Source: Myxococcota bacterium (GTDB lineage: Bacteria; Myxococcota_A; Polyangia; Polyangiales; Polyangiaceae). From it: a stretch of DNA of 64,000 nucleotides. The notes beneath the pieces were generated by a model, which saw only the letters and a program-made list of their open reading frames with translations, searched no databases and was not told the origin of the DNA. Shown here piece by piece: positions 1 through 64,000 of the stretch. Where the stretch lies: contig CAUJEM010000112.1 in assembly GCA_963169915.1 (NCBI GenBank), forward strand, positions 1 to 64,000. The letters run 5' to 3'. The translations under genes were made by a program, and so were the position numbers. Every line of letters begins with the position of its first letter. The first letter of the stretch is position 1.

Positions 1-1262
1 GCGCTGGGAGGAGCGGGCGGCGGCGTGGGGGCTGGGGGTGGCGGCGTCGTGGGGGCCGCCGTCTCGGCGAGCGTCGCCGCGGCGACCCCGGGAGCGGCCA
101 CCTCGGCGCTCGCGTCCGGGGTTGCCCGGCGGAGCCACACCCCGGCGCCGACCGCGAGCAGCGCCGCCACCGCCCCGACGCCGAGCAGGGCGAGGGCGGC
201 GGAGCGCTTCTTCGTAGGCGCCGTGGGCGGGTTCGTGGCGCCGAGCGCGAGCGTGGCCTCGGTGCTCCCGAGCGCGGCCTGGGCGGGTGACGCGAGCTCC
301 ACCTGGGACGCCAAGCTGCCGCGAGAGATCCCGAGCTCTCCCGTGGTGTGCAGGGGGGCTGGGAGCCCGAACGCCTGGTACAGCTCTGCGACGGCGGCGC
401 CCGCGCTGGGGAAGCGCTCCGCCGGGCGCCGGTGGACGCAGCGCAGGAACCACGCGTCGAAGGCGGGGGGCAGCGCCGGCCCGCCGAGCTCCACGCTCCG
501 CTCGGTGGGCGGCTGGAGCGGCAGCGTGAGCACCTCGCCGAACAGCGCCATCAGCGAGCCCTCCTCCGAGTTCGCCGAGCGCCAGTAGACCTTCCCGGTC
601 AGGAGGTAGAAGGCGATGAGCCCCAGGGCCCAGAGGTCCGTCTGCGGGCTGACGTTGCCGCCGCTGGCCTGCTCGTTGGCCATGTAGAGCGGCGTGCCCT
701 TGATCTCCTGGCTCAGGTTCGCCGATTGGCTGAGCACCTTGGCGATGCCAAAGTCCAAGATCTTGAGCAGGGGGGTGCCGTCCTCGCGGTGCGTGAGAAA
801 GAGGTTCTCCGGCTTGAGGTCGCGGTGCACGATGGGCGCGGGGTGTCCTTCTTTGTCCACGTAGCCGTGGGCCTTGTCGAGGCCGCTGGCGAGCTGGCGG
901 AGCAGCGAGGCCACCTCCGGTGGCGCCAGCGGCCCCTCGGCCTCCACGATCTGCTCGAGGTCTCGCCCCTCGAGCAGCTCCATGGCGAGGAAGGGCATCT
1001 TCGTGTCCGCGTCGAAGCCCGCGTCCAGCACCTTGACGATGTGGTCCGTCTTGACGCGCCCCGCGATGCGCGCCTCCTGCTGGAATTTCTCGACGGCCCC
1101 CTCGGAGCCCAAGATGTGCGGGAACAGCACCTTCAGCGCGACGCGCAGCTCCGTGGAGAGCGCCTCGGCGACGTACACGGCGCCGTAGCCGCCCTGCGCC
1201 AGGAAGCGCTCGATACGATAACGTCCAGCGAAGAGCTGCCCTGGGCTGAGTAAATCGGACAC
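1..1262 (-). CDS. Membrane-anchored Ser/Thr protein kinase, C-terminus cut by window edge
   Basis: A Hanks-type Ser/Thr kinase, read on the minus strand from a GTG at 1262; about 420 residues are visible and the frame is open at base 1. The glycine loop AQGGYGAV is at residues 22-29, the ATP lysine (VALK) is K44, the catalytic loop HRDLKPEN begins at H146 and DFG begins at D170. The activation segment reads GTPLYMANEQ, with Asn where APE usually has Pro, a substitution that may be tolerated. After the kinase domain comes a Pro/Thr/Ala-rich stretch and a hydrophobic helix (ALALLGVGAVAALLAVGAGVWL, about residues 355-377), followed by an outer Ala/Pro-rich tail. That is the usual myxobacterial layout of a cytoplasmic kinase, one transmembrane segment and an extracytoplasmic part. 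No clear Shine-Dalgarno precedes the GTG, but the kinase fold needs this N-terminus. It is divergent from the OmpA gene at 1554. Confidence 0.93.
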   Translation of the reverse strand, partial: MSDLLSPGQLFAGRYRIERFLAQGGYGAVYVAEALSTELRVALKVLFPHILGSEGAVEKFQQEARIAGRVKTDHIVKVLDAGFDADTKMPFLAMELLEGRDLEQIVEAEGPLAPPEVASLLRQLASGLDKAHGYVDKEGHPAPIVHRDLKPENLFLTHREDGTPLLKILDFGIAKVLSQSANLSQEIKGTPLYMANEQASGGNVSPQTDLWALGLIAFYLLTGKVYWRSANSEEGSLMALFGEVLTLPLQPPTERSVELGGPALPPAFDAWFLRCVHRRPAERFPSAGAAVAELYQAFGLPAPLHTTGELGISRGSLASQVELASPAQAALGSTEATLALGATNPPTAPTKKRSAALALLGVGAVAALLAVGAGVWLRRATPDASAEVAAPGVAAATLAETAAPTTPPPPAPTPPPAPPS

Positions 1263-1553
1263 GACCGGGCGAGGTTACCACTAGCCACGCTGGCTCAGCC
1301 AGCCGCGCCGAGGGGCCCCTAGTTGCAGTCTCAGTGCAAAGCCGCCGAGGTTACCCAACATTTTCGGTTGAACCTTGGGTGGAGTGTGGCCTAGTAGGCG
1401 CTGTTCATCGTAGGCGTCACGTTTGGTGGGGCGTCGCGAGGATGAAAGCAGTCCACGGTCTCAGCGAGGGCCTAGCCCTCATCAGCCGCGTCACCTGAGG
1501 GCGCCTGGCGCCCGAGGCGCACGGCCTCGGCTCACTACCACTAGAGAATTACA
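1263..1553. promoter_or_regulatory. Divergent intergenic region with repeated CGAGGTTACC words
   Basis: This 291-bp spacer separates the divergent kinase and OmpA/TSP3 genes and carries no convincing ORF. The word CGAGGTTACC occurs at 1270-1279 and 1346-1355, and TACCACTAG occurs at 1276-1284 and 1536-1544, so the first site (1270-1284) contains both words. Near the OmpA start there are small inverted repeats, for example GGGCGCC-T-GGCGCCC around 1499-1513. These could be regulator sites or 5'-UTR hairpins. I could not assign a promoter class. Confidence 0.3.
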
Positions 1554-3371
1554 ATGATCTTACGTCGAACCTCCCGTCACCTGTTCCTTGGCGCGCTGCT
1601 CGGTTGCGGCGGCGTGGCGCTGCTCTCCAGCAACGCCGCCGCGCAGACTCAGCAGCGCTTCTCGCTGGATCAGTTCGATCCGGCCGTGGCGGGCGACCGC
1701 TTCTTCGGCGTGGAGGGAGGTGGGCAGGGTGGCCACACCGCGCCGCGGGTCATGCTGCTCGGTGAGTACGCCTACCGCCCCCTCGTGCTCTACCGCAACG
1801 ACGGGGACGACACCGTCGGGCCCGTGGTCAGCGATCAGCTGTTCGCGCACCTGGGCGTCAGCTTGGGGCTGTGGGACCGGCTCACGCTCTCGCTCAACCT
1901 GCCCTTCGCGCTCATCAGCACCGGGGACTCCCCCGCCGTGGACGGGCTCAGCTTCGCGTCGCCCTCGGGCGCGGCGCTGGGAGACCTCCGGCTCGGCGCG
2001 CGCCTGCGCCTGCTCGGGGACACGGGCGGCCCCGCGGAGCTGTCCTTGGCGGGCTCGCTCTGGCTCCCCACGGGGTCGGAGGACGCCTTCGCGGGTGACG
2101 GCGGCGTGCGGGGGCTCCCGTCGCTCGTGTTCGCGGGCATGGCTGGCAACTTCGTCTACGGTGCGCGCGCGGGCGTCGCGCTGCGGCCGGAGCGCCAGTT
2201 CGCCGCTACCAAGCTCGGCACCCAGGTGACCTTCGGCGCCGCCGCGGGCGTGCTCGTCGCCGACCGCAAGGTGCAGGTCGGGCCGGAGGTGTACGGCACC
2301 ACCACCACCTCGGATCTGTTCGAGCGTGACACCACCAACCTCGAGGCCATCGTCGGCGCCAAGTACCTCGCTGACGACTGGCAGGTCGGCGCCGCCGTCG
2401 GCCCCGGCATCACGCGCGGACTCGGGACGCCCACGCTCCGCGCCGTCGTGGCGGTCACCTGGACGCCCAGCGTGGAGAAGCGCCAGGAGGCGGCGCCGGG
2501 AGACAAGGACGGGGACGGCATCTTCGACCAGGACGACGCCTGCGTCGACGAGCCCGGCATCGCCAGCAGCCGCGCGGAGCGCAACGGCTGCCCGGATCGC
2601 GACAACGACGGCGTCTTCGACAAGGACGACGCCTGCGTGGACGTCGCCGGGGTAGCCACCGAAGATCCGAAGACCAACGGCTGCCCCCCGGACAAGGACG
2701 GGGACGGCGTGCCGGACGCCGTGGACGCGTGCCCGGACGTGCCCGGAGTGCCCACGGAAGACCCGAAGACCAACGGCTGCCCGGCGGACAAGGACGGAGA
2801 CGGTGTGCCGGACGCAGAGGACGCCTGCGTGGACGTCCCGGGCCAGCGCACGACCGACCCCGCCACCAACGGCTGCCCCGGTGACACGGACGGGGACGGC
2901 ATCCGGGACGACAAGGACGCCTGTCCGCGAGAGAAGGGCAAGCCCAACGCAGATCCGGAGAAGAACGGCTGCCCGGAGCTGGTGCGCGTGATCAAGGGTG
3001 AGATCGCGATTTTGCAGCAGGTGCAGTTCCGCACCAACAGCGACGTCATCCTCCCCGCCAGCGACGACCTGCTGACCCAGGTGGCCGCGGTGCTCGGCGA
3101 GCACCCGGAGATCACGGAGATTGAGGTGCAGGGCCACACGGACAACCGCGGCAACGCCGCCTACAACAAGGCGCTCAGCAAGCGCCGCGCCGCCAGCGTG
3201 GTGCGGTGGCTCGTCACCCGCGGCAAGATCGACGCCTCGCGCCTCAAGGCAGAGGGCTACGGCATGGATCAGCCCATCGCGGACAACGACTCGGACGAGG
3301 GGCGCCAGAAAAACCGCCGCGTCCAGTTCAAGATCGTCAAGACCAGCCAGCCCACGAACGTTCAGGAGTAG
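1554..3371 (+). CDS. Outer-membrane OmpA-family protein with thrombospondin type-3 repeats
   Basis: A 605-residue secreted protein with a signal peptide (about residues 1-30, ending AAAQ). Residues about 40-310 look like an outer-membrane beta-barrel, with alternating hydrophobic strands and Gly/Leu/Arg-rich turns. Next come five or six Asp-rich calcium-binding repeats of the form DKDGDGVPDxxDAC.DVPG with a shared NGCP ending, typical of thrombospondin type-3 linkers. The C-terminal 120 residues are an OmpA peptidoglycan-binding domain, with VQGHTDNRG and the helix NKALSKRRAASVVRWL. In this family the domain anchors the outer membrane to the cell wall. The gene for the giant surface protein starts 5 bp downstream, so the two are probably cotranscribed. 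Confidence 0.92.
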   Translation: MILRRTSRHLFLGALLGCGGVALLSSNAAAQTQQRFSLDQFDPAVAGDRFFGVEGGGQGGHTAPRVMLLGEYAYRPLVLYRNDGDDTVGPVVSDQLFAHLGVSLGLWDRLTLSLNLPFALISTGDSPAVDGLSFASPSGAALGDLRLGARLRLLGDTGGPAELSLAGSLWLPTGSEDAFAGDGGVRGLPSLVFAGMAGNFVYGARAGVALRPERQFAATKLGTQVTFGAAAGVLVADRKVQVGPEVYGTTTTSDLFERDTTNLEAIVGAKYLADDWQVGAAVGPGITRGLGTPTLRAVVAVTWTPSVEKRQEAAPGDKDGDGIFDQDDACVDEPGIASSRAERNGCPDRDNDGVFDKDDACVDVAGVATEDPKTNGCPPDKDGDGVPDAVDACPDVPGVPTEDPKTNGCPADKDGDGVPDAEDACVDVPGQRTTDPATNGCPGDTDGDGIRDDKDACPREKGKPNADPEKNGCPELVRVIKGEIAILQQVQFRTNSDVILPASDDLLTQVAAVLGEHPEITEIEVQGHTDNRGNAAYNKALSKRRAASVVRWLVTRGKIDASRLKAEGYGMDQPIADNDSDEGRQKNRRVQFKIVKTSQPTNVQE

Positions 3372-3376
3372 CCAAC

Positions 3377-8041
<4,665 letters not shown>

Positions 8042-8067
8042 GCCGCGGCACTCGAGCGCGCCAGCAG

Positions 8068-8099
8068 CGGCGCCGGATCTCACGGGAGATCCGGCGCCG
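8068..8099 (+). terminator. Strong hairpin terminator after the giant surface gene
   Basis: A perfect 14-bp stem (8068-8081 with 8086-8099) closes on the 4-base loop ACGG, 26 bases after the stop at 8041. It is followed by a partly T-rich run (TGCCGTTTTGTCT). The position and the near-ideal stem fit a rho-independent terminator for the ompA-surface protein transcript. Confidence 0.8.
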
Positions 8100-8189
8100 T
8101 TGCCGTTTTGTCTCGCTGGTGAAAGCGCTGGCGGCTCGACAAACGCTGCGCACCCCGGCTGCGCCCTGGGTTAGCCTGAGCGTCGAGCC

Positions 8190-11100
8190 ATGCTACCGGA
8201 CTCCGTTCAACACGCGATGGCCCAGCTCGCCGAGGCCTTTGCGCGTGAGCCTCGGCTCCAGCAGCCCGTCCACGCTCGCTGGCAGACGGGCGGCCTCTTC
8301 CCCTCACCGCTGCTCACCGAGGAGCTCCGAGCCGCCGCGGATCACCTCGACCGCAAGCTCCCCGCCCTCAGCCGGACCTCGGGCGGCGTGGCGCACCTGA
8401 GCGCCCTGTTCGGCGACGAGCGAGGGGAGGTCCTGTTCCTCTGGTGTGCGGCGAACGCTGGCCGTCCGGAGGCCAAGCTGGCCCGCCTGCTCACCGCCGC
8501 GTCCGCGCACGAAGCGCTGCGAGAGCACGTCATCGACGCCGCGCGAGATCGCGTCGTCCAGGGGCCGCTGCAAGACGCGCTCGCGTGCGTCCCGCTGCTT
8601 GGCACTGGGGACGCCTTGGCGCTCCCGGACAATGCGATGGTCAAGGCGCGGCTCGAGATCTTGCTGTGGGAGGCCGGCGCGAGCGGCCTGCAACTCCCCG
8701 AGCTGGCGGCCTGGCTCTGGGCCTCGGAGCGGACCTTCCAGGCGCTGGTGGGCGAGCCCGCCCGAGGAGCGCTGCGCGGGCGCGTGCTCGCGGCGCGCTG
8801 CCTGGACGTCTGCGTGCGCCACCTGCCGCCCGACACCTCGCCGGAGCTAGTCGGGCGCACGCTGCAGGTGCTCCAGCCGCTGCTGCTCCATCCGGAGCCG
8901 CTCGTGTGGATCCACGCGGCGCGCGCGCTCGGGGGGCTCGCGGGGGCGATGGAGCAGCTCGAGGGGATGTTGCTCGACTGGACGCGGCGGGAGTCTCCCA
9001 TCTTACGTCAGCGCGCCATGACGGCCTTCGCCTCGCTGCCGGGCAAGCGCCTCGGGCTGCTGGGCCACGAGCTGACGCAGCTCCTGGAGGCGCCGGAGGA
9101 GGAGCACTGGGTGCTCTCGGCGGCGGCGGCGGCCACGCCCTACCTGTTCACGGAGCGGCGTGAGCTCTGGGACCGGCTCGTCGAGCGCATCTCGAGCGGC
9201 GCGGGGGGAGCGGCCAGCGCGCGGGCGCTCTCGCGTGGGCTCGCGACGCTGTGGCGAGGAGGACAGCGGGGCGGCCCCGTGGAGAACCCCTCGCGGGTGC
9301 TCCGTGACATGGCGCGGCGCGCGCGCACGGAGGACGTGGAGGACTGGCGGCGCTGGCTCGAGATCATCGCCATCAGCGACCCCATCGACGACGCCGAGCG
9401 AGACCCCTTGGACCTGGAGCGCGGGCTGGAAAACCTCATCCGCTTGGCGGCCCAGTACGACGACGAGGAGGCGGATGCCCGCGCCGCGCGCTTCGCGGAG
9501 GCGCTCGCCCCCACGTTCTTGGAGGCCAAGCGCGTGGTGCTCGGCGCGGGGAGCGTCCGGCACCGCGCGGCCGCCATGAACGCGCTCGAGGGCTGCGCGC
9601 GCTCGCTCGCGCTCCGGCTCTGGGGCCCGCAGCTCGCCACGCGCCCCGCCGGGGATCCCATCGAGGAGCCGGATCTCGAGGAGACGTGGCGGCTCGTGGC
9701 CCGCACCCCCAGCGAGCTGCTCGACGAGGTGGCGGCGCGCCGCAACGCGGGCTCGAAGGAGCCGCTGGTGGAGCTGATGCTCGAGGTGCTCGCGCTGCGG
9801 CTCGGAGGCTACGCGCTGGACGCCTGCGGTGAGGACGCCGATCTCGGGCCCGGCCGCGGCCCCACGGCGCACGACACCTGCCGCTGGCTCAGAAAGATCG
9901 ACGGCCTGGTGAGCGGCGCGCGGGAGCTCCCGCCGCCACTGCGGAGCGCGGTGTCTGCGCTGTTCTGGCGCCTGGTGGACACCACGCGCGGCACCGCCCT
10001 GGGGGAGGTGGACGACGTCGAGTGGCTCGGCCCCTTCGCAGCGTGGTGGGCGCTCGTCATCGACCGCCCGGCGGTGCTCAAGCAGCTCGCCGAGGCCCTG
10101 CCCATGCTGTCGGAGGAGGCGCTCGACCAGTGCTGTGAGCTCGCGGAGGTGCTGCGCGCCAGCGTCGCCGCCGCCCCAGAAGATGGCGCCTGGGGCGCCG
10201 ACGCGCAGGCCACGCTCAGCGCCTTGAACGCGGCGGAGACGGAGCTCTCGGGCGCGCTCCTGGGGCTCGCGGCGAGCGTGGAGCACTTCGCCGTCGCCGC
10301 TGGACCCAGGGGGGAGCTGGACGCCCTGTGCCTCGAGCTGGTGCTCGCGGCGGAGCGGCTCCAAGCCTCCTTGGCCGATCCGGTCAAGGCGCTGCATCGC
10401 GCCGTCGGCAGCCCGGAGGAGGACTCGCTGAGCCGCGCGCAGACCGAGAACGCGCCTCGCGTCGCGGCGCTGGTCGCGCGCTCCATCCGCGCGCGGGAGC
10501 CCGCGTTGCTGGACGTGTGGTTCAGCTCGCTCGGCCCCGTCACCTCGGCCATCGTGGAGGCCGCGGTGGGCGCGGCGGTGCGGCGCACGCCACCTCCGCG
10601 CCCAGCGCCCAAGGCCCCCGAGCGGAAGTCCATCGAGGGCTACGAGCTGCTCCGGCCGCTGGGGGAGGGCGGCATCGGCGCGGTGTGGCTGGTGCGCAAG
10701 CCCGGCGCAGATCGGATGTTCGTGCTGAAGATCCCGAAGGCCGAGGCGCTGGCCAACGCCAGCGAGACGGAGCGCGAAGGGATCTTGGCGTCCTTCATCG
10801 AAGAGGCCAAGGCGCTGGCGGGCCTCTACCACCCCAACGTGGCCAACATCATCGACCGCGGCGTGTCCGAGGGGATGCCGTACCTGGTCTTGGAGTACCT
10901 CATCGGCGCGGATCTCAAGGAGTACTCCGCGGCCAAGCGCATGACGCTCTTCGAGCTCCGGCAGGTGGTGATGGAGTCTTGCGCCGGGCTCGCCGCGCTG
11001 CACGGCGCGGGGCTCGTGCACCGTGACATCAAGCCCGCCAACCTCTGGCTGCGGCTCCCGCTGGCGGGCGGGGTGCGCTTCGATCCCAGCCAGCACCGCG

Positions 11101-11504
11101 ATCCGGCGCGGACGCCGCCGCTCGCCACGGTGGTGATCGACTTCGGGATGGTGCGGGCGACGCGGATCGCGGCGGAGGCCGGCGGACGTTTCGTGGCGGG
11201 CACGCCGGGCTACCTCGCGCCGGAGCAGGTGCTCGACCCCGTGGAGCTGGATCCGCGCGCGGACGTCTACGCGCTGGCGGGGACCATCTACAACGTCATC
11301 ACCGGGCGCACCTTCTTCGATGACGTCACGAACCCTCGCGACCGCATCATCGCGCACATGCAGCGGGAGCCACTGGAGGACCCGGCGCGGCTCGAGGGCC
11401 AGCCCGCGGCGCTCGCCAAGCTGCTCCGCGCCGCGACCGCCAAGGACCCGCGAGATCGCCCATTTCCCATGGAACTCTCCCGAGAATTCTCACTATTGGT
11501 CTAG
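8190..11504 (+). CDS. Alpha-solenoid (HEAT-like) protein with C-terminal Ser/Thr kinase
   Basis: A 1104-residue soluble protein. Residues 1-810 are helix-rich, with repeated Leu/Ala helices of HEAT type (for example RARLEILLWEAG and VWIHAARALGGLAG), and no enzyme motif is visible there. A Hanks kinase occupies about residues 814-1104: glycine loop GEGGIGAVW, ATP lysine K847 (FVLKIPK), HRDIKPAN from H944, DFG from D984 and an intact GTPGYLAPEQ. The ATP-binding, catalytic and metal residues are all present, so the kinase should be active. No transmembrane helix is visible. Most myxobacterial kinases carry the kinase domain at the N-terminus, so this order is reversed. The solenoid probably acts as a sensor or scaffold (inference). 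The ferredoxin reductase gene follows 68 bp later. Confidence 0.9.
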   Translation: MLPDSVQHAMAQLAEAFAREPRLQQPVHARWQTGGLFPSPLLTEELRAAADHLDRKLPALSRTSGGVAHLSALFGDERGEVLFLWCAANAGRPEAKLARLLTAASAHEALREHVIDAARDRVVQGPLQDALACVPLLGTGDALALPDNAMVKARLEILLWEAGASGLQLPELAAWLWASERTFQALVGEPARGALRGRVLAARCLDVCVRHLPPDTSPELVGRTLQVLQPLLLHPEPLVWIHAARALGGLAGAMEQLEGMLLDWTRRESPILRQRAMTAFASLPGKRLGLLGHELTQLLEAPEEEHWVLSAAAAATPYLFTERRELWDRLVERISSGAGGAASARALSRGLATLWRGGQRGGPVENPSRVLRDMARRARTEDVEDWRRWLEIIAISDPIDDAERDPLDLERGLENLIRLAAQYDDEEADARAARFAEALAPTFLEAKRVVLGAGSVRHRAAAMNALEGCARSLALRLWGPQLATRPAGDPIEEPDLEETWRLVARTPSELLDEVAARRNAGSKEPLVELMLEVLALRLGGYALDACGEDADLGPGRGPTAHDTCRWLRKIDGLVSGARELPPPLRSAVSALFWRLVDTTRGTALGEVDDVEWLGPFAAWWALVIDRPAVLKQLAEALPMLSEEALDQCCELAEVLRASVAAAPEDGAWGADAQATLSALNAAETELSGALLGLAASVEHFAVAAGPRGELDALCLELVLAAERLQASLADPVKALHRAVGSPEEDSLSRAQTENAPRVAALVARSIRAREPALLDVWFSSLGPVTSAIVEAAVGAAVRRTPPPRPAPKAPERKSIEGYELLRPLGEGGIGAVWLVRKPGADRMFVLKIPKAEALANASETEREGILASFIEEAKALAGLYHPNVANIIDRGVSEGMPYLVLEYLIGADLKEYSAAKRMTLFELRQVVMESCAGLAALHGAGLVHRDIKPANLWLRLPLAGGVRFDPSQHRDPARTPPLATVVIDFGMVRATRIAAEAGGRFVAGTPGYLAPEQVLDPVELDPRADVYALAGTIYNVITGRTFFDDVTNPRDRIIAHMQREPLEDPARLEGQPAALAKLLRAATAKDPRDRPFPMELSREFSLLV

Positions 11505-11572
11505 GGGCCGATCCGGCACTAGATCTCTCATGGCTACGGCCCCCTGGGCCACCCGCGCCACTCGCCTCGCCG

Positions 11573-12385
11573 ATGAACACTCAGCTCTCCGCCGCCCTCC
11601 CTGAAGCCATCGCCTCCAAGTACACCGCTGAGCGGGTGCTGAGCGTCTACCACTGGACCGATCGGCTCTTCACCATCCGCTGCACCCGCAGCGGCGGCTT
11701 CCGCTTCGCCAACGGGCAGTTCGTCATGATGGGGCTGCTGGTCGAGGGCAAGCCCCTCGTGCGGGCCTACTCCATGGCCAGCGCCAACTACGAGGAGGAC
11801 CTGGAGTTTTTCTCCATCAAGGTGCAAGACGGGCCGCTCACCTCCCGGCTGCAGCACGTCGAGGTGGGGGACAGCATCCTCGTCGGCACCCGCCCCACGG
11901 GCACCCTCACCATCGGCAACTTGCGCGGCGGGGAGACGCTCTGGCTGCTGGCGACGGGCACGGGGCTCGCGCCCTTCCTCAGCGTCATCAAGGCTCCGGA
12001 GACGTATGAGCGCTTCGAGCGCGTGGTGCTCGCGCACACCTGCCGTCAGGTGGATGACTTGGCCTACGCCACGTTCATCGAGCAAGAGCTGCCCCAGCAT
12101 GAGCTGCTGGGGGAGCTGGTGAAGCCCAAGCTCATCTACTACCCCTCGGTCACCCGGGAGCCCTTCCGCACCACGGGGCGCATCACGCAGCTCCTCGGCT
12201 CGGGGCGCGCCTGCACGGACCTGGGGCTGCCCCCGCTCGACCCGGAGCGCGACAAGATCATGCTCTGTGGCAACCCGGAGATGCTGCACGAGAGCTCCGC
12301 GCTGCTGGAGTCCATGGGTTTCCAGGAGGGCAACAGCGGTGAGCCGGGGGACTACCTCATCGAGAAGGCCTTCGTCAGTAAGTAG
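11573..12385 (+). CDS. fpr: Ferredoxin/flavodoxin-NADP+ reductase
   Basis: A 270-residue FAD enzyme that moves electrons between NADPH and ferredoxin or flavodoxin in the cytoplasm. The FAD-binding motif is RAYSMAS near residue 65, the NADP-binding loop is ATGTGLAPF near residue 125, and the NADP-domain motif MLCGNPEM is near residue 230. The C-terminus ends EKAFVSK, the form known from the Azotobacter-type (subclass I) bacterial enzymes and not the E. coli type ending in Trp. Length fits the family. The stop codon shares one base with the GTG of the next gene, so the two are likely translationally coupled. No obvious Shine-Dalgarno precedes the ATG. Confidence 0.93.
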   Translation: MNTQLSAALPEAIASKYTAERVLSVYHWTDRLFTIRCTRSGGFRFANGQFVMMGLLVEGKPLVRAYSMASANYEEDLEFFSIKVQDGPLTSRLQHVEVGDSILVGTRPTGTLTIGNLRGGETLWLLATGTGLAPFLSVIKAPETYERFERVVLAHTCRQVDDLAYATFIEQELPQHELLGELVKPKLIYYPSVTREPFRTTGRITQLLGSGRACTDLGLPPLDPERDKIMLCGNPEMLHESSALLESMGFQEGNSGEPGDYLIEKAFVSK

Positions 12386-14085
12386 TGGAGCGCGCGGCCG
12401 TCTCCAGCGCGGGTGCTGCGGCGCTCGCGACGCCGCTCCCCGCGTATGAGCGCTGCGAGGGGCTCCACGTCCTGCGCCTGGCGGGCGACGACTATGAAAT
12501 GGGGTTTCAGCACGGCCAGCTCTTGAGGGAGCGCATCCAGCACGGCCCCATCCCTTACTTCGAGCGCTACGTGGAGAGCCTGCTCGGCGCGGGGCTCGGC
12601 CCGCACGCCGGGCGGCTGCTCGCCGCGCTGCTGCGGCGCAGCGTCGGGCGGCGCGTCGCGCGCGGCTTCCCGGAGCGCGTGCGGGCGGGGCTCGCGGGGT
12701 TGGCGGACGGGGCGGGGCTCTCGCGCGAGCGCCTCACCGGCGCCGTCACCATGCCGGAGACGTACCTGTGGGTGCTCGGGCGCCTGCTGGCGGTGCGCCG
12801 TCCGCGGCTCGCGCCTCGCGTGGGTCTGCCCCTGCTCGGCTGCACCAGCGCGCTGGCGTGGGGCAGCGCCACGCGGGACGGGCGCCTCTTGCACGGCCGC
12901 AACTTCGACTACCAAGGGGTCGGCGCGTGGGACGCCGAGCAGGCGGTCGTCTTTCATCGGCCACGCACCGGGCAGCCGTACGTCTCGGTGGCGGCGGCGG
13001 GCGTCTTGTTCGGCGGCATCACCGCCATGAACGCCGCTGGGCTGTCGCTGGTGGTGCATCAGCACATGGCCAGCTCCGCGCTGGAGCTCGGCGGTACCCC
13101 CATCGGGGTCACCGGGGACGAGATCATGCGCCACGCGCGCTCCCTGGACGACGCGCGGCGCATCTTGGACGCCGATCGTCCCATCGGCTGCTGGACCTAC
13201 GTCATCGCCTCCGGCAAAGAGCAAGCCGTCCTCTGCTACGAGACCACGCCCGCTCGGCACGCGCACCGCCTCGAACGGAGCGGGCTGTTCGCCTACTCCA
13301 ACGTCTTCTTCGATGAGCAGCTCGGCGCTACGGAGCGCAACCTCTACCCCTCGCAGTGGCGCAACAACCTGGGCCGCCTCGAGCGCGCGCGCGCGCGGCT
13401 CGAGGCGCAGCGGGGCGAGCTGGACGCCGACGCCATCGCGAGCCTCCTCGGGGAGCCGGGCGTCGGTGGCTGCCGCTTCGAGAAGGCCATCTCCATGTTG
13501 CTCACCGTGGCCTCGGTGGTGTTCCGCCCGGAGGACGGGCTGCTGTGGGTGGCCACGGGTCAGGCGCCGGTCTCCAATCGCCCCTACGTCGCGTTCGACC
13601 TGCGCCGGCAGGCGGTCGCGACGGGCGAGGCGCGCTTGACGGGAGGGCAGCTCGCCCACCAAGACGCGCGCGACGCCTTCGACGCGTACCGCGAGGCCTA
13701 CCAGGCGTACTTCGATCGCGGGCAGCTCGGGGAGACGCGCCGCTGGCTCGCACGCGCGCTCGAGCTACAGCCCGCCGAGGCCCTGTATGCGTTCATGGGC
13801 GGGCTCGTGGCGCTGCTCGAGCGCGACGTGGCGGCGGCCGAACGCCTCCTGGATCGAGCCATCGCGCTGGGGCATCCTGCCCCGGAGCGCCGCGCCGCCT
13901 TCCACCTGTGGCGCGGCCGGGTGCGCGACGTGCGGGGACGGCGCGTCGACGCGCTCGCGGACTACCGCCAGGCGCGCAGCGGGGAGGACGGCGTGCGGGA
14001 GGCCGCCGAGCGAGGCCTCCGCCGGCGCTGGCGCCAGCGCCGCTTCGGCGTGGAATTCGCGCTGGCGGACGTCCCCCTCCCCTGA
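12385..14085 (+). CDS. C45-family (acyl-CoA:6-APA acyltransferase-like) Ntn hydrolase with TPR tail
   Basis: A 566-residue protein starting at a GTG that overlaps the fpr stop by one base. Residues about 20-420 match the C45/AAT Ntn-hydrolase family: DYEMGFQHGQLL near the N-terminus, then LGCTSALAWG with the likely nucleophile C153, then GRNFDY. Relatives autocleave before this Cys and act on amides (penicillin acyltransferase, acid ceramidase-like enzymes). The substrate here is unknown. Residues about 440-550 form tetratricopeptide helices (YFDRGQLGETRRWLARALEL, then a second helix pair), an added protein-binding part not normal for the core family. No signal peptide is visible, so it is probably cytoplasmic. 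It converges on aidB with only 6 bp between the stops. Confidence 0.8.
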   Translation: MERAAVSSAGAAALATPLPAYERCEGLHVLRLAGDDYEMGFQHGQLLRERIQHGPIPYFERYVESLLGAGLGPHAGRLLAALLRRSVGRRVARGFPERVRAGLAGLADGAGLSRERLTGAVTMPETYLWVLGRLLAVRRPRLAPRVGLPLLGCTSALAWGSATRDGRLLHGRNFDYQGVGAWDAEQAVVFHRPRTGQPYVSVAAAGVLFGGITAMNAAGLSLVVHQHMASSALELGGTPIGVTGDEIMRHARSLDDARRILDADRPIGCWTYVIASGKEQAVLCYETTPARHAHRLERSGLFAYSNVFFDEQLGATERNLYPSQWRNNLGRLERARARLEAQRGELDADAIASLLGEPGVGGCRFEKAISMLLTVASVVFRPEDGLLWVATGQAPVSNRPYVAFDLRRQAVATGEARLTGGQLAHQDARDAFDAYREAYQAYFDRGQLGETRRWLARALELQPAEALYAFMGGLVALLERDVAAAERLLDRAIALGHPAPERRAAFHLWRGRVRDVRGRRVDALADYRQARSGEDGVREAAERGLRRRWRQRRFGVEFALADVPLP

Positions 14086-14091
14086 GGGCAG

Positions 14092-15780
14092 CTACTGCTC
14101 CTGCGGCGCCGCGCGCCGGAGGAGGGCCGTGACGTCCACGCCCTGCGGGAGCGTGCCGAAGTGGTGCCGGCGCTCCGCCGCGAGCCGTGAGCCGCAGAAG
14201 GCGTCCGCGACGTAGGCGGGCGCAGAGCGGATGAGCAGCGCCGCTTGGAGCGCGAGCGCCATGCGCTCCACCAGATCCCGCCCCCGATACTCCAGGTCAC
14301 GCTGGTCCGTGAGCTGGTGACGGAGCTGCGCGACGTAGCCGTCGAGCGTCGCGTTGCCGCCCTTGGCGGCGTCCAGCTCCGTGAACAGCGCGTCCACCGT
14401 GGCGGGCGTCCGCTGCATGGCGCGCAAGACATCGAGGCACTGGATGTTGCCGCTCCCCTCCCAGATGGCGTTGACGGGGGACTCCCGGAAGAGCCGTGGG
14501 AAGGGCCCGTCTTCCATGACCCCGCTGCCGCCGATGCACTCCATGGCCTCGTAGGCGTGCTGCGGTGTCCGCTTGCAGATCCAGTATTTCCCGACCGCGG
14601 TCACCAGCCTCACCAGCAGCTCTTCGTGCTCGCTGTGCGTGCGGGAGTCCAGCGCGCGCGCCGTGCGCAGCGCGAGCGCGACGGAGCCCTCGCTCTCCAG
14701 CGCTAGATCTGCCAGCACGTTCTGCATCAGGGGTTGCTGGTCCAGTCGCTTGCCGAAGGCCGAGCGGAGCGAGCAGTGGTGGAGGGCCTGCACCAGCGCG
14801 GCGCGCTGACCGGCGGCGGAGCCCACCATGCAGTCGAAGCGCGTCATCGCCACCATCTCGATGATGGTGCGCACGCCCCGCCCCTCCTCGCCCACCATCC
14901 AGCCGAGCGCGCCCCTCAGCTCCGTCTCGCTGGAGGCGTTGGAGACGTTGCCCATCTTGCGCTTGAGGCGGATGAGCTGGAGCGGGTTCTTGCTGCCATC
15001 TGGGCGCCAGCGCGGCACGAGGAAGCAGGAGAGGCCTCCCGGCGCCTGGGCGAGGACGAGGAAGACGTCGCTCATGGGCGCCGAGACGAAGTACTTGTGC
15101 CCCACCAGGGTGTAGGGCTGCCCCGGACCGCTGCTGGGGCCGGCGGGCAGGGCGCGCGTGCTGTTGGCGCGCACGTCCGAGCCGCCCTGCTTCTCCGTCA
15201 TGGCCATCCCGACGGTGAGCCCCGCCTTGTCCGCGGCCGGCACGTTCTGAGGATCATAGTGGCGCGCGGTGATCTTGGGCTCCCAGAGGCGCGCGAGCTC
15301 CGGCGTGGTGCGCAGCGTGGGGACGCTGGCGAAGGTCATGGTGATGGGGCACTGGTGCCCCGCCTCCACCTGGGAGTGCAGGTAGACACCGGCGGCGCGC
15401 GCGACGTGGGCGCCGGGGCGCGGCGCCTCCCAAGGAGCGGCGTGCAGCCCCTGCGTCACCGCCTCCCGCATGAGCGCGTGGTAAGCGGGGTGATAGCGGA
15501 CCAGGTCGATGCGGCGGCCGAAGCGGTCGTGGGTGTCGAGCTCTGGCGGGAAGTGATTGGCGGCCACGCCCAGCTCCAGGTACTCCCGCGCGCCGAGCTT
15601 CGCACCAAAGCTCGTGAGCTGTCCCGTGGCCCAGGGCGCGCCTTCACGCTCCACCGCCTCACGCAGCGCGCGGTCCGTGGTGTAGAGGTTGTAGTCGCTG
15701 AGCTCTTGGCCCACGTTGGTGACCTCGTGGGTCTCCGCCAGGGGTCGAGGGTCGTTCTGAGAGCCGAGAGGAGCGTTCAT
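14092..15780 (-). CDS. aidB: AidB-type acyl-CoA dehydrogenase
   Basis: A 562-residue flavoprotein of the AidB branch of acyl-CoA dehydrogenases. Diagnostic pieces are MTEKQGGSDVRANSTRA (FAD/substrate site), GHKYFVSAPMSDVFLVLAQ, LKRKMGNVSNASSE and the C-terminal FRESPVNAIWEGSGNIQCLD. The length and the extra C-terminal helical domain match AidB, not ordinary dehydrogenases of about 380 residues. In E. coli AidB belongs to the alkylation (Ada) response, binds DNA and has weak isovaleryl-CoA dehydrogenase activity; whether that holds here is unknown. A CBS-domain gene lies 67 bp upstream on the same strand. Confidence 0.9.
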   Translation of the reverse strand: MNAPLGSQNDPRPLAETHEVTNVGQELSDYNLYTTDRALREAVEREGAPWATGQLTSFGAKLGAREYLELGVAANHFPPELDTHDRFGRRIDLVRYHPAYHALMREAVTQGLHAAPWEAPRPGAHVARAAGVYLHSQVEAGHQCPITMTFASVPTLRTTPELARLWEPKITARHYDPQNVPAADKAGLTVGMAMTEKQGGSDVRANSTRALPAGPSSGPGQPYTLVGHKYFVSAPMSDVFLVLAQAPGGLSCFLVPRWRPDGSKNPLQLIRLKRKMGNVSNASSETELRGALGWMVGEEGRGVRTIIEMVAMTRFDCMVGSAAGQRAALVQALHHCSLRSAFGKRLDQQPLMQNVLADLALESEGSVALALRTARALDSRTHSEHEELLVRLVTAVGKYWICKRTPQHAYEAMECIGGSGVMEDGPFPRLFRESPVNAIWEGSGNIQCLDVLRAMQRTPATVDALFTELDAAKGGNATLDGYVAQLRHQLTDQRDLEYRGRDLVERMALALQAALLIRSAPAYVADAFCGSRLAAERRHHFGTLPQGVDVTALLRRAAPQEQ

Positions 15781-15847
15781 GGGGGTTGTCCTGAGAGCGG
15801 CGCCGGAGGGGTGCCGAGGGAGGGACGCGCGGCCACCGCGCCGGCGC

Positions 15848-16252
15848 TCAGGCGCCGGGGCCGGCCGCGAAGCGGGCGAGCGCGGCGCAGGCGTCCACCG
15901 TGGTGAAGATCCCGATGACCTTCGTGCTCTTCATGACGACGGCGGAGCCGTACTTTCGCTCCGCCATCTCTTGAGCCACCTGCGCCAAGGTGGCGTCGCT
16001 GGTCACCGAGAACACGTCGCTCGACATGGCCTCCTCCACGCTCAGCCCGCTGGGGTCCACGTCTCGCAGCCCCTCGATGAGGCTGACGTCTCGCTCGCTG
16101 ACGAGGCCGACGAGGCGCCCACCGTTGAGCACCGGCAGGTGCCGCACGCCGTGCTCCTGCATGACCTCCCGCGCGCGAGACAGGGGTTGGTCCACCCCGA
16201 TGGTGAGGGGGGAGGGCGTCATGTAGGCTTCGATGGTCTTCTGCTGGCTCAC
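15848..16252 (-). CDS. Tandem CBS-domain protein
   Basis: A 134-residue protein made of two CBS domains: MTPSPLTIGVDQPLSRARE... with VRHLPVLNGGRLVGLVSERD, then MSSDVFSVTSDATLAQVAQ with KVIGIFTTVDA. CBS pairs bind adenine nucleotides and act as energy sensors. The start is set at the GTG at 16252 because a conserved-looking N-terminus (SQQKTIEAYMTPSP) begins there; the frame is open to an ATG at 16360 but that extension has no CBS character. It lies just upstream of aidB on the same strand and may be cotranscribed with it. Confidence 0.82.
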   Translation of the reverse strand: MSQQKTIEAYMTPSPLTIGVDQPLSRAREVMQEHGVRHLPVLNGGRLVGLVSERDVSLIEGLRDVDPSGLSVEEAMSSDVFSVTSDATLAQVAQEMAERKYGSAVVMKSTKVIGIFTTVDACAALARFAAGPGA

Positions 16253-16347
16253 GAGGCCGCAGCCTAGCACGCGCCTCGGCCGCTCACGAGCCAGCCGCGT
16301 TGACGCTCCGGTCATTGTCGCCGAGAGACGAGGTCTGGAGGCACACC

Positions 16348-16956
16348 ATGGGTTTTCCAAGTTTTTTCGCCCGCGCCCCGCGCATCACCGTTCATGATCC
16401 TTTGGCGCAGCTGCTCGGGAGCGCGGAAGGGGGGCTGCTCGAGTATGGCTATGAAGACGCCGTGCGGCTGGCGGGGCACTCCTGCCCCACGGTCGCCGGC
16501 GCGTGGCTCATGACGGTGCGTGCGCTGCGCGCCCTCTACGGGGAGGCCCCGCCGGAGCGCGGGGACGTGCTCGTCGGCTTCGCCGACGGCGCGCTCGACG
16601 GCGTCACGGGCGTCATCGCCAACGTCGTGAGCCTCGTCACCGGCGCGACCACGGACACGGGCTTCAAGGGCCTCGCGGGCCAGTTCGACCGCCGCCAGCT
16701 CTTGAGCTTCGACCGGGAGCTCCCCGGGGAGATCGCGTTCACGCGGCGGGACACCGGCGCCACGGTGGTGGCCTCGTACAGCGCGCAGTCCATCCCAGCC
16801 TCGCCGCGCGCCATGCCGCTCCTGCGGAGCCTCCTCGCCGGTCAAGCGAGCGAGGCCGAGCAGCATGAATTTGCCGAGCTGTGGCAAGACAGGGTCCGGC
16901 GGATCTTGGAGGCGTGGGAGCAGCCCGGCCTCGTGACGCTCACCACGCTGAGCTGA
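16348..16956 (+). CDS. FmdE-domain protein
   Basis: A 202-residue protein. LAGHSCPTVAGAWLMTVRAL near residues 35-55 is the hallmark of the FmdE family (formylmethanofuran dehydrogenase subunit E-like), where the His/Cys pair contributes to a metal site. In archaea FmdE sits with molybdenum formylmethanofuran dehydrogenase; no such genes are here, so the role is unassigned. The start is the ATG at 16348, which has the Shine-Dalgarno GGAGG about 6 bases upstream; the frame is open to 16300 without that support. It is divergent from the CBS gene. Confidence 0.75.
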   Translation: MGFPSFFARAPRITVHDPLAQLLGSAEGGLLEYGYEDAVRLAGHSCPTVAGAWLMTVRALRALYGEAPPERGDVLVGFADGALDGVTGVIANVVSLVTGATTDTGFKGLAGQFDRRQLLSFDRELPGEIAFTRRDTGATVVASYSAQSIPASPRAMPLLRSLLAGQASEAEQHEFAELWQDRVRRILEAWEQPGLVTLTTLS

Positions 16957-17042
16957 CGCTCACGGCGGGTGCGGTGGCCTCCACGGCGCCATGGCGGTGC
17001 TGCTTGCGCGCGCCGTCGCGCTAAGCTCAAGCTGTCAGCAGG

Positions 17043-17735
17043 ATGAAGCTCTACATCGGCAACAAGAACTACTCGCCCTGGGCCATGCGGCCGTGGGTGT
17101 TGATGCGACAGGCCGGCATCCCCTTCGAGGAGGTGCTGGTGCGGATGGACTCCTTCGGGAGCGGCTCGAGCTTCAAGCAGACGCTCGCCAGCGTCTCGAG
17201 CGCCGGCAAGGTCCCTGCGCTGGTGGACGGCGAGCTCGTCGTGTGGGACAGCCTCGCCATCGCGGAGTACCTCGCAGATCGTCACCCGGAGCTGGCGCTG
17301 TGGCCGCGGGAGCGCGCAGCGCGGGCCTGGGCGCGCAGCGCCTGCGCGGAGCTGCACAGCGGCTTCTCGGCGCTGCGCGGCGCCTGCGGGATGAACCTCG
17401 AGGCGCAGCTCCCGGAGGTGGGCGCCATCGTGTGGCGCGATCGCCCCGACGTGCGCGCCGACGTGGAGCGGCTGGTGGAGCTCTGGCGACGGCTGCTCGA
17501 GCGCTCCGGGGGGCCCCTGCTCTTCGGCGACTTCAGCATCGCGGACGCCTTCTTCGCCCCCACCGTCCTGAGGCTGCGCACCTACGCGCTGCCGCTGCCC
17601 AAAGATCTGGAGCCCTTCGCGCAGCGCTTGGCGCAGCTCCCCGCCGTCCAGCAGTGGGTCCGTGAGGCGCTGGCCGAGCGTGACTTCCTCCCCTTCATGG
17701 AGCCGTACCGGGCTCGCCCTCGGGGTGAGCCCTGA
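17043..17735 (+). CDS. Glutathione S-transferase family protein
   Basis: A 230-residue cytoplasmic GST. The N-terminal thioredoxin fold begins MKLYIGNKNYSPWAMRPWVL, with the Ser/Pro-Trp site typical of bacterial GSTs of this branch, followed by GKVPALVDGELVVWDSLAIAEYL (cis-Pro and the Ser that contacts the glutathione gamma-glutamyl group). The helical C-terminal domain includes FGDFSIADAFFAPTVLRL, the usual N-capping Asp motif. The conjugated substrate cannot be predicted. The sulfatase-like gene starts 35 bp downstream, with a 12-bp palindrome (17742-17753) between them. Confidence 0.88.
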   Translation: MKLYIGNKNYSPWAMRPWVLMRQAGIPFEEVLVRMDSFGSGSSFKQTLASVSSAGKVPALVDGELVVWDSLAIAEYLADRHPELALWPRERAARAWARSACAELHSGFSALRGACGMNLEAQLPEVGAIVWRDRPDVRADVERLVELWRRLLERSGGPLLFGDFSIADAFFAPTVLRLRTYALPLPKDLEPFAQRLAQLPAVQQWVREALAERDFLPFMEPYRARPRGEP

Positions 17736-17770
17736 CCCCCTCTCTCGCGAGAGCCCGCCCTTAGCGAGAG

Positions 17771-19732
17771 ATGCAGGAGCTCCAGCGCGCTTCCCTCGGT
17801 CCCCTCCGCGGCCACGCGCTCGCGTGGGGAGGGGTCGTCGCGCTGCAGGCGCTGCTGCTGGCGCTACGGCTGCCGCGTGCGCTCGGGCCGCGGACCTGGC
17901 TGGCGGTGCAGGGCACCGTGCTGGCGCACACGCTCGCGCTCGCGCTCCTGCTCTCCGGCGCGCTCGCGCTGTGGCGGCGGTGGGGCGTGGGCCCGCGCTG
18001 GCTCGGCTGGGCGCTGGCGTTCCTCGGGCTCGGGGCGCCGACGCTGTGGGCGATGCGGGACGACCTCTCGGGGCTCATCACGCGCCTCCCGGCGCAGATC
18101 CCACCGGCGCTCTGGTGGCTGCTCGGCGCGGCCCTCACCACCGTGCTGCTCCTGGTAGGCTACGGTGGGGCGCGCTGGGTGGGGCGCGGCCGCCTGCGCT
18201 GGCTGGCGCTCGGCGTCGCGGCGGCGTTGGTCGGCGCCAACGCCACCTACCTCCCGCTCGCCTACCCGGGGCTCCACCTGGTGTCGAGCGTCGGCGCCGG
18301 GCTCATCGCATGTGGGGCGCTCGAGGGTGCTGGCCCACGCCGGAGCGTCCCCCGCTGGGCCAGCGCGGCGGCGCTCCTCGCGCTCTTGGGCGCGGCGCTG
18401 CTCGGGGTCCTGGTGCGCCCCGCGAACCGTACCCTGCTCGAGCTGTCCCACCAGCCCCTCGCCGCGCTGGTGCCGTTCATCGCGCCGCTGTACGGCGCGC
18501 GCAGCGCGAGCTTCCAGGTGCCGCTCGCGCAGCGCCCCTGGTTCGTCGATCGCGCGCGCCTCGCCCCCGTCCCTCCCTCGTCGCCGAGCCCGCTCCCGGC
18601 CGCGCCCATCGTGCTTCTGCTCGGCGTGGACTCGCTGCGTGCCGACGTGCTCGCCGACGAGCGCCATCGGCGGCGGCTCCCGCACCTGTTCGCGCTGCGG
18701 GACGCAGGCGTCTGGTTTCGCCAAGCTCGCGCGGCGGGGACCTCCACGGCGCCGTCGCTCGCGGCGCTGTTCGCGAGCCGCTACTACTCGCAGCTCCGCT
18801 GGACGGAGTACACCAAGCGCCGGCCTGAGGTGTTCCCGCACGACGACCCCTCGCCGCGCTTCGCGGAGCTGGTGGCGGCCCAGGGTGTGCCCACCCTCAC
18901 GGTGGACACGACGGGGTGGCTGACCCATGAGTACGGCATCGTCCGCGGCTTTCAGGAGCAGATCTCGGCGCGCGTGCGGGCTTATCCCACCGCCGAGGCG
19001 GCCGGTCGGTCGCTGCGGGCGCAGCTCGCGCGGCAGGCGCCGGGACCGCTACTGGCCTTCGTGCACTTTCTGGACGCGCACGCGCCCTACGACTGCGGCC
19101 CGAAGCCGCGCGGCGCGAAGCGCGGCGCGTTCGAGGCTTACCTGAGCTGCCTCGAGCGCGTGGACGAAGAGCTCGGCCGCCTGCGCAGCGTGGTCGCGGA
19201 GCGCACGGCGCTGAAGGAGCGCGTGGTGTGGATGATCTTCGCGGATCACGGCGAGGCCTTTGGAGAGCACGGCGTGAGCTTTCACGCGAGCACGCTCTAC
19301 GACGAGCTCCTGCGCGTGCCGCTGCTGGTCGTCGCGCCCGGGCTGAGGGCGCGGCACGTCGAGGAGCCCGTCAGCCTGGTGGACGTCGGTCCCACCGTGC
19401 TCGACGCCTACGGGCTGTCCACCCCGGCGCTCATGATGGGGCAGAGCCTCCTGCCGCTCCTGGCGGGGCGGCCGAGCGCGCTGACCCGCCCCATCCTCGC
19501 GGAGGCGCAGCTCAAGCGCGCGTGGATCACCCCGGAGGGCACCAAGGTCATCGCCGACACACGCCGTGGCACGCTGGAGATCTACGATCTTGGCGCGGAC
19601 CCTCGGGAGCTCGACAACCTCGCCGTGAGCGCCCCCGGGCGCCACGCGGAGCTGCCGGGGACGCTGGCGCACTTTTTCGACGTGCACACCTACCGGAGCC
19701 CGGGCTACGTGGTGCCGTTCCGTCGCTGGTGA
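17771..19732 (+). CDS. Membrane-anchored LtaS/sulfatase-fold enzyme with Thr nucleophile
   Basis: A 653-residue protein. Residues 1-225 hold about five hydrophobic helices; residues about 275-640 form an alkaline-phosphatase-superfamily domain. The first metal Asp is D287 (GVDSLRAD). The nucleophile position aligns with the sulfatase C-x-P-S-R motif but reads T326-A-P-S-L, so formylglycine cannot form and a Thr nucleophile is predicted, as in lipoteichoic acid synthases and phosphoethanolamine transferases. The late motif FADHGEAFGEHG supplies the other metal ligands. The catalytic domain should face the periplasm. A transfer of phosphoglycerol, phosphoethanolamine or similar head groups is more likely than sulfate hydrolysis (inference). 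Confidence 0.82.
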   Translation: MQELQRASLGPLRGHALAWGGVVALQALLLALRLPRALGPRTWLAVQGTVLAHTLALALLLSGALALWRRWGVGPRWLGWALAFLGLGAPTLWAMRDDLSGLITRLPAQIPPALWWLLGAALTTVLLLVGYGGARWVGRGRLRWLALGVAAALVGANATYLPLAYPGLHLVSSVGAGLIACGALEGAGPRRSVPRWASAAALLALLGAALLGVLVRPANRTLLELSHQPLAALVPFIAPLYGARSASFQVPLAQRPWFVDRARLAPVPPSSPSPLPAAPIVLLLGVDSLRADVLADERHRRRLPHLFALRDAGVWFRQARAAGTSTAPSLAALFASRYYSQLRWTEYTKRRPEVFPHDDPSPRFAELVAAQGVPTLTVDTTGWLTHEYGIVRGFQEQISARVRAYPTAEAAGRSLRAQLARQAPGPLLAFVHFLDAHAPYDCGPKPRGAKRGAFEAYLSCLERVDEELGRLRSVVAERTALKERVVWMIFADHGEAFGEHGVSFHASTLYDELLRVPLLVVAPGLRARHVEEPVSLVDVGPTVLDAYGLSTPALMMGQSLLPLLAGRPSALTRPILAEAQLKRAWITPEGTKVIADTRRGTLEIYDLGADPRELDNLAVSAPGRHAELPGTLAHFFDVHTYRSPGYVVPFRRW

Positions 19733-19762
19733 GGGGCAGGCCAGGAGCAGCGCGCGGCGCGC

Positions 19763-19783
19763 AGCGCTCAGCGCTCAGCGCTC
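19763..19783. repeat. Three 7-bp direct repeats (AGCGCTC)
   Basis: AGCGCTC occurs three times in tandem across the end of the ClC gene (stop at 19775-19777). It is likely to be simple low-complexity sequence in the convergent gap. Confidence 0.6.
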
Positions 19784-21103
19784 GACGGTGCGCCCCTCCA
19801 GCGTGAGCTTCCAGCCGAGCCCACGACGGCGCAGCTCCGCCGTGTAGATGGACTCCGGGCGGAGCCCACGCGACACCAGCGTCGCCATGGTGGTGGACAG
19901 CAGCAGCGGGACGACGATGCCGTAGTCCCCAGAGATCTCGAACACGAGCACGGCGGCCATGAGCGGGGCGTGGGTGGTGGCGGCGAGCATGGCGGCCATG
20001 CCCACGAGCGCGTAGCCGCCGGTGGAGCCGAGCGCCCCCACGCCGAAGAGCTGGCTGAGGCCGTGCCACAGGCACGCACCGAAGGCCGCGCCGATGAGCA
20101 GGGTCGCGGTGAACACGCCGCCGGGGCTCCCCGAGGACACCGAGGCGGTGGTGGCCACGGCCTTGCCCACCATCAGCACGAGCAGCATCCCGAGCGCGAA
20201 GCGGCCATCGAGCAGTGCGTCGAGCGGCTCGTAGCCATTGCCGGCCACCTCGGGGAGCTGGGTGAGCAGGAGCCCTACGAGCAGCCCACCGAGCGCGGCG
20301 CGCCAGGGCTGCCGGGGCCCCCAGGCGGAAAACCAGCCCTCGGCGTCGGAGAGCAGGCGCATGAACAGCTGCGCCACCAGCGCCGCCAGCAGCCCGAGCA
20401 GCGCGTGCGCCAAGAGCTCCCAGGAGCTGGCGACCTCGAAGGCGCGGTGGCCATAGAGCGGCCCTTCGCCGAGCGCGGCGCGCATGAGCGCCGTCGCCAA
20501 GGCGACCGCGGCGATGGTGGGGAGCACCGCCTCCAAGGCGAACATCCCCGTCACGATCTCGAGCGAGAACAGCACGGCCGCGAGCGGCGTGTTGTAGGCC
20601 GCCGTGAAGCCCGCGGCGGTCCCCGCGAGGATGAGCACGCGCGTGCGACGATCGTCCAGGCGGAGCAGCCGACCCACGCTGTCCCCGGCGTTGCCACCAA
20701 ACTGGATGATGGGCCCCTCTCGCCCGATGGAGCCCCCCGTGGCGATGGCCAGCCACGAGCCGAGGGACTTGAGCAGCGTGACGCTCATGGAGAGCGGCGT
20801 GCGGCCCAGCACCACGGCCTCCATCACGTCGCCCACGCCCTCGCTCTTGCCACGGACCGCGACCAGCTTCGCGGTGAGCCCCGCGAGCAGCCCGCCCACC
20901 GCGGGGAGCAGGACGCGGGCGTACCACGGCACGGACTGGATGGCCGAGACGATGTCCGGCTGCGCGAAGGCGAGCTTCAACGCGCCGCCGAGGAGCACGC
21001 GAAACAAGATCGCGAACGCCGCGGCCACCAGCGCGACGACCGCGACCGCGCCGAGCCAGCGCAGTCGTGAGGGGACGGTGTCGCGACGGGCTCGAGCGGT
21101 CAT
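19775..21103 (-). CDS. ClC-family chloride channel/antiporter
   Basis: A 442-residue polytopic membrane protein with about ten hydrophobic segments. The ClC signature GSIGREGPIIQ contains the gating glutamate, and GSPGGVFTATLLIGAAFG matches the GxFxP selectivity region. The first filter motif, usually GSGIPE, reads SEGVGDVMEA, so the pore Ser position is changed, a variation common in some bacterial subfamilies. No CBS domains follow, so this is the short bacterial form. Such proteins carry Cl-, fluoride or other anions; the retained gating Glu leaves both channel and H+-coupled antiport possible. Confidence 0.9.
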   Translation of the reverse strand: MTARARRDTVPSRLRWLGAVAVVALVAAAFAILFRVLLGGALKLAFAQPDIVSAIQSVPWYARVLLPAVGGLLAGLTAKLVAVRGKSEGVGDVMEAVVLGRTPLSMSVTLLKSLGSWLAIATGGSIGREGPIIQFGGNAGDSVGRLLRLDDRRTRVLILAGTAAGFTAAYNTPLAAVLFSLEIVTGMFALEAVLPTIAAVALATALMRAALGEGPLYGHRAFEVASSWELLAHALLGLLAALVAQLFMRLLSDAEGWFSAWGPRQPWRAALGGLLVGLLLTQLPEVAGNGYEPLDALLDGRFALGMLLVLMVGKAVATTASVSSGSPGGVFTATLLIGAAFGACLWHGLSQLFGVGALGSTGGYALVGMAAMLAATTHAPLMAAVLVFEISGDYGIVVPLLLSTTMATLVSRGLRPESIYTAELRRRGLGWKLTLEGRTVER

Positions 21104-21295
21104 GCAGCCACGCTCGGTGCTTAGGCGAGCTGCGGGCGCGCCTCCAGCGCGGGCTCACCCCGACCCGGAGCCCCTCGGCGGGGCGCAGGGTCACGCGTCA
21201 CTTCCGCCACAGCGGCTATGGCGTCGCTGGGGAGGTGGGAGTAGCCTGCTCCTCGCCGGCCGGGAGTCTCGGCGGGTCAACGGAGGTACTTCGTC

Positions 21296-22822
21296 ATGCG
21301 GGTTCGGGGTTGGATCCTTGGGTGCTTGAGTGTCGTGAGCGTGTTGGGCGGCGTAGTCGCCTGTGGCAGCGATGATGACGCCGGGGGTGGTGGCGCGAGC
21401 GGCAGCGGGGGAGTGAGCGGCTGCGGGGGAGTGAGCGGTCGCGGGGGAGCGAGCGGCAGCGGGGGCGGCAGCGGCAGCGGGGGCGGCAGCGGCAGCGGGG
21501 GCGGCAGCGGCAGCGGGGGAGTGAGCGGCAGCGGGGGAGTGAGCGGCAGCGGGGGAGTGAGCGGTAGCGGGGGAGCGAGCGGTAGCGGGGGCGGCAGCGG
21601 CAGCGGGGGCGGCAGCGGCAGCGGGGGAGTGAGCGGCAGCGGGGGCGGCAGCGGCAGCGGAGGCTCTGGGGGGGGCAGCAGCTCGCTCGACTGCAGCCCG
21701 GCGACGGGGACTGCGCCGGCGCTGAAGCTCACGGCCTTCGCCAGCGGCTTTCAGCGCCCGGTGTTCTTGGAGAGCCCTCCTGGGGACACCTCGCGCGTGC
21801 TCATCGGTGAGCAGAAGGGCGTGCTCACGATGCGCCCGCTCGGCGGCGGAGCCAGCTCGGTGTTCCTGGACATCGAGCAGCGCGTCAACTCCTCCAACAA
21901 CGAGGAGGGCCTGCTCGGCGTGGCGTTCCACCCGCAGTTCCCGAGGGTGGGCAAGGTGTATGTCTACTACACCGCGGACGGGACCACCGCGCGTGATGGG
22001 GACGAGGTCATCTCGGAATTCACCCTCGCCAGTGGCAACGCGCAGGCGCTGGATCCCAGCAGCGAGCGGGTCCTCTTCACGCAGCGCGATCCGGAGTCCA
22101 ACCACAACGGCGGCGCTCTCGTGTTTGGTGCGGACGGGATGCTGTGGCTCGGCGTCGGCGACGGCGGCGGCGGCGGCGACCAGCACGGCAGCATCGGCAA
22201 TGGGCAGTCACTGAGCACCGGGCTCGGCAAGATCTTGCGCTTCGACGTCAGTCGCCAGGAGGGCGGCAAGCAGTACGGCATCCCCGCGGGCAACATGACG
22301 GGGCAAGGCGTGTGGCCAGAGATTTGGAGCTACGGCTGGCGCAACCCCTGGCGCTGGACGTTCGACACCTGCACCGGCGACATGTACGTCGGGGACGTGG
22401 GCCAGGGTGACTGGGAGGAGATCGACGTGGAGCCCGCCGGCACGGGCAGCGGCAGCAACTACGGCTGGCGCGTCATGGAGGGCACGCACTGCTTCGGCGG
22501 CGGTAGCTGCGACCGCACGGGCAAGGTCCTGCCCGTGGCGGAGTACTCTCACGAAGGTGGCAATTGCTCGGTCACCGGCGGCTACGTGTATCGAGGCCGG
22601 AGCATTCCAGGCCTACGTGGCACGTACCTCTACGCGGACTACTGCAGCGGTCGCTTCTGGAGCTTCGTCTACGCGGGAGGCGCGGCGACTCGGCTGCGGG
22701 ACATCACGAGCGAGATCAACCCCAGCCGTAGGGTGAGCAACATCGCGTCCTTCGGGCAAGACGCCCAGGGCGAGCTCTACGTGCTCAGCTTCGGTGGGAT
22801 CTACCGCATCGACGCCCAATGA
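21296..22822 (+). CDS. Lipoprotein with glucose/sorbosone dehydrogenase (PQQ-type beta-propeller) domain
   Basis: A 508-residue lipoprotein. The signal ends in the lipobox GGVVAC (Cys near residue 23). Residues about 30-125 are a Ser/Gly repeat linker. The rest is a six-bladed glucose/sorbosone dehydrogenase domain: GLLGVAFHPQF, ESNHNGGALVFGADGMLWLG (with the catalytic-type His), GKILRFDV, PEIWSYGWRNPWRW and YVGDVGQGDWEEID. Relatives oxidise aldose sugars in the periplasm with PQQ; cofactor use is inferred from family. Extra cysteine pairs (DTCTG, HCFGGGSC, NCSVTGG) probably form disulfides. GGAGG lies about 10 bases before the ATG. Confidence 0.88.
   Translation: MRVRGWILGCLSVVSVLGGVVACGSDDDAGGGGASGSGGVSGCGGVSGRGGASGSGGGSGSGGGSGSGGGSGSGGVSGSGGVSGSGGVSGSGGASGSGGGSGSGGGSGSGGVSGSGGGSGSGGSGGGSSSLDCSPATGTAPALKLTAFASGFQRPVFLESPPGDTSRVLIGEQKGVLTMRPLGGGASSVFLDIEQRVNSSNNEEGLLGVAFHPQFPRVGKVYVYYTADGTTARDGDEVISEFTLASGNAQALDPSSERVLFTQRDPESNHNGGALVFGADGMLWLGVGDGGGGGDQHGSIGNGQSLSTGLGKILRFDVSRQEGGKQYGIPAGNMTGQGVWPEIWSYGWRNPWRWTFDTCTGDMYVGDVGQGDWEEIDVEPAGTGSGSNYGWRVMEGTHCFGGGSCDRTGKVLPVAEYSHEGGNCSVTGGYVYRGRSIPGLRGTYLYADYCSGRFWSFVYAGGAATRLRDITSEINPSRRVSNIASFGQDAQGELYVLSFGGIYRIDAQ
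21391..21684 (+). repeat. Ser/Gly/Val linker repeats (GGCAGC/GGGGGC units)
   Basis: About 290 bp of interspersed units such as AGCGGCAGCGGGGGAGTG and GGCAGCGGCAGCGGGGGC encode SGSGGV, SGSGGA and SGSGGG. Units are multiples of 9-18 bp, so copy-number change keeps the frame. This is the spacer between the lipid anchor and the catalytic domain. Confidence 0.85.
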
Positions 22823-22979
22823 GGCGATGCGGAGGCGCTGCGGTAGCGCGCACGGTCCTACGCGGCGGTGCGCGCGCCGTGCTTAGCGTCGTGCGTCAAT
22901 CGTGACGCTCATCGCGCTGCGTGCTGCACCGCGTTGAGCGACGCCGCGGGGTCTTGGCGGAGAGGCCGGGCCATCTCCG

Positions 22980-23007
22980 CTGACATTTCTGCGCGAGGTA
23001 CTATATA
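22980..23007 (+). promoter_or_regulatory. Candidate sigma-70 promoter upstream of gdhA
   Basis: CTGACA (22980-22985) and TATATA (23002-23007) are separated by 16 bp and lie about 110 bp before the gdhA ATG. This is one of the few A/T-rich spots in the region. It is a match by eye only. Confidence 0.45.
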
Positions 23008-23115
23008 GGCCGCGCTGAGCTCGCAGCCCGCACGTCGCGGGCCCCGCTACGCCGCCTGCTCGCCCACCCTGTGGGCACCGCTCCGGCACGCCGCGCGCTC
23101 TCAAGGAATCGGCAC

Positions 23116-24453
23116 ATGTACGACCTCGACAAGTTCATGCAGGAGCTGGAAGCCCGCAACCCGGCGCAGCCGGAGTTCATCCAAGCGACCCGTGAGGTCC
23201 TGGAGTCCGTCATCGACGTGGTGAACGACCGCCCGCAGTACCTCAAGGGGCACCTCCTCGAGCGGCTCACGGAGCCGGACCGCGTGTTCACCTTCAAGGT
23301 GGAGTGGGAGGGTGACGACGGTGAGGTGCGCGTGAATCGGGGCTATCGCGTGCAGTTCAACAACGTGCTCGGCCCGTACAAGGGCGGCATCCGCTTCCAC
23401 CCCTCGGTGACGCTGGGCTCGCTGAAGTTCCTGGCCTTCGAGCAGACCTTCAAGAACAGCCTCACCCAGCTTGCCATGGGCGGCGCGAAGGGCGGCGCGG
23501 ACTTCAACCCCAAGGGCAAGAGCTACAACGAGATCATGCGATTTTGTCGGAGCTACATGATGGAGCTGCACCGCTACATCGGCCCGGAGGTCGACGTGCC
23601 CGCGGGAGACATCGGCGTCGGCGGGCGTGAGGTGGGCTTCATGTACGGCACCTGGAAGCGGCTGACGGGCGATCACAGCGGCGTGTTCACGGGCAAGGGT
23701 GCCAGCTGGGGCGGCAGCCTCATCCGCCCCGAGGCCACGGGTTATGGCTCCGTGTACTACGCCAATGAGATGCTGCGGCAGGCGGGGGACGGCTGGGAGG
23801 GCAAGCGCGTCTCGGTCAGCGGCTTCGGCAACGTGGCGTGGGGCGTCTGCGCCAAGGCCAGCAAGATGGGCGCCAAGGTGATCACGATCTCCGGGCCGGA
23901 CGGCTACATCTTGGATGAGGAGGGCGTCGGCACCCCCGAGAAGTGGGAGTATCTGCTGGAGCTGCGCTCCTCCAACAATGACGTCGTGGAGCCCTACGCC
24001 AAGCGCTTTGGCGCCCAATTCGTCCCTGGTAAGAAGCCCTGGGAGGTGCCGGTGGACATGGCCTTCCCCTGCGCCATCCAGAACGAGCTGGCCGAGCCCG
24101 ACGCGCGGCGGCTCATCGACAACGGCGTCAAATACGTGGTGGAGACGTCCAACATGGGCTGCACGGCCGGCGCCATCGCGGCGTTTCAAGCGGCTCGCAA
24201 GGTGTTCGCGCCTGGCAAGGCCGCCAACGCCGGCGGCGTCGCCACCAGCGGCCTGGAGATGAGCCAGAACAGCAGCAAGCTGTCGTGGACGGCGGAGGAG
24301 GTGGAGGCGCGCCTCCGCAAGATCATGGTCGACATCCACGCGGCAGGCGTGCGCTATGGCAAGCAGAAGGACGGCAGCATCGACTACGTGAAGGGCTCCA
24401 ACATCGCCGGCTTCATCAAGGTGGCGGACGCCATGCTGGACATGGGGTACTAG
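23116..24453 (+). CDS. gdhA: NADP-specific glutamate dehydrogenase
   Basis: A 445-residue cytoplasmic enzyme that makes glutamate from 2-oxoglutarate, ammonium and NADPH. It is closely similar along its length to E. coli GdhA: YKGGIRFHPSVTLGSLKFL, EQTFKNSLTQLAMGGAKGG (with the substrate-site lysines), VPAGDIGVGGREVGFMYG, SLIRPEATGYG, SGFGNVAWG in the nucleotide fold and FAPGKAANAGGVATSGLEM. The start is the ATG at 23116, where the protein aligns with family N-termini (MYDLDKFMQELEARNP) and an AAGGAA-type Shine-Dalgarno lies upstream; the frame extends to 23071 without support. It ends in a hairpin shared with the convergent lipoprotein gene. Confidence 0.97.
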   Translation: MYDLDKFMQELEARNPAQPEFIQATREVLESVIDVVNDRPQYLKGHLLERLTEPDRVFTFKVEWEGDDGEVRVNRGYRVQFNNVLGPYKGGIRFHPSVTLGSLKFLAFEQTFKNSLTQLAMGGAKGGADFNPKGKSYNEIMRFCRSYMMELHRYIGPEVDVPAGDIGVGGREVGFMYGTWKRLTGDHSGVFTGKGASWGGSLIRPEATGYGSVYYANEMLRQAGDGWEGKRVSVSGFGNVAWGVCAKASKMGAKVITISGPDGYILDEEGVGTPEKWEYLLELRSSNNDVVEPYAKRFGAQFVPGKKPWEVPVDMAFPCAIQNELAEPDARRLIDNGVKYVVETSNMGCTAGAIAAFQAARKVFAPGKAANAGGVATSGLEMSQNSSKLSWTAEEVEARLRKIMVDIHAAGVRYGKQKDGSIDYVKGSNIAGFIKVADAMLDMGY

Positions 24454-24493
24454 CGGCGTACGCACGCCGGCGGCCGGTGGCGCTGGCGTCGTG

Positions 24494-24518
24494 CGCGCGG
24501 TGCTTCGAGCGCCGTGCG
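24494..24518. terminator. Bidirectional hairpin between convergent gdhA and lipoprotein gene
   Basis: Eleven base pairs (two of them G-T wobbles) form between 24494-24504 and 24508-24518 around the loop TCG. It lies between the gdhA stop (24453) and the convergent stop (24531). There is no T-tract on either side, so the hairpin could instead only stabilise the 3' ends. Confidence 0.5.
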
Positions 24519-24530
24519 TGAGGAGGCCGC

Positions 24531-25397
24531 TCAGCGGCAGACGAAGCCCAGGATGAGGCCAGCGAAGCCGAGGTTGGCCTCGCACTTGCTCTCGGAGCAG
24601 TAGTCGCTGAGGCACTCTGCGCTGGCCTCGCAGCTCTCGCCGTTGGCGCGGCGGGGCTCGCAGGTGGCGGAGCCTTGGGCGCAGTGGGTGCTGGCCTCGC
24701 AAGGATCTTCCCAAGCGCTCGGGTCGCAGCGCTCGCCGAGCTCGACACGCTGGCGGCAGGTGCCGTCCGCACAGTAGGTCTCCGCGGTGCACTGCTTGGC
24801 GCTGCTGCACGCGCCGCCCTCCCCGGCCTTCCGCACGCAGCGACCGCCAGCGCACACCAGCGCCTCCCCGGCGTTGCAGAGCGGGATCTCGTCGTCGATG
24901 GGCTGCCCTCCCCACGACCGCATCGAGCCCGTGCGGTCCCCGAGGCAGGGGGCGCCCTCGGCGGCGTCCACGTAGAGCGCGCACTGCCCGGGCTCGTCGC
25001 CGAACTCGGTGCAGGTGGCGTTGGCGCCCGCGCACTGCCCGTCCTCCGTGCAGGTGGCGCCGGGCGCTCGCGTCCCGCTGCGCCGCGGGAAGGCGCGGTC
25101 GCACGCCTCCGGCTCATCGAGCTCGAACCTGCAGAACGCCGGATCGCTGGCTTGCTCTTTCAGCTCCGCGAAGCACTGCTCGGCAGCCGCTGGATCTGCG
25201 GCTGGCTGGCCGCCGAACATCCGCTCGCACAGGGCAGGGTTGGTGGCGCGGCCGAGCTCGGCGCAGCAGGGCGCGTAGGCCTCACAGAAGCCCGAGGACG
25301 TGAGCGCCCCACCGCTGCCGGAGGAGCACGCCGCCCCTACCAGCGACGTGAGGCTGACCAAGACAGCGGAGACCAGGGAGAGTTGCTTGAAGGACAT
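24531..25397 (-). CDS. Cysteine-rich lipoprotein of unknown function
   Basis: A 288-residue protein with a lipoprotein signal (lipobox LVGAAC near residue 23). The mature part holds more than 25 cysteines spaced as short disulfide knots, such as CTEDGQCAGANATCTE, CSSAKQCTAETYCADGTC and CEASAECLSDYCSESKC. This resembles the Dickkopf-like Cys-rich modules widespread in myxobacterial surface lipoproteins. No catalytic motif is visible. It probably sits on the outer membrane and has a structural or binding role (inference). It is convergent with gdhA. Confidence 0.78.
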   Translation of the reverse strand: MSFKQLSLVSAVLVSLTSLVGAACSSGSGGALTSSGFCEAYAPCCAELGRATNPALCERMFGGQPAADPAAAEQCFAELKEQASDPAFCRFELDEPEACDRAFPRRSGTRAPGATCTEDGQCAGANATCTEFGDEPGQCALYVDAAEGAPCLGDRTGSMRSWGGQPIDDEIPLCNAGEALVCAGGRCVRKAGEGGACSSAKQCTAETYCADGTCRQRVELGERCDPSAWEDPCEASTHCAQGSATCEPRRANGESCEASAECLSDYCSESKCEANLGFAGLILGFVCR

Positions 25398-25494
25398 GGG
25401 GTGTGGAGCCTCCTCGAGGCGAGGGAAGAACCCGTCATGGGGCGGCGGGTGAGGCCCTGCGGGGGCCGGGGGGGTACTCGGCGCGCTCGGCGAG

Positions 25495-27036
25495 CTACGC
25501 TCCGAGCGCGGTACGGGCCTGGGCGCGTGGCTCGAGGGGGTAGTCCCCGAGGACGTAGTTCTTGAGATCCGCCGTCACCATGTCCGCGCAGTCCATCCCG
25601 CTCTGACAGGCTAGCTCCGTGCCGACCCCGCGCGCGTGTCCGCCGCAGTCGCCCGCGATGTAGAGTCCCTGGACGGGGGTGCGATGGGAGGGACGCTCCA
25701 GGCCCACCTGCTGCGGCGTCTGGCTGGTGGTGATGGCCGAGCCGTTGCTCTTGCCTATCCACGCGGCCAGGGTGCGGACGGACCAGGTGTCGTAAAAAAG
25801 GACGTTGCGCTCGAGCTCCGGCACCATCTCGTACATGGCCTGCATCAGGCCGTCGATCCAGCGCTGCTCGCCGTCCTCCAGCTCTACGTCCAGGGTGGGA
25901 GCGACGGCCACGGCCGTGATGAGCTGACAGCCCGGCGGGCAGAGCTCTGGATCGTAGTTGGACGGGACCGGCGCGTAGATGGGGACGAAGCCGCTAAATT
26001 TTCCGTGCTGTAGCGAGCCCATGGTCTCTCGCAAGAAGGAGTCGGAGAACTTGCGATCGAACTTCAGCGGAGTGCCCCCCACGAGGGAGCCCGCCTCGAT
26101 GACCCGCTTCTTGACGGCGATCTTCGCCTGCACGGCCGTCCACGACGGCTTGATGCCCTTGGCGCGCTCGACGTAGGCCGCGGGGAAGTGCGCCGCTCCC
26201 ACCAGCTCGTTCACGGTGTCGTTGAGCGCCGTCGTGCTGATGACGCACTTGGTGGTGATGCGCTCTCCACCGCGCAGCACCACCGCCTTCACCGCACCCC
26301 CCTCCACCTCAATCTGCTTGACGTTCGCCTTCATGCGCACCGTGGCGCCGTGACGCTCCGCGCCCTGCAAGAAGGTCTTGGGGATGATGGAGGCGCCGCC
26401 CTTCGGGTAGCCGAGGTTGGCCTCCTTCATCAGCTTCTGTAGGTTCCAGATGGATTCCCCGGCGGACGCCTCCCACGGCGGCAGGATGAACATGAGCCCC
26501 AGCAGGAGCCCGAACATGGCGCGCACCTCTTCATTGTCGGTGAAGTGCAGCATGTACTCTTCTACGCTGACGGTGTTGAGCGCGTCGATCTCGTGGGGCC
26601 GCTTCGTGAGGATGTCGTGGAAGAGCCGCAAGATGCCCGGGTACTGGAGCGGCGAGATGCGCGTCTGGAGCAGGAGCTTCGGCACCACCGAGGCCTGTCC
26701 GAGCAGGGTCTGTGGGACCTGGACGTCCACGTTCAGCCCCTTGAGGTGCACCGTGTACGGGGTGTGCCGAAACTCCAGCGGCGTGCCCATCCCGAGGCGG
26801 CGCGTGAGCCGGCCGAAGGGGCCCTTGTTGCCACGGATGAACAGGTGCGTGCCGGTGTCCATCCGAAAGCCGCGCTTCTCATAGTAGGAGCAGGCGCCGC
26901 CAGCGCGCGGGTTCTTCTCCAAGATGAGCGTGCGCAGGCCGTTGAGCGCCGTGATGGCGCCCGCGGCGCAGCCGCCAAGCCCCGTGCCGATCACGATGAC
27001 GTCGAAATCAGGTCTCGGCTCCTGGCGGTTGGTCAT
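25495..27036 (-). CDS. CrtI-like FAD-dependent oxidoreductase (phytoene desaturase/carotene isomerase family)
   Basis: A 513-residue flavoprotein. The N-terminal dinucleotide fold is VIVIGTGLGGCAAGAITALNG with LILEKNPRAGGACSYYE, the pattern of the CrtI/CrtISO/retinol-saturase superfamily. The FAD-closing C-terminal motif is GLYIAGDCGGHARGVGTELA. The middle contains LGYPKGGASIIPKTFL, a match to the family's substrate-side region. No other carotenoid gene lies nearby, so the substrate could be a carotenoid, a polyprenoid or another lipid. The purple-acid-phosphatase-like gene ends 32 bp upstream on the same strand, with a palindrome between them. Confidence 0.82.
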   Translation of the reverse strand: MTNRQEPRPDFDVIVIGTGLGGCAAGAITALNGLRTLILEKNPRAGGACSYYEKRGFRMDTGTHLFIRGNKGPFGRLTRRLGMGTPLEFRHTPYTVHLKGLNVDVQVPQTLLGQASVVPKLLLQTRISPLQYPGILRLFHDILTKRPHEIDALNTVSVEEYMLHFTDNEEVRAMFGLLLGLMFILPPWEASAGESIWNLQKLMKEANLGYPKGGASIIPKTFLQGAERHGATVRMKANVKQIEVEGGAVKAVVLRGGERITTKCVISTTALNDTVNELVGAAHFPAAYVERAKGIKPSWTAVQAKIAVKKRVIEAGSLVGGTPLKFDRKFSDSFLRETMGSLQHGKFSGFVPIYAPVPSNYDPELCPPGCQLITAVAVAPTLDVELEDGEQRWIDGLMQAMYEMVPELERNVLFYDTWSVRTLAAWIGKSNGSAITTSQTPQQVGLERPSHRTPVQGLYIAGDCGGHARGVGTELACQSGMDCADMVTADLKNYVLGDYPLEPRAQARTALGA

Positions 27037-27050
27037 GGTGCGAGCCTAGC

Positions 27051-27066
27051 CCACGGCGCGCCGTGG
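27051..27066. terminator. 16-bp perfect palindrome at a gene junction
   Basis: CCACGGCGCGCCGTGG is perfectly self-complementary and lies between the stop of the phosphatase-like gene (27068) and the start of the CrtI-like gene (27036), both on the minus strand. It has no loop bases of its own and no T-tract, so termination or attenuation is only one reading. Confidence 0.35.
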
Positions 27067-27067
27067 C

Positions 27068-28444
27068 TCACTTGGTGATGGTCAGCGACTCGATTTCGCT
27101 GCCGTCCAGCCTAAGCGCGCGGTACCGGAGCGTCTTGCCGTCCACGTCGATGCTGACGTAGCCGCGCGTCTTCTCCGTGATGGCCTCGAAGGGGCAGTCC
27201 GTGCCCGTGCCGTAGAGCGGCGCGCCGGCGCCGCCGGCCGTGACGTGGATGGTGCCGGTACCGAGCGGCACCTCCACCCCGCCGGGCTTGAGCGGCTTGC
27301 TGCGCTCGTAGCAGTGGTTGTGCCCCGCCAGCACGAAGTCCACGCCCAGCTCGTCGTAGATGGGCTCCCAGCTCGCCACCTGCTCGTCCACGGGGGAGTG
27401 GTTGGAGCAGGTGTAGAGCGGGCGGTGGTGCACGGCGAAGACCCAGTGTGTCTTGCTGCGGTCCAGCCGGCCGAGCTGGGCGCGGAGGTACTCCCCCTGC
27501 TTGCCGAGCAGGGCCTTGTCCGCCACGGTGTCGTTGAGCAGCACGAAGAAGGCGTTGGCGTAGCTGAAAGAGTAGTATTCTTCCCTGTTCTCTGGGGGGA
27601 AGGCGAACTGCGCCACGTAGTTGAAGGCGAAGGCCTCATGGTTGCCGTTCACCGACATGAAGGGGATGCGCGCCAGCGCCTCCTCCACACCGAAGGACCC
27701 CGTCGTGCCACGAAAGAAGGCGTTCCAGTGATCTTGGTTGGCCCCGACCACCACCGCGTCCCCGGTGAACACCTGAAAATCAGCGCCATCGGCCAAGATC
27801 ATCTGCTGCAGGGCGGTGAAGGTGCCAGGATCTCCGCGGGAGTCACCGCTGACCGCGAAGCGGAAGGGCGCGGCGCTGAGGGGCTCCGGCGCCGTGGCCA
27901 CGTCGTAGACGGGGCTCCAGTGCCCTGGCCCGCCCACCTTGTAGTAGTAGGTGGTGGCCGCGGTGAGCCCGCAGACGTGCGCCTCATGCACGCGGTGGCT
28001 CTGGTTGGGGAAGAGCGGGCTCGTACTGCCGTACTGGAAGGTGTAGCCGCGCTCCACCTGGACGCCCTCGGTGGGGCCGTCCGCAGCCTGCACGGCGGCC
28101 TGGTCCGTGCCGAACACCACGGCCGACAGCTTGGTGTCCAGCCCAGTGCTCCAGTTGACCGCGAAGCTGGACGCCGAGGGCCCCGCCCAGCTCACGTGGA
28201 CGTGGCGCGGCGTGGGCTCCGAGCCAACGTCCGGGGCGTCGAGCGACGCCTCCTCGACCGTCTCCGCGATGGGGACGACGTAGTCGCAGTGGGTGCCTTG
28301 GTATGACGTGATGGGGGTGCCTCCGGCGCCCCCGCTGCCTCCGGCGCCGCCGCCAGCCCCGCCGTCCTTGGATGAGCTGCTGCAGGCGAGCACTCCTAGC
28401 GCCGAGAGGAGCGCGACCGAACCAGACGAAGCGAGACGTGCCAT
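27068..28444 (-). CDS. Purple-acid-phosphatase-like metallophosphoesterase lipoprotein
   Basis: A 458-residue lipoprotein; the start is the ATG at 28444, giving a signal with lipobox ALGVLAC, then a Ser/Gly linker. Residues about 75-180 form an FN3-like purple-acid-phosphatase N-domain (VHVSWAGPSASSFAVNWSTG). The metallophosphoesterase domain follows with its metal motifs in order: SGDSRGDPG, TGDAVVVG, VNGNHEAF, AVHHRPLY and LAGHNHCYERSKPL. All expected dinuclear metal ligands appear to be present. It should hydrolyse phosphomonoesters at the cell surface; the substrate is unknown. An 11-codon in-frame extension up to 28477 is not adopted because the signal peptide fits the shorter form. Confidence 0.88.
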   Translation of the reverse strand: MARLASSGSVALLSALGVLACSSSSKDGGAGGGAGGSGGAGGTPITSYQGTHCDYVVPIAETVEEASLDAPDVGSEPTPRHVHVSWAGPSASSFAVNWSTGLDTKLSAVVFGTDQAAVQAADGPTEGVQVERGYTFQYGSTSPLFPNQSHRVHEAHVCGLTAATTYYYKVGGPGHWSPVYDVATAPEPLSAAPFRFAVSGDSRGDPGTFTALQQMILADGADFQVFTGDAVVVGANQDHWNAFFRGTTGSFGVEEALARIPFMSVNGNHEAFAFNYVAQFAFPPENREEYYSFSYANAFFVLLNDTVADKALLGKQGEYLRAQLGRLDRSKTHWVFAVHHRPLYTCSNHSPVDEQVASWEPIYDELGVDFVLAGHNHCYERSKPLKPGGVEVPLGTGTIHVTAGGAGAPLYGTGTDCPFEAITEKTRGYVSIDVDGKTLRYRALRLDGSEIESLTITK

Positions 28445-28570
28445 GGAGGGTCTTCCAACCTTAGCACAGACGCCCACACTCTACAGCGGCCTCGCTCCTC
28501 GGGTGAGCGCCTCCAGGCGAGCCCCGCCGGCTGCTCGGAGCGGCGGTCGACGCCCGGCGCGCCCTTCGCT

Positions 28571-29617
28571 ATGGCGAGCAGGGTGAGCGCCTCACGGCTC
28601 CAGCTCGGCGTGCTCGTCATCGCCTCCTCGCTGCTCGCGCTGGCGCTGCTGCTGGTGCTCGGGACGCGCGCCTCGAGCGCCGGAGGCGGCGCGGGTGAAG
28701 ACGCCGCCGCCCGGCTCATCCGTCAGGCGGAGCAGGCCGAGCAGGAGGCGAGGCTCGACGTGGCGCTCGAGCTCTACGCGCGCATTCTCGAGCAGGCACC
28801 CCAGTCGCGCCTGGCGCGGCGCGCGCGGCTCCGCCGAGAGTGGCTGGAGGCCCGCGGCGGCGCGAGCGCGGAGCTGACGGAGCTCGTGAAGATGCAGCGG
28901 CTCGCGCCGGGGGCGCTCACGCAAGACCTGCTGCTCGGCTTCGAGCAGCGGGTCGACGCCTTCCCGCCAGGGCCGGTGCGGAGCGCGGCCCGCGGCTTCA
29001 TCGCGGAGGCTTGGTACCACCGGCTCGGCCTGCCCGCTCGCGCGGTGCCCGCCTTCGAACGCTGGCTGGAGGAGCCGGAGCTGAGCGAGGCCGACTGGGC
29101 GCTGGCCACGACCGAGCTGGCCCTGGCGCGCGCCGATTTGGGGGATCTGCGCGGCTCCATCCACAACCTGCGTGGGGCGGGGCTCGGGCGCCGCGCGGAG
29201 ACGAGCCACCTCGAGCTCACGGCGCTGCGGCGCTGGGCGCAGCCCCTCGCGTGGGCGCTGATCGGAGCCTTCTCGGTGAGCGCGCTCGTCCTCGGGCGGC
29301 GCGGCTTCACCCGCGCTGGGCTCGCCGCCGCGCTCGCGCCGGGGCGCCTCGCGCTGGGGGCGTGGCTGCTCGGGGCGCCGCTGCTCATCGCCTACCTCCA
29401 CCGCCCCGCCACCTGGGAGGCCATGGTGCTGCTCGCGCCGGGCGCCGCCGTGCTCGTCCTGGTGGCGTCCATCGCGGGCACCGCCCTCGGCGGCAGCGCA
29501 GCGCTCCGCCGCGCCCTCATGGCGTTGGGCGTCGCCGCGCAGGTGGGGCTCGCCTACTTGGCCGTCGATCGCTCGCTCGTGCTCTTGGCCACGCTCGTCA
29601 ACTACAAACTGAAATGA
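28571..29617 (+). CDS. Membrane protein with periplasmic TPR-like helices
   Basis: A 348-residue protein I do not recognise. One N-terminal transmembrane helix (about residues 12-32) is followed by helices of TPR type (about residues 45-210, for example ARLDVALELYARILEQAP) and then by about four transmembrane helices in the last 130 residues. It is the first gene of a tight four-gene cluster (gap of 4 bp to the next, then overlaps of 23 and 4 bp), all encoding small membrane proteins, so they may form one complex. It is divergent from the phosphatase-like gene. Confidence 0.65.
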   Translation: MASRVSASRLQLGVLVIASSLLALALLLVLGTRASSAGGGAGEDAAARLIRQAEQAEQEARLDVALELYARILEQAPQSRLARRARLRREWLEARGGASAELTELVKMQRLAPGALTQDLLLGFEQRVDAFPPGPVRSAARGFIAEAWYHRLGLPARAVPAFERWLEEPELSEADWALATTELALARADLGDLRGSIHNLRGAGLGRRAETSHLELTALRRWAQPLAWALIGAFSVSALVLGRRGFTRAGLAAALAPGRLALGAWLLGAPLLIAYLHRPATWEAMVLLAPGAAVLVLVASIAGTALGGSAALRRALMALGVAAQVGLAYLAVDRSLVLLATLVNYKLK

Positions 29618-29621
29618 GCTC

Positions 29622-29783
29622 ATGAACCGCCCCACCGCCAACGGCTCCAGCGACAGCACCGTGGAGCTCTTGATGATGCTGGTCACCTTCGGCGCCAGCG
29701 CGCTCACGGTGCTGGCGCTGGCGCCCCGCCGCCCCAAGCCCGACCGGGAGAACCCCGCGCGTGACGCCGACGCCGAGCGCTGA
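29622..29783 (+). CDS. Small single-pass membrane protein (53 aa)
   Basis: An ATG frame 4 bp after the previous stop encodes 53 residues with one hydrophobic stretch (VELLMMLVTFGASALTVLAL), followed by a basic tail. Its position, 4 bp behind one gene and overlapping the next by 23 bp, supports it as a real small gene of the cluster. No Shine-Dalgarno stands out; translation may be coupled. No homologue is recognised. Confidence 0.5.
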   Translation: MNRPTANGSSDSTVELLMMLVTFGASALTVLALAPRRPKPDRENPARDADAER

Positions 29784-30096
29784 GGAGCGGCGCTCCGCGC
29801 TGGCGCTGGCCGCGCTGGTCTTCGGCTTGGCGGCGCCCAGCACCTACGTGCTGGAGCGCCTCTACGAGTACGCGCGCGGCGACAGCGTCAACCCGGTGCT
29901 CATCTTGCGGACCTTGGACACGGTGTACTACTGGCGCGTGGGGGTCGCGGTGTGGTGGGGCGCCAGCGTGGCGGGGCTGGCCTACGCGCTGCTGCTCCGC
30001 CGGCCGGGCAGCGCCGCCGCGCGAGCCGCCCGGCTCTCGCTCGCGGCGCTCGTGCTCGTGCCCGTCATCGCGGTGGTGGCGTGGGTGTTTCCATGA
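29761..30096 (+). CDS. Small three-helix membrane protein
   Basis: A GTG at 29761 opens a 111-residue frame with three hydrophobic segments (about residues 11-30, 60-80 and 91-111) and no known motif. It overlaps the previous small gene by 23 bp, and its TGA is overlapped by the ATG of the next gene (ATGA). It is probably coupled to both neighbours. Confidence 0.6.
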   Translation: MTPTPSAEERRSALALAALVFGLAAPSTYVLERLYEYARGDSVNPVLILRTLDTVYYWRVGVAVWWGASVAGLAYALLLRRPGSAAARAARLSLAALVLVPVIAVVAWVFP

Positions 30097-30530
30097 CGGC
30101 GCTGCGCGTGCTGCAGAGCGTGCACGGTCAGCTCGGCGTGCTGGCCACGGCGGCGCTGCTACACCCCGCCCTCTTGCTCCGGCGCGGCCAGCGCCCCTCC
30201 CGGCGAGGTCGCTGGGCGCTCGTGCTCTCGGCGGGCTTCGCAGTGCTGGCGTGGTCGGCGGGCGTGTTCATCTACCCAGACTACCGCCGCGTCGTGAAGC
30301 GGCCGCTATTTCATCTGAGCACGGAGGCCGGGCTGCTGTTCGAGGTCAAAGAGCACTTCGCGGTGGCCGTGGTGTGCCTCGCGCTCGGCGGGCTGGTGGC
30401 GGCGCTGGTGGCGCCCGCGGGGGAGCGCGCCATCCGGCGCGCGGCTGCGCTGATGTTCGCGCTGGCGTCCGCGCTGTCGGCGCTGGTGGTGGGCCTGGGG
30501 GTGTACGTGGCCTCCATCCACGGGTTCTGA
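30093..30530 (+). CDS. Four-helix membrane protein with conserved-looking histidines
   Basis: A 145-residue integral membrane protein starting at the ATG that overlaps the previous stop. Four hydrophobic helices are visible. Histidines lie at or near helix ends: SVHGQLG and LLHPALLL in helix 1, FHLST, KEHFAVAVV opening helix 3 and SIHGF at the C-terminus. This arrangement resembles small heme-b or metal-binding membrane proteins, but I cannot name a family and cofactor binding is inference. It closes the four-gene cluster. Confidence 0.6.
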   Translation: MTALRVLQSVHGQLGVLATAALLHPALLLRRGQRPSRRGRWALVLSAGFAVLAWSAGVFIYPDYRRVVKRPLFHLSTEAGLLFEVKEHFAVAVVCLALGGLVAALVAPAGERAIRRAAALMFALASALSALVVGLGVYVASIHGF

Positions 30531-30625
30531 GCGGCGCCGGCCCCGGCGCGTGCCGGCTTTTCTCTGGATCCCTCTGGTGGTCGTCTCACGGCCACCACTC
30601 GGGTTGGTGGAGCGGTGAGGCGGTC

Positions 30626-31192
30626 ATGGCAAAGATTCCGGATGGGCTGGGGGTGGTGAGGCTACGTGCGCTCTGGGTGCTGGCGCTGGCGGCGCTCATC
30701 GTCGCTTGCAGTGGGGATGGGGCCCCGGAGGGTGCGGACACGCTGGACGCCAGCGCGGACGCCAGCGGGGGACTGGGGAGCCCGCTAGCCTCGCAGGAAG
30801 CGCAGCGCGTGGTCGAGGCCGCCGTGCGCCTCGCCGCTGCGGCGCCGGAGCTCGCGCGAGGGCTCGCACCTGCGGCCGGCGTGTGGGCCGTCGAGCCGAG
30901 CGCGCTGGGGAAAGCGGGGCTCCGCACCGCGCCCTCGCATCAGGTCACGGCGCGCCTTCCGGCACTGGCTACCTACCCGCTCCGCGTGGGGCTCGGCGAA
31001 GCGGAGCGTGGCGCGCTCCGCTTGACACCGGAGGGGGCCCACGCTGCCACCGTGGAGGAGGTCGAGGGCCGCGCGGTGTACCGCGACATCCATCCTTCCA
31101 CGGATGTGGTGTACGTGGCGGGGCCCACCCTGACGGTTCACAGAAGGACTGCGCCCCGTATCGGTACCTCGGTAGCGCGCACGGCAGCCTGA
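30626..31192 (+). pseudogene. Short lipoprotein, probably the truncated front end of a larger surface protein
   Basis: This 188-residue frame starts MAKIPDG, has a lipoprotein signal (lipobox ALIVAC near residue 31) and a helical Ala-rich region. It then reaches GRAVYRDIHPSTDVVYVAG, which resembles the opening of the beta-rich N-terminal domain of large myxobacterial surface proteins (consensus like Y-x-D-x-x-P-x-x-D-V-V-Y). In those the domain continues for hundreds of residues; here the frame stops about 20 residues later with unrelated sequence. A truncation by deletion or frameshift is likely, although a short functional lipoprotein cannot be excluded. The next 295 bp carry no convincing continuation in any frame. 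Confidence 0.5.
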
Positions 31193-31487
31193 GCGGGCTC
31201 CCGCTCGGGTTCACGGAAAGAAGGAGGCCATGACGGCAACCCCCAGGGAGGCGGCGGTGGCCTCGCGTGCGCCCGGGCTCGCGGTGCACGTGGTGTCCCG
31301 GGCGCGCGCCTGGAGGCGGACCTCGTGGTCTTCGGGCGTCGGGGTGCGGCCGCGGGTCGCGCTCGCGGCGGCAGCAGAGCTGAAGCTGGATCTCGGCGTG
31401 CTCGTGGACGAGCGGCTCGAGGCTCGGCGCTCGGCGTCGACGTAGAGCCCACCACGGTGGGCGGTGCACCGCTGGCCCGCGGAGGTC
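31193..31487. other. Non-coding gap after truncated lipoprotein
   Basis: I see no supportable gene here. A frame from 31230 to 31445 (71 codons) has AAGGAGG two or three bases before its ATG, which is too close, and its Arg/Ala/Ser-rich composition looks like a shadow. Antisense frames across this stretch are equally low in complexity. It may hold decayed remains of the upstream surface-protein gene. Confidence 0.4.
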
Positions 31488-31769
31488 TCAGTCCGGCTCC
31501 CCCTCGCGCGGCTCCTTTGCGGGGCCTGCCGTCGTGCTGACCCTGGCGCTCGCCAGCCGCTCGGCTTGCTTGGCGCGCCAGCGCTCGTAGTTGGCGAGCT
31601 TCTCCGGGTAGTGGGGCGCGGCGAGGTGCCCGTGCTCACGGCAGTACACGCGACCTGCCTCGTCTTGGACGAGCGGCATGTTCTGCGCACAGGCGACCAC
31701 CACCTCACCGCACGCGGGGCAGCGCGGCGGTGGTGTCCAGGAGATCTTCTTCGCCGGGACGACCGCCAT
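31488..31769 (-). CDS. Small zinc-ribbon-like protein
   Basis: A 93-residue protein from the ATG at 31769. CPACGEVVVACAQNMPLV and VYCREHGHL together offer Cys/His ligands of a zinc-ribbon type; the rest is basic and Ala-rich. The start is placed here because the frame upstream runs into the preceding membrane-protein gene. It lies 29 bp behind the HELGH membrane protein on the same strand, probably one operon. Function unknown. Confidence 0.65.
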   Translation of the reverse strand: MAVVPAKKISWTPPPRCPACGEVVVACAQNMPLVQDEAGRVYCREHGHLAAPHYPEKLANYERWRAKQAERLASARVSTTAGPAKEPREGEPD

Positions 31770-31798
31770 GCGCCGAGCATAGCGCCAAGGGCGGGACG

Positions 31799-32386
31799 TC
31801 AATCCCTGGCGCGCCACATCTGCCACAGCAGCCAGCCCGTGAGCGCCATCGCCGTGGCCCACAGCAGCAGAGCGCTCAGGCGCGTCAGGGAGGCGAGCGT
31901 CTGGGCGTGGTTGAGCAGGCGCCACTGGGTGAGCAGCGTGGACCAGTCATGCTCCGGGACGCCGCCCATCGACACGAGCGGGAGCTGCTCACGGTTGGCG
32001 TCGTCCACGTAGGTGGCAAGCTCCCAGGTGGAGAAGGCGAGCCACGCCTGCCCCACCGCGAAGCCGAACCAGTCGCGCTGGCGTAGGAGCAGGTAGAGCG
32101 CCGCCAGCAGCGGCGCCGCTAGCTGCGTGATGCTGCCGCCCAGCAGCATGAGCGTGTGACCGAAGAAGTGGAAGAGGAGGTGCCCCAGCTCGTGCAGGGC
32201 GAGCGTGAGGCCGCTGAACCAGCTCCTATAGAGCGGATCGGCCAGGTGCCGGAGGCCGGCGTAGAGCAGGTAGAGGCCGAGCAGCGCGCGCCCCCAGGGG
32301 CTCCGCCCCTCGCACCACGCGCGGGCGTCCTCGCGCAGACCTTCGAGCAGCTCGCGCGGGTTGAAGGGCTCGTCCTCGAAGCTCAT
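31799..32386 (-). CDS. Integral membrane protein with HELGH motif (M50B-like)
   Basis: A 195-residue protein with about four hydrophobic helices. LALHELGHLLFHFFGH places the zinc-peptidase consensus HExxH at H65-H69 inside a membrane helix, followed by GGSITQLAAPLL. This resembles the M50B branch of intramembrane (site-2) metallopeptidases. The second half of the site, an Asp/Asn in a later helix, is not clear, so peptidase activity is uncertain. No signal peptide is seen. It is divergent from the beta-helix gene and heads the zinc-ribbon gene. Confidence 0.68.
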   Translation of the reverse strand: MSFEDEPFNPRELLEGLREDARAWCEGRSPWGRALLGLYLLYAGLRHLADPLYRSWFSGLTLALHELGHLLFHFFGHTLMLLGGSITQLAAPLLAALYLLLRQRDWFGFAVGQAWLAFSTWELATYVDDANREQLPLVSMGGVPEHDWSTLLTQWRLLNHAQTLASLTRLSALLLWATAMALTGWLLWQMWRARD

Positions 32387-32481
32387 GGGCGGGGAGCGTA
32401 GCGGCGCGCGCAGGGGACGTCAGGTCCGCGGCGGCGTGAGTCGCATTGCCGGTGCCGCACGGCTGCGGGTAAGCTCCCCGG

Positions 32482-34197
32482 ATGAGGTCGATGGCGTGGG
32501 CGGTGCTGGGGGCCGCTGGGGTGCTGACGTTCGGGGTGGAGGTCCAGGCGGCGACGCTGGAGCTGCGGTCGGGCGATGATCACACCAAGCTCGAGGCCGC
32601 CGGGCCCGGCGATGAGGTGGTCATCTACCCGGGGACGTATCGGTTCCGGGTGCGCCTCACGCGGCAGGGGACGGCCTCGGCGCCCATCGTCCTTCGCGCG
32701 GCGGACCCTAGCCAGCGGCCCGTCTTCGACCTGTCCGGGCAAGCCGTGGAGGACTGGCCGGGCAGCTACACGGGGGGTGATCGCGGGCGAGGCTGCTGGC
32801 AGGTGACGGGCCGCCACTACCAGCTCAGCGGGCTGGAGATCACCGGCTGCCACACCGGCAGCGGCAACGCCGCGGCGATCCGCGCCGTGGGTGCCGAGGA
32901 TCTCCTCGTCCGCGACGTGCTGCTCCACGGGAACGACGCGGGCTTCACGGGGGATGGCGAGCGCATCACGCTGGAGTTCTCGGAGCTGGCCAGCAACGGG
33001 CGAGTCTCCAATCCACCCCAGCACAACGTGTACATGTACGGTGGCTCGTTCACGCTGCGGCACTGCTACGTCCATGACTCCGTGGGCGGACAGAACCTCC
33101 ACCTGCGCACTCGTCAGGCCACCGTGGTGTACAACTGGATCGCTCGCGCCGCCAACTACGAGGTGGACATGATGACGGGCCCCAGCGCGACGCACGAGCT
33201 GCTGTTTCGCGGCAACCTCCTCTGGGGCCACCCCAGTCCCGGCAATGGGGGGCAGGTGATGGTGCTCTACAATGACGCGGGGCGCTCGGACGTGAGCATG
33301 AGGTTGGAGGCGGTGTGGAACACCTTCGTGCTGCGGGGGAGCAGCCGGCCTGCGCTCGTGCGCGTGCGCAATGACACGATCGCGAGCGCGAGCCTCCGCA
33401 TCGCCAACAACATCGTCGTCGGGACGCGCACGGCCTATGTGCTCGCCGCCGGCAGCGCTGGCAACGTCAGCGTGAGCGGCAGCAACAACTGGTTCGAGAC
33501 GGGGAGCAACGTCGGCGCGCTGACGGGCAGCGTGTTCGGTAGTGAGCCCGGCTTCGTGTCGGGCTCCTCGTTTCGGCTGAGCGCTGGCAGCGCGGCCATC
33601 GGAGCGGCAGCCCAGGGCGTCGACGGCGCTCCGGAGCGAGAGTACTTCGAGGACGAGGCCGTGGCGCGGCGCTTCCGGTGGCGGCGGTCGCAGCGTGACT
33701 TGGGCGCGTTCGAGAGCAGCACGAGCGGTGCATCCTTTGGCGCCTACGAGGCTCCGGGCGGCGCGGGTGGGGGCGGCGGCGCGGGCGGAGGCGGCGCCGG
33801 GGGCGGAGGCGGCGGCGCGGGCCAAGGTGGCGGCGGCGGTCAGAGTGGCGGTGGCGGTCAGAGTGGTGTCGCTGGTCAGAGTGGTGTCGCCGGCACAGGT
33901 CAGGCGGGCGGCGCCGCCGCGGGTGTGGGGGGTGGCGCGGGTAGCGGTGCGGCAGGCGCTTCGGGCTCGGGGAGCACCGAGGACGGCGGCTGCGGCTGTC
34001 AGCTCCAGGGCCGCCGCGGGAGCGCGGGCTGGGCGCTCCTCGGGCTCGTGATGGCGATGCTGGGACGCCGGCGCAGGCGCGCGTCAGCGCTTCGCGGCGC
34101 GCTCGAAGATGAGCACGTACTGCTGCGTCAGGGTAAAGCTCCTGGTGAGCTTCAGCCCCGCCTGCTCCGCGGCGGCGATGACGTCCTGAGCCGGTAG
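32482..34197 (+). CDS. Secreted right-handed beta-helix protein with MYXO-CTERM-like tail
   Basis: A 571-residue protein with an N-terminal signal peptide (about residues 1-23, ending VQA). Residues about 30-415 look like a right-handed parallel beta-helix of the pectate lyase/polysaccharide-binding kind, with repeated turns such as YQLSGLEITGCHTGSGNA and LEFSELASNGRVS. A Gly-rich linker follows (AGGGGGGAGQGG), then a MYXO-CTERM-like segment: DGGCGCQ, the hydrophobic helix WALLGLVMAMLG, then RRRRR. Unusually, the frame continues 37 residues beyond the Arg cluster, antisense to the end of the methyltransferase gene. Polysaccharide binding or cleavage at the cell surface is inferred. Confidence 0.83.
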   Translation: MRSMAWAVLGAAGVLTFGVEVQAATLELRSGDDHTKLEAAGPGDEVVIYPGTYRFRVRLTRQGTASAPIVLRAADPSQRPVFDLSGQAVEDWPGSYTGGDRGRGCWQVTGRHYQLSGLEITGCHTGSGNAAAIRAVGAEDLLVRDVLLHGNDAGFTGDGERITLEFSELASNGRVSNPPQHNVYMYGGSFTLRHCYVHDSVGGQNLHLRTRQATVVYNWIARAANYEVDMMTGPSATHELLFRGNLLWGHPSPGNGGQVMVLYNDAGRSDVSMRLEAVWNTFVLRGSSRPALVRVRNDTIASASLRIANNIVVGTRTAYVLAAGSAGNVSVSGSNNWFETGSNVGALTGSVFGSEPGFVSGSSFRLSAGSAAIGAAAQGVDGAPEREYFEDEAVARRFRWRRSQRDLGAFESSTSGASFGAYEAPGGAGGGGGAGGGGAGGGGGGAGQGGGGGQSGGGGQSGVAGQSGVAGTGQAGGAAAGVGGGAGSGAAGASGSGSTEDGGCGCQLQGRRGSAGWALLGLVMAMLGRRRRRASALRGALEDEHVLLRQGKAPGELQPRLLRGGDDVLSR

Positions 34198-34914
34198 GCG
34201 GTGCTCCTTGGGGGGGCCCAGGGTGGCCTCCGGCAGGAAGTCCACCACCGCGATGCGTCCTGCCTCGCGCAGGCGCTCCCGCAGCTTGGTGAGGTAGGCC
34301 ACGCGCCCCTCGATGTGGTGCAGCGTGTCCACGATGAGTGCCACGTCCACCGCCTCCGGCAGCCGCGCGTCATCGGCGGCGCCGAGCACCGGCTGCACGT
34401 TCGAGAGCCCCTCGCGCCGCGCGCGCTCCCCGAGGTAGCGCACCATGTCCGGCTCGATGTCCACCGCGTAGACCCTGCCGCGCGGGGAGCGGCGGGCTAG
34501 CCGCACCGAAAAATAGCCAGTCCCAGCGCCCACGTCCGCCGTGACGCTGGTCGGCGTGAGCCCGAGGGCGTCCAGTACCTGCTCGGGCTGCTGCCAGGCG
34601 TCGCGCTCCGGCGCGTCGAACACCTTGGCCCACTCCTCCCCGTTCTCGAAGCGGTGGTGCATGGCTCCCGCATGGCCGCCGTCAGCCTGCCCGTGCTGGT
34701 GCGAGGCGCCGTGCGCGTGGTGCTCTCCGTGGTGCGCGTGCCCCTCACCGTGCGCGTGGTGGTGCGCGTGGTCAGCGCCCGGCTCACCCGCAGCAGACGC
34801 GGCCGGTGGGCCCTCGTCTCGAGGCTGCCCGCCGCTCACCTCACGGGGTGGGGCGGCGGCGCAGGCGGTGACGAGCAGTGAGGTGACGACGAGCCCCGAG
34901 CGTGCTGAGCGCAT
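34084..34914 (-). CDS. His-rich lipoprotein-type SAM-dependent methyltransferase
   Basis: A 276-residue protein; the start is the ATG at 34914, giving a lipoprotein-like signal (lipobox LVTAC). Residues about 45-85 are very His-rich (repeats like HHAHGEGHAHH), which would bind metal ions. The rest is a class I methyltransferase: motif I ADVGAGTGYFSVRLARR, VYAVDIEPDM, and LIVDTLHHIEGRVAYL. It is odd that a SAM-dependent enzyme should carry an export signal, since SAM is cytoplasmic. A metal or metalloid methylation role is possible but unproven. Its 3' end overlaps the tail of the beta-helix gene by 114 bp on the opposite strand. Confidence 0.82.
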   Translation of the reverse strand: MRSARSGLVVTSLLVTACAAAPPREVSGGQPRDEGPPAASAAGEPGADHAHHHAHGEGHAHHGEHHAHGASHQHGQADGGHAGAMHHRFENGEEWAKVFDAPERDAWQQPEQVLDALGLTPTSVTADVGAGTGYFSVRLARRSPRGRVYAVDIEPDMVRYLGERARREGLSNVQPVLGAADDARLPEAVDVALIVDTLHHIEGRVAYLTKLRERLREAGRIAVVDFLPEATLGPPKEHRLPAQDVIAAAEQAGLKLTRSFTLTQQYVLIFERAAKR

Positions 34915-35033
34915 GGCGCTTCCCCTAGCACGCCCGCACCGCATGAACAGCCAGCGCGCTGCGCGCTGGTGCTGCTCCCCGGTCCTGGCGCCTCGGGCGC
35001 CTCCACCGCGCGCTGGCCGGACCCCTCCGCGGC

Positions 35034-36644
35034 TCAGCGCCGCACCACGCGATCTCGCCCGGTCTGCTTGGCCTCGTAGAGCGCGCCGTCCGCCCGCGCG
35101 AACAGGCTGTCCAGATCGTCCTCCGAGGTCAGCTCCGTGACGCCGAAGCTGACGGTGAAGTGCGGGACGCCGGCGCCGTGGTCACGGCGGAGCAGCAGCC
35201 GCAGCCGCTCGGCGAGCCGCTCGGCGTCTGGAGCGGAGGTGTCCGGCGCCAAGATGACGAATTCCTCACCGCCCCAGCGCGCGAACACGTCGGCCTCGCG
35301 GAGGTTGCGCTTGACCACGGTGGCGACGGTCTGCAAGACCACGTCCCCCGTGGCGTGCCCGTAGGTGTCGTTGACCTGCTTGAAGTGGTCCAGATCCATC
35401 ATGATGAGGGAGAGCGCCCGCTCGTGGCGGCGCGCTTGCGCCAGCTCCGCGGGCGCCAGCTCGCTGAAGCCGTGGCGGTTGAGCGCCCCCGTGAGCGCGT
35501 CCAGCGTGGCCGTCTGCGCGAGCTGGTCCACCAAATCCAGCAGCGCGCCGTAGCTCTGCGCGAGCACCTTGGTTTCGTCCCGCGGCAGCGGCGCCACCGG
35601 CGCCGGTGAGTGCTTGCGAGCGCGCACGACGCGCTGCACTCCGCGCAGAGCGCCTTCCAGCGCCTTGAGCAGCCGCTGCAAGGACGACAGCGCCAGGTGA
35701 GCGAGCGCCCCGGCCACCAGCAGCAGGCCTAGCGTCTCCAGCCCAGCCCGCCAGAGCGTGCGCGCCCTGTCCGCCTCCGCGCGGGCTTGCAGGGCTGCCA
35801 GGGACTGCAGCTCGTGGGTGCGCAGGGCGTCGATGGCCACCGTCAGCACCTCGTGCCGCTGTCGGGCCGTCTGCCCGTCGTTGGCGGCGGAGCCATCCAG
35901 GGCGAGCGTGCTCAGGAGTCGTAGGGCGCGGCGCAGCTCTTCTCCGTCGCTGACGGTCCGGGCGAGCTCCACGTCCCCTGGACCGGAGAAGACCACGAAG
36001 CGGTCGAGGTGCCAGCGCAGCCGCCCTCTCGCGTCTCCCAGGCTCTCCAGCCAGAGGGCGCTCCGCGTGGGGTCGGAGGGGAGCGCGGCGATCAGCCCGC
36101 GCAGGCGACCGAGCCCCTCCTTGGCGCGCACGAGGTGCGAGTGCGCCACCATCCCCCGATGCAGCGGGTGGCTCCCCGCCGCCAAGCTCAGCTCGTCCAG
36201 CACGTCCAGCATGGGGGCGATCCGCTCGCCGTAGTCGGTGAGCACCTCTTGAGCGCTCACCCGCCGTGTCAGGACGTGCCGGCGACGCTCCTCGAGGGGC
36301 TGGAGCGGAGTGGTGGGAGGGGGGACGCTGGCGCCCGGCGCCGCCAGCGCGAGATCGGTCGCCGCCTGCTGGGCGCGGAGCTGGGTGAGGAGCGCGTCCT
36401 CGGGGTGCATGAGGTAGCGCGTGGAGAGCCCGCGCTCCCGCTGGAGCTCGTGGACGGCCAGCGAGAGGTGTCGGGTCTGCCCCAGCAAATCCAGCAGCCG
36501 GTGGTGCTGGGTCAGGCGCGCCTGGGTCGCTTCGAGGTGGAGCCCGAGCACCGCAGCGACGCTGAGCAGCACGATGAGCCCCAGCAGCCAGACGCGCGCC
36601 TTGAGCGTGAGGGTCCAGGAGGCCTTCGGGGAGCTCGGTGGCAT
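35034..36644 (-). CDS. Diguanylate cyclase with NIT-like sensor domain
   Basis: A 536-residue membrane protein. A first transmembrane helix (about residues 14-34) precedes a periplasmic helical domain whose start, VHELQRERGLSTRYLM, matches the nitrate/nitrite-sensing NIT domain. A second transmembrane helix (about residues 300-325) leads into a cytoplasmic linker and a GGDEF domain: DALTGALNRHGF, MDLDHFKQVNDTYGH and an intact WGGEEF. RxxD lies five residues before GGEEF (READ), a product-inhibition I-site. It should make cyclic di-GMP in response to an external ligand. An upstream in-frame GTG (36662) is possible, but the ATG at 36644 is preferred. Divergent from the acetate kinase fusion. 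Confidence 0.88.
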   Translation of the reverse strand: MPPSSPKASWTLTLKARVWLLGLIVLLSVAAVLGLHLEATQARLTQHHRLLDLLGQTRHLSLAVHELQRERGLSTRYLMHPEDALLTQLRAQQAATDLALAAPGASVPPPTTPLQPLEERRRHVLTRRVSAQEVLTDYGERIAPMLDVLDELSLAAGSHPLHRGMVAHSHLVRAKEGLGRLRGLIAALPSDPTRSALWLESLGDARGRLRWHLDRFVVFSGPGDVELARTVSDGEELRRALRLLSTLALDGSAANDGQTARQRHEVLTVAIDALRTHELQSLAALQARAEADRARTLWRAGLETLGLLLVAGALAHLALSSLQRLLKALEGALRGVQRVVRARKHSPAPVAPLPRDETKVLAQSYGALLDLVDQLAQTATLDALTGALNRHGFSELAPAELAQARRHERALSLIMMDLDHFKQVNDTYGHATGDVVLQTVATVVKRNLREADVFARWGGEEFVILAPDTSAPDAERLAERLRLLLRRDHGAGVPHFTVSFGVTELTSEDDLDSLFARADGALYEAKQTGRDRVVRR

Positions 36645-36786
36645 GGGGTGGCGGAGCAACACGGCCGAGGGGAACGGCGAGGCCAGGCAGCGCCGGCCAG
36701 GGGCGGGCCCCGAGGTGGAACGCCCCTAGCTCCTTCATGGGTCGCCGCAGGATGAAAGTCCACCCGGGGCGCGACAAATAGTAGAA

Positions 36787-38571
36787 ATGTCCTCCATGGT
36801 GAGCAACGTCCTGGTCCTCAACGCCGGCTCCTCCTCCGTGAAGTACCGGCTCATCGACGTGCTCGGGGAGCGTACGTTACGTGAAGGAAAGGTCGAGCGG
36901 ATCGGCGAGGGGCGCACGCACCAGGAGGCGCTCCAGGAGCTGCTCGCCAGCGTCGCGGGCCAGGCCATCGACGCCGTGGGGCACCGGGTGGTGCACGGCG
37001 GCGCCGAGCTGATCGCGCCCACGCTGGTGGACGACGCGCTGGTCGTGAAGCTCGAGCAGCTCAGCCCGCTGGCGCCGCTGCACAACCCGCACAACGTGGC
37101 GGGGTTGCGCGCGGCGCGCGCCGCGCTGCCCCAGGTGCCGCACGTCGCCGTCTTCGACACGGCCTTCTTCTCCACGCTGCCGCGCCGGGCGAGGACCTAC
37201 GCCATCGATCAAGAGCTGGCCCAACGCTACGGCGTCGTGCGCTACGGCTTCCACGGCACCTCGCACGCCTACGTGGCGGAGCTGGCGGCGCGGGCGCTCG
37301 GTCGCCCGCTCACGGAGCTGCGCCTCGTCACCTTGCACCTCGGCAACGGCGCGTCGGCCTGCGCGGTGGAGCACGGCAGCGCCACGGAGACCTCCATGGG
37401 CATGACGCCGCTCGAGGGGCTCGTGATGGGCACGCGCGCCGGCGACGTAGACCCGGGCGCGCTGCTGGCTCTCTTGAGGAGCGGCTTGAGCGTGGACGAG
37501 CTGGAGCAGCTGCTGATGCAGGGCTCGGGGCTCAAGGGGCTGTCCGGCGTGAGCAACGATCTGCGCGACATCCAGGCGCGCGCCGCTGCCGGAGAGGATC
37601 GCGCTCGGCTCGCCATCTCGGTGTTCGCGCACCGCGTGCGCACGTACATCGGCGCCTACGCCGCCACCATGGGGGGCCTGGACGCCGTGGTGCTCACCGG
37701 TGGCATCGGCGAGGGCTCGGCGCAGATGCGGCGGCGCATCCTGCAGCGCTTCGACTACCTCGGCCTCACCCTGGACGACGACCGCAACGACGCGGTGGCG
37801 CTCACGGACGCGGTGCCCAGCGCCCTGCTGAGCACGCGCGCCTCACGGGTGGCGGCCCTCGCCGTCAAGACCAACGAGGAGCTGGCCATCGCGCTGAAGA
37901 CGGCGCGCGTCGTGCGCGGGGAGCAGCGCACCAACACCGCCTCGAGCATCCCCATCGCGGTGAGCGCACGTCACGTCCACCTGAACGAAGAGGCGCTGCG
38001 CGCCCTGTTCGGGCCGGAGCATCGGCTCACCCACCTGAAGGACATCTCACAGCCTGGGCAGTTCGCCTGTGAGGAGCAGGTCAGCGTCATCGGCCCGCGG
38101 GGACGCCTCGATCGAGTGCGGATCTTGGGGCCGCTGCGTCAGCAGACCCAGGTGGAGATCTCCAGGACGGACGAGTTTGCGCTCGGCGTGGACGCGCCCC
38201 TCCGGGACTCTGGCAAGCTCGAGGGCTCGGCGCCCATCACCTTGGAGGGGCCCGCCGGCTCGCTGCACCTGCGTGAGGGGCTCATCTGCGCCAAGCGCCA
38301 CATCCACATGCACCCGAGCGACGCCGAGCACTTCGGGGTGAAGGACGGAGACGAGGTGGAGGTGAAGCTCCAAGGCGGCCCCAGGGATCTCACCTTCGGC
38401 GACGTGCTCATCCGCGTCTCGCCGAGCTATCGGCTCGAGATGCACATCGACACGGACGAGGCCAACGCGGCGGAGCTGGGGCAGGGCGCGGAGGGGACGC
38501 TCGTCTACACGCCGTCCAGCGCCGAGGGCGTCGTCACCTCGCGGCGGCTGCGCCCCTCGGCAGGCGGCTGA
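36787..38571 (+). CDS. Acetate/propionate kinase fused to PduL-type phosphate acyltransferase
   Basis: A 594-residue two-domain protein. Residues 1-385 are an acyl kinase: NAGSSSVKY, AVGHRVVHGG, FHGTSHAYV, TLHLGNGASACAV, TPLEGLVMGTRAGDVDPG and VLTGGIGEGS. From residue 388 the chain becomes a PduL phosphotransacylase: IPIAVSARHVHL (H396, H398), SQPGQFACEEQV, AKRHIHMHP (H505, H507, H509) and LEMHIDTDEANAA, which include the zinc-binding histidines of that family. PduL moves the acyl group from CoA to phosphate; the kinase then makes ATP from acyl phosphate. The two are normally separate proteins, so one chain could channel acetyl or propionyl phosphate. No encapsulation peptide is apparent and no microcompartment genes are near. 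Confidence 0.93.
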   Translation: MSSMVSNVLVLNAGSSSVKYRLIDVLGERTLREGKVERIGEGRTHQEALQELLASVAGQAIDAVGHRVVHGGAELIAPTLVDDALVVKLEQLSPLAPLHNPHNVAGLRAARAALPQVPHVAVFDTAFFSTLPRRARTYAIDQELAQRYGVVRYGFHGTSHAYVAELAARALGRPLTELRLVTLHLGNGASACAVEHGSATETSMGMTPLEGLVMGTRAGDVDPGALLALLRSGLSVDELEQLLMQGSGLKGLSGVSNDLRDIQARAAAGEDRARLAISVFAHRVRTYIGAYAATMGGLDAVVLTGGIGEGSAQMRRRILQRFDYLGLTLDDDRNDAVALTDAVPSALLSTRASRVAALAVKTNEELAIALKTARVVRGEQRTNTASSIPIAVSARHVHLNEEALRALFGPEHRLTHLKDISQPGQFACEEQVSVIGPRGRLDRVRILGPLRQQTQVEISRTDEFALGVDAPLRDSGKLEGSAPITLEGPAGSLHLREGLICAKRHIHMHPSDAEHFGVKDGDEVEVKLQGGPRDLTFGDVLIRVSPSYRLEMHIDTDEANAAELGQGAEGTLVYTPSSAEGVVTSRRLRPSAGG

Positions 38572-38599
38572 CGCGGAGTCCGGCGTCTTTGCGGGGGAG

Positions 38600-38636
38600 A
38601 AGCGCCCTGCAACGCGGGCCTCCTCCCTGGGCGCTT
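38600..38636 (+). terminator. Candidate hairpin after the acetate kinase fusion gene
   Basis: AAGCGCCC (38600-38607) can pair with GGGCGCTT (38629-38636) around a 21-base loop. It lies between the fusion gene and the carbonic anhydrase gene. The loop is long and there is no clear T-tract. Confidence 0.35.
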
Positions 38637-38671
38637 GTGCCGCTGCGCCGTGAGGCATAACGAGTCGGCCC

Positions 38672-39307
38672 ATGTCCTCACCCCACCCGGTCTCCGCTCC
38701 CGAGGCCCTCGCGCGTCTGCGTGAAGGCAACTCCCGCTTCATGAAGAACGTCCGCAGCATCGAGGTGCTGGCCAGCCAGTCCAACCGTGAGGCGCTGGTG
38801 CGTGGTCAGGCGCCGTACGCCATGGTGCTCTCCTGCTCGGACTCTCGGGCCCCCTCGGAGCTCATCTTCGACTGCGGGCTCGGGGATTTGTTCGTGGTGC
38901 GGGTGGCCGGCAACATCGTGGCGCCCTCCATCATCGGCAGCATCGAGTACGCGGCGGCCACCTTCGGCACGGAGCTGCTGGTGGTGATGGGGCACTCCGG
39001 CTGTGGCGCCGTGACGGCCACCGTCCAGGCCCTCACGGAGCAGGCCGCGGCGCTGTCACCGGACATCGAGGGGATCATCCGGCGGATCGAGCCCGCGGTG
39101 AGCGAGCTGACGCACCACCTGAGCGGCGCGGAGCTCCTCCAGGCGGCGGTGCGCGCCAACGTGCGCGCCTCCGCGGGGGAGCTGCGCCACGGCAGCCGCA
39201 TCCTCGAGGAGCGGGTCCGCAGCGGGCGGCTGCGGGTGGTGGGCGCTGAGTATCTCTTGGCGACGGGAGAGGTGGACTTCTTCGACCTGCCACCCTCGCT
39301 CGCGTGA
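38672..39307 (+). CDS. Beta-class carbonic anhydrase
   Basis: A 211-residue cytoplasmic enzyme that interconverts CO2 and bicarbonate. Zinc ligands are C55 (in SCSDSRAP), H108 and C111 (GHSGCGAV); D57 and R59 form the family's Asp-Arg catalytic dyad. Length and motif order match bacterial beta-carbonic anhydrases. It follows the acetate kinase fusion by 100 bp, with a candidate hairpin between, and converges on the FG-GAP lipoprotein gene with a 6-bp gap between stops. Confidence 0.95.
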   Translation: MSSPHPVSAPEALARLREGNSRFMKNVRSIEVLASQSNREALVRGQAPYAMVLSCSDSRAPSELIFDCGLGDLFVVRVAGNIVAPSIIGSIEYAAATFGTELLVVMGHSGCGAVTATVQALTEQAAALSPDIEGIIRRIEPAVSELTHHLSGAELLQAAVRANVRASAGELRHGSRILEERVRSGRLRVVGAEYLLATGEVDFFDLPPSLA

Positions 39308-39313
39308 GCGCGC

Positions 39314-41056
39314 TCAGCGGCTGACTTGTCCCGTGCGCAGCGGGCCGCCGCGCGCCGTGGCCCACAGCACGCAGTCCGTGCCCGAGCCTGGCACCTTGAA
39401 GACGTCCATCCCGTGATCGAAGGTCTGCACGAAGATCTCGAGCGCACCGTCGCCGTCGAGATCTCCCACGGTGGGCGCGGCGGGCGCGCCGTTGCCGTTG
39501 CCGTTGTGCCCCGGGTTGGGCAAGGGCACGTCGAACAGCAGCGCGCCGTTCTGCGCCAGGATGACGAGGTGCCCGGAGTCCTTGACGTCCGGGGCGCCGA
39601 AGGTGGTCAGCAGCACCTCGGGAGAGCCGTCTTGGTTCAGGTCTGCTACCACGGGCTCCGAGGCGTACATGACGCGCTTGTCGAAGCGGTAGTCGAAGCG
39701 CCAGAGCTGCGCGCCGCTGGCGTCGAAGGCGTAGAGGTGTCCATCGTTGAGCGAGACCAGCACCTCCGGGCGCGCGTCCCCCTGGAGGTCGACGGCCACG
39801 GGCGCGGGGATCCCCCCGGGCGGGTAGTAGCCGCTCACGCTGATGGGGCGGCCGCCGCGCGGTAGGCTCTCCCAGCCCGGCTTTCTCATGGCCGCGCGGC
39901 TCCCGTCCCCGTGGTTGCCCTCCAGCGCCATCACCGCGTAGGCCTGGGTCTCGTAGGGCTCGTTCTTCTCCACGTTGGGGACGCCGATGACCTCGTTCTT
40001 GCCGTCGCCGTCCAGGTCCACCACGCTCGGGGGGGAGGCGGTCCACTGCAGCCACTCCGCCCACTTCGGGTGCGGCCACTCGCCCTGGTGCTCGTGGTAG
40101 TGCTGGGCCTCCACCTCGGGGTCCGCCCAGCGGATGAATTGACCCCAGGTCAGGCGCTGGCCGCTGTAATCGCTGCTACGGTTGGTGAACCAAGGGGAGG
40201 CGTCGAGCGCCACCCCGTCGTGGTCGAAGGCTTGGAGGTGGTGGTTGTCGTAGGTCACCAAGATCTCCAGCTCCGGGTCGTCGTCGATGTTGCCGACGCC
40301 CACGTTGAGCCCGAAGCAGCCGTAGCCGCTGTGACCTTGGCCGTTGCGGTCCGCGTCGTTGCCCGGCCCCGTCTTCGCGTTGTAGCGCGGCCAGGCCTGC
40401 CAAGAGAGCCCGGGGGGTTGATGGGGCGCGCCGCTCGCCGAGATCACGAAGACCTGCGCCCCGCCGTCTTCGGTGCTGGCCGTCTGCGTGGTGGTGGCGA
40501 TGACCTCGAGCCGGCCGTCGCCGTTCAAGTCGGCGGCGGCGAGCCCGCGCACCTCCGGGGCGTTGCCGCCGGTGGTGGTGTCCACGGGCCAGCCGGGCTT
40601 GGCGGTGAGCGTGCCGGCGCGCCACTCGTAGGCGCGGACGTGCTTGCCGTTGCCCATCACGAGATCCATCACGCCGTCCGCGTCCAGATCCGCCACGACG
40701 TGCGGCGCGTACACGCGCCCGTCGCCGTCGTCCGCCTTGGCCAGCAGCTGGCCCTCGCTGTCGAAGACGAACAGCGAGTAGTACGCCGCCACGAGCTCGC
40801 GCTTGCCGTCTCCGTCCAGGTCCACCACGAGCGGAGAGGCAAACCAGCTCGTCTCTCCGCGGAGGTTCTTCCAGAACACTGGCGCTTGCACCGGCCCCTC
40901 GCTGCTCCCCGCCGTGCAGGTGGCGTTCGTCTGGCCGCCGGTGCTGCTGCCGCCGCCGCCCGCGCCTCCCTCGTGCCCGCCCCCGCCGCTGCTGCACGCC
41001 AAGGCCGCGCCGCTGGCGATGAGGGACGTCAGCAGCCACCCACGGATCTGTCTCAT
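39314..41056 (-). CDS. FG-GAP/VCBS-repeat beta-propeller lipoprotein
   Basis: A 580-residue surface lipoprotein; the start is the ATG at 41056, giving lipobox GAALAC. After a short Gly/Ser linker the protein is built of FG-GAP/VCBS repeats: VVDLDGDGKRELVAA, VADLDADGVMDLVMG, AADLNGDGRLEVIAT, VADLNQDGSPEVLLT and VGDLDGDGALEIFVQ. These Asp/Gly loops bind calcium in integrin-like beta-propellers. No catalytic residues are visible. Surface binding or adhesion is the likely role. The longer frame to 41122 lacks signal-peptide character. Confidence 0.87.
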   Translation of the reverse strand: MRQIRGWLLTSLIASGAALACSSGGGGHEGGAGGGGSSTGGQTNATCTAGSSEGPVQAPVFWKNLRGETSWFASPLVVDLDGDGKRELVAAYYSLFVFDSEGQLLAKADDGDGRVYAPHVVADLDADGVMDLVMGNGKHVRAYEWRAGTLTAKPGWPVDTTTGGNAPEVRGLAAADLNGDGRLEVIATTTQTASTEDGGAQVFVISASGAPHQPPGLSWQAWPRYNAKTGPGNDADRNGQGHSGYGCFGLNVGVGNIDDDPELEILVTYDNHHLQAFDHDGVALDASPWFTNRSSDYSGQRLTWGQFIRWADPEVEAQHYHEHQGEWPHPKWAEWLQWTASPPSVVDLDGDGKNEVIGVPNVEKNEPYETQAYAVMALEGNHGDGSRAAMRKPGWESLPRGGRPISVSGYYPPGGIPAPVAVDLQGDARPEVLVSLNDGHLYAFDASGAQLWRFDYRFDKRVMYASEPVVADLNQDGSPEVLLTTFGAPDVKDSGHLVILAQNGALLFDVPLPNPGHNGNGNGAPAAPTVGDLDGDGALEIFVQTFDHGMDVFKVPGSGTDCVLWATARGGPLRTGQVSR

Positions 41057-41167
41057 GGCAACTCTGCTCCTGGAGTGAAGTGCAGTGTAGCCGCTCACGC
41101 CGGCGCTGGCTCGGGTTTTCATGGCGCGGCGTCGCGGCGCCCCCGAGGCGCGTGGTATGAAGGGGCG

Positions 41168-43189
41168 GTGCGCTCAGCTGGCTGGCTCGTGCTGCTCTTG
41201 GGGATGGTGACGGGGTGCTCGGCGCCGGAGTCGGGGGAGGCGCCGCTCGGCGCGTCGGGGACGCAGGTGCTGATGGACTACACGCTGGCCGGCGGGTTCT
41301 ACTCCGCGCCCTTCCCGGACGACGCGCGGCTCGACGCGCGCGGACGCGCGCGGCTCGCGGGCTTCCCGAACACTACGGGCGCCGCGCTGGTCGATGCCTC
41401 CATCGCGCTCATCGAGCGGGACACCACCGGCTTCTCCACCACCGCGGCCCTCTACTTCACGCTCGACGCGCCGCTGGCGCCACAGGTGGAGCAGGGACCA
41501 GAGGCGAGCCTCGAGCCGGGCGCGCCGGTGTCGCTGATCGAGCTGGAGACGGGCGCGCGCCTGCCGATCAGCGTCCACTTCGACGCCGACGGCGGGGCCT
41601 TCGGAGCGCCGCAGTTGCTCTCGCTCGTGCCGCTGCAGGGCGTCCCGCTGCGCCCCAAGGCGCGCTACGCGGCGGTGGTGCGCCGCAGCGTGCTCGACGC
41701 CGCGGGCGCGCGGCTCGGCGTCTCCAGAGCCCTCGGGCAGCTCCTGGCGGGGCGCACGCCGGCGGGGATGACACCGGCCGTCGCCGCCGAGCACCACGAG
41801 GCCCTCGCCGCGCTCGAGCGCGCCGGCGTCCCTCGCGCAGAGCTGGCGGGGCTGGCCGTCTTCACCACGGGAGATCCCACGGCGGGCACCTTCGCGGTCG
41901 TCCGCGCCATGCTCGCGCGCCCGCTGCCGGAGCCCGCGCAGCCCTTCGTCGCGGAGGAGGTCTTCGACGACTACTGCGTGCTGCGCTCCACCCTGCCGAT
42001 GCCGGTGTACCAGCGCGGCACGCCGCCGTTCAAGGCCGAGGGCGGCGACTGGGAGTTCGACGCGGCGGGCGTGCCCGTGCTCCACGGCAGTGAGACGGCG
42101 CGCATCGTGCTCAGCGTGCCGCGGCAGAAGATGCCGGAGGCGGGCTTCCCGGTCGTGCTGTTCAGCCGCACCGGCGGCGGCGGAGATCGGCCGCTCGTCG
42201 ACCGGGGCGTGCAGCCGGGCACGGGGCAGCCCGCGCTCGTCGCGGGCAGCGGCCCGGCTCGTGACTTCGCGCGCGTGGGCTGGGCGGGCGTCAGCGTGGA
42301 CGGACCGCACGGCGGGCTGCGCAACGTCTCGGGCCGGGACGAGCAATTCTTGATGTTCAACATCGACAACATCGCCGCGCTGCGGGACAACGTGCGCCAG
42401 TCCGCGGCGGAGCTGGCGCTGCAAGCGCACGTGCTCGCGGCGCTGGAGCTCAGCGCCAGCGGGTGCCCCGGGCTCGACACCGGCGGACGGCCGGTGCGCT
42501 TCGACGTGCGCCACCTGACGTTGATGGGGCACTCCATGGGCGCCACCATCGCGCCGCTCACCCTCGCGGTGGAGCCCGCGTTCCGGGCCGCCATCTTGAG
42601 CGGCGCGGGCGGGAGCTGGATCGAGAACGTGCTGTACAAGCAGCACCCGGTCCACCTCGCCCCCATCGCCTCGCTCCTGCTCGGCACCCTGGGGGTGCCG
42701 CTCGTGGAGCAGAACCCCGCGCTGTCGCTCTTCCAGTGGGCGGCGGAGTCCGCGGACCCGCCGGTGTACGCGCCCTCCGTGGTGCACGCGCCGGTGGTGG
42801 GTGAGCCTCGGCACGTGCTGATGGTGCAGGGCATCGTGGATCACTACATCATGCCCACCATCTCGCAGGCCACCAGCTTGTCGCTCGGCTTGGATTTCGC
42901 GGGGGAGGAGCTCGACGCGCGAGCGCCGGAGCTCGCGCCCTTCGCGCCGCTCGCCGAGCGGCTCCGCTTCTCGGGGCGCACCCGCCTGGAGCTGCCGGTG
43001 CAAGGCAACGTCGGCGGCACCACCACGGCCGTCGTGGTGCAGCAGGCCGAGGACGGCGTCCAAGACGGGCACGAGGTGGTCTTTCAGACGGAGGCGCCCA
43101 AGCACCAGATCCGCTGCTTCCTCGCCAGCCTCGCCACGGGGGTGCCCAAGGTGCCGCCGCCCGGCGCCGAGGAGGCGCCGTGCCCCTAG
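41168..43189 (+). CDS. Surface lipase/lysophospholipase-like lipoprotein (VolA-type)
   Basis: A 673-residue alpha/beta hydrolase starting at the GTG at 41168, with lipobox GMVTGC near residue 17. The N-terminal region (FYSAPFPDDARL...GFPNTTGAAL...TTGFSTTAALYF) resembles the N-domain of bacterial virulence-factor lipases such as VolA. The hydrolase domain has a nucleophile elbow LMGHSMGAT (S456) and downstream segments MVQGIVDHYI and a late Asp/His region that would complete the triad. Expected role: hydrolysis of lipid esters at the cell surface. The frame is open far upstream, but that part is antisense to the divergent FG-GAP gene and is not included. Confidence 0.78.
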   Translation: MRSAGWLVLLLGMVTGCSAPESGEAPLGASGTQVLMDYTLAGGFYSAPFPDDARLDARGRARLAGFPNTTGAALVDASIALIERDTTGFSTTAALYFTLDAPLAPQVEQGPEASLEPGAPVSLIELETGARLPISVHFDADGGAFGAPQLLSLVPLQGVPLRPKARYAAVVRRSVLDAAGARLGVSRALGQLLAGRTPAGMTPAVAAEHHEALAALERAGVPRAELAGLAVFTTGDPTAGTFAVVRAMLARPLPEPAQPFVAEEVFDDYCVLRSTLPMPVYQRGTPPFKAEGGDWEFDAAGVPVLHGSETARIVLSVPRQKMPEAGFPVVLFSRTGGGGDRPLVDRGVQPGTGQPALVAGSGPARDFARVGWAGVSVDGPHGGLRNVSGRDEQFLMFNIDNIAALRDNVRQSAAELALQAHVLAALELSASGCPGLDTGGRPVRFDVRHLTLMGHSMGATIAPLTLAVEPAFRAAILSGAGGSWIENVLYKQHPVHLAPIASLLLGTLGVPLVEQNPALSLFQWAAESADPPVYAPSVVHAPVVGEPRHVLMVQGIVDHYIMPTISQATSLSLGLDFAGEELDARAPELAPFAPLAERLRFSGRTRLELPVQGNVGGTTTAVVVQQAEDGVQDGHEVVFQTEAPKHQIRCFLASLATGVPKVPPPGAEEAPCP

Positions 43190-43202
43190 CCGTGACGGCT
43201 AG
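43186..43202. terminator. Compact bidirectional hairpin containing both stop codons
   Basis: CTAGCCG (43186-43192) and CGGCTAG (43196-43202) form a perfect 7-bp stem with loop TGA. The stop TAG of the lipase (43187-43189) and the stop of the convergent GMC oxidase (43199-43201 on the minus strand) both sit inside the stem. It is symmetrical and could serve both transcripts. Confidence 0.55.
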
Positions 43203-45103
43203 CCGCCGAGCCGGCGGTGGAGCCCCTCCGCGGCGCGCAGCGCCAGCGCCATGATGGTGATCTGAGGGTTCACGCCGAGCGCGGAGGGGAGCACGGAGCC
43301 GTCCGCGACGAAGAGGTTGTTCAGATCGTGCAGCTCTTGCTCTGGGCCGACCACGGAGCGCAGCGGCTCAACGCCCATGCGGGCGGTGCCGAGCGGGTGG
43401 TACGCCGTCAGATCCATGTGTCGGACGGGCACCTGCGCTCGCTCCAGGCGCTCCACGTCTTGCAGCGAGCGCAGGTGCTCGAAGTGCAGCACCGGGAGGT
43501 GCACGGAGCGCGCCCCCGCCGCGAAGAAGACACGCGCGAGCAGCCCGAAGCCGCGCTGGAGCTTGGCGCGATCCGCCTCGTTCACGGAGTAGCGGATGCG
43601 TGGGGCGCCGAGCGCCCCGCCGCTCACCCGCCCTCGCGAGGAGTCTCTCACCATGAAGCCGAAGGAGAAGGCCTGCGGGAAGCGCTCGAGGAGCGCGATG
43701 TACTGAGGGCCAGCGTGGGTGAGCGACGCGGCGGTCAGCTCCAGCGGGAGCTGCGCGCCCTCGAAGTAGAGGCCGTCTCGCGAGAACTCGTCGATGGCGT
43801 AGCCCTGCGGCACGGTGTTCCAGGCGTCGACGGGCTCGTCGAAGACGCCGAAGCCGGCGGAGGCGGGGTGGATGGAGAGGTTGCGCCCGAGCTGGCCGCT
43901 GGTGCGGCCCAGCCCCTGCCGCTCGAGCAGCTGCGGCGTGAGCAGGGTGCCGCACGCGAGCACCACCACCTTGGCGTGGACGCTGAGGCGCTGCCGCGCT
44001 CCGCTGACGCAGACGCCCTCCACGCCCACGGCGCGGTCCCCCTCGGTGAGCAGGCGCCGGACCTGGAGCCCCGTCACGAGCTGCGCGCCGCGCTCGAGGG
44101 CCAGGGGCACCCAGGAGACGTTGGAGGAGCGCTTGGCGTCGGTGGGGCAGCCGAAGCAGCACAGCCCTTGACCGTCGCAGCCGGGCGCGTTGCGCGCGAG
44201 CGGGTGGTGCGACCAGCCGAGCGCCGCGCAGCCCTGGGCGATGAGCCGCGCGGGCGCGCCGAGCGCGGCGGCGCTGGAGGGCGCGACGCCGAGCACGCGC
44301 TCCACCTCTTCGAAGTAGGGGGTGAGCCCGTCCCCGCCCAGCGCGGTGAGGCCCTCGGCGGCCCAGCGCTCGAGCACGGCGCGCGGCGCGCGAAAGCACG
44401 TGCCGGAGTTGATGAGCGTGGTGCCGCCCACCCCGCGACCGAGCGGGATGGGGATGGCGGTGTTGCCGAAGGCCAGCGTGGCGCCGTGGCGGCGGTACAT
44501 GCTGCGCAGCGCTGGGAGCGGGCGCCCGTGGAAGTCCGCGCGCGAGAAGTGCGGCCCCTCCTCCACCAGCAGCACCGCGTGGCCCCGCTCCGCCAGCGCC
44601 TTGGCCACGGGCGCCCCGCCGGCGCCGCTGCCCACCACCACGACGTCGCACTCGAGGTGCTCACCGTCGCTGAGCGCGCTGGCGTCGAGCCGGCGCGCCT
44701 CCCAGCGCTCCGGCTCCACGCGCGCGGGCGGGGTGACGGCGTAGCGGCAGCCGAGCGCCTCGTGCACCCCTGGGTCGTCGAAGTGCGCGAGCTTCAGCGG
44801 CACGAGCAGGCCGCGCAGCGGCAGGCGCAGCAGCTCCGACTGCTCGAGCGCCATGAGCAGGCCTCGCCGCTGGTGGAGCGGCAGCGCGGCGAAGCGCCGG
44901 GCGTGGCGCGCCAGCGCGACGCCGTCCAGCACCCCGAGCAGCCGCGCGTAGCCACGCTGGGTGCCGTCCGGCAGCGACGCCAGGAAGCGCTCGGTGCGCT
45001 CCAGGGTGGCCGGGCCCGCTGCTGGCAGCAGTCTGCCGGCCGGGAGCGCCGCCTCCGCGAGCGCGCGCAGCCGGTGATCGTGCCGTAGCGCCTGCGGCTT
45101 CAT
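43199..45103 (-). CDS. GMC-family FAD alcohol oxidase/dehydrogenase
   Basis: A 634-residue flavoenzyme. The FAD fold is VVVGSGAGGAPVAKALAERG with LLVEEG; GVGGTTLINSGTCFR matches the GMC signature 1 region; the C-terminal catalytic motif is AYHPLGTARMG, and NPQITIMALALRAAEG closes the FAD site. The long N-terminal helical region (about 140 residues) before the FAD fold is seen in long-chain fatty alcohol oxidases. CCFGC near residue 310 adds a cysteine cluster. Oxidation of long-chain or sterol-like alcohols is the best guess. Its ATG overlaps the stop of the upstream gene (ATGA). It is the last gene of the FadR-type operon. Confidence 0.85.
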   Translation of the reverse strand: MKPQALRHDHRLRALAEAALPAGRLLPAAGPATLERTERFLASLPDGTQRGYARLLGVLDGVALARHARRFAALPLHQRRGLLMALEQSELLRLPLRGLLVPLKLAHFDDPGVHEALGCRYAVTPPARVEPERWEARRLDASALSDGEHLECDVVVVGSGAGGAPVAKALAERGHAVLLVEEGPHFSRADFHGRPLPALRSMYRRHGATLAFGNTAIPIPLGRGVGGTTLINSGTCFRAPRAVLERWAAEGLTALGGDGLTPYFEEVERVLGVAPSSAAALGAPARLIAQGCAALGWSHHPLARNAPGCDGQGLCCFGCPTDAKRSSNVSWVPLALERGAQLVTGLQVRRLLTEGDRAVGVEGVCVSGARQRLSVHAKVVVLACGTLLTPQLLERQGLGRTSGQLGRNLSIHPASAGFGVFDEPVDAWNTVPQGYAIDEFSRDGLYFEGAQLPLELTAASLTHAGPQYIALLERFPQAFSFGFMVRDSSRGRVSGGALGAPRIRYSVNEADRAKLQRGFGLLARVFFAAGARSVHLPVLHFEHLRSLQDVERLERAQVPVRHMDLTAYHPLGTARMGVEPLRSVVGPEQELHDLNNLFVADGSVLPSALGVNPQITIMALALRAAEGLHRRLGG

Positions 45104-45597
45104 GCCTTGCTCTGCGCCGCGGTGGGTGGCAAGTCACGCCGCGCGACCGCCACGCGCCGCGCGCGGAGCTGCCGCGCCGCCCGCGACCGGACGGACAGCC
45201 AGGAGGCGGCGAACTCCGGCAGCTCCAGCAGATCGAAGCGGAGCGTGCCTCGCGCGAGCGCCGTGCCCTCGGCGGTCTCCAGCGTGATCTCCAGCACCGT
45301 CATGCTCGAGAGGAGCCGCAGCGGGCTGGGGCGCTTGGCTCCGTGGAGGCGCAGCCGCTGGCCCGTGTCGCTCGTGAAGCCGACCTCATAGGCGATGCGC
45401 GGTGGTAGCAAGGACAGCTCGAGCGTGCCTTCCGCCACGGCCTCCTCCGCCCACGGGCTCGCGTGGACCACGCCGCTCAGGCGAAAGCGGCCACCCTGCC
45501 CGCCGAGCGCCTCGACGTGAAAGCAGAGCGGGTGGGCCTCTCCGCCGCCCTGAGGGGTGACGCTGCCGCGCATGGATTCGACGAAGGTGATGGGCAT
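45100..45597 (-). CDS. Small protein between lipocalin and GMC oxidase
   Basis: A 165-residue protein from the ATG at 45597 (MPITFVESMRGSV), rich in beta-strand-like alternation (FRLSGVVHASPWAEEAVAEGTLEL), with a basic Arg/Ala-rich C-terminus and no signal peptide. I do not recognise the family; the beta pattern and operon position suggest a lipid-binding fold or an accessory subunit of the GMC oxidase. It overlaps the GMC start by 4 bases and begins 15 bp after the lipocalin gene. Confidence 0.68.
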   Translation of the reverse strand: MPITFVESMRGSVTPQGGGEAHPLCFHVEALGGQGGRFRLSGVVHASPWAEEAVAEGTLELSLLPPRIAYEVGFTSDTGQRLRLHGAKRPSPLRLLSSMTVLEITLETAEGTALARGTLRFDLLELPEFAASWLSVRSRAARQLRARRVAVARRDLPPTAAQSKA

Positions 45598-45611
45598 GGA
45601 CTCGGGCTCCT

Positions 45612-46649
45612 TCAGACCACGTGGGGGAAACGAGCGTCGGGCTCGTGGCGAAGAAATTCGAGCGCGCCGCCGTGGGCGCTCTCGCAGGTGAACGAGGCGT
45701 CGTCCTTGGGGCGCACCGTCAGCTTCACGCGAGCCAGCTTGCTGTTGAAGCAGTACGAGCGCTGGCCGTCCGGGTTGTCGTAGCCGAGGCACACCATGGG
45801 CTGCCGCTCGGCGTCCATGAGCAGCTCCGCCTCGCCGCCCGGGCCGAGCAGCCGGAGCTGCCAGGCGTCTCGCTCGAGCCGCACCTTCTGCCGCCACACG
45901 TCGAACAGCGTATCGAAGCGGAAGCTGCGCGCGCCGCGTCGCACGACGAGCGCGGACACCTGCGGGCTCGGGCGCCCTCCGAGCAGCACGCGCCCACTGA
46001 AGCCCTCCACCAGCGCGTCCTGCTCCGGGAAGACGCACTGGCCCCAGGCGTACTCATAGGTGTGCTCCTTGCCCCAGTTGTGCCCCTGCATGCCCACCCA
46101 GCCGTCTACCGGCACCTCACCGGTGGGCAGCTCCAGCGCGCCGTGCAGGCGGAGCGCGGGCGCGGGGGTCAGCAGCTTGGAGCGCGGGAAGGGCCCGGTG
46201 CGCAGCGCCCGCAGCGGGAAGATGGAGAGCCGCTGCGCGATGGGCGAGCCCAACGGCTGCCAGCCGAGCCGCACCGTGGCCGCACCGCCCGCCGCCTCGA
46301 AGCGCCCCTCCGCGCGCCCCGGCGTCTCGAGCGCGAGCGTCAACCCCGCGGCGCGCAGCGTGGGCGTGGCCGAGCGGGGCGCCCCGAAGCTCGCCTCCGC
46401 GAAGGGCTGCGTCTGCTTGTGCGCGAAGGTCTCGCGCCGCTCGCCGTCGAAGTAGACGAGCCAGCTCTCTGCCACCGCGGGGCCGCGGAGCGGCGCCAGG
46501 AGCGTGGCCTTCAGCCACAGCGCCAGCGGACGGCTGGGGTGGTTGGCGCGCACGAAGTAGCTCTCCACGTGGCCGGGGCGCCCCGCGTAGCGGCAGGCGT
46601 TGTCCGGCGGCTCGGGGCGGAGCAGGGAGGGCAGGGGTGGGCGAGCCAT
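45612..46649 (-). CDS. CrtC/AttH-like lipocalin-fold protein
   Basis: A 345-residue protein without a signal peptide. GWVGMQGHNWGKEHTYEYAW near residue 190 is the hallmark of the CrtC/AttH superfamily (carotenoid hydratase-like and tocopherol-cyclase-like lipocalins). The flanks are beta-rich (WLVYFDGERRETFA, VRLERDAWQLRLLG). Relatives bind or hydrate long hydrophobic molecules. Its ATG shares a base with the TGA of the regulator gene (TGATG), so translation is coupled. Confidence 0.78.
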   Translation of the reverse strand: MARPPLPSLLRPEPPDNACRYAGRPGHVESYFVRANHPSRPLALWLKATLLAPLRGPAVAESWLVYFDGERRETFAHKQTQPFAEASFGAPRSATPTLRAAGLTLALETPGRAEGRFEAAGGAATVRLGWQPLGSPIAQRLSIFPLRALRTGPFPRSKLLTPAPALRLHGALELPTGEVPVDGWVGMQGHNWGKEHTYEYAWGQCVFPEQDALVEGFSGRVLLGGRPSPQVSALVVRRGARSFRFDTLFDVWRQKVRLERDAWQLRLLGPGGEAELLMDAERQPMVCLGYDNPDGQRSYCFNSKLARVKLTVRPKDDASFTCESAHGGALEFLRHEPDARFPHVV

Positions 46650-47356
46650 CAGTGGGCCTTTCGGTGTGGAGGCGAGAGCGCGCTGGCGGCGTAGGCGCGC
46701 AGGGCCTCGCCCGCGCTCTGGGCGTCCCGCGCCCGGATGGCGGCGACGGCGCGCGCGTGATGCTCGGCGCTGAAGCGCTCTCCGTAGAGCCCCAGGAAGC
46801 GCTTGGGCGCGCGGAAGTACACGTCTTTGACGAGCTGCGTGAAGAGCAGCAAGAGCTGGTTGCCGGTGACGCGCACGAGCTGCTCGAAGAACTCGAAGTC
46901 CAGCGCTTGGGCGGCGGTGGGCGTCAGCCCCGGCTGAGCGAGCTGCGCGGCGAGCTGCTCCAGCCGCGCCACGGACGCGGGATCCGCCAGGTGCGCGGCG
47001 CGCTCCGCGCAGAAGCCGAGCAGCAGGCCCCGCAGCTCGTGCAGATCTTCCTGCACCTTGAGGCCGAGCCGGCCGCCGCTGGCGACCAGCTCCGGCAGCG
47101 CCGCCAAGCTGGTGCTCAAGAGCGCCTCGGCCACGCGCGTGGCGCCGCCCTGCCTCACCGTGATGAGCCCCAGCGCCTCGAGTCGCCGCAGCGCCTCCCG
47201 CACCGTGGAGCGGTTGACCTCGTGCTGCTCCGCCAGCGCGCGCTCGGACGGTAGCGCCTCCCCCGGCCGCAGCTTGCCGCTCACGATGGCGCGCTGGAGC
47301 GTGGCCGTGAGCCTCCCGGTGACGCTCTGCTGCTCGGCGGGGCTGCGCGGGGCCAT
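46649..47356 (-). CDS. FadR/GntR-family transcriptional regulator (FCD domain)
   Basis: A 235-residue DNA-binding protein. The winged helix lies at residues about 10-80 (GEALPSERALAEQHEVNRSTVREALRRLEALGLITVRQGG), typical of the FadR subfamily; the C-terminal all-helical FCD ligand domain spans about residues 100-225. It heads an operon with the lipocalin, a small partner and the GMC oxidase. A palindrome of FadR type (TGGTCCGACCA) lies 3 bp before its start and overlaps the candidate -10 box, so self-repression is likely; the inducer is probably a lipid or organic acid. Confidence 0.9.
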   Translation of the reverse strand: MAPRSPAEQQSVTGRLTATLQRAIVSGKLRPGEALPSERALAEQHEVNRSTVREALRRLEALGLITVRQGGATRVAEALLSTSLAALPELVASGGRLGLKVQEDLHELRGLLLGFCAERAAHLADPASVARLEQLAAQLAQPGLTPTAAQALDFEFFEQLVRVTGNQLLLLFTQLVKDVYFRAPKRFLGLYGERFSAEHHARAVAAIRARDAQSAGEALRAYAASALSPPHRKAH

Positions 47357-47358
47357 GG

Positions 47359-47371
47359 CTGGTCCGACCAG
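47359..47371 (-). promoter_or_regulatory. FadR-type operator overlapping the -10 of the regulator promoter
   Basis: CTGGTCCGACCAG is a perfect palindrome around a central C/G and contains TGGTNNNACCA, the known core for FadR-subfamily GntR proteins. On the minus strand TTGATC (47392-47397) and TAACTG (47369-47374) are separated by 17 bp and form a candidate promoter whose -10 overlaps the operator. Binding here would block polymerase. Confidence 0.75.
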
Positions 47372-47435
47372 TTAGCAGGGGAGAAGACTGGGATCAACGC
47401 AGCGCGCGTAGGTAGTGGAAATGAATAGGGGTGAA

Positions 47436-47448
47436 CTGGTCGGGCCAG
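47436..47448 (-). promoter_or_regulatory. Second, weaker FadR-type operator
   Basis: CTGGTCGGGCCAG contains TGGTNNNGCCA, one base off the core palindrome. Its centre is 77 bp from the first operator, about seven helical turns, which would allow looping or cooperative binding. It lies upstream of the candidate promoter. Confidence 0.55.
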
Positions 47449-47469
47449 GGCGCCCTCCGCGCTGCCCCG

Positions 47470-48297
47470 CTAGCTCAGGACGCTCGTCAAGAGCTGGCCG
47501 GTGTCCGTAACGAGGCTCACGCTCTGCTCCAGGCCCTTCACGATGAGCGGCAGGTGCAAGACCAGCTTGGGGTCGAGGATCTGCGAGGGCGCGCTGGACA
47601 CCAGCGCCGCGCCGCTGCTGGCGGTCTCCGCGGCCGTGCCGGCGAGGCGCGCGCCGAGCTCCGCGCAGGCGCGCCAGAGCACCTCGAGCCGCGCCGCGCC
47701 CGGCCCGGCGCCATCCGTGAGGGGACCGAGGGCGCGCTCGATCTCCCCTCGGCGAATGGCGCGCTTGCCGCTCACGACGTCCCGGGGCGGGTCCTCGCCC
47801 GCGAGCCGAGCCTGCGCCATCAGGACGTGTCGCCCCGTCTCCAGGAGCTGATAGGCGGTGGCGTACAGCTCAGCGGAGGCGCGGAAGAAGGCGTCGACCT
47901 CGGGCATCCCGAGCTGCACGTACCTGAAGTCGTAGGGCGAGCTCGGGCTCAGGCGCGCCACCTTCAGGTAGTCGTAGCGGACGTCGCCCTCGTAGGGCGC
48001 CAGCGTCGGCGCGAGCCGTCCCAGCGTGACGACGCCTTGGGGCGGCACGTCGACCAACGCCCGCCCGAGCTCCCCCATGGTGGCGCCCACGGCCTCCGCG
48101 AAGCTGCTGAACTGCGTGGCCACCTCGCCCATCGCCGCCTCGAACTCCTCCCAGCGACGCGCTTCGCGCACGGTGGTGGTGGTCCTGCCGTCTCGCGTGG
48201 TGGAGGTGACGATGGTGGCCTTGAGCCCGATGGCCTCGCAGGCCGCCGTGGTGAGGGAGAGCGCGGAGAGTGAGAGCAGACGGCGGCGGCTCAGCAT
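47470..48297 (-). CDS. Lipoprotein of unknown function, possible Tat signal
   Basis: A 275-residue protein. The N-terminus MLSRRRLLSLSALSLTTAAC combines a twin-arginine-like SRRRLL with a lipobox (Cys 20). The mature protein is mostly helical, with no motif I recognise; it contains TTTTVREARRWEEFEAAMGEV and repeated helices. The gene is transcribed away from the DNA methyltransferase and lies upstream of, but is separated by 113 bp from, the FadR-type operon. Confidence 0.7.
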   Translation of the reverse strand: MLSRRRLLSLSALSLTTAACEAIGLKATIVTSTTRDGRTTTTVREARRWEEFEAAMGEVATQFSSFAEAVGATMGELGRALVDVPPQGVVTLGRLAPTLAPYEGDVRYDYLKVARLSPSSPYDFRYVQLGMPEVDAFFRASAELYATAYQLLETGRHVLMAQARLAGEDPPRDVVSGKRAIRRGEIERALGPLTDGAGPGAARLEVLWRACAELGARLAGTAAETASSGAALVSSAPSQILDPKLVLHLPLIVKGLEQSVSLVTDTGQLLTSVLS

Positions 48298-48379
48298 GGC
48301 GCGATCCTAGCCGAGAGGAGCGCGCCCTTGGGAGTGGCTTCCGCTGGCCCGCGAGCCGACCTACGCTGCCTGCGCTGGC

Positions 48380-49249
48380 ATGAAGCGCATCCTCCTCGGT
48401 GACAACGCAGCGCTGCTCCCCACGCTGCCGAGCGGCTTCGCGCGCTTCATCTACATCGATCCGCCGTTCAACACCGGCGCGCCGCAGCGACGGCAGCGGG
48501 TGCGGGTGCGCCGCGCTGAGGCGCGCGGCGAGCGCCGGGGCTTCGGGGGGCGCCGCTACGACGTGCAGCGGCTGGAGAGCCCGGAGTACGCGGACGGCTT
48601 CGACGACTACACCGGTTTTCTCTTGCCGCGCATCGAGGCGAGCCTCCGCTGCCTCACGCCGGACGGCTCGCTGTTCGTGCACCTCGACTACCGCGAGGTG
48701 CACTACGTGAAGGTGGCGCTCGACGCGCTGCTCGGGCGGCGCTGCTTCATGAACGAGCTCATCTGGGCCTATGATTTCGGCGGGCGCAGCAAGACCCGCT
48801 GGCCGTGCAAGCACGACACCTTGCTCTGGTACGTCATGGATCCGAAGCGCTACGTGTTTCATTACGAGGCGCTGGATCGCATCCCGTACATGGCGCCCGG
48901 GCTCGTGACGCCGGAGAAGGCCGCGCGTGGAAAGACGCCCACGGACGTGTGGTGGCACACCATCGTGCCGACGAGCGGCCGTGAGAAGACCGGCTACCCC
49001 ACGCAGAAGCCGCTGGGCGTCGTGGAGCGACTGGTGAAGGTGCACTCGTCGCCCGGCGACGTGCTGCTCGACTACTTCGCCGGTAGCGGCACCCTCGGCG
49101 CCGCCGCCGCGCGCCATGAGCGTGGCTTCGTGCTCATCGACCAGAGCCCGGAGGCCGTGGACGTGATGGCCGCGCGCCTCGCGGAGCACCAGCCCGAGAT
49201 CACTCGTCCCGAGGGCGTGCAGCGGGGCGAGCGCGGGCGCTCGCCCTAG
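48380..49249 (+). CDS. Solitary site-specific DNA methyltransferase (N4/N6 type)
   Basis: A 289-residue amino-methyltransferase. The catalytic motif IV IYIDPPFN comes near residue 30, and the SAM-binding motif I LDYFAGSGTLGAAAARHERG comes near residue 225, an order typical of beta-class enzymes. It would methylate adenine N6 or cytosine N4; the recognition site cannot be read from sequence. An insert after DPPFN is very Arg-rich. No restriction endonuclease gene is near, so it is probably an orphan with a regulatory or cell-cycle role. Confidence 0.88.
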   Translation: MKRILLGDNAALLPTLPSGFARFIYIDPPFNTGAPQRRQRVRVRRAEARGERRGFGGRRYDVQRLESPEYADGFDDYTGFLLPRIEASLRCLTPDGSLFVHLDYREVHYVKVALDALLGRRCFMNELIWAYDFGGRSKTRWPCKHDTLLWYVMDPKRYVFHYEALDRIPYMAPGLVTPEKAARGKTPTDVWWHTIVPTSGREKTGYPTQKPLGVVERLVKVHSSPGDVLLDYFAGSGTLGAAAARHERGFVLIDQSPEAVDVMAARLAEHQPEITRPEGVQRGERGRSP

Positions 49250-49390
49250 GTGCGCACGGAGGGGCTTGCCTCCCACGCCGGCGCCGTGGAGGCGCGCCGA
49301 GGTCGCCGCCCAGGGCGGGCCTGCTGGCCGCGCGGGCGACGGTCTGGCGGGGCTCTGGTAGGATGCCCACGTCATGCCCCTGCCCTCGCC

Positions 49391-50545
49391 ATGACGTCTC
49401 CCAGGACGCCCCGGAGCCGCTGGCTCGAGCTCGGCGCACCACCCAGCGTGGAGCAGCGGAACGCCCGAGGCGCGGTGGAGCGCTACCTCGAGCGCGCCGT
49501 TCGCCCGCTCGCGGAGCGACCGGAGCGAGTGCCCACGGCCGCGCAGCTGGGGGAGGTGAGGCGCTTGGCGGAGGAGCTCGGGCTGCTCGCGGCGCCCGCG
49601 GCGTCGGGGCTCGGGCTCTGGGAAGAGCCCTCCGTCGCGGGGTGCCGGTGGTCGGTAGGGCTCCTGCACCGCGTGGCGCGGGAGAGCGCCACGGCGGCGC
49701 TCTGCCTGCACCACGCGGCGCTCGGGCTGCTGCTCGGGCGCCGGCTCGGCGTGGAGGACGCGGCGCCATGGCCGTGGCTGTACGCCGAGCTGGGGCTCGA
49801 CAAGGGGCTGCGGGGCGCGGCGCTCGGCGCGCCGCCCGTGAGCGAGGCCGCGCCCGCGGAGCCCGAGCTGGCGCCGCTCGGCGCGGGGGAGGCGGGACGG
49901 CCGCTGCTCTTGGGGGCGGCCGAGCCGTGGAGCGCGCTGCTGCTGCCGCGCTGGAGCGACGCGCGGCGGCTCTCTTGGTGGAGGCTGCCGCGCGCGACGC
50001 TCGAGCTCACGCCCGCACCGCACGCGCTCGGGCTGGACGGCCTGAGCACCTGGCAGGTGCGGGCTCCGCGGCTCGGAGAGCTGCTGCTCGAGGACGTCGC
50101 GGCGGCGCTCGCGCTCTACCGTGAGGTGCTGGCGCTCGACGCGCTGGGGCTCGTGGGCATCGGGCTCGGCGCGACCGAGGGCGCGCTCGCGGCGGCGAAG
50201 GACTACGCAGCGCTGCGCCGCCAGGGCGGCAAGCTCATCGTGGAGCACGTGGCCGTGCGCCTGCTGCTGAGCGGCGCGGAGGCCAACGTGCTCTCGGTGC
50301 AGGCGCTGCTCGCTGACATGACGCTGCGGCCGGAGGCGCTCGCGCGCGTGCTGGCGCTGCGCTCGGTGGCGCACCCGCAGCTCTGCGAGGCGGCGAGCCA
50401 CGCGCTGCAGGTCTTCGGTGGCACGGGCTACCTGCAAGACACCGGGATCGAGCGCCGGCTGCGCGACAACTACCACCTGCGCCTGCTCGCGGGCACCCCC
50501 ACGGATCTGAGGCTCACCGCGCTGGCGATGGAGGACGGACGCTGA
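49391..50545 (+). CDS. Degenerate acyl-CoA dehydrogenase subunit lacking catalytic Glu
   Basis: A 384-residue acyl-CoA dehydrogenase-fold protein. The helical C-domain is recognisable (GVGATEGALAAAKDYAALRRQ-like helix near residue 260, then LQVFGGTGYLQDTGIERRLRDN). Where active enzymes have a YEGT-type catalytic Glu, this protein reads LLAGT, so the Glu is Ala; the alternative helix-G position also lacks Glu (Asp instead). The middle beta-domain is reduced and lacks the TEPxxGSD and KxxI motifs. It is probably the non-catalytic partner of the downstream enzyme, whose ATG overlaps its TGA by one base. The start is the ATG at 49391. Confidence 0.82.
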   Translation: MTSPRTPRSRWLELGAPPSVEQRNARGAVERYLERAVRPLAERPERVPTAAQLGEVRRLAEELGLLAAPAASGLGLWEEPSVAGCRWSVGLLHRVARESATAALCLHHAALGLLLGRRLGVEDAAPWPWLYAELGLDKGLRGAALGAPPVSEAAPAEPELAPLGAGEAGRPLLLGAAEPWSALLLPRWSDARRLSWWRLPRATLELTPAPHALGLDGLSTWQVRAPRLGELLLEDVAAALALYREVLALDALGLVGIGLGATEGALAAAKDYAALRRQGGKLIVEHVAVRLLLSGAEANVLSVQALLADMTLRPEALARVLALRSVAHPQLCEAASHALQVFGGTGYLQDTGIERRLRDNYHLRLLAGTPTDLRLTALAMEDGR

Positions 50546-51876
50546 TGGAAGGCATCCTGTCACCCTCGCACCCGTTGTCGCCCCACCGGGCGCTGCGTGA
50601 GCTCGGGTGGCTGGCGCAGCCGCTCGTCGCCGCCGCGCCGCGCTCGCTCTGGGAGCAAGACACGCAGAGCCTGCCGCCCGCCGCCGCCGCGTACCGCCGC
50701 CGCGTGCGCCGCTTCGCGCAGCGTGAGCTGGCGCCGCGGGCGCTCGAACTGGACCTCCAGCGGGAGCCGCAGCTCATCGAGCGCGTGCTCGAGGCGGCCG
50801 GGCGCGCCGGGCTGCTGTCGGATCTGCTCCCGGCGCCGCTCGGCTCCATCCCGCCGGGGCTGCTGCGCGTACCGTTCACGCTCGCGCAGAGCCTCAAGAT
50901 GGAGGAGCTCTGCGCCGCCTGCGCGGGCCTCGGCTTGATGGTGGGCGCGAGCGCGCTCGGCGCGGTGCCCCTCGTGCTCGCGGGGCAACCCCGCGCCCTC
51001 GCGCGCCACGTGGTGCCGGCCTTCCGTCATAGCCTGCGCAGCCGGCCGGCGCTGTTCGCCTTTGCCATCACCGAGCCCAGCGGCGGCTCGGACGTGGAGG
51101 AGTCCGAGGGTGCCCTCCGCTACGTGCCCGGCACGGTGGCGCGCCGCGCGCCGGGGGGCTGGCGCCTCCACGGGCGTAAGGTGTTCATCTCGGGGGGGGC
51201 GCTCGCGCAGCGCGTGACGGTGTTCGCTGCGCTGGAGGGCGAGGGGATGGAGTCGTGGACCTGCTTCGTCGTCGGGCGCGGCGCGCCCGGCTTCAGCGTG
51301 GCGCGCACCGAGCTGAAGATGGGGCAGCGCGCGTCGGAGGCGGCGGAGCTGGTGTTCGATGGGGTGTTCGTGCCCGACGCGGACGTGGTGGGCGGGCTGC
51401 GGCGTGGCTGGGGGCTCAACCGCGCCGTGCTCAACGCGTCGCGCGTGCCGGTGGGCGCCATCGCGCTCGGCATCGCGCGCGGCGCGCTCGAGGGCGCGCT
51501 CGACTTCGCCGCGAGCGCCCGGCTCGCGGGCAAGGGCTTGCTCGACTACCAAGACGTCCAGCTCGGCTTGGCCCAGATGCTCATCGAGGTGCAAGCCATG
51601 CGCGCGCTCGTGTGGCAGAGCGCCAACACCTGGCGGCCGGCGCAGGCGCGCGCCTCCATCGCCAAGGTCTTCGCCAGCGACGCGGCCCTGCGCGTCTGTG
51701 AGGCCGCCCTGGAGCTGCTCGGCAATCACGGCGTGCTGCACGCCCGGCGCGTGGAGAAGCAGCTCCGCGACGCGCGCTTGACGCAGATCTACGAGGGCAC
51801 GAACCAAATCAACCGGCTCGCCATCCTCGAAGAGCAGCAGACCTGGCTCGCCAGCGCGCCGCACGGCCAGCCGTGA
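50545..51876 (+). CDS. Catalytic acyl-CoA dehydrogenase
   Basis: A 443-residue flavoenzyme oxidising an acyl-CoA to the 2-enoyl-CoA. ITEPSGGSDVEESEGALRY and WRLHGRKVFISGG are the FAD- and substrate-binding beta-domain motifs, and the C-terminal LTQIYEGTNQINRLAI supplies the catalytic Glu. It starts at an ATG that overlaps the stop of the degenerate partner, so both would be made in equal amounts. The substrate is unknown; an acetoacetate-decarboxylase-like gene follows 58 bp later. Confidence 0.9.
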   Translation: MEGILSPSHPLSPHRALRELGWLAQPLVAAAPRSLWEQDTQSLPPAAAAYRRRVRRFAQRELAPRALELDLQREPQLIERVLEAAGRAGLLSDLLPAPLGSIPPGLLRVPFTLAQSLKMEELCAACAGLGLMVGASALGAVPLVLAGQPRALARHVVPAFRHSLRSRPALFAFAITEPSGGSDVEESEGALRYVPGTVARRAPGGWRLHGRKVFISGGALAQRVTVFAALEGEGMESWTCFVVGRGAPGFSVARTELKMGQRASEAAELVFDGVFVPDADVVGGLRRGWGLNRAVLNASRVPVGAIALGIARGALEGALDFAASARLAGKGLLDYQDVQLGLAQMLIEVQAMRALVWQSANTWRPAQARASIAKVFASDAALRVCEAALELLGNHGVLHARRVEKQLRDARLTQIYEGTNQINRLAILEEQQTWLASAPHGQP

Positions 51877-51934
51877 GCTCGGCGCCCGAGCGACGCCGAG
51901 CTGCGCTAGCCTCCACCCCACGGAGCCCCTGTCC

Positions 51935-52708
51935 ATGACGCCCTCGTTCTTCGACGTCCCCCGCACCACCGCCACCACCACCGAGGGTGACGTCACGCTG
52001 CCCATCTTCTACTTCGACGTCTCCGCGCTGCTGGCGGTGTTCAGCGTGCACACGGTGGACGTGGAGGCTCAGCTCTTCGCGGCGGAGCTGCGCCCGATGC
52101 GGCTCCCAGGCGGCAGGACGCCGTTGGTGCTCGCCTGGTTCGAGTACCGCGCCACCACCATCGGCAGCTACAACGAGGTGGCTGTGGCGGTCGGCTGCTA
52201 CCACCGGACGGAGCGTCGGCAGCCGAGCGTGCTCATCGACGCGCTGCTCCCCGCCGTGCGCCGCGGGGGCGGCTTCCACGTGCTGGACTTGCCCGTCACC
52301 ACGCCCGCCGCGTGCGCGGCCGGCCGGGAGCTCTGGGGCTATCCGAAGTTCGTCACCGAGATCCCGCTCAGCTTCGGTCGAGCGCGCTTCGAGGGCGCGG
52401 TCTTGGAGCCGGGCACCGCGAGCCCACTGGTGAGGCTGGCGGGCGGTTGGGGGGCCGGTCCGGTGGTGCCCGCCTTCGACTGGGTGCTGTTTTCCCGCCG
52501 CCAGGAGCGGAGCCTCAAGACCACGGTGGACATCGACGCCCGGATGCGGACCCTGCGCCCGCGCCACATGAAGCTCCAAGTGGGCGCCTCCGAGCACCCC
52601 ATGGCGCAGCGCCTGCGGCGCCTCGGCTTGCATGGTGCCAGCCCCCTGCTGGTCCAGCAGGCGCTGAGCTTCCGCTCCCGCCTGAACCGAGGCAGTGAGC
52701 TCGGCTGA
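51935..52708 (+). CDS. Acetoacetate decarboxylase-like protein
   Basis: A 257-residue protein of the acetoacetate decarboxylase (ADC) superfamily. The key region GSYNEVAVAVGC and GRELWGYPKFVTEIPL matches family motifs, with the Lys of GYPKF in the position expected for the Schiff-base lysine. Members also include aldolase- and cyclase-like enzymes, so decarboxylation is not certain. It follows the acyl-CoA dehydrogenase pair and is probably in the same transcript, which points to a role in fatty acid or keto acid breakdown. Confidence 0.8.
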   Translation: MTPSFFDVPRTTATTTEGDVTLPIFYFDVSALLAVFSVHTVDVEAQLFAAELRPMRLPGGRTPLVLAWFEYRATTIGSYNEVAVAVGCYHRTERRQPSVLIDALLPAVRRGGGFHVLDLPVTTPAACAAGRELWGYPKFVTEIPLSFGRARFEGAVLEPGTASPLVRLAGGWGAGPVVPAFDWVLFSRRQERSLKTTVDIDARMRTLRPRHMKLQVGASEHPMAQRLRRLGLHGASPLLVQQALSFRSRLNRGSELG

Positions 52709-52899
52709 CGTCCGCGAGCCCGTGGCGCCGCCTGAGCGCGCTGGCGGGCGGCGCGATGCTCGCTGCTGCGCGTAGGGGCGCCGTGCACGACGCGCTCGAC
52801 TAGCGTGCCGCGCACCTCCACGGCTTCTCGGCGCGCCGCGGCTCTGATAACCACCGCAGCTCACTGCCGCGCTGGGCGGTGGAGGAGGAGCCCGCTGTC
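52709..52899. other. Short intergenic gap
   Basis: No gene is supportable here. The only clear element is GGAGGAGGAG at 52881-52890, the Shine-Dalgarno of the next gene. Confidence 0.5.
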
Positions 52900-53445
52900 A
52901 TGAACCTCGATCGACCTCTCGCCCCAGAGCCGTACTCGCTGCTGCCGCGGGTGCCGGCCTTCACCGTCACCAGCCAGGCCTTCCAGGACGGCGGTGCGCT
53001 GCCGAACGCGCAGGTGTTCAACGACTTTGGGATGTCCGGCGGGAACGAGTCGCCGCCCCTGAAGTGGGAGGGCTTCCCAGAGGGCACCAAGAGCTTCGCC
53101 GTCACCTGCTTCGATCCTGACGCGCCCACGCCCTCGGGCTTCTGGCACTGGGTGGTGGTGGATCTGAGCGCGAGCGTCACGGAGCTGCCCGCTGGTGCCG
53201 GCAAGGCGGGCGGTGGGGGCCTTCCTCCCGGCGCCTTTCACTGCCGCAACGACTACGGCGTCAAGGCCTATGGCGGCGCCGCTCCCCCGCAGGGAGACCG
53301 CGCGCACCGCTACGTCTTCGCCGTGCATGCCTTGGACGTCGACCGGCTCGGCGTGGACTCGGACGCCACCCCGGCGGTCGTCGCCTTCAACCTGGTGTTC
53401 CACACGCTCGCGCGCGCGCTCATCGTGCCCACCTTCGGGCACTGA
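52900..53445 (+). CDS. YbhB/YbcL-type phosphatidylethanolamine-binding protein (Raf kinase inhibitor-like)
   Basis: A 181-residue PEBP-family protein. [40 protein letters not shown] and [20 protein letters not shown] are the conserved ligand-pocket segments of the YbhB/YbcL group. Bacterial members have no settled function; binding of phospholipid head groups or nucleotides is suggested. The start is the ATG at 52900, whose Shine-Dalgarno (GGAGGAGG) is placed about 10 bases upstream; the in-frame GTG at 52879 would swallow that site. No signal peptide. Confidence 0.9.
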
Positions 53446-53691
53446 GGGGGCACGCGAGGGTTCCGTGGCGTGAGCTTCGGGCAACCTGGCCCGTGGGCCG
53501 CTCGCCTCCGGCGGTCGTCGCGTAGCCCCCGCCGCGCGACGGACCGCGCAGCCACGGGCTCACGGCGCTCCCGCCAGCGGCCTGGCGGGGTCGAGGTGCG
53601 CCGCTCGCGGAGCGGTGCTAGGCACGCGCTCGTCCCAGGGGCGGGGCGCTAGTGCCGGCTGCCCAATGGGGTGCTTCGCTGCGAGGTCATC

Positions 53692-56052
53692 ATGCTCGTC
53701 TCACGGAACGTCTCTTACTTCACGATCGCTTTGGCCCTCACGCTGTCGGCTTGTGGCAGTGATGACGGAGACGGTGGGGGCGGTGGCGGGAGCGCGGGCG
53801 TGAGTGGGAGCGCCGGAGCGAGCGGGAGCGCGGGCGTGAGCGGGAGCGCCGGAGCGAGCGGGAGCGGAGGCGAGGGTGGGGGCGCTGGGGCGAGCGGGAG
53901 CGCCGGGGCGAGCGGGAGCGCCGGGGCGAGCGGGAGCGGAGGTGTGAGCGGGAGCGCCGGGGCGAGCGGGAGCGGAGGCGTGAGCGGGAGCGCCGGGGCG
54001 AGCGGGAGCGGAGGCGAAGGCGCCAGCGCAGGCGCTGGAGGTGCGGGCGGGAGCGCAGGGACGGGCGGCAGCGCGGGGACGGGCGGGAGCGCGGGGACGG
54101 GCGGGAGCGCGGGGACGGGCGGCAGCGCGGGGACGGGCGGCAGCGCGGGGACGGGCGGCAGCGCGGGGACGGGCGGCAGCGGCGGCGGAGATCCGGGGGG
54201 CCCTTGCGTACCAGGCGCTCGCCGTTGCTCGGCGGGTGGGGTGGAGATCTGCAACTCGAGCGGGACGGCTTGGCTCTACCTGGAGACCTGCGCGGTGTCG
54301 TGCGGCGCGGGGCTCTGCACGGGCGCCTGCACCCCGGGCGAGCGCCGCTGCAACGGTGTGCGGGTGGAGACCTGTGAGCCCAGCGGCGCCGCGTGGGCGA
54401 CCACGGAGACCTGCAGCTCGAACCTCTGTGACGCGCAGGCCGCGCAGTGCGCGCTGCCCGGGCTCGACGTCGCGACCGATCAGAACCTCGACGGCGTGGT
54501 GATCGTCAAGGGCGCGGTCGTGGTCCGCTCCGGCGCCACGCTGACGGCGCCCTCGGGGTCCCTGACCCTCATCGCGGACTCCATCACCGTGCAGAACGGC
54601 GGAGCCATCGTCGTGGCGCCCACGGGCGACACGGCCGCCGGCCGCGGCGCGGATGGCAAGTACTACTACTCCGGGGCGCCCAGCTACACGTACTTTGGCA
54701 GCGGTGGCGGCGGCGGTGGGCACGTGGTGCAAGGCGCGACGGGCAGCTACGGCGGGAGCGTCGCCTGGGGCGGGGTCGGCGGCGCCAGCTACGGGATCAA
54801 GCTCGATTTCAGCATCCAAGCGGGGGCGAGCGGTGGGCGAGGCGGCGTCCAGACTGGCGTCGGCGTGGCCGGGGGCAAGGGCGGCGGCGTGCTGCGGCTC
54901 ATCGCGCCCGTCATCGACATGGCGGGCCAGATCAACGCCGACGGCCAGCGCGGCACGAACTCCGTGAGCGGTGGCAGCTACGCCGGGGGTGGCGGTGGCG
55001 GCTCGGGGGGCGGCGTGCTGCTCGCGGCAGATCGCCTGACCATGACGGGCGCCATCTCCGCGGCGGGTGGCTTCGGAGGGACGGGCGTGTACAACGGCGG
55101 ACAGGGGGGCAACGGCGCGCTCGGGCGAGTGAAGCTGCTGTTTGGCGCCTACCGCAGCCTCACGGGCTCGGTCACCGGAGAGCGGACGGAAGAGCTGCTG
55201 CCGCCCTTGACCATCACGTCCAGCACGCACCCGAGCGCGCTGCACACCTACAACGACGATTTCAGTGATCTGCGGCTGACGTGGAACAAGCCCTTCCCCA
55301 GCGTGCAGGGCTACTACCAGCTCTTGAACGGCACGCGCACCACGATCCCCACGCCCGGCAATGGCCAATTCCTGGCGGAGGAGAGCCTCCTCTTGGCGCG
55401 CACGCAGCTCGTGCAAGGCAGCAACTTCTTCCACATCGTGCCGGTGGACGGCAGCAGCGTGGTGGGCGGGCTGCAGGGGTGGTTCGAGGTGAAGGTCAAC
55501 ACCTTGCCTCCAGCCGTGACCTCCAGCAGCCACCCCTCACCCGCGGCGTGGAACGCCAACAACACGGCGTTCTTCTCGTGGACGTACCCGCTCGTCGATG
55601 AAGATCTGGTGGGCGGCTACTACGTGCGTGACGCCTTCGCCAACACCGTGCCCACCAAGGCGGACACCTTCGTGCCGGTGACGCAGAAGCAGCAGATCCT
55701 CTCCGGCTTGCCGAGCGGCGTGTGGTTTTTCCACCTCGTGTCCGTGGACACCCAGGGTTACCTCACCAAGCAGGCGGCGCACTACCAGGTGCGCATCGGC
55801 GCGGACCCGGGCGTCGGCACCCTGTACGGCCAGGTCATCGACGGCAGCTCGCAGCCGGTGAGCGGCGTCACCCTCAGCGTCAACCGTGGGCTCTTCAGCG
55901 GCACCAGCAACGCCACGGGCAACTTCAACCTCCAGAACGTCATCGCCGGCACCTGGGAGGTGATGGCCACCAAGGTGCCCTACGCGCCGGTGGTCAAGAG
56001 CGTCACCGTAGCCTCCGGCGGCTCCACCACCGTGAACTTCACGCTGCAGTGA
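53692..56052 (+). CDS. Large repeat lipoprotein with Gly-rich sheet region and regulatory-like C-domain
   Basis: A 786-residue lipoprotein, lipobox TLSAC near residue 20, starting at the ATG at 53692 with GAGG 5-8 bases upstream. A Ser/Gly/Ala/Thr repeat linker (residues about 30-163) comes first, then two Cys-containing knot modules (PGARRCSAGGVEIC, PGERRCNGVRVETC), a Gly-rich beta-sheet region like that of the giant surface protein at 3377 (SGGGGGGH, GGKGGGVLRLIAPVIDM), and two domains of Ig/FN3 type (TSSSHPS). The last 75 residues are a carboxypeptidase-regulatory-like fold (LYGQVIDGSSQPVSGVTLSV). Surface attachment is likely. No MYXO-CTERM tail is present. Confidence 0.82.
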   Translation: MLVSRNVSYFTIALALTLSACGSDDGDGGGGGGSAGVSGSAGASGSAGVSGSAGASGSGGEGGGAGASGSAGASGSAGASGSGGVSGSAGASGSGGVSGSAGASGSGGEGASAGAGGAGGSAGTGGSAGTGGSAGTGGSAGTGGSAGTGGSAGTGGSAGTGGSGGGDPGGPCVPGARRCSAGGVEICNSSGTAWLYLETCAVSCGAGLCTGACTPGERRCNGVRVETCEPSGAAWATTETCSSNLCDAQAAQCALPGLDVATDQNLDGVVIVKGAVVVRSGATLTAPSGSLTLIADSITVQNGGAIVVAPTGDTAAGRGADGKYYYSGAPSYTYFGSGGGGGGHVVQGATGSYGGSVAWGGVGGASYGIKLDFSIQAGASGGRGGVQTGVGVAGGKGGGVLRLIAPVIDMAGQINADGQRGTNSVSGGSYAGGGGGGSGGGVLLAADRLTMTGAISAAGGFGGTGVYNGGQGGNGALGRVKLLFGAYRSLTGSVTGERTEELLPPLTITSSTHPSALHTYNDDFSDLRLTWNKPFPSVQGYYQLLNGTRTTIPTPGNGQFLAEESLLLARTQLVQGSNFFHIVPVDGSSVVGGLQGWFEVKVNTLPPAVTSSSHPSPAAWNANNTAFFSWTYPLVDEDLVGGYYVRDAFANTVPTKADTFVPVTQKQQILSGLPSGVWFFHLVSVDTQGYLTKQAAHYQVRIGADPGVGTLYGQVIDGSSQPVSGVTLSVNRGLFSGTSNATGNFNLQNVIAGTWEVMATKVPYAPVVKSVTVASGGSTTVNFTLQ
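53791..54180 (+). repeat. Ser/Gly/Ala and AGTGGS linker repeats
   Basis: A run of SGSAGA/SGSAGV-type units is followed by seven 18-bp units encoding AGTGGS (54055-54180), differing only by GGC/GGG and GCA/GCG. Tight copies suggest recent slippage; every unit is in frame. Confidence 0.88.
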
Positions 56053-56078
56053 GCTGACCCCAGCCCAAGGAGCTCGAC

Positions 56079-56885
56079 ATGAAGCTAGCGTCGAAGGTGG
56101 TGGTGGTGACGGGCGGCGGCAACGGCATCGGCCGCGCGCTCGTGCTGGAGCTCTTGGCGCGCGGCGCCAGCGCCGCGGCCTTCGATGTGAGCGCGGAGGC
56201 GCTGCGCGAGACGGCGCGGCTCGCGGGGGGCAGCGCCGACAGGCTCGCCACCTTCACCGTGGACATCACGCAGCGCGCGGCGGTGGAGGCGGGGGCACGG
56301 CAGGTGCTCCAGCGCTTCGGTGTGGTGGACGGCGTCATCAATTGCGCAGGGATCATCCAGCCCTTCGTTGGCTTCGAGGAGCTGGAGGACGCCGCGGTCG
56401 AGCGGGTGTTCGCGGTCAACTGGGGCGGGACGCTCCACATGACGCGCGTGTTCTTGCCGCTGCTCCGCCAGCGCCCGGAGGCGCACCTGGTGAACGTCTC
56501 CAGCATGGGAGGCTTCTTGCCCGTCCCCGGGCAGACCATCTACGGCGCCTCCAAGGCCGCGGTGAAGCTCTTCACGGAGGGACTGCACGCGGAGCTGGCG
56601 AGCTCCCCCGTGCGGGTCACGGCGGTGTTCCCCGGCGCCGTCGCCACCAACATCACTGCCAACTCCGGGCTGGAGCTCCCCAAAGACCCAGCGCTGAACA
56701 GCCGCAAGATCACCCAGCCGGAGGACGCCGCCCGACAGATCCTGGACGGCATGGAGGGGGACGCCTACCGCGTGCTCGTCGGTCGGGACGCCAAGCTGCT
56801 GGACGCCCTCTACCGGCTGGATCCGAAGCGCGCGGCCAAGCTCATCGCGCGGATGATCCGCAAGCTGACCAAGGGCTCGTCGTAG
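56079..56885 (+). CDS. Short-chain dehydrogenase/reductase
   Basis: A 268-residue classical SDR. The cofactor motif is VVTGGGNGIGR at the N-terminus, with NCAG near residue 88, the catalytic Ser in VNVSSMGG and YGASK giving the Tyr and Lys. The substrate is unknown. AAGGAG lies 6 bases before the ATG, and the gene starts 26 bp after the repeat lipoprotein, so they may share a transcript without an obvious functional link. Confidence 0.88.
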   Translation: MKLASKVVVVTGGGNGIGRALVLELLARGASAAAFDVSAEALRETARLAGGSADRLATFTVDITQRAAVEAGARQVLQRFGVVDGVINCAGIIQPFVGFEELEDAAVERVFAVNWGGTLHMTRVFLPLLRQRPEAHLVNVSSMGGFLPVPGQTIYGASKAAVKLFTEGLHAELASSPVRVTAVFPGAVATNITANSGLELPKDPALNSRKITQPEDAARQILDGMEGDAYRVLVGRDAKLLDALYRLDPKRAAKLIARMIRKLTKGSS

Positions 56886-57034
56886 GCCAAGTTCGCTGGC
56901 TCACGTTACGGCACCCTCACGGCGCCGGCCTGCGTCGGTCATCCCCCGGTCCGGGCGCCTAGACGCTAGAGGGGGGTTGGCCTAGTGTTGGGCGTTCGGG
57001 TGGCGCTTCTACTCAGCGTCCGCCCAAGAGGCCC

Positions 57035-58363
57035 ATGGACGTAACGAGGAGCTCGGAGAGCCCGGTCGAGACGGCGAGAGCGCCCGCTGAGCGTCTCCGT
57101 CTACCTGCAGCGCTCACGCGCGGGCGGGTCGCGGCCTTCGTGGTGCTGCTCGGGGCCTCGTTCGTGGTGGGGATGGTGGGCCCCGCGGCGCTCTTGCCGG
57201 CGGCGCCTCCAGCGCTACGGCCCTTGGTGGGGGTCGTGGCGTTCTTGGTGCTCGTGCTCCCGCTCGGCTGGTACCATTTCATCGTCCCGCTCGAGCAGGC
57301 CTTCGAGCTCCGCCTGGCCGAGCAAGCGGCGAAGGCCAGCGCCGCGGAGGAGCGCCTCCGCAGCCACGAGCACGACGCGCGGCTCCGGCACGCCCTGGAG
57401 ATCGCAGAGGACGAGGACGCGGTGCTCCGCATCGCGGATCAGGCGCTCGGCGTGATGGCGGAGACGGCAGGGGTGCAGCTCATGGTCGCCTCCGATCCAG
57501 ACGGGGACATCGAGCACAGCCTGGTGCGCGGCGACATGGATCCGGCGGCAGAGTGCGTCATCAAGAGCCCTCGAGAGTGCCCCACCGTGCGGCGCGGGCA
57601 GGGGCTCGTCTACGAGGACGGGATGGCGCTCACGGCGTGCAAGGGGCTGCGTGGCCAGATCGACGCGGGCTGCGCGGCCGCGTGCGCGCCCATCTTCGTG
57701 GGAGGGCGCGGCACGGGGATGATCCGTGCGCTCGGCACGGCGGGAGATCCGACGCTCTACCGTAAGCTCCAGGCGCTGACCTTCAACGCCCACCAGATCG
57801 GCACGCGCCTCAACACCATCCGCTCCGTCGCAGCCTCCGAGGCCAAGGCCACCACCGATCCGCTCACGGGGCTGTTCAACAGGCGCGCGCTCGACGCGCG
57901 CCTGGAGATCTTGATCGAGCAGCGCGCTCCCTTCGCGCTCGCCGTCGCGGACATCGACCACTTCAAGAAGATCAACGACACTTACGGTCACGACGTGGGG
58001 GATCGCGCGCTCAAGGCGCTGGCGAGCGCGCTCAAGGAAGGCGTCCGCAATCATGATCTCGTCTGCCGCTTCGGCGGGGAGGAGTTCGTGCTGCTGCTCA
58101 TCGGCTTCGACGCGCCTGGGGCCGTGGAGGTGGTGGAGCGCGTGCGCGGCTTGCTGCCGAAGGTCACCGTGCGGGCCGGCGTGCCGTCCTTCACCATCAG
58201 CGTGGGGGTGGTGAGCCACAGCGAGGCGGACGACGCTCCGGCGCTCCTCCGCATCGCGGATCAGCTCCTCTATCAGGCCAAGTCGGCCGGGAGGGATCGC
58301 GTGCAGATCACCCCTCGTCGCGCGCCGAGTCTGGCGCCTGCGCCCCTGACGGCGTCGAGCTGA
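57035..58363 (+). CDS. Membrane-anchored diguanylate cyclase with Cys-containing GAF domain
   Basis: A 442-residue protein: two hydrophobic helices (about residues 30-90), a coiled helix rich in Ala/Glu, a GAF-like sensor (about residues 120-265) and a GGDEF domain. The GAF part holds six cysteines, including SPRECPTVRRG and ACKGLRGQIDAGCAAACAPI, a pattern that could be redox-active or bind metal or heme. The GGDEF domain is intact: DPLTGLFNRRAL, ADIDHFKKINDTYGH and FGGEEFVLLL, with an RxxD I-site (RNHD) five residues before GGEEF. It makes cyclic di-GMP. It is one of two cyclases in this window and differs completely in sensor type. Confidence 0.88.
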   Translation: MDVTRSSESPVETARAPAERLRLPAALTRGRVAAFVVLLGASFVVGMVGPAALLPAAPPALRPLVGVVAFLVLVLPLGWYHFIVPLEQAFELRLAEQAAKASAAEERLRSHEHDARLRHALEIAEDEDAVLRIADQALGVMAETAGVQLMVASDPDGDIEHSLVRGDMDPAAECVIKSPRECPTVRRGQGLVYEDGMALTACKGLRGQIDAGCAAACAPIFVGGRGTGMIRALGTAGDPTLYRKLQALTFNAHQIGTRLNTIRSVAASEAKATTDPLTGLFNRRALDARLEILIEQRAPFALAVADIDHFKKINDTYGHDVGDRALKALASALKEGVRNHDLVCRFGGEEFVLLLIGFDAPGAVEVVERVRGLLPKVTVRAGVPSFTISVGVVSHSEADDAPALLRIADQLLYQAKSAGRDRVQITPRRAPSLAPAPLTASS

Positions 58364-58416
58364 GGCGCGGCGTCGCCAGGAGCCCCTGCCTCGGTGGTGG
58401 AGTGTCAGGGCTACAT

Positions 58417-58431
58417 CGTGTAAAGTAAACG
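58417..58431 (+). promoter_or_regulatory. Imperfect palindrome just before the molybdate-type regulator
   Basis: CGTGTA-AAG-TAAACG is a 15-bp inverted repeat (half-sites CGTNTA/TANACG) ending 5 bases before the start codon. A 7-bp direct repeat GCTACAT flanks it (58410-58416 and 58431-58437, 21 bp apart). It is the only A/T-rich spot here and may be an operator with the promoter. Confidence 0.5.
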
Positions 58432-58435
58432 CTAC

Positions 58436-59581
58436 ATGACGAGCCGTCCGGGCACCCTGGTCCGCGCCCAGCGTGAGGCGCGGGGCTACTCGCAGCAGGC
58501 GCTCGCCGAGCGCATCGGCCTGTCTCGTCAGAGCCTCAGCGCCATCGAGGCGGGGCGGGTCAGCCCCGCGGTGGACATCGCGCTGCGCCTCGCCGAGGCG
58601 CTGGGCACCAGCGTGGAGCGGCTCTTCGGGCCACGCCAGGCGCAGCTCCTGCACGCCGTCGCGGCACGCCCGGAGCTCACGGGGCGGGTCGCGCTCACGG
58701 AGGTGGCGGGCCGCTGGGTCGCTCACCCTCTGGCCGGTGCGAACGCGCGCCTGGCGGCCGACGCCGTCGTCGTGGAGCGCTCAGGGGCTCAGCTCGCGGT
58801 CGAGCCGCTGAGCGGCCTGGAGCAGGCGCGGGCCAACCTGATCGTGATGGGCTGCGCGCTCGCGCTCGGGCTGCTCGCCGAGCGCCTGAACGGCCGCCCG
58901 GGCCCCGGTCGCTGCCTATGGCTGCCCAGCTCCAGCGGCGCGGCGCTGGAGGCGCTCGCGCGAGGGGAGGTGCAGCTCGCGGGCGTCCACCTCGTCGACG
59001 GGAGCACCGGCGCGGACAACGTGGTGGACGTGCGACGCCAGCTCCCCTCGACACCCGTGACCCTCGTCACGCTGGCGCGCTGGGAGGCCGGGCTCGTCAC
59101 GCGCCCCGGGGAGCCACGGGCGATCCGCCATCCCCGCGAGCTCGCGCGCCGCGGCCTGCGCGTGGTCACGCGCGAGCCGGGCTCTGGCGCGCGCCGGCTG
59201 CTCGATCGCACCCTGCGGGAGGTGGGGGTGAGCGCGCCGCGCGGCGAGCGCTGGGTGCAAGCGCCCGGGCACCTGGAGGTGGCGCAGCTCGTCGCGCTCG
59301 GCGCGGCGGACGTCGGCGTCGCGACGCGAGACGCCGCCATCAGCCACGGCCTCGGCTTCGTCCCCTTGGCGGAGGAGCGCTATGATCTCGTGGTGCCCAC
59401 GGAGCTGCTCGCGGACGCGCGCGTGCGACGCCTGCTCGAGGTGCTCACCTCGCGGGAGCTGCGGCGCGAGCTGACGGAGCTCGGCTACGACGTCCGCGGC
59501 GCCGGCGACACCGTCACGGAGCTGAGCGCGGCAGGCCGAGCGCCACGCCGCCTCCCGGGCGAGCCGCTCGGTGCGCGCTAG
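58436..59581 (+). CDS. XRE-type regulator fused to a substrate-binding-protein-like domain
   Basis: A 381-residue protein. Residues 1-65 are an XRE helix-turn-helix (ARGYSQQALAERIGLSRQSLSAIEAG). From about residue 105 the chain is a cytoplasmic PBP-like domain of the kind found in molybdate/tungstate-responsive regulators (WLPSSSGAALEALARGEVQLAGVHLVDG; VTREPGSGARRLLDRTL; GVATRDAAISHGLGFVPLAEERYDLVV). It lies 12 bp before modB. It probably senses the transported oxyanion and controls the operon through the palindrome at its start. Confidence 0.85.
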   Translation: MTSRPGTLVRAQREARGYSQQALAERIGLSRQSLSAIEAGRVSPAVDIALRLAEALGTSVERLFGPRQAQLLHAVAARPELTGRVALTEVAGRWVAHPLAGANARLAADAVVVERSGAQLAVEPLSGLEQARANLIVMGCALALGLLAERLNGRPGPGRCLWLPSSSGAALEALARGEVQLAGVHLVDGSTGADNVVDVRRQLPSTPVTLVTLARWEAGLVTRPGEPRAIRHPRELARRGLRVVTREPGSGARRLLDRTLREVGVSAPRGERWVQAPGHLEVAQLVALGAADVGVATRDAAISHGLGFVPLAEERYDLVVPTELLADARVRRLLEVLTSRELRRELTELGYDVRGAGDTVTELSAAGRAPRRLPGEPLGAR

Positions 59582-59593
59582 AGAGAGGTGAGG

Positions 59594-60397
59594 ATGCGTT
59601 GGGCCGAGCCGAGGGTGCAGCGCGCGGCGCTGGGCGTGCTGGGCGCGCTGCTCGTCGCGCTGCTGGTGCTCCCGTTGATGGCGCTGCTCGGCAGCATCAC
59701 ACCGGCGGAGCTCTCGAGCGGGCTGGCCCACCCGCTCGTCGGGCCAGCGCTGCGCCTGAGCCTCATCACCAGCGGGCTCAGCCTCGCGGCGATCGTCGTG
59801 CTCGGGACGCCGCTGGCGTGGCTGCTCGCCAACTCCACGGGGCGCCCGGCGCGGTGGCTAGAGAGCGTGCTGCAGCTCCCCATCGTGATCCCGCCGGCGG
59901 TCGCTGGGGTCGCGCTGCTGCTCACCTTCGGGCGCCGAGGGGTGCTGGCGGGGTGGCTGCTGCCCGCGGGGGGCTCAGTGGCCTTCACCAGCCTCGCGGT
60001 GATCTTGGCGCAGTCCTTCGTCTCGGCGCCGTTCTTCGTGCAGGCGGCGATCAGCGCGTTTCGGCGCGTGGACCCCAAGCTGCTGCTCGTGGCGCGCAGC
60101 CTGGGCGCGCCGCCGCTGAGCGTCTTCTGGCGCCTCGCGCTGCCCCTCGCGCGGCCTGGGCTGCTCGCTGGCGCCGCGATGGCTTGGGCTCGCGCGCTCG
60201 GAGAGTTCGGCGCCACGCTGATGTTCGCCGGCAACCTGGAGGGCAGGACGCAGACGCTCCCGCTGGCCATCTACACCGCGCTCGAGGCAGATCTGCGCGT
60301 GGCGCAGGCGCTGTCGGTGGTGCTGGTGGTGGTGGCCTTCGCCCTCTTGTGGCTGGCGCGCGCGCTGCACCGGCGCGCCCTCGCGGGAGACCCTTAG
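59594..60397 (+). CDS. modB: Molybdate ABC transporter permease
   Basis: A 267-residue membrane protein with about six transmembrane helices. [20 protein letters not shown] followed by [13 protein letters not shown] is the characteristic EAA-type loop of ModB, which docks the ATPase. The start is the ATG at 59594, placed because GAGAGAGG lies 5-6 bases upstream. It sits 12 bp after the regulator and 1 bp before modC. A tungstate permease (TupB) would be a less good fit. Confidence 0.9.
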
Positions 60398-60398
60398 C

Positions 60399-61136
60399 GT
60401 GTCATCGACCACCTTCGAGCTGCGGCTCGACGCGCGGCTGGGGGAGCGCCAGCTCGAGCTGAGCCTGGAGAGCCAGGCCACTCGTCTGGTGGTGGTGGGC
60501 CCGAACGGCGCCGGCAAGAGCAGCCTGCTCGCGTGCCTGCTCGGCGCGCTGCCCGTCGCGCGAGGGCGCATCGTGGTGGCGGGGCGGGTGCTGCTCGACA
60601 CGGAGCGCGGCGTCGCGGTGCCCACCGAGCAGCGGCGGTTGGGCTACCTGCCGCAAGACTACGCGCTCTTTCCGCACTGGAGCGTCCGCGACAACCTGCG
60701 CTTCGCGCTCGAGCAGACCGTGCCCAAGCTGGGGCGCAAGGAGCGTGAGCGGCGCTGCGCCGCGCTCTTGGCCGAGCTCGGGCTCGAGGCCTTGGCGCTC
60801 CGCAGCCCGCGGACGCTCTCGGGCGGGGAGCAGCAGCGCGTCGCGCTCGCGCGCGCCCTGGCGCCTGGGCCACGAGCGCTGCTGCTCGACGAGCCCCTGG
60901 CGGCGCTCGACGTGCACGCGCGGAGCGAGGTGCGGGGCTTCCTGAGCGCCACCCTGGAGCGGCTGGCGCTGCCCACCGTGATCGTGACGCACGAGCCCGC
61001 CGACGCTCGCGCGCTCGGTGGCCAGCTCCTCGTCCTCGAGCACGGCCGGGTGACGCAGCTCGGCGCCTGGCAGGAGCTGCAGCAGGCGCCCGCGTCGGAC
61101 TTCGTGCGGAGCTTCACCCAGGTCGCGGCCGGTTAG
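60399..61136 (+). CDS. modC: Molybdate-type ABC transporter ATPase, short form
   Basis: A 245-residue ATPase. Walker A GPNGAGKSS (K40), Q-loop YLPQDYALFPHW, signature LSGGEQQRVALARAL, Walker B ALLLDEPLAALD and the H-loop VTHEP are all present. It starts at a GTG 1 bp after the modB stop. The C-terminal molybdate-binding (TOBE/MOP) domain of longer ModC proteins is absent, so oxyanion feedback must come from elsewhere, possibly the regulator. No periplasmic ModA gene lies in the cluster. Confidence 0.9.
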   Translation: MSSTTFELRLDARLGERQLELSLESQATRLVVVGPNGAGKSSLLACLLGALPVARGRIVVAGRVLLDTERGVAVPTEQRRLGYLPQDYALFPHWSVRDNLRFALEQTVPKLGRKERERRCAALLAELGLEALALRSPRTLSGGEQQRVALARALAPGPRALLLDEPLAALDVHARSEVRGFLSATLERLALPTVIVTHEPADARALGGQLLVLEHGRVTQLGAWQELQQAPASDFVRSFTQVAAG

Positions 61137-61224
61137 CGTGAGCCAGAAGCGGGCTACAGGCGCGCGCGGACTCGAGGTCGCCGCGGGGTGTTCGCGGTGG
61201 ACGCCGGGCTGCTAGGCTGGCGCC

Positions 61225-62091
61225 ATGAGCTCTCTGCCCAGCGTTCACCGGCGGCGCGTCAACGGGGTGGAGCTGCACTACGCGGAGCTGGGGGAGGGGC
61301 CGCTCGTGCTCTTGCTGCACGGCTTCCCGGAGACGCACGGCTCGTGGCAGCTCCAGTGGGAGCCCTTGGTGCGCGCTGGCTACCGCGTGGTCGCGCCGGA
61401 TCTGCGCGGCTACGGGCAGAGCGAGGCTCCCCGCGGCGGCTACGATCTCGACACGCTGGCGCGAGACGTCGTGGCGCTGGGCCGCGCGCTCGACCCACAG
61501 CCCTTCCGTCTCGTGGGCCACGACTGGGGTGGCGCCATCACCTGGCACGTCGCAGAGCGCCATCCGGAGGCGCTACGGACCGCGGTGGTGCTCTGCTGCG
61601 CGCACCCCTGGCTGCTGGAGCAGGCGCTGCTCTCCGAGCCCCGGCAGCTCCGCAAGAGCTGGTACATGCTGTTCTTCCAGCTCCCGTGGCTGCCGGAGCG
61701 CTGGCTGGCGCGGCGCGGGGGCGCCGCGGTGGGCCAGATGTTCCGCCGCACGCCCGGCGCCGAGCGTGCGCTGCCGGAGCTGGTGGAGGCCGCGCGGCGT
61801 GAGGTGGGGCGTCGCCCGCTGCGCGGCCCCTTGGCGTACTACCGCACCGCGCTGCGAGGCGGCGCGCTGAAGCTGCTGCGGCGCCGCTCCGCGCCAGCGC
61901 CGCTCGTGCAGCTGCCCGTCACGCTGCTGTGGAGCGAGCTCGACGCCTGCTTCGTGCGGGAGCTGGCCGAGCGGCACCACGCCCTCGCCCCGAAGCTGCG
62001 CCTGCACCTCTTGCGTGGCGTGGGGCACTTTGCGCATCAAGAGGCGCCGGAGCAGGTCAACGCCCTGCTGCTCGACGCGCTCGCGGGGTAG
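61225..62091 (+). CDS. Alpha/beta hydrolase, epoxide hydrolase-like
   Basis: A 288-residue hydrolase. The nucleophile elbow is GHDWGG with D100, which places it with soluble epoxide hydrolases and haloalkane dehalogenases rather than Ser hydrolases. LLHGFPETHGSWQLQWEPL gives the HGxP oxyanion motif, and GVGHFAHQE contains the catalytic His. A cap domain spans about residues 130-220. The substrate is unknown. It converges on the sugE/gdx gene across an 18-bp palindrome. Confidence 0.87.
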   Translation: MSSLPSVHRRRVNGVELHYAELGEGPLVLLLHGFPETHGSWQLQWEPLVRAGYRVVAPDLRGYGQSEAPRGGYDLDTLARDVVALGRALDPQPFRLVGHDWGGAITWHVAERHPEALRTAVVLCCAHPWLLEQALLSEPRQLRKSWYMLFFQLPWLPERWLARRGGAAVGQMFRRTPGAERALPELVEAARREVGRRPLRGPLAYYRTALRGGALKLLRRRSAPAPLVQLPVTLLWSELDACFVRELAERHHALAPKLRLHLLRGVGHFAHQEAPEQVNALLLDALAG

Positions 62092-62098
62092 CCGCCAC

Positions 62099-62116
62099 GC
62101 CTGCGGCGCCGCAGGC
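62099..62116. terminator. 18-bp perfect palindrome between convergent genes
   Basis: GCCTGCGGCGCCGCAGGC is fully self-complementary and lies between the stops of the epoxide hydrolase-like gene (62091) and the exporter gene (62121). A shared, bidirectional terminator is the simplest reading, although no T-tract follows. Confidence 0.55.
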
Positions 62117-62120
62117 CGCG

Positions 62121-62444
62121 CTAGCCCGACGGGGAGGTCCACTTGAGGCCGACGAGCGCCACCAGCAGCAGCCCCACGAAGGCCAGGCGCAGCGGGGGCA
62201 GGGGCTCGCCGAACAGGAGGTGGCCGCCGAGCGTCGCTCCCAGCACCCCGAGCCCCACCCACACCGAGTAGGCGCTCCCGATGGGCAGCGCCCGCGTCGC
62301 CTGGGCGAGGAGCACCATGCTGACGACGATGGCCGTGATGGTGAGCAGGCTGGGCAGCGGGCGCGTGAAGCCCTCGGTGGTCTTCAGCCCGAGCGTCCAG
62401 CCGGCCTCGAAGATCCCGGCGATGATGAGAATGAACCACGCCAC
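62121..62444 (-). CDS. gdx: Guanidinium exporter, small multidrug resistance family
   Basis: A 107-residue SMR transporter of the SugE/Gdx type: four transmembrane helices, the conserved membrane Glu in FILIIAGIFEAGWTLGLK, then ATRALPIGSAYSVWVGLGVLG and a C-terminal helix ending GLKWTSPSG. Members of this branch export guanidinium in exchange for protons, and they are commonly controlled by guanidine riboswitches. The start is the GTG at 62444; the Shine-Dalgarno AAGGAGAGG lies 6 bases upstream. The frame is open further upstream but that part contains the riboswitch, so the longer form is rejected. Confidence 0.93.
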   Translation of the reverse strand: MAWFILIIAGIFEAGWTLGLKTTEGFTRPLPSLLTITAIVVSMVLLAQATRALPIGSAYSVWVGLGVLGATLGGHLLFGEPLPPLRLAFVGLLLVALVGLKWTSPSG

Positions 62445-62459
62445 GCGCTGCCTCTCCTT

Positions 62460-62501
62460 GCGCCCCGTCGTTCCTACCTGGTACGGGGCGCCCTCGTCAG
62501 G
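62460..62501 (-). ncRNA. Guanidine-III (ykkC-III) riboswitch upstream of gdx
   Basis: On the minus strand this 42-nt element reproduces the guanidine-III class layout. The 5' segment is CCTGACGAGG. It is followed by the P1 arm GCGCCCCGT (62483-62491), which pairs perfectly with ACGGGGCGC (62460-62468). The pseudoknot strand CCTG (62498-62501) pairs with CAGG (62477-62480). In the class member I remember best, the pseudoknot is CCGG/CCGG, so CCTG/CAGG is compensatory, and P1 is longer by two pairs. The conserved words GACGAGG, GTACC and AGGA are kept. Its 3' end is directly followed by the gdx Shine-Dalgarno (62451-62459), so guanidinium binding should act on translation start. Confidence 0.93.
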
Positions 62502-62615
62502 GCTCACGGCGAGCGGCGGGTAGCGTGGCTGATGCTCCTCCTCGCCGCAAGCCCTCGAGCCGAGCCAAGGCTGAGCTAGGCTCGGCGCCCACCTCTTGCC
62601 CCAGGCCACCGAGCG

Positions 62616-63986
62616 ATGTCCACCGCCGCCACCGCTGATCCCAAGCCCAGCCTCAAGGACGACCTGCGCGCGCTCTTCCGCGGACCGCGAGAGCTGTGGC
62701 TCATCTACCTTGCCACCTTCTTCGAGTACCTCGGTGTCTTCTCCTTCTTGCAGACCCTACCGCTCTGGCTCTCCAGTGATTTTGGGATGAGCGACGAGCA
62801 GGCGGGCTGGTGGGCCGCCACCTTCTCCACGCTCATCACCCTGTTCGTGATGGTCATCGGCTCCGTGGCGGACGCGGTGGGCGTGCGTCGCACGCTCATC
62901 ATCGCCTTCGTGCTCACCGCGGTCACGCGCCTCGGGATGTCGCTGGCGGGAGACTCCACCTCGGCCATCGCCGCGCTCTTGGCCTTCGGCTTGGCCTTCG
63001 CCGCCACCTCCCCCGTGCTGCAGACCGCCGTGCAGCGTGCGTCCACGCGCCGCACGCGGGCCTTCGGCTTCTCCCTCTGGTACGTCAGCTTCAACGTCGC
63101 CGGCGCCATGGTGGGCCCGCTGGTCATCGACCCGGTGCGCCGCGCCTTCTTGGACCCCGCCACGAACAAGCTCGGCAAGCACGTCGTCGATTTGCCGTTG
63201 CTCGGAGCGCGGGAGATGAGCGCTCACGCCGCCATCATGGCGCTGGGCGTGGTGTTCGCGGCCATCGCCGCCGTCATCGTCTTCTTCTTGCGGAGGGACT
63301 TCGAGCACCGCGTCGACCCGGAGGACACGGAGCCCGCGCCTCCCAAGAAGCCGGGCGTGCTGTCGGCGCTGCGCGACGTGGTCAGCGACAGGACCTTCTG
63401 GCGCTTCATCGTGCTCCTGCTGTTTCTCTCCCTGGTGCGCATGATGTTCCAGCACATGCACTTCACCTGGCCCAAGTACATCACGCGCGAGCAAGGGGAG
63501 AGCTTCCCCATTGGGACGCTGTGGTCGCTCAACGCCCTGCTCATCATCTTCTTGGCGCCGCTCGGCACCGCCATCACGCGCAAGTTCAAGCCGTTCAACG
63601 TGCTGCTGTTCGGCGCCTTCATCTCCTCCCTGAGCCCCTTCGTGCTGGCGCTGGGCTCCGCGCTCTACTTGCAGATCATCATGATCTTGCTGCTGACCAT
63701 CGGAGAGGCGCTCTGGTCGCCGCGGCTCTATGAGTACAACGTCTCCATCGCGCCGCGTGGGCGTGAGGCCACCTACGTGAGCCTCGCGTCTCTGCCGTAC
63801 TTCTTCGCGAAGTTCTTGGTGGGCCCCACCTCGGGCTACCTCCTGCAGGAGCTGTGTCCTGCCGAGGGGCCGCGCAACAGTGAGCTGATGTGGCTCATCA
63901 TCGGCGTCAGCACGCTCATCGGGCCCATCGGTATCTGGTTCGGACGCCGCTGGATGGGCAAGGGGCACGAGGCTCAGCCCGCGTAG
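62616..63986 (+). CDS. MFS transporter
   Basis: A 456-residue membrane protein with about twelve transmembrane helices. The loop between helices 2 and 3 contains GSVADAVGVRRTLIIAF, the MFS motif A (G-x-x-x-D-x-x-G-x-R-R). RTRAFGFSLWYVSFNVAGAMVGPLV resembles the fifth helix region of POT/peptide-transporter-like families. The substrate cannot be read. It is divergent from gdx, and its upstream DNA includes the riboswitch leader on the other strand; the short 13-base end of the window after its stop holds nothing. Confidence 0.85.
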   Translation: MSTAATADPKPSLKDDLRALFRGPRELWLIYLATFFEYLGVFSFLQTLPLWLSSDFGMSDEQAGWWAATFSTLITLFVMVIGSVADAVGVRRTLIIAFVLTAVTRLGMSLAGDSTSAIAALLAFGLAFAATSPVLQTAVQRASTRRTRAFGFSLWYVSFNVAGAMVGPLVIDPVRRAFLDPATNKLGKHVVDLPLLGAREMSAHAAIMALGVVFAAIAAVIVFFLRRDFEHRVDPEDTEPAPPKKPGVLSALRDVVSDRTFWRFIVLLLFLSLVRMMFQHMHFTWPKYITREQGESFPIGTLWSLNALLIIFLAPLGTAITRKFKPFNVLLFGAFISSLSPFVLALGSALYLQIIMILLLTIGEALWSPRLYEYNVSIAPRGREATYVSLASLPYFFAKFLVGPTSGYLLQELCPAEGPRNSELMWLIIGVSTLIGPIGIWFGRRWMGKGHEAQPA

Positions 63987-64000
63987 CGTCCGCTTGCGCC

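Follow-up and report, generated by a model that had tools for sequence, protein, structure and literature searches.

Methylation by SAM is regarded as taking place inside the cell, and to our knowledge SAM is not known to be available outside the cytoplasm. SAM-methyltransferases can nevertheless be exported: the term 'secreted methyltransferase' appears in papers on Plasmodiophora brassicae and Mycobacterium tuberculosis. The secreted enzymes of these host-associated organisms are taken to act in host cells, where SAM exists. In the part of the literature open to a full-text search, with few subscription journals and no preprints, secreted methyltransferases appeared only in host-associated organisms, and no periplasmic or lipoprotein SAM-methyltransferase was recognised.

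Here we describe a class I methyltransferase gene from a Myxococcota bacterium, found in a stretch of 64,000 nucleotides that was analysed as a whole (the window). The closest PDB sequence to its product is a SAM-dependent methyltransferase of Aquifex aeolicus, 3dh0 (phmmer E 4e-18, query residues 87-260), which is also the closest solved structure to the model of the protein (VIA Z 25.9, rmsd 1.8, 184 residues aligned). Both proteins have the N-terminal DPxR region and the GPP motif, but 3dh0 has HE where the window protein has an HH pair, and its entry names no function. The match begins at residue 5 of the 3dh0 chain, which therefore has neither a signal nor an N-terminal His tether. UbiE/CbiT/BioC-like class I methyltransferases (Methyltransf_25/31/11) resemble the window protein through domain matches above the Pfam cut-offs. 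With the UbiE/MenG model of NCBIfam it reaches 22.2 bits, well short of the cut-off of 158.35, and none of the NCBIfam models listed (25 of 33) attains its cut-off for the window protein; the same holds for relatives and one cousin among the models listed for them. ArsM, which has conserved active-site cysteines, matches the SAM domain weakly (E 6.6e-6; 25.8 bits, far below the cut-off of 263), and a possible link to metal(loid) stress is a second point of resemblance. Arsenic methylation itself was rejected on account of that score and because the only Cys of the window protein is the lipobox Cys18. Neither the class I fold nor the lipoprotein signal is new in itself; the unusual part is their stable combination over phyla.

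Gene and protein layout

The gene is encoded on the minus strand at the coordinates of the original prediction, which proved correct (Table 1). Its coding frame runs over 34087-34914, from an ATG at 34914 to a stop codon at 34084-34086. The sequence GGGGAAG is found at 34919-34925, 4 nt 5' of this ATG; by eye, no similar site accompanies the alternative upstream ATG at 34944.

Table 1. Position of the methyltransferase gene and of the features of its product in the window
Feature	Position	Strand	Basis or remark
CDS, predicted exported methyltransferase P0001, 276 aa	34084..34914	(-)	stop codon included
Signal peptide, residues 1-17	34864..34914	(-)	sequence; same feature in 100/105 family members by rule
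Lipobox Cys18, +2 residue Ala	34861..34863	(-)	V-T-A-C; invariant in 26 aligned same-order sequences, partly by choice of starts
Pro/Ser/Gly-rich linker, residues 19-48	34771..34860	(-)	predicted disordered; block pLDDT 52-58
His-rich tether, residues 49-87, ending at conserved His87	34654..34770	(-)	16 His
Class I SAM-methyltransferase domain with N-terminal helices, residues 88-276	34087..34653	(-)	Pfam, AlphaFold, 3dh0 match
SAM-binding motif I DVGAGTGYF, residues 127-135	34510..34536	(-)	two alignments; conserved by construction in genome-scan loci
Invariant His199-His200, candidate active-site residues	34315..34320	(-)	72/72 rows
GPP motif, residues 233-235	34210..34218	(-)	G and first P 72/72, second P 67/72

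Residues 1-18 (MRSARSGLVVTSLLVTAC) comprise a positive start, a hydrophobic core and the lipobox. A crude home-made rule calls a lipoprotein, with a charged n-region (MRSARSG), a hydrophobic core (LVVTSLLVTA) and the lipobox Cys all in place. Cys18 is the sole Cys of the protein. Its invariance applies to 26 of the 30 loci from the window's order, own copy included (L014, L023, L027 and L029 were excluded), and is in part a matter of choice because the starts in this alignment were picked by a rule that favours lipoboxes.

The lipobox and a stretch of about 40 residues dominated by His, placed ahead of the methyltransferase domain, had both been predicted, and both were found. The 16 His in residues 49-88 are the maximum for 40 residues anywhere in the window, where the next counts are 12 and 11 (six-frame open stretches of at least 80 residues). 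Across the family the length of the His run is variable, and it is short in some relatives. The linkers of the family average 12.0% His as compared with 2.7% in the domain, and in 62 of 98 linkers His makes up at least 10%. Of the 72 aligned sequences, 61 have the terminal His87, which stands two positions ahead of a Phe that hardly varies (70/72).

Conserved residues of the methyltransferase domain

The predicted class I SAM-methyltransferase domain is complete. Pfam Methyltransf_25 matches the protein with E 6.4e-15 and 56.1 bits (cut-off 27), and the AlphaFold block means are at least 91 over residues 91-276. Over residues 1-90 they are 49-62, and the His-rich tether, like the linker, is predicted to be disordered. 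The model shows the alternating order of strands and helices, and the best among the structural matches listed are class I enzymes. As read from the sequence, the residues of class I motif I, of the acidic loop and of the later motifs are all there.

We aligned 72 sequences (L046, L057, L080, L085, L090, L092, L093, L100 and L110 were excluded). Apart from the His pair, the invariant positions are R104, W107, Q108, D127, the glycines of motif I, R204, G233, P234, G253, L262 and Q265, and D152 is retained in 71 of the 72 sequences. Motif I was itself the pattern of the genome scan described below, which accounts for its conservation in the scan loci but not in the loci from the window's own order.

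Family distribution and export signal

Matches with E <= 1e-15 were obtained in 36 of 59 genomes related to that of the window, own genome included. In addition, we scanned one genome per species with motif I as pattern and used the best 80 of 498 confirmed loci; the groups among these 80 are Myxococcota, Betaproteobacteria, Acidobacteria, Bacteriovoracales and others. The locus sets overlap (L008/L063, L009/L048 and L014/L092 are likely the same genes, and repeats across sets include L220/L076 and L228/L088), so that independent numbers are lower than the counts given. The idea of a phage origin met with just two distant matches, both in Listeria phage records.

When every possible start was scored by a home-made rule (not SignalP), a Sec-type signal was assigned to 100 of 105 family members, compared with 1 of 57 cytoplasmic controls. 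The family members divide into 27/29 in the window's order (own copy included) and 73/76 in the genome scan; five further loci, of 110, were dropped since their frames run off the contig. The controls, taken from related genomes, were UbiE (0/30) and GidB (1/27), which thus, one GidB excepted, differ from the exported family. When the control frames were verified again by profile, the numbers became 0/26 for UbiE and 1/27 for GidB, together 1/53, and four UbiE lacked the motif by rule. Among the family members missed, L024, L060 and L110 have starts that resemble signals by eye, which is not the case for L027 and L100; the start of L027 is rich in His but shows no signal. Another 36 loci, made up of 29 from an order search around the acidobacterium Luteitalea and 7 paralogues and overlapping the other sets, gave 33 with a signal by the same rule. 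The three non-scoring loci are L189, which is cut by a contig edge, L215, which runs off a contig edge but has a signal, and L195 (the gene of L224), a fusion with the signal further upstream.

The type of signal depends on the phylum. Of 23 Myxococcota or Deltaproteobacteria, 18 were assigned lipoprotein-type signals; signal-peptidase-I-type signals predominate in Betaproteobacteria (19 of 24) and Acidobacteria (13 of 15). These counts cover 63 of the 80 scan loci, grouped manually by record title, and the start of L093 was wrongly picked. That the signal persists while its type varies between phyla argues for a function outside the cytoplasm. RR-type twin-arginine motifs occur in just 3 of 98 family members and not in the window protein. 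Owing to this rarity, Tat export with pre-bound SAM is unlikely, and we rejected it.

In a tree of 109 tips, 106 group together with a support of 0.937, apart from three non-exported cousins; these three are the only non-exported tips, as Natrinema was excluded because its motif was not matched by the pattern. L027 falls inside the group of 106 despite having no signal. Also inside this exported clade is a second branch, represented by proteins of Geminocystis (P0003) and Delftia (P0004). It shares the domain, and the rule again assigns a signal. It differs from the window protein in its 'GREIAxVM' N-terminus, the lack of a His tether and HE instead of HH.

Gene neighbourhoods

The original prediction had proposed searching metal-resistance loci for relatives. 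Five of the ten neighbours of the window copy are named by Pfam, namely a purple acid phosphatase, a GGDEF protein with a NIT domain, a two-domain acetate kinase/phosphate propanoyltransferase, a carbonic anhydrase and an FG-GAP repeat protein, and the other five match nothing. No metal-handling Pfam family is among the ten, metal-gene seeds gave no match in 20 neighbourhoods from the window's own order, and CopC is absent from the window's own genome. A link to metal genes was found in a minority of distant relatives, but not among the neighbours of the window copy, in its order or in its genome.

Clustering of the neighbours of 80 loci revealed no conserved operon partner. The commonest cluster is a TctC-type receptor, found at 9 loci with 7 of the copies lying within three genes, and the second, with 8 loci, has the look of a wrong reading frame. 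Pfam was applied to 140 of 151 immediate neighbours, the excluded ones being ten long frames, several of them probably spurious, and one low-complexity fragment; no family had more than two members among those listed (25 of 122). Single metal genes would be hidden in such family counts, and we therefore used seed searches.

A metal link was seen in 12 of 120 loci compared, not all of them independent. Ten were recognised by seeds adjacent or fused to the methyltransferase gene. The other two are L079, adjoined by an outer-membrane efflux protein, and L049, adjoined by DUF2946, and these neighbours were themselves the seeds. The gene order is copC-methyltransferase-copD in L065 and L226, and copC-copD-methyltransferase in L069. 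A gene for a Met/His-rich secreted protein lies upstream of the methyltransferase gene in L038, L039, L217 and L224, and in L046 and L057 this partner and the methyltransferase are fused behind one signal. L224 has, in addition, a second Met/His-rich domain fused to the methyltransferase, with what reads as a MerR-type regulator between the partner gene and the fusion; L218 is cut at a contig edge. The Met-rich partner domain has no name in Pfam or NCBIfam, and its model, computed from 4 sequences, has a mean pLDDT of 35.6.

Additional to the twelve is L112, on a Methylosinus plasmid, where the order is feoB-feoC-methyltransferase-amino acid permease and mbnF follows about 7 kb on. An APC-type permease gene is located directly downstream in L112, L109 and L222, L112 having supplied the seed; besides Methylosinus, the genomes with this arrangement are a Nitrospirota MAG and one from an Acidobacterial order. 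Seed matches at a greater distance were not counted as links: a P-type ATPase 3-7 kb from L042, L044 and L081, FeoB 4.6 kb from L033, and ppk2 7 kb from L048.

Within the Acidobacterial order we found 9 CopC genes in 21 genomes, 3 of the 9 within about 1 kb of the methyltransferase gene. For the Met-rich partner the numbers were 6 copies in 23 genomes, with 3 of the 6 within about 1 kb. By our own arithmetic, each of these proximity counts has a chance expectation of about 0.01 or less, although G060, G061, G084 and G059 had been noticed before counting, which makes the strictly independent support smaller.

Proposed function and alternative explanations

The reading that we favour, with moderate confidence, is a Sec-exported, lipid-anchored class I SAM-methyltransferase that acts outside the cytoplasm, has a metal-binding tether and methylates an extracytoplasmic nucleophile in the handling of metal or related stress. 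The protein would be exported by Sec and lipidated at Cys18. Anchoring would probably be at the periplasmic face of the outer membrane, given the Ala at +2 after the lipobox Cys. The His-rich tether may bind soft or transition metal ions, while the folded domain would bind SAM and methylate a nucleophile outside the cytoplasm, which might be a thiol, sulfide, or a ligand or protein that binds metal. SAM might enter the compartment by a transporter or come from lysed cells. Yeast Sam3, a SAM permease, belongs to the APC superfamily, and we take the downstream APC-type permease as a candidate carrier of SAM or of the product, purely as a lead.

Because the exported clade keeps the residues of the SAM site, its conservation leaves two alternatives: bacteria have SAM outside their cytoplasm, or the class I fold is put to a second use in that location. 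The fusions, together with the neighbouring copC/copD and feoB genes, are concrete places in which to seek a substrate and a phenotype. A wider generalization would be that extracytoplasmic SAM methylation is widespread, with the exported clade and its metal tethers or domains serving copper or iron handling and SAM possibly crossing the inner membrane through the APC permease; we regard this as unlikely.

The substrate could instead be reduced sulfur. In that case the exported clade would consist of surface S-methyltransferases that detoxify soft nucleophiles (thiols, sulfide, persulfides), and the His/Met tethers would merely buffer metals, an explanation that we consider possible, if rather improbable. 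It draws on two non-exported cousins, both in gene runs of the sulfane-sulfur type. The Cohnella gene lies with a metal-sensitive regulator, three rhodaneses and DUF302, and the Paenibacillus gene has a sulfite exporter, a metal-sensitive regulator, rhodaneses, OsmC, thioredoxin and CcdA nearby. The invariant His199-His200 of the domain, which is without Cys, could serve as the base in such a reaction. However, the third Bacillota cousin, from Peptoclostridium, is accompanied by an ABC transporter and a MurR/RpiR regulator in place of sulfur genes, and in the tree Cohnella and Peptoclostridium lie outside the exported clade. These Bacillota cousins (Cohnella, Paenibacillus) thus point to a thiol or sulfide substrate, whereas the recognised neighbours of the exported clade, where the similarity searches used metal-type seeds only, point to copper or iron.

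It is quite unlikely, in our judgement, that the exported protein does not serve as a methyltransferase at all but scavenges or senses SAM/SAH or nucleosides, or is a structural relic. The established view that SAM is not expected in the periplasm would fit this explanation, as would the lack of a recognised shared partner gene in the window's own order. A relic, however, would not keep D152 (71/72) and both H199 and H200 (72/72) over many phyla.

The original prediction had also allowed for an unused signal and had named a downstream start in relatives, giving a cytoplasmic protein, as the observation that would speak against export. In the window gene, residue 85, at the domain boundary, is encoded by an internal ATG, and an ATG 2-4 residues before the domain Phe recurs in 22 of 99 proteins, the window protein among them. 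The sequence GGGAG ends 2 nt upstream of ATG85, which appears too close for normal start use. We inspected 100 proteins from the predicted cleavage site to ten residues before the WQxP motif (one of the 100 is without this motif). After the signal, 41 have no ATG, GTG or TTG, 39 have an ATG, and 19 have GTG or TTG only. A Shine-Dalgarno-like site precedes 1 of 64 internal ATGs; for ATGs inside the domain the count is 29 of 295, and for the chosen starts it is 41 of 99. From these sequences, cytoplasmic restarts look unlikely. Together with the persistence of the signal across phyla despite its differing type, this makes an unused signal and a cytoplasmic enzyme, for instance one made from ATG85, very improbable.

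Least probable, and rejected as a general function because CopC is absent (E <= 1e-5) from 13 of the 21 Acidobacterial genomes with the methyltransferase as well as from the window's own genome, is methylation of the N-terminal His of copper 'histidine-brace' proteins such as CopC, although this His is exposed only after signal cleavage, which would explain why the enzyme has to be exported, copC adjoins the methyltransferase gene in three Acidobacterial genomes, and the mature CopC of L065 would, as its sequence reads, start with His.

Gene neighbourhoods in other loci

In the Acidobacterial locus L224 (2666-5639), genes for a Met/His-rich secreted protein, a regulator that we read as MerR-type and a methyltransferase fusion lie in a row, the fusion comprising a signal peptide, a Met/His-rich domain and the methyltransferase. 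On plasmid pMSC49c of Methylosinus sp. C49 (L112), the exported methyltransferase shares a stretch with feoB, feoC and an amino acid permease, together with a sigma factor, a PepSY-TM protein and an outer-membrane barrel; mbnF (methanobactin synthesis) is located ~7 kb beyond the feoB-feoC-methyltransferase-permease stretch. An APC-type amino acid permease directly 3' of the exported methyltransferase was found in L112, L109 and L222, representing three distant lineages.

Plasmid p2 of Cupriavidus pinatubonensis (L237, 1-8441) carries a methionine adenosyltransferase gene adjoining those for a heavy-metal P-type ATPase, YHS, DUF2933 and FtsH. One protein encoded there is homologous to the fusion domain of L224; it had no match in a Pfam search, and its annotation as aspartate carbamoyltransferase is probably a wrong name.

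Non-exported methyltransferase cousins on Cohnella (L269) and Paenibacillus (L271) plasmids are situated within gene runs holding a metal-sensitive regulator and rhodaneses, and further DUF302, or OsmC, thioredoxin and CcdA.

Other neighbours and variants

By our reading of the sequences, putative EgtD-like histidine-specific methyltransferase genes occur near the exported methyltransferase in L050 (position +1) and L245 (position -3); a Pfam search of the immediate neighbours detected Methyltransf_33 in one member. Directly 5' of the methyltransferase, three loci with betaproteobacterial titles (L051, L055 and L068) share a short gene of conserved sequence (DAANVYREDVYTDRKVGTIR or nearly so), for which a Pfam search of the L051 copy gave no match. 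The L027 relative has a His-rich N-terminus (MAHHDHDHGH...), without a signal peptide by our home-made rule.

In the window, another frame runs convergently into the methyltransferase gene and overlaps its 3' end by ~110 bases (34084-34197). We read the product of this frame as a putative surface protein with a tail that we take to be MYXO-CTERM-like, beyond which the frame continues.

Frame convergent with the methyltransferase gene of the window
Feature	Position	Strand	Pfam search
Overlapping frame	32482-34197	plus	no match

Follow-up and report, generated by a model that had tools for sequence, protein, structure and literature searches.

A predicted bifunctional acetate kinase-PduL fusion protein in a member of the Polyangiaceae

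A single open reading frame at positions 36787-38571 of the forward strand of the window (the whole stretch of 64,000 nucleotides analysed) codes for a protein of 594 aa, with no internal stop codon, in which an acetate kinase is followed by a PduL-type phosphotransacylase (Table 1). Translation could begin at the ATG at 36787 or at an in-frame ATG at 36796, a choice without effect on the conclusion that the gene is a fusion. The fusion gene is flanked by a gene on the opposite strand that codes for a GGDEF protein and, 100 bases downstream on its own strand, by a carbonic anhydrase gene (Pro_CA, 38672-39307). Elsewhere in the window (32482-34197) there is a protein that is rich in glycine and looks secreted; the GCGC motif, hydrophobic stretch and arginine run near its C terminus look like a MYXO-CTERM tail.

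Table 1. Features of the fusion gene, in window coordinates.
Feature	Position	Strand	Extent and basis
N-terminal acetate/propionate kinase domain	36787..37911	+	residues about 1-375; PF00871, TIGR00016, 48% identity to 4ijn, catalytic residues
Short linker	37912..37947	+	residues about 376-387; length hardly varies among relatives, pLDDT dip
C-terminal PduL-type phosphotransacylase domain	37948..38508	+	residues about 388-574; PF06130, PRK15070, zinc ligands
Disordered C-terminal tail and stop codon	38509..38571	+	residues 575-594; pLDDT <50 (AlphaFold2)

The original prediction held that the two enzymes are joined in one chain, and proposed a comparison with the Pfam profiles of both families. 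Both were matched far above their cut-offs, in one frame: Acetate_kinase (PF00871) at residues 35-369 (E 7.4e-122, 407 bits against a cut-off of 22) and PTAC (PduL, PF06130) at residues 389-564 (E 6.6e-76, 254 bits against a cut-off of 25). The second match spans positions 1-175 of the 176 in the profile, indicating a complete two-barrel PduL domain. The NCBIfam models agree, with ackA (TIGR00016) scoring 389 bits over the kinase part (cut-off 293) and phosphate propanoyltransferase (PRK15070) matching the PduL part above its cut-off. The domain junction lies at IPIAVSARHVHL (residues 388-399), and the predicted passage from kinase to PduL at residue 388, with neither stop nor frame change, is borne out both by the translation and by the junction seen in relatives. 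The GC content of third codon positions is high in the kinase (0.95) and PduL (0.90) parts and similar in neighbouring genes, so that there is no sign of the PduL part being foreign or out of frame.

An AlphaFold2 model of the protein as a monomer, built from 55 fused homologues, contained two well-formed domains (mean pLDDT 87, pTM 0.75) ahead of the disordered tail, with a dip in confidence at the linker (pLDDT 66 in residues 381-390). In Foldseek searches the best structural match of the kinase part was the acetate kinase of Mycobacterium smegmatis (4ijn, 48% identity), and the PduL part matched the PduL of Rhodopseudomonas palustris (5cuo) with an rmsd of 1.5, a TMt of 0.94 and 47% identity.

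Both active sites appear to be complete. Alignment with structurally characterised acetate kinases located the catalytic residues N12, R67, H99, D124, H156, N187, R217 and E364, all nearly invariant in an alignment of 101 fused homologues. We take these to be the equivalents of Asn7, Arg91, His123, Asp148, His180, Asn211, Arg241 and Glu384, whose roles come from the Methanosarcina thermophila enzyme. For PduL, the paper on the R. palustris structure gives His48, His50 and Glu109 as ligands of Zn1, His157, His159 and His204 as ligands of Zn2, and Arg103 and Ser127 as phosphate contacts. These positions correspond in the fusion to H396, H398 and E457, to H505, H507 and H553, and to R451 and S475, respectively. 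Of the residues checked for binding of metal, phosphate or CoA, none is missing; those for metal and phosphate are invariant or nearly so across the 101 homologues, while the CoA-contact position K418 (K70 in R. palustris) is variable. The original prediction had listed the PduL histidines as 396, 398, 505, 507 and 509. The first four do correspond to zinc ligands; His509 is present but is not a ligand, since it matches none in the R. palustris enzyme and is a threonine in about half of the relatives (48 of 101), and the sixth position, H553, had been missed. The broader statement that the motifs of both families are present stands, every catalytic or metal-binding residue checked having been found in both domains.

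The fusion is far from restricted to this genome. A sample of 379 genomes of the source phylum contained 113 with a PduL match, and in about 107 of these the PduL was fused to the kinase (a hand count from listed frames and coordinates that includes G189, where the fusion is split over two contigs). In this sample of the phylum, PduL thus occurs overwhelmingly in the fused form. The six remaining genomes comprise G303, with a full-length stand-alone PduL, G270, with a fragment, and G077, G265, G324 and G333, with weak matches of half length. The best 80 PduL matches in named genomes were fused without exception, although as the nearest relatives of the window sequence they are a biased sample of all PduL. 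They came from Myxococcota, Gammaproteobacteria (Granulosicoccaceae, Spongiibacteraceae and others), Bacteroidota (Saprospiraceae, Lewinellaceae, Raineya), Planctomycetota and Acidobacteriota. In aligned relatives, at 48-66% identity, the junction recurs and the linker is nearly unchanged, exactly 28 residues separating two conserved anchors in 73 of 101. The suggested search of other Myxococcota hence recovered the same fusion, there and in other phyla. What does not survive is the suggestion that the arrangement is unusual, given these counts and its publication in 2016. Fusions were also found in plasmid records of Paracoccus and Polaromonas, with a damaged copy in Sinorhizobium meliloti RU11; on plasmid pSmeRU11d of strain RU11/001 (L134:2798-4595) it is annotated as two genes, with the break inside the PduL part. 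NCBI-derived annotation names such fusions only as 'acetate/propionate family kinase', and the role of PduL in them is hidden by automatic names that give the kinase only.

A separate observation concerns short frames (110-208 aa) whose match to the PduL profile covers only its first half or so (positions 7-82; in G333, 7-111). They were seen at G265:C47:20375-20596, G324:C340:1875-2096, G353:C173:39722-39946, G333:C63:6232-6513 and G077:C61:17891-18112, and may be single-barrel relatives, all within the same class.

In a maximum likelihood tree of 62 kinase domains, all 44 fused forms fell on one side of a branch with support 93/65 that was recovered in 90% of bootstrap trees. Such a grouping fits a single ancient fusion that later spread and was retained through long divergence. 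In the tree of the PduL domain, which is short and has few stand-alone members, the grouping expected from a single origin appeared in 34% of bootstraps, so that this tree speaks neither for nor against such an origin. In the kinase tree the window protein stands next to sequences of MAGs named Labilithrix and Archangium, which points to a myxobacterium as its probable source.

An assembly or frame artefact joining two neighbouring genes is next to inconceivable and can be ruled out, as more than 100 other genomes have the same fused frame and the aligned relatives carry the same junction and a near-identical linker; nothing speaks in its favour, and in the Sinorhizobium plasmid copy annotated as two genes the break is away from the junction. 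That one of the domains is catalytically dead and retained for regulation or scaffolding is very improbable too: we found no point in support, and neither domain has lost any of the catalytic or metal-binding residues examined. A frame error splitting the gene and the loss of key residues from one domain were the two outcomes named beforehand as speaking against the original prediction; the relatives upheld the fused frame, and key residues remain in both parts. Residues and domains together support the predicted bifunctional chain from acyl-CoA to ATP, with both active sites apparently intact.

A way to approach the role of the protein is to ask what else the genome encodes for the same steps. 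In the source assembly (4.19 Mb, 90.7% complete) a single match was found for the kinase and a single one for PduL, both within the fusion gene. The assembly yielded neither a Pta (PF01515) nor a further copy of AckA or PduL; being about 91% complete, it may lack a Pta that the genome has. Phosphoketolase (XFP), as a source of acetyl phosphate, had no match in the source genome either, and a gene for an AMP-forming acetyl-CoA synthetase is present, which provides a second route for acetate activation. Most PF01515 matches in the relatives fell in open frames 750-800 aa long, the length that malic enzymes carrying a Pta-like domain would be expected to have. For this reason a true Pta was counted only where PF01515 scored 399 bits or more, a cut-off picked after inspection of the table. 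Within about 201 genomes of the phylum with a strong kinase match (hand-counted from the listed rows), the fusion was present in 9 of the 45 with a true Pta against 98 of the 156 others (Fisher p 4e-7, shared ancestry ignored). Fusion and true Pta rarely co-occur, a pattern that, as a correlation only, fits PduL replacing Pta. Since the only other member sampled has neither the kinase nor the PduL domain, the genus can do without this gene. Most likely, the fusion is the only phosphotransacylase and acetate kinase of this genome, with PduL in the place of Pta; PduL is here encoded outside microcompartment loci and is apparently the main phosphotransacylase in part of the phylum.

Judging from its sequence, then, the protein is very probably a bifunctional soluble enzyme standing in for separate Pta and AckA. 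For its activity, substrate choice, direction and arrangement we infer the following scheme. The di-zinc PduL domain would interconvert acyl-CoA plus phosphate and acyl phosphate plus CoA, and the kinase domain acyl phosphate plus ADP and carboxylate plus ATP. The output would be ATP synthesis from acetyl-CoA or propionyl-CoA during overflow or at low oxygen, the reverse direction would activate acetate, and the fusion would enforce 1:1 co-localisation of both enzymes.

Whether the acyl phosphate would pass from PduL to the kinase directly, kept off the cytoplasm and so from acetyl-phosphate signalling and protein acetylation, is a more doubtful matter. The model is of a monomer and says nothing on this point, whereas both enzymes are known as oligomers; acetate kinase is a dimer. 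The R. palustris PduL is also a dimer, according to its structure paper. Moreover, co-expression or stoichiometry would be an equally good selective reason for the fusion. Channelling draws on the near-constant length of the linker, on the retention of the fusion across several phyla and on its having been suggested by Erbilgin et al. 2016 (PMC4784909), and on balance we consider it unlikely. The fuller proposal, of a dedicated channelling fusion that replaces the Pta-AckA pair in these lineages and isolates acetyl phosphate from signalling and acetylation, appears somewhat less likely still. If channelling did occur, it would be relevant to the means by which these bacteria keep acetyl-phosphate signalling in check.

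The R. palustris PduL (5cuo/5cup) is a stand-alone protein that was studied as an enzyme of microcompartments; here the PduL part, with all the zinc, phosphate and CoA residues tested, forms the C-terminal part of the fusion with a kinase. No BMC shell family was found by Pfam among ten neighbouring proteins. The fusion protein has no encapsulation peptide and no PduL N-terminal extension, the kinase domain being directly ahead. As far as the surroundings show, the fusion is not microcompartment-associated. Nor was any neighbour gene conserved across phyla at the named loci, only clade-specific partners, for example in Granulosicoccus, so that gene context does not tie the fusion to a pathway.

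The acetate kinases of M. thermophila (1g99/1tuu) and M. smegmatis share fold, catalytic residues and 42-48% identity with the kinase part but, unlike the fusion, are stand-alone enzymes whose usual partner is the unrelated Pta. The closest precedent is in Erbilgin et al. 2016 (PMC4784909), who report multidomain proteins, most of them annotated as Ack, in which PF06130 is joined to acetate kinase; these have the two-part PF06130 signature and no encapsulation peptide, and the replacement of Pta is proposed for them. Compared by description, as the passages concerned name no sequence, no difference from the present protein was identified. No enzymology of a fused acetate kinase-PduL protein was found in the literature searched, in which few subscription journals were covered. 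The same architecture is found in the plasmid fusions of Paracoccus sp. Arc7-R13 (WP_127899590.1) and Polaromonas naphthalenivorans (WP_011798166.1), which differ in occupying a separate, deeper branch of the kinase tree and in their neighbours. In Polaromonas (L135:2081-6475) the fusion is flanked almost without gaps by fabI and a DUF3141 gene, and a phasin gene lies close by in Paracoccus (L133), contexts hinting at a link to polyhydroxyalkanoate or low-oxygen metabolism.
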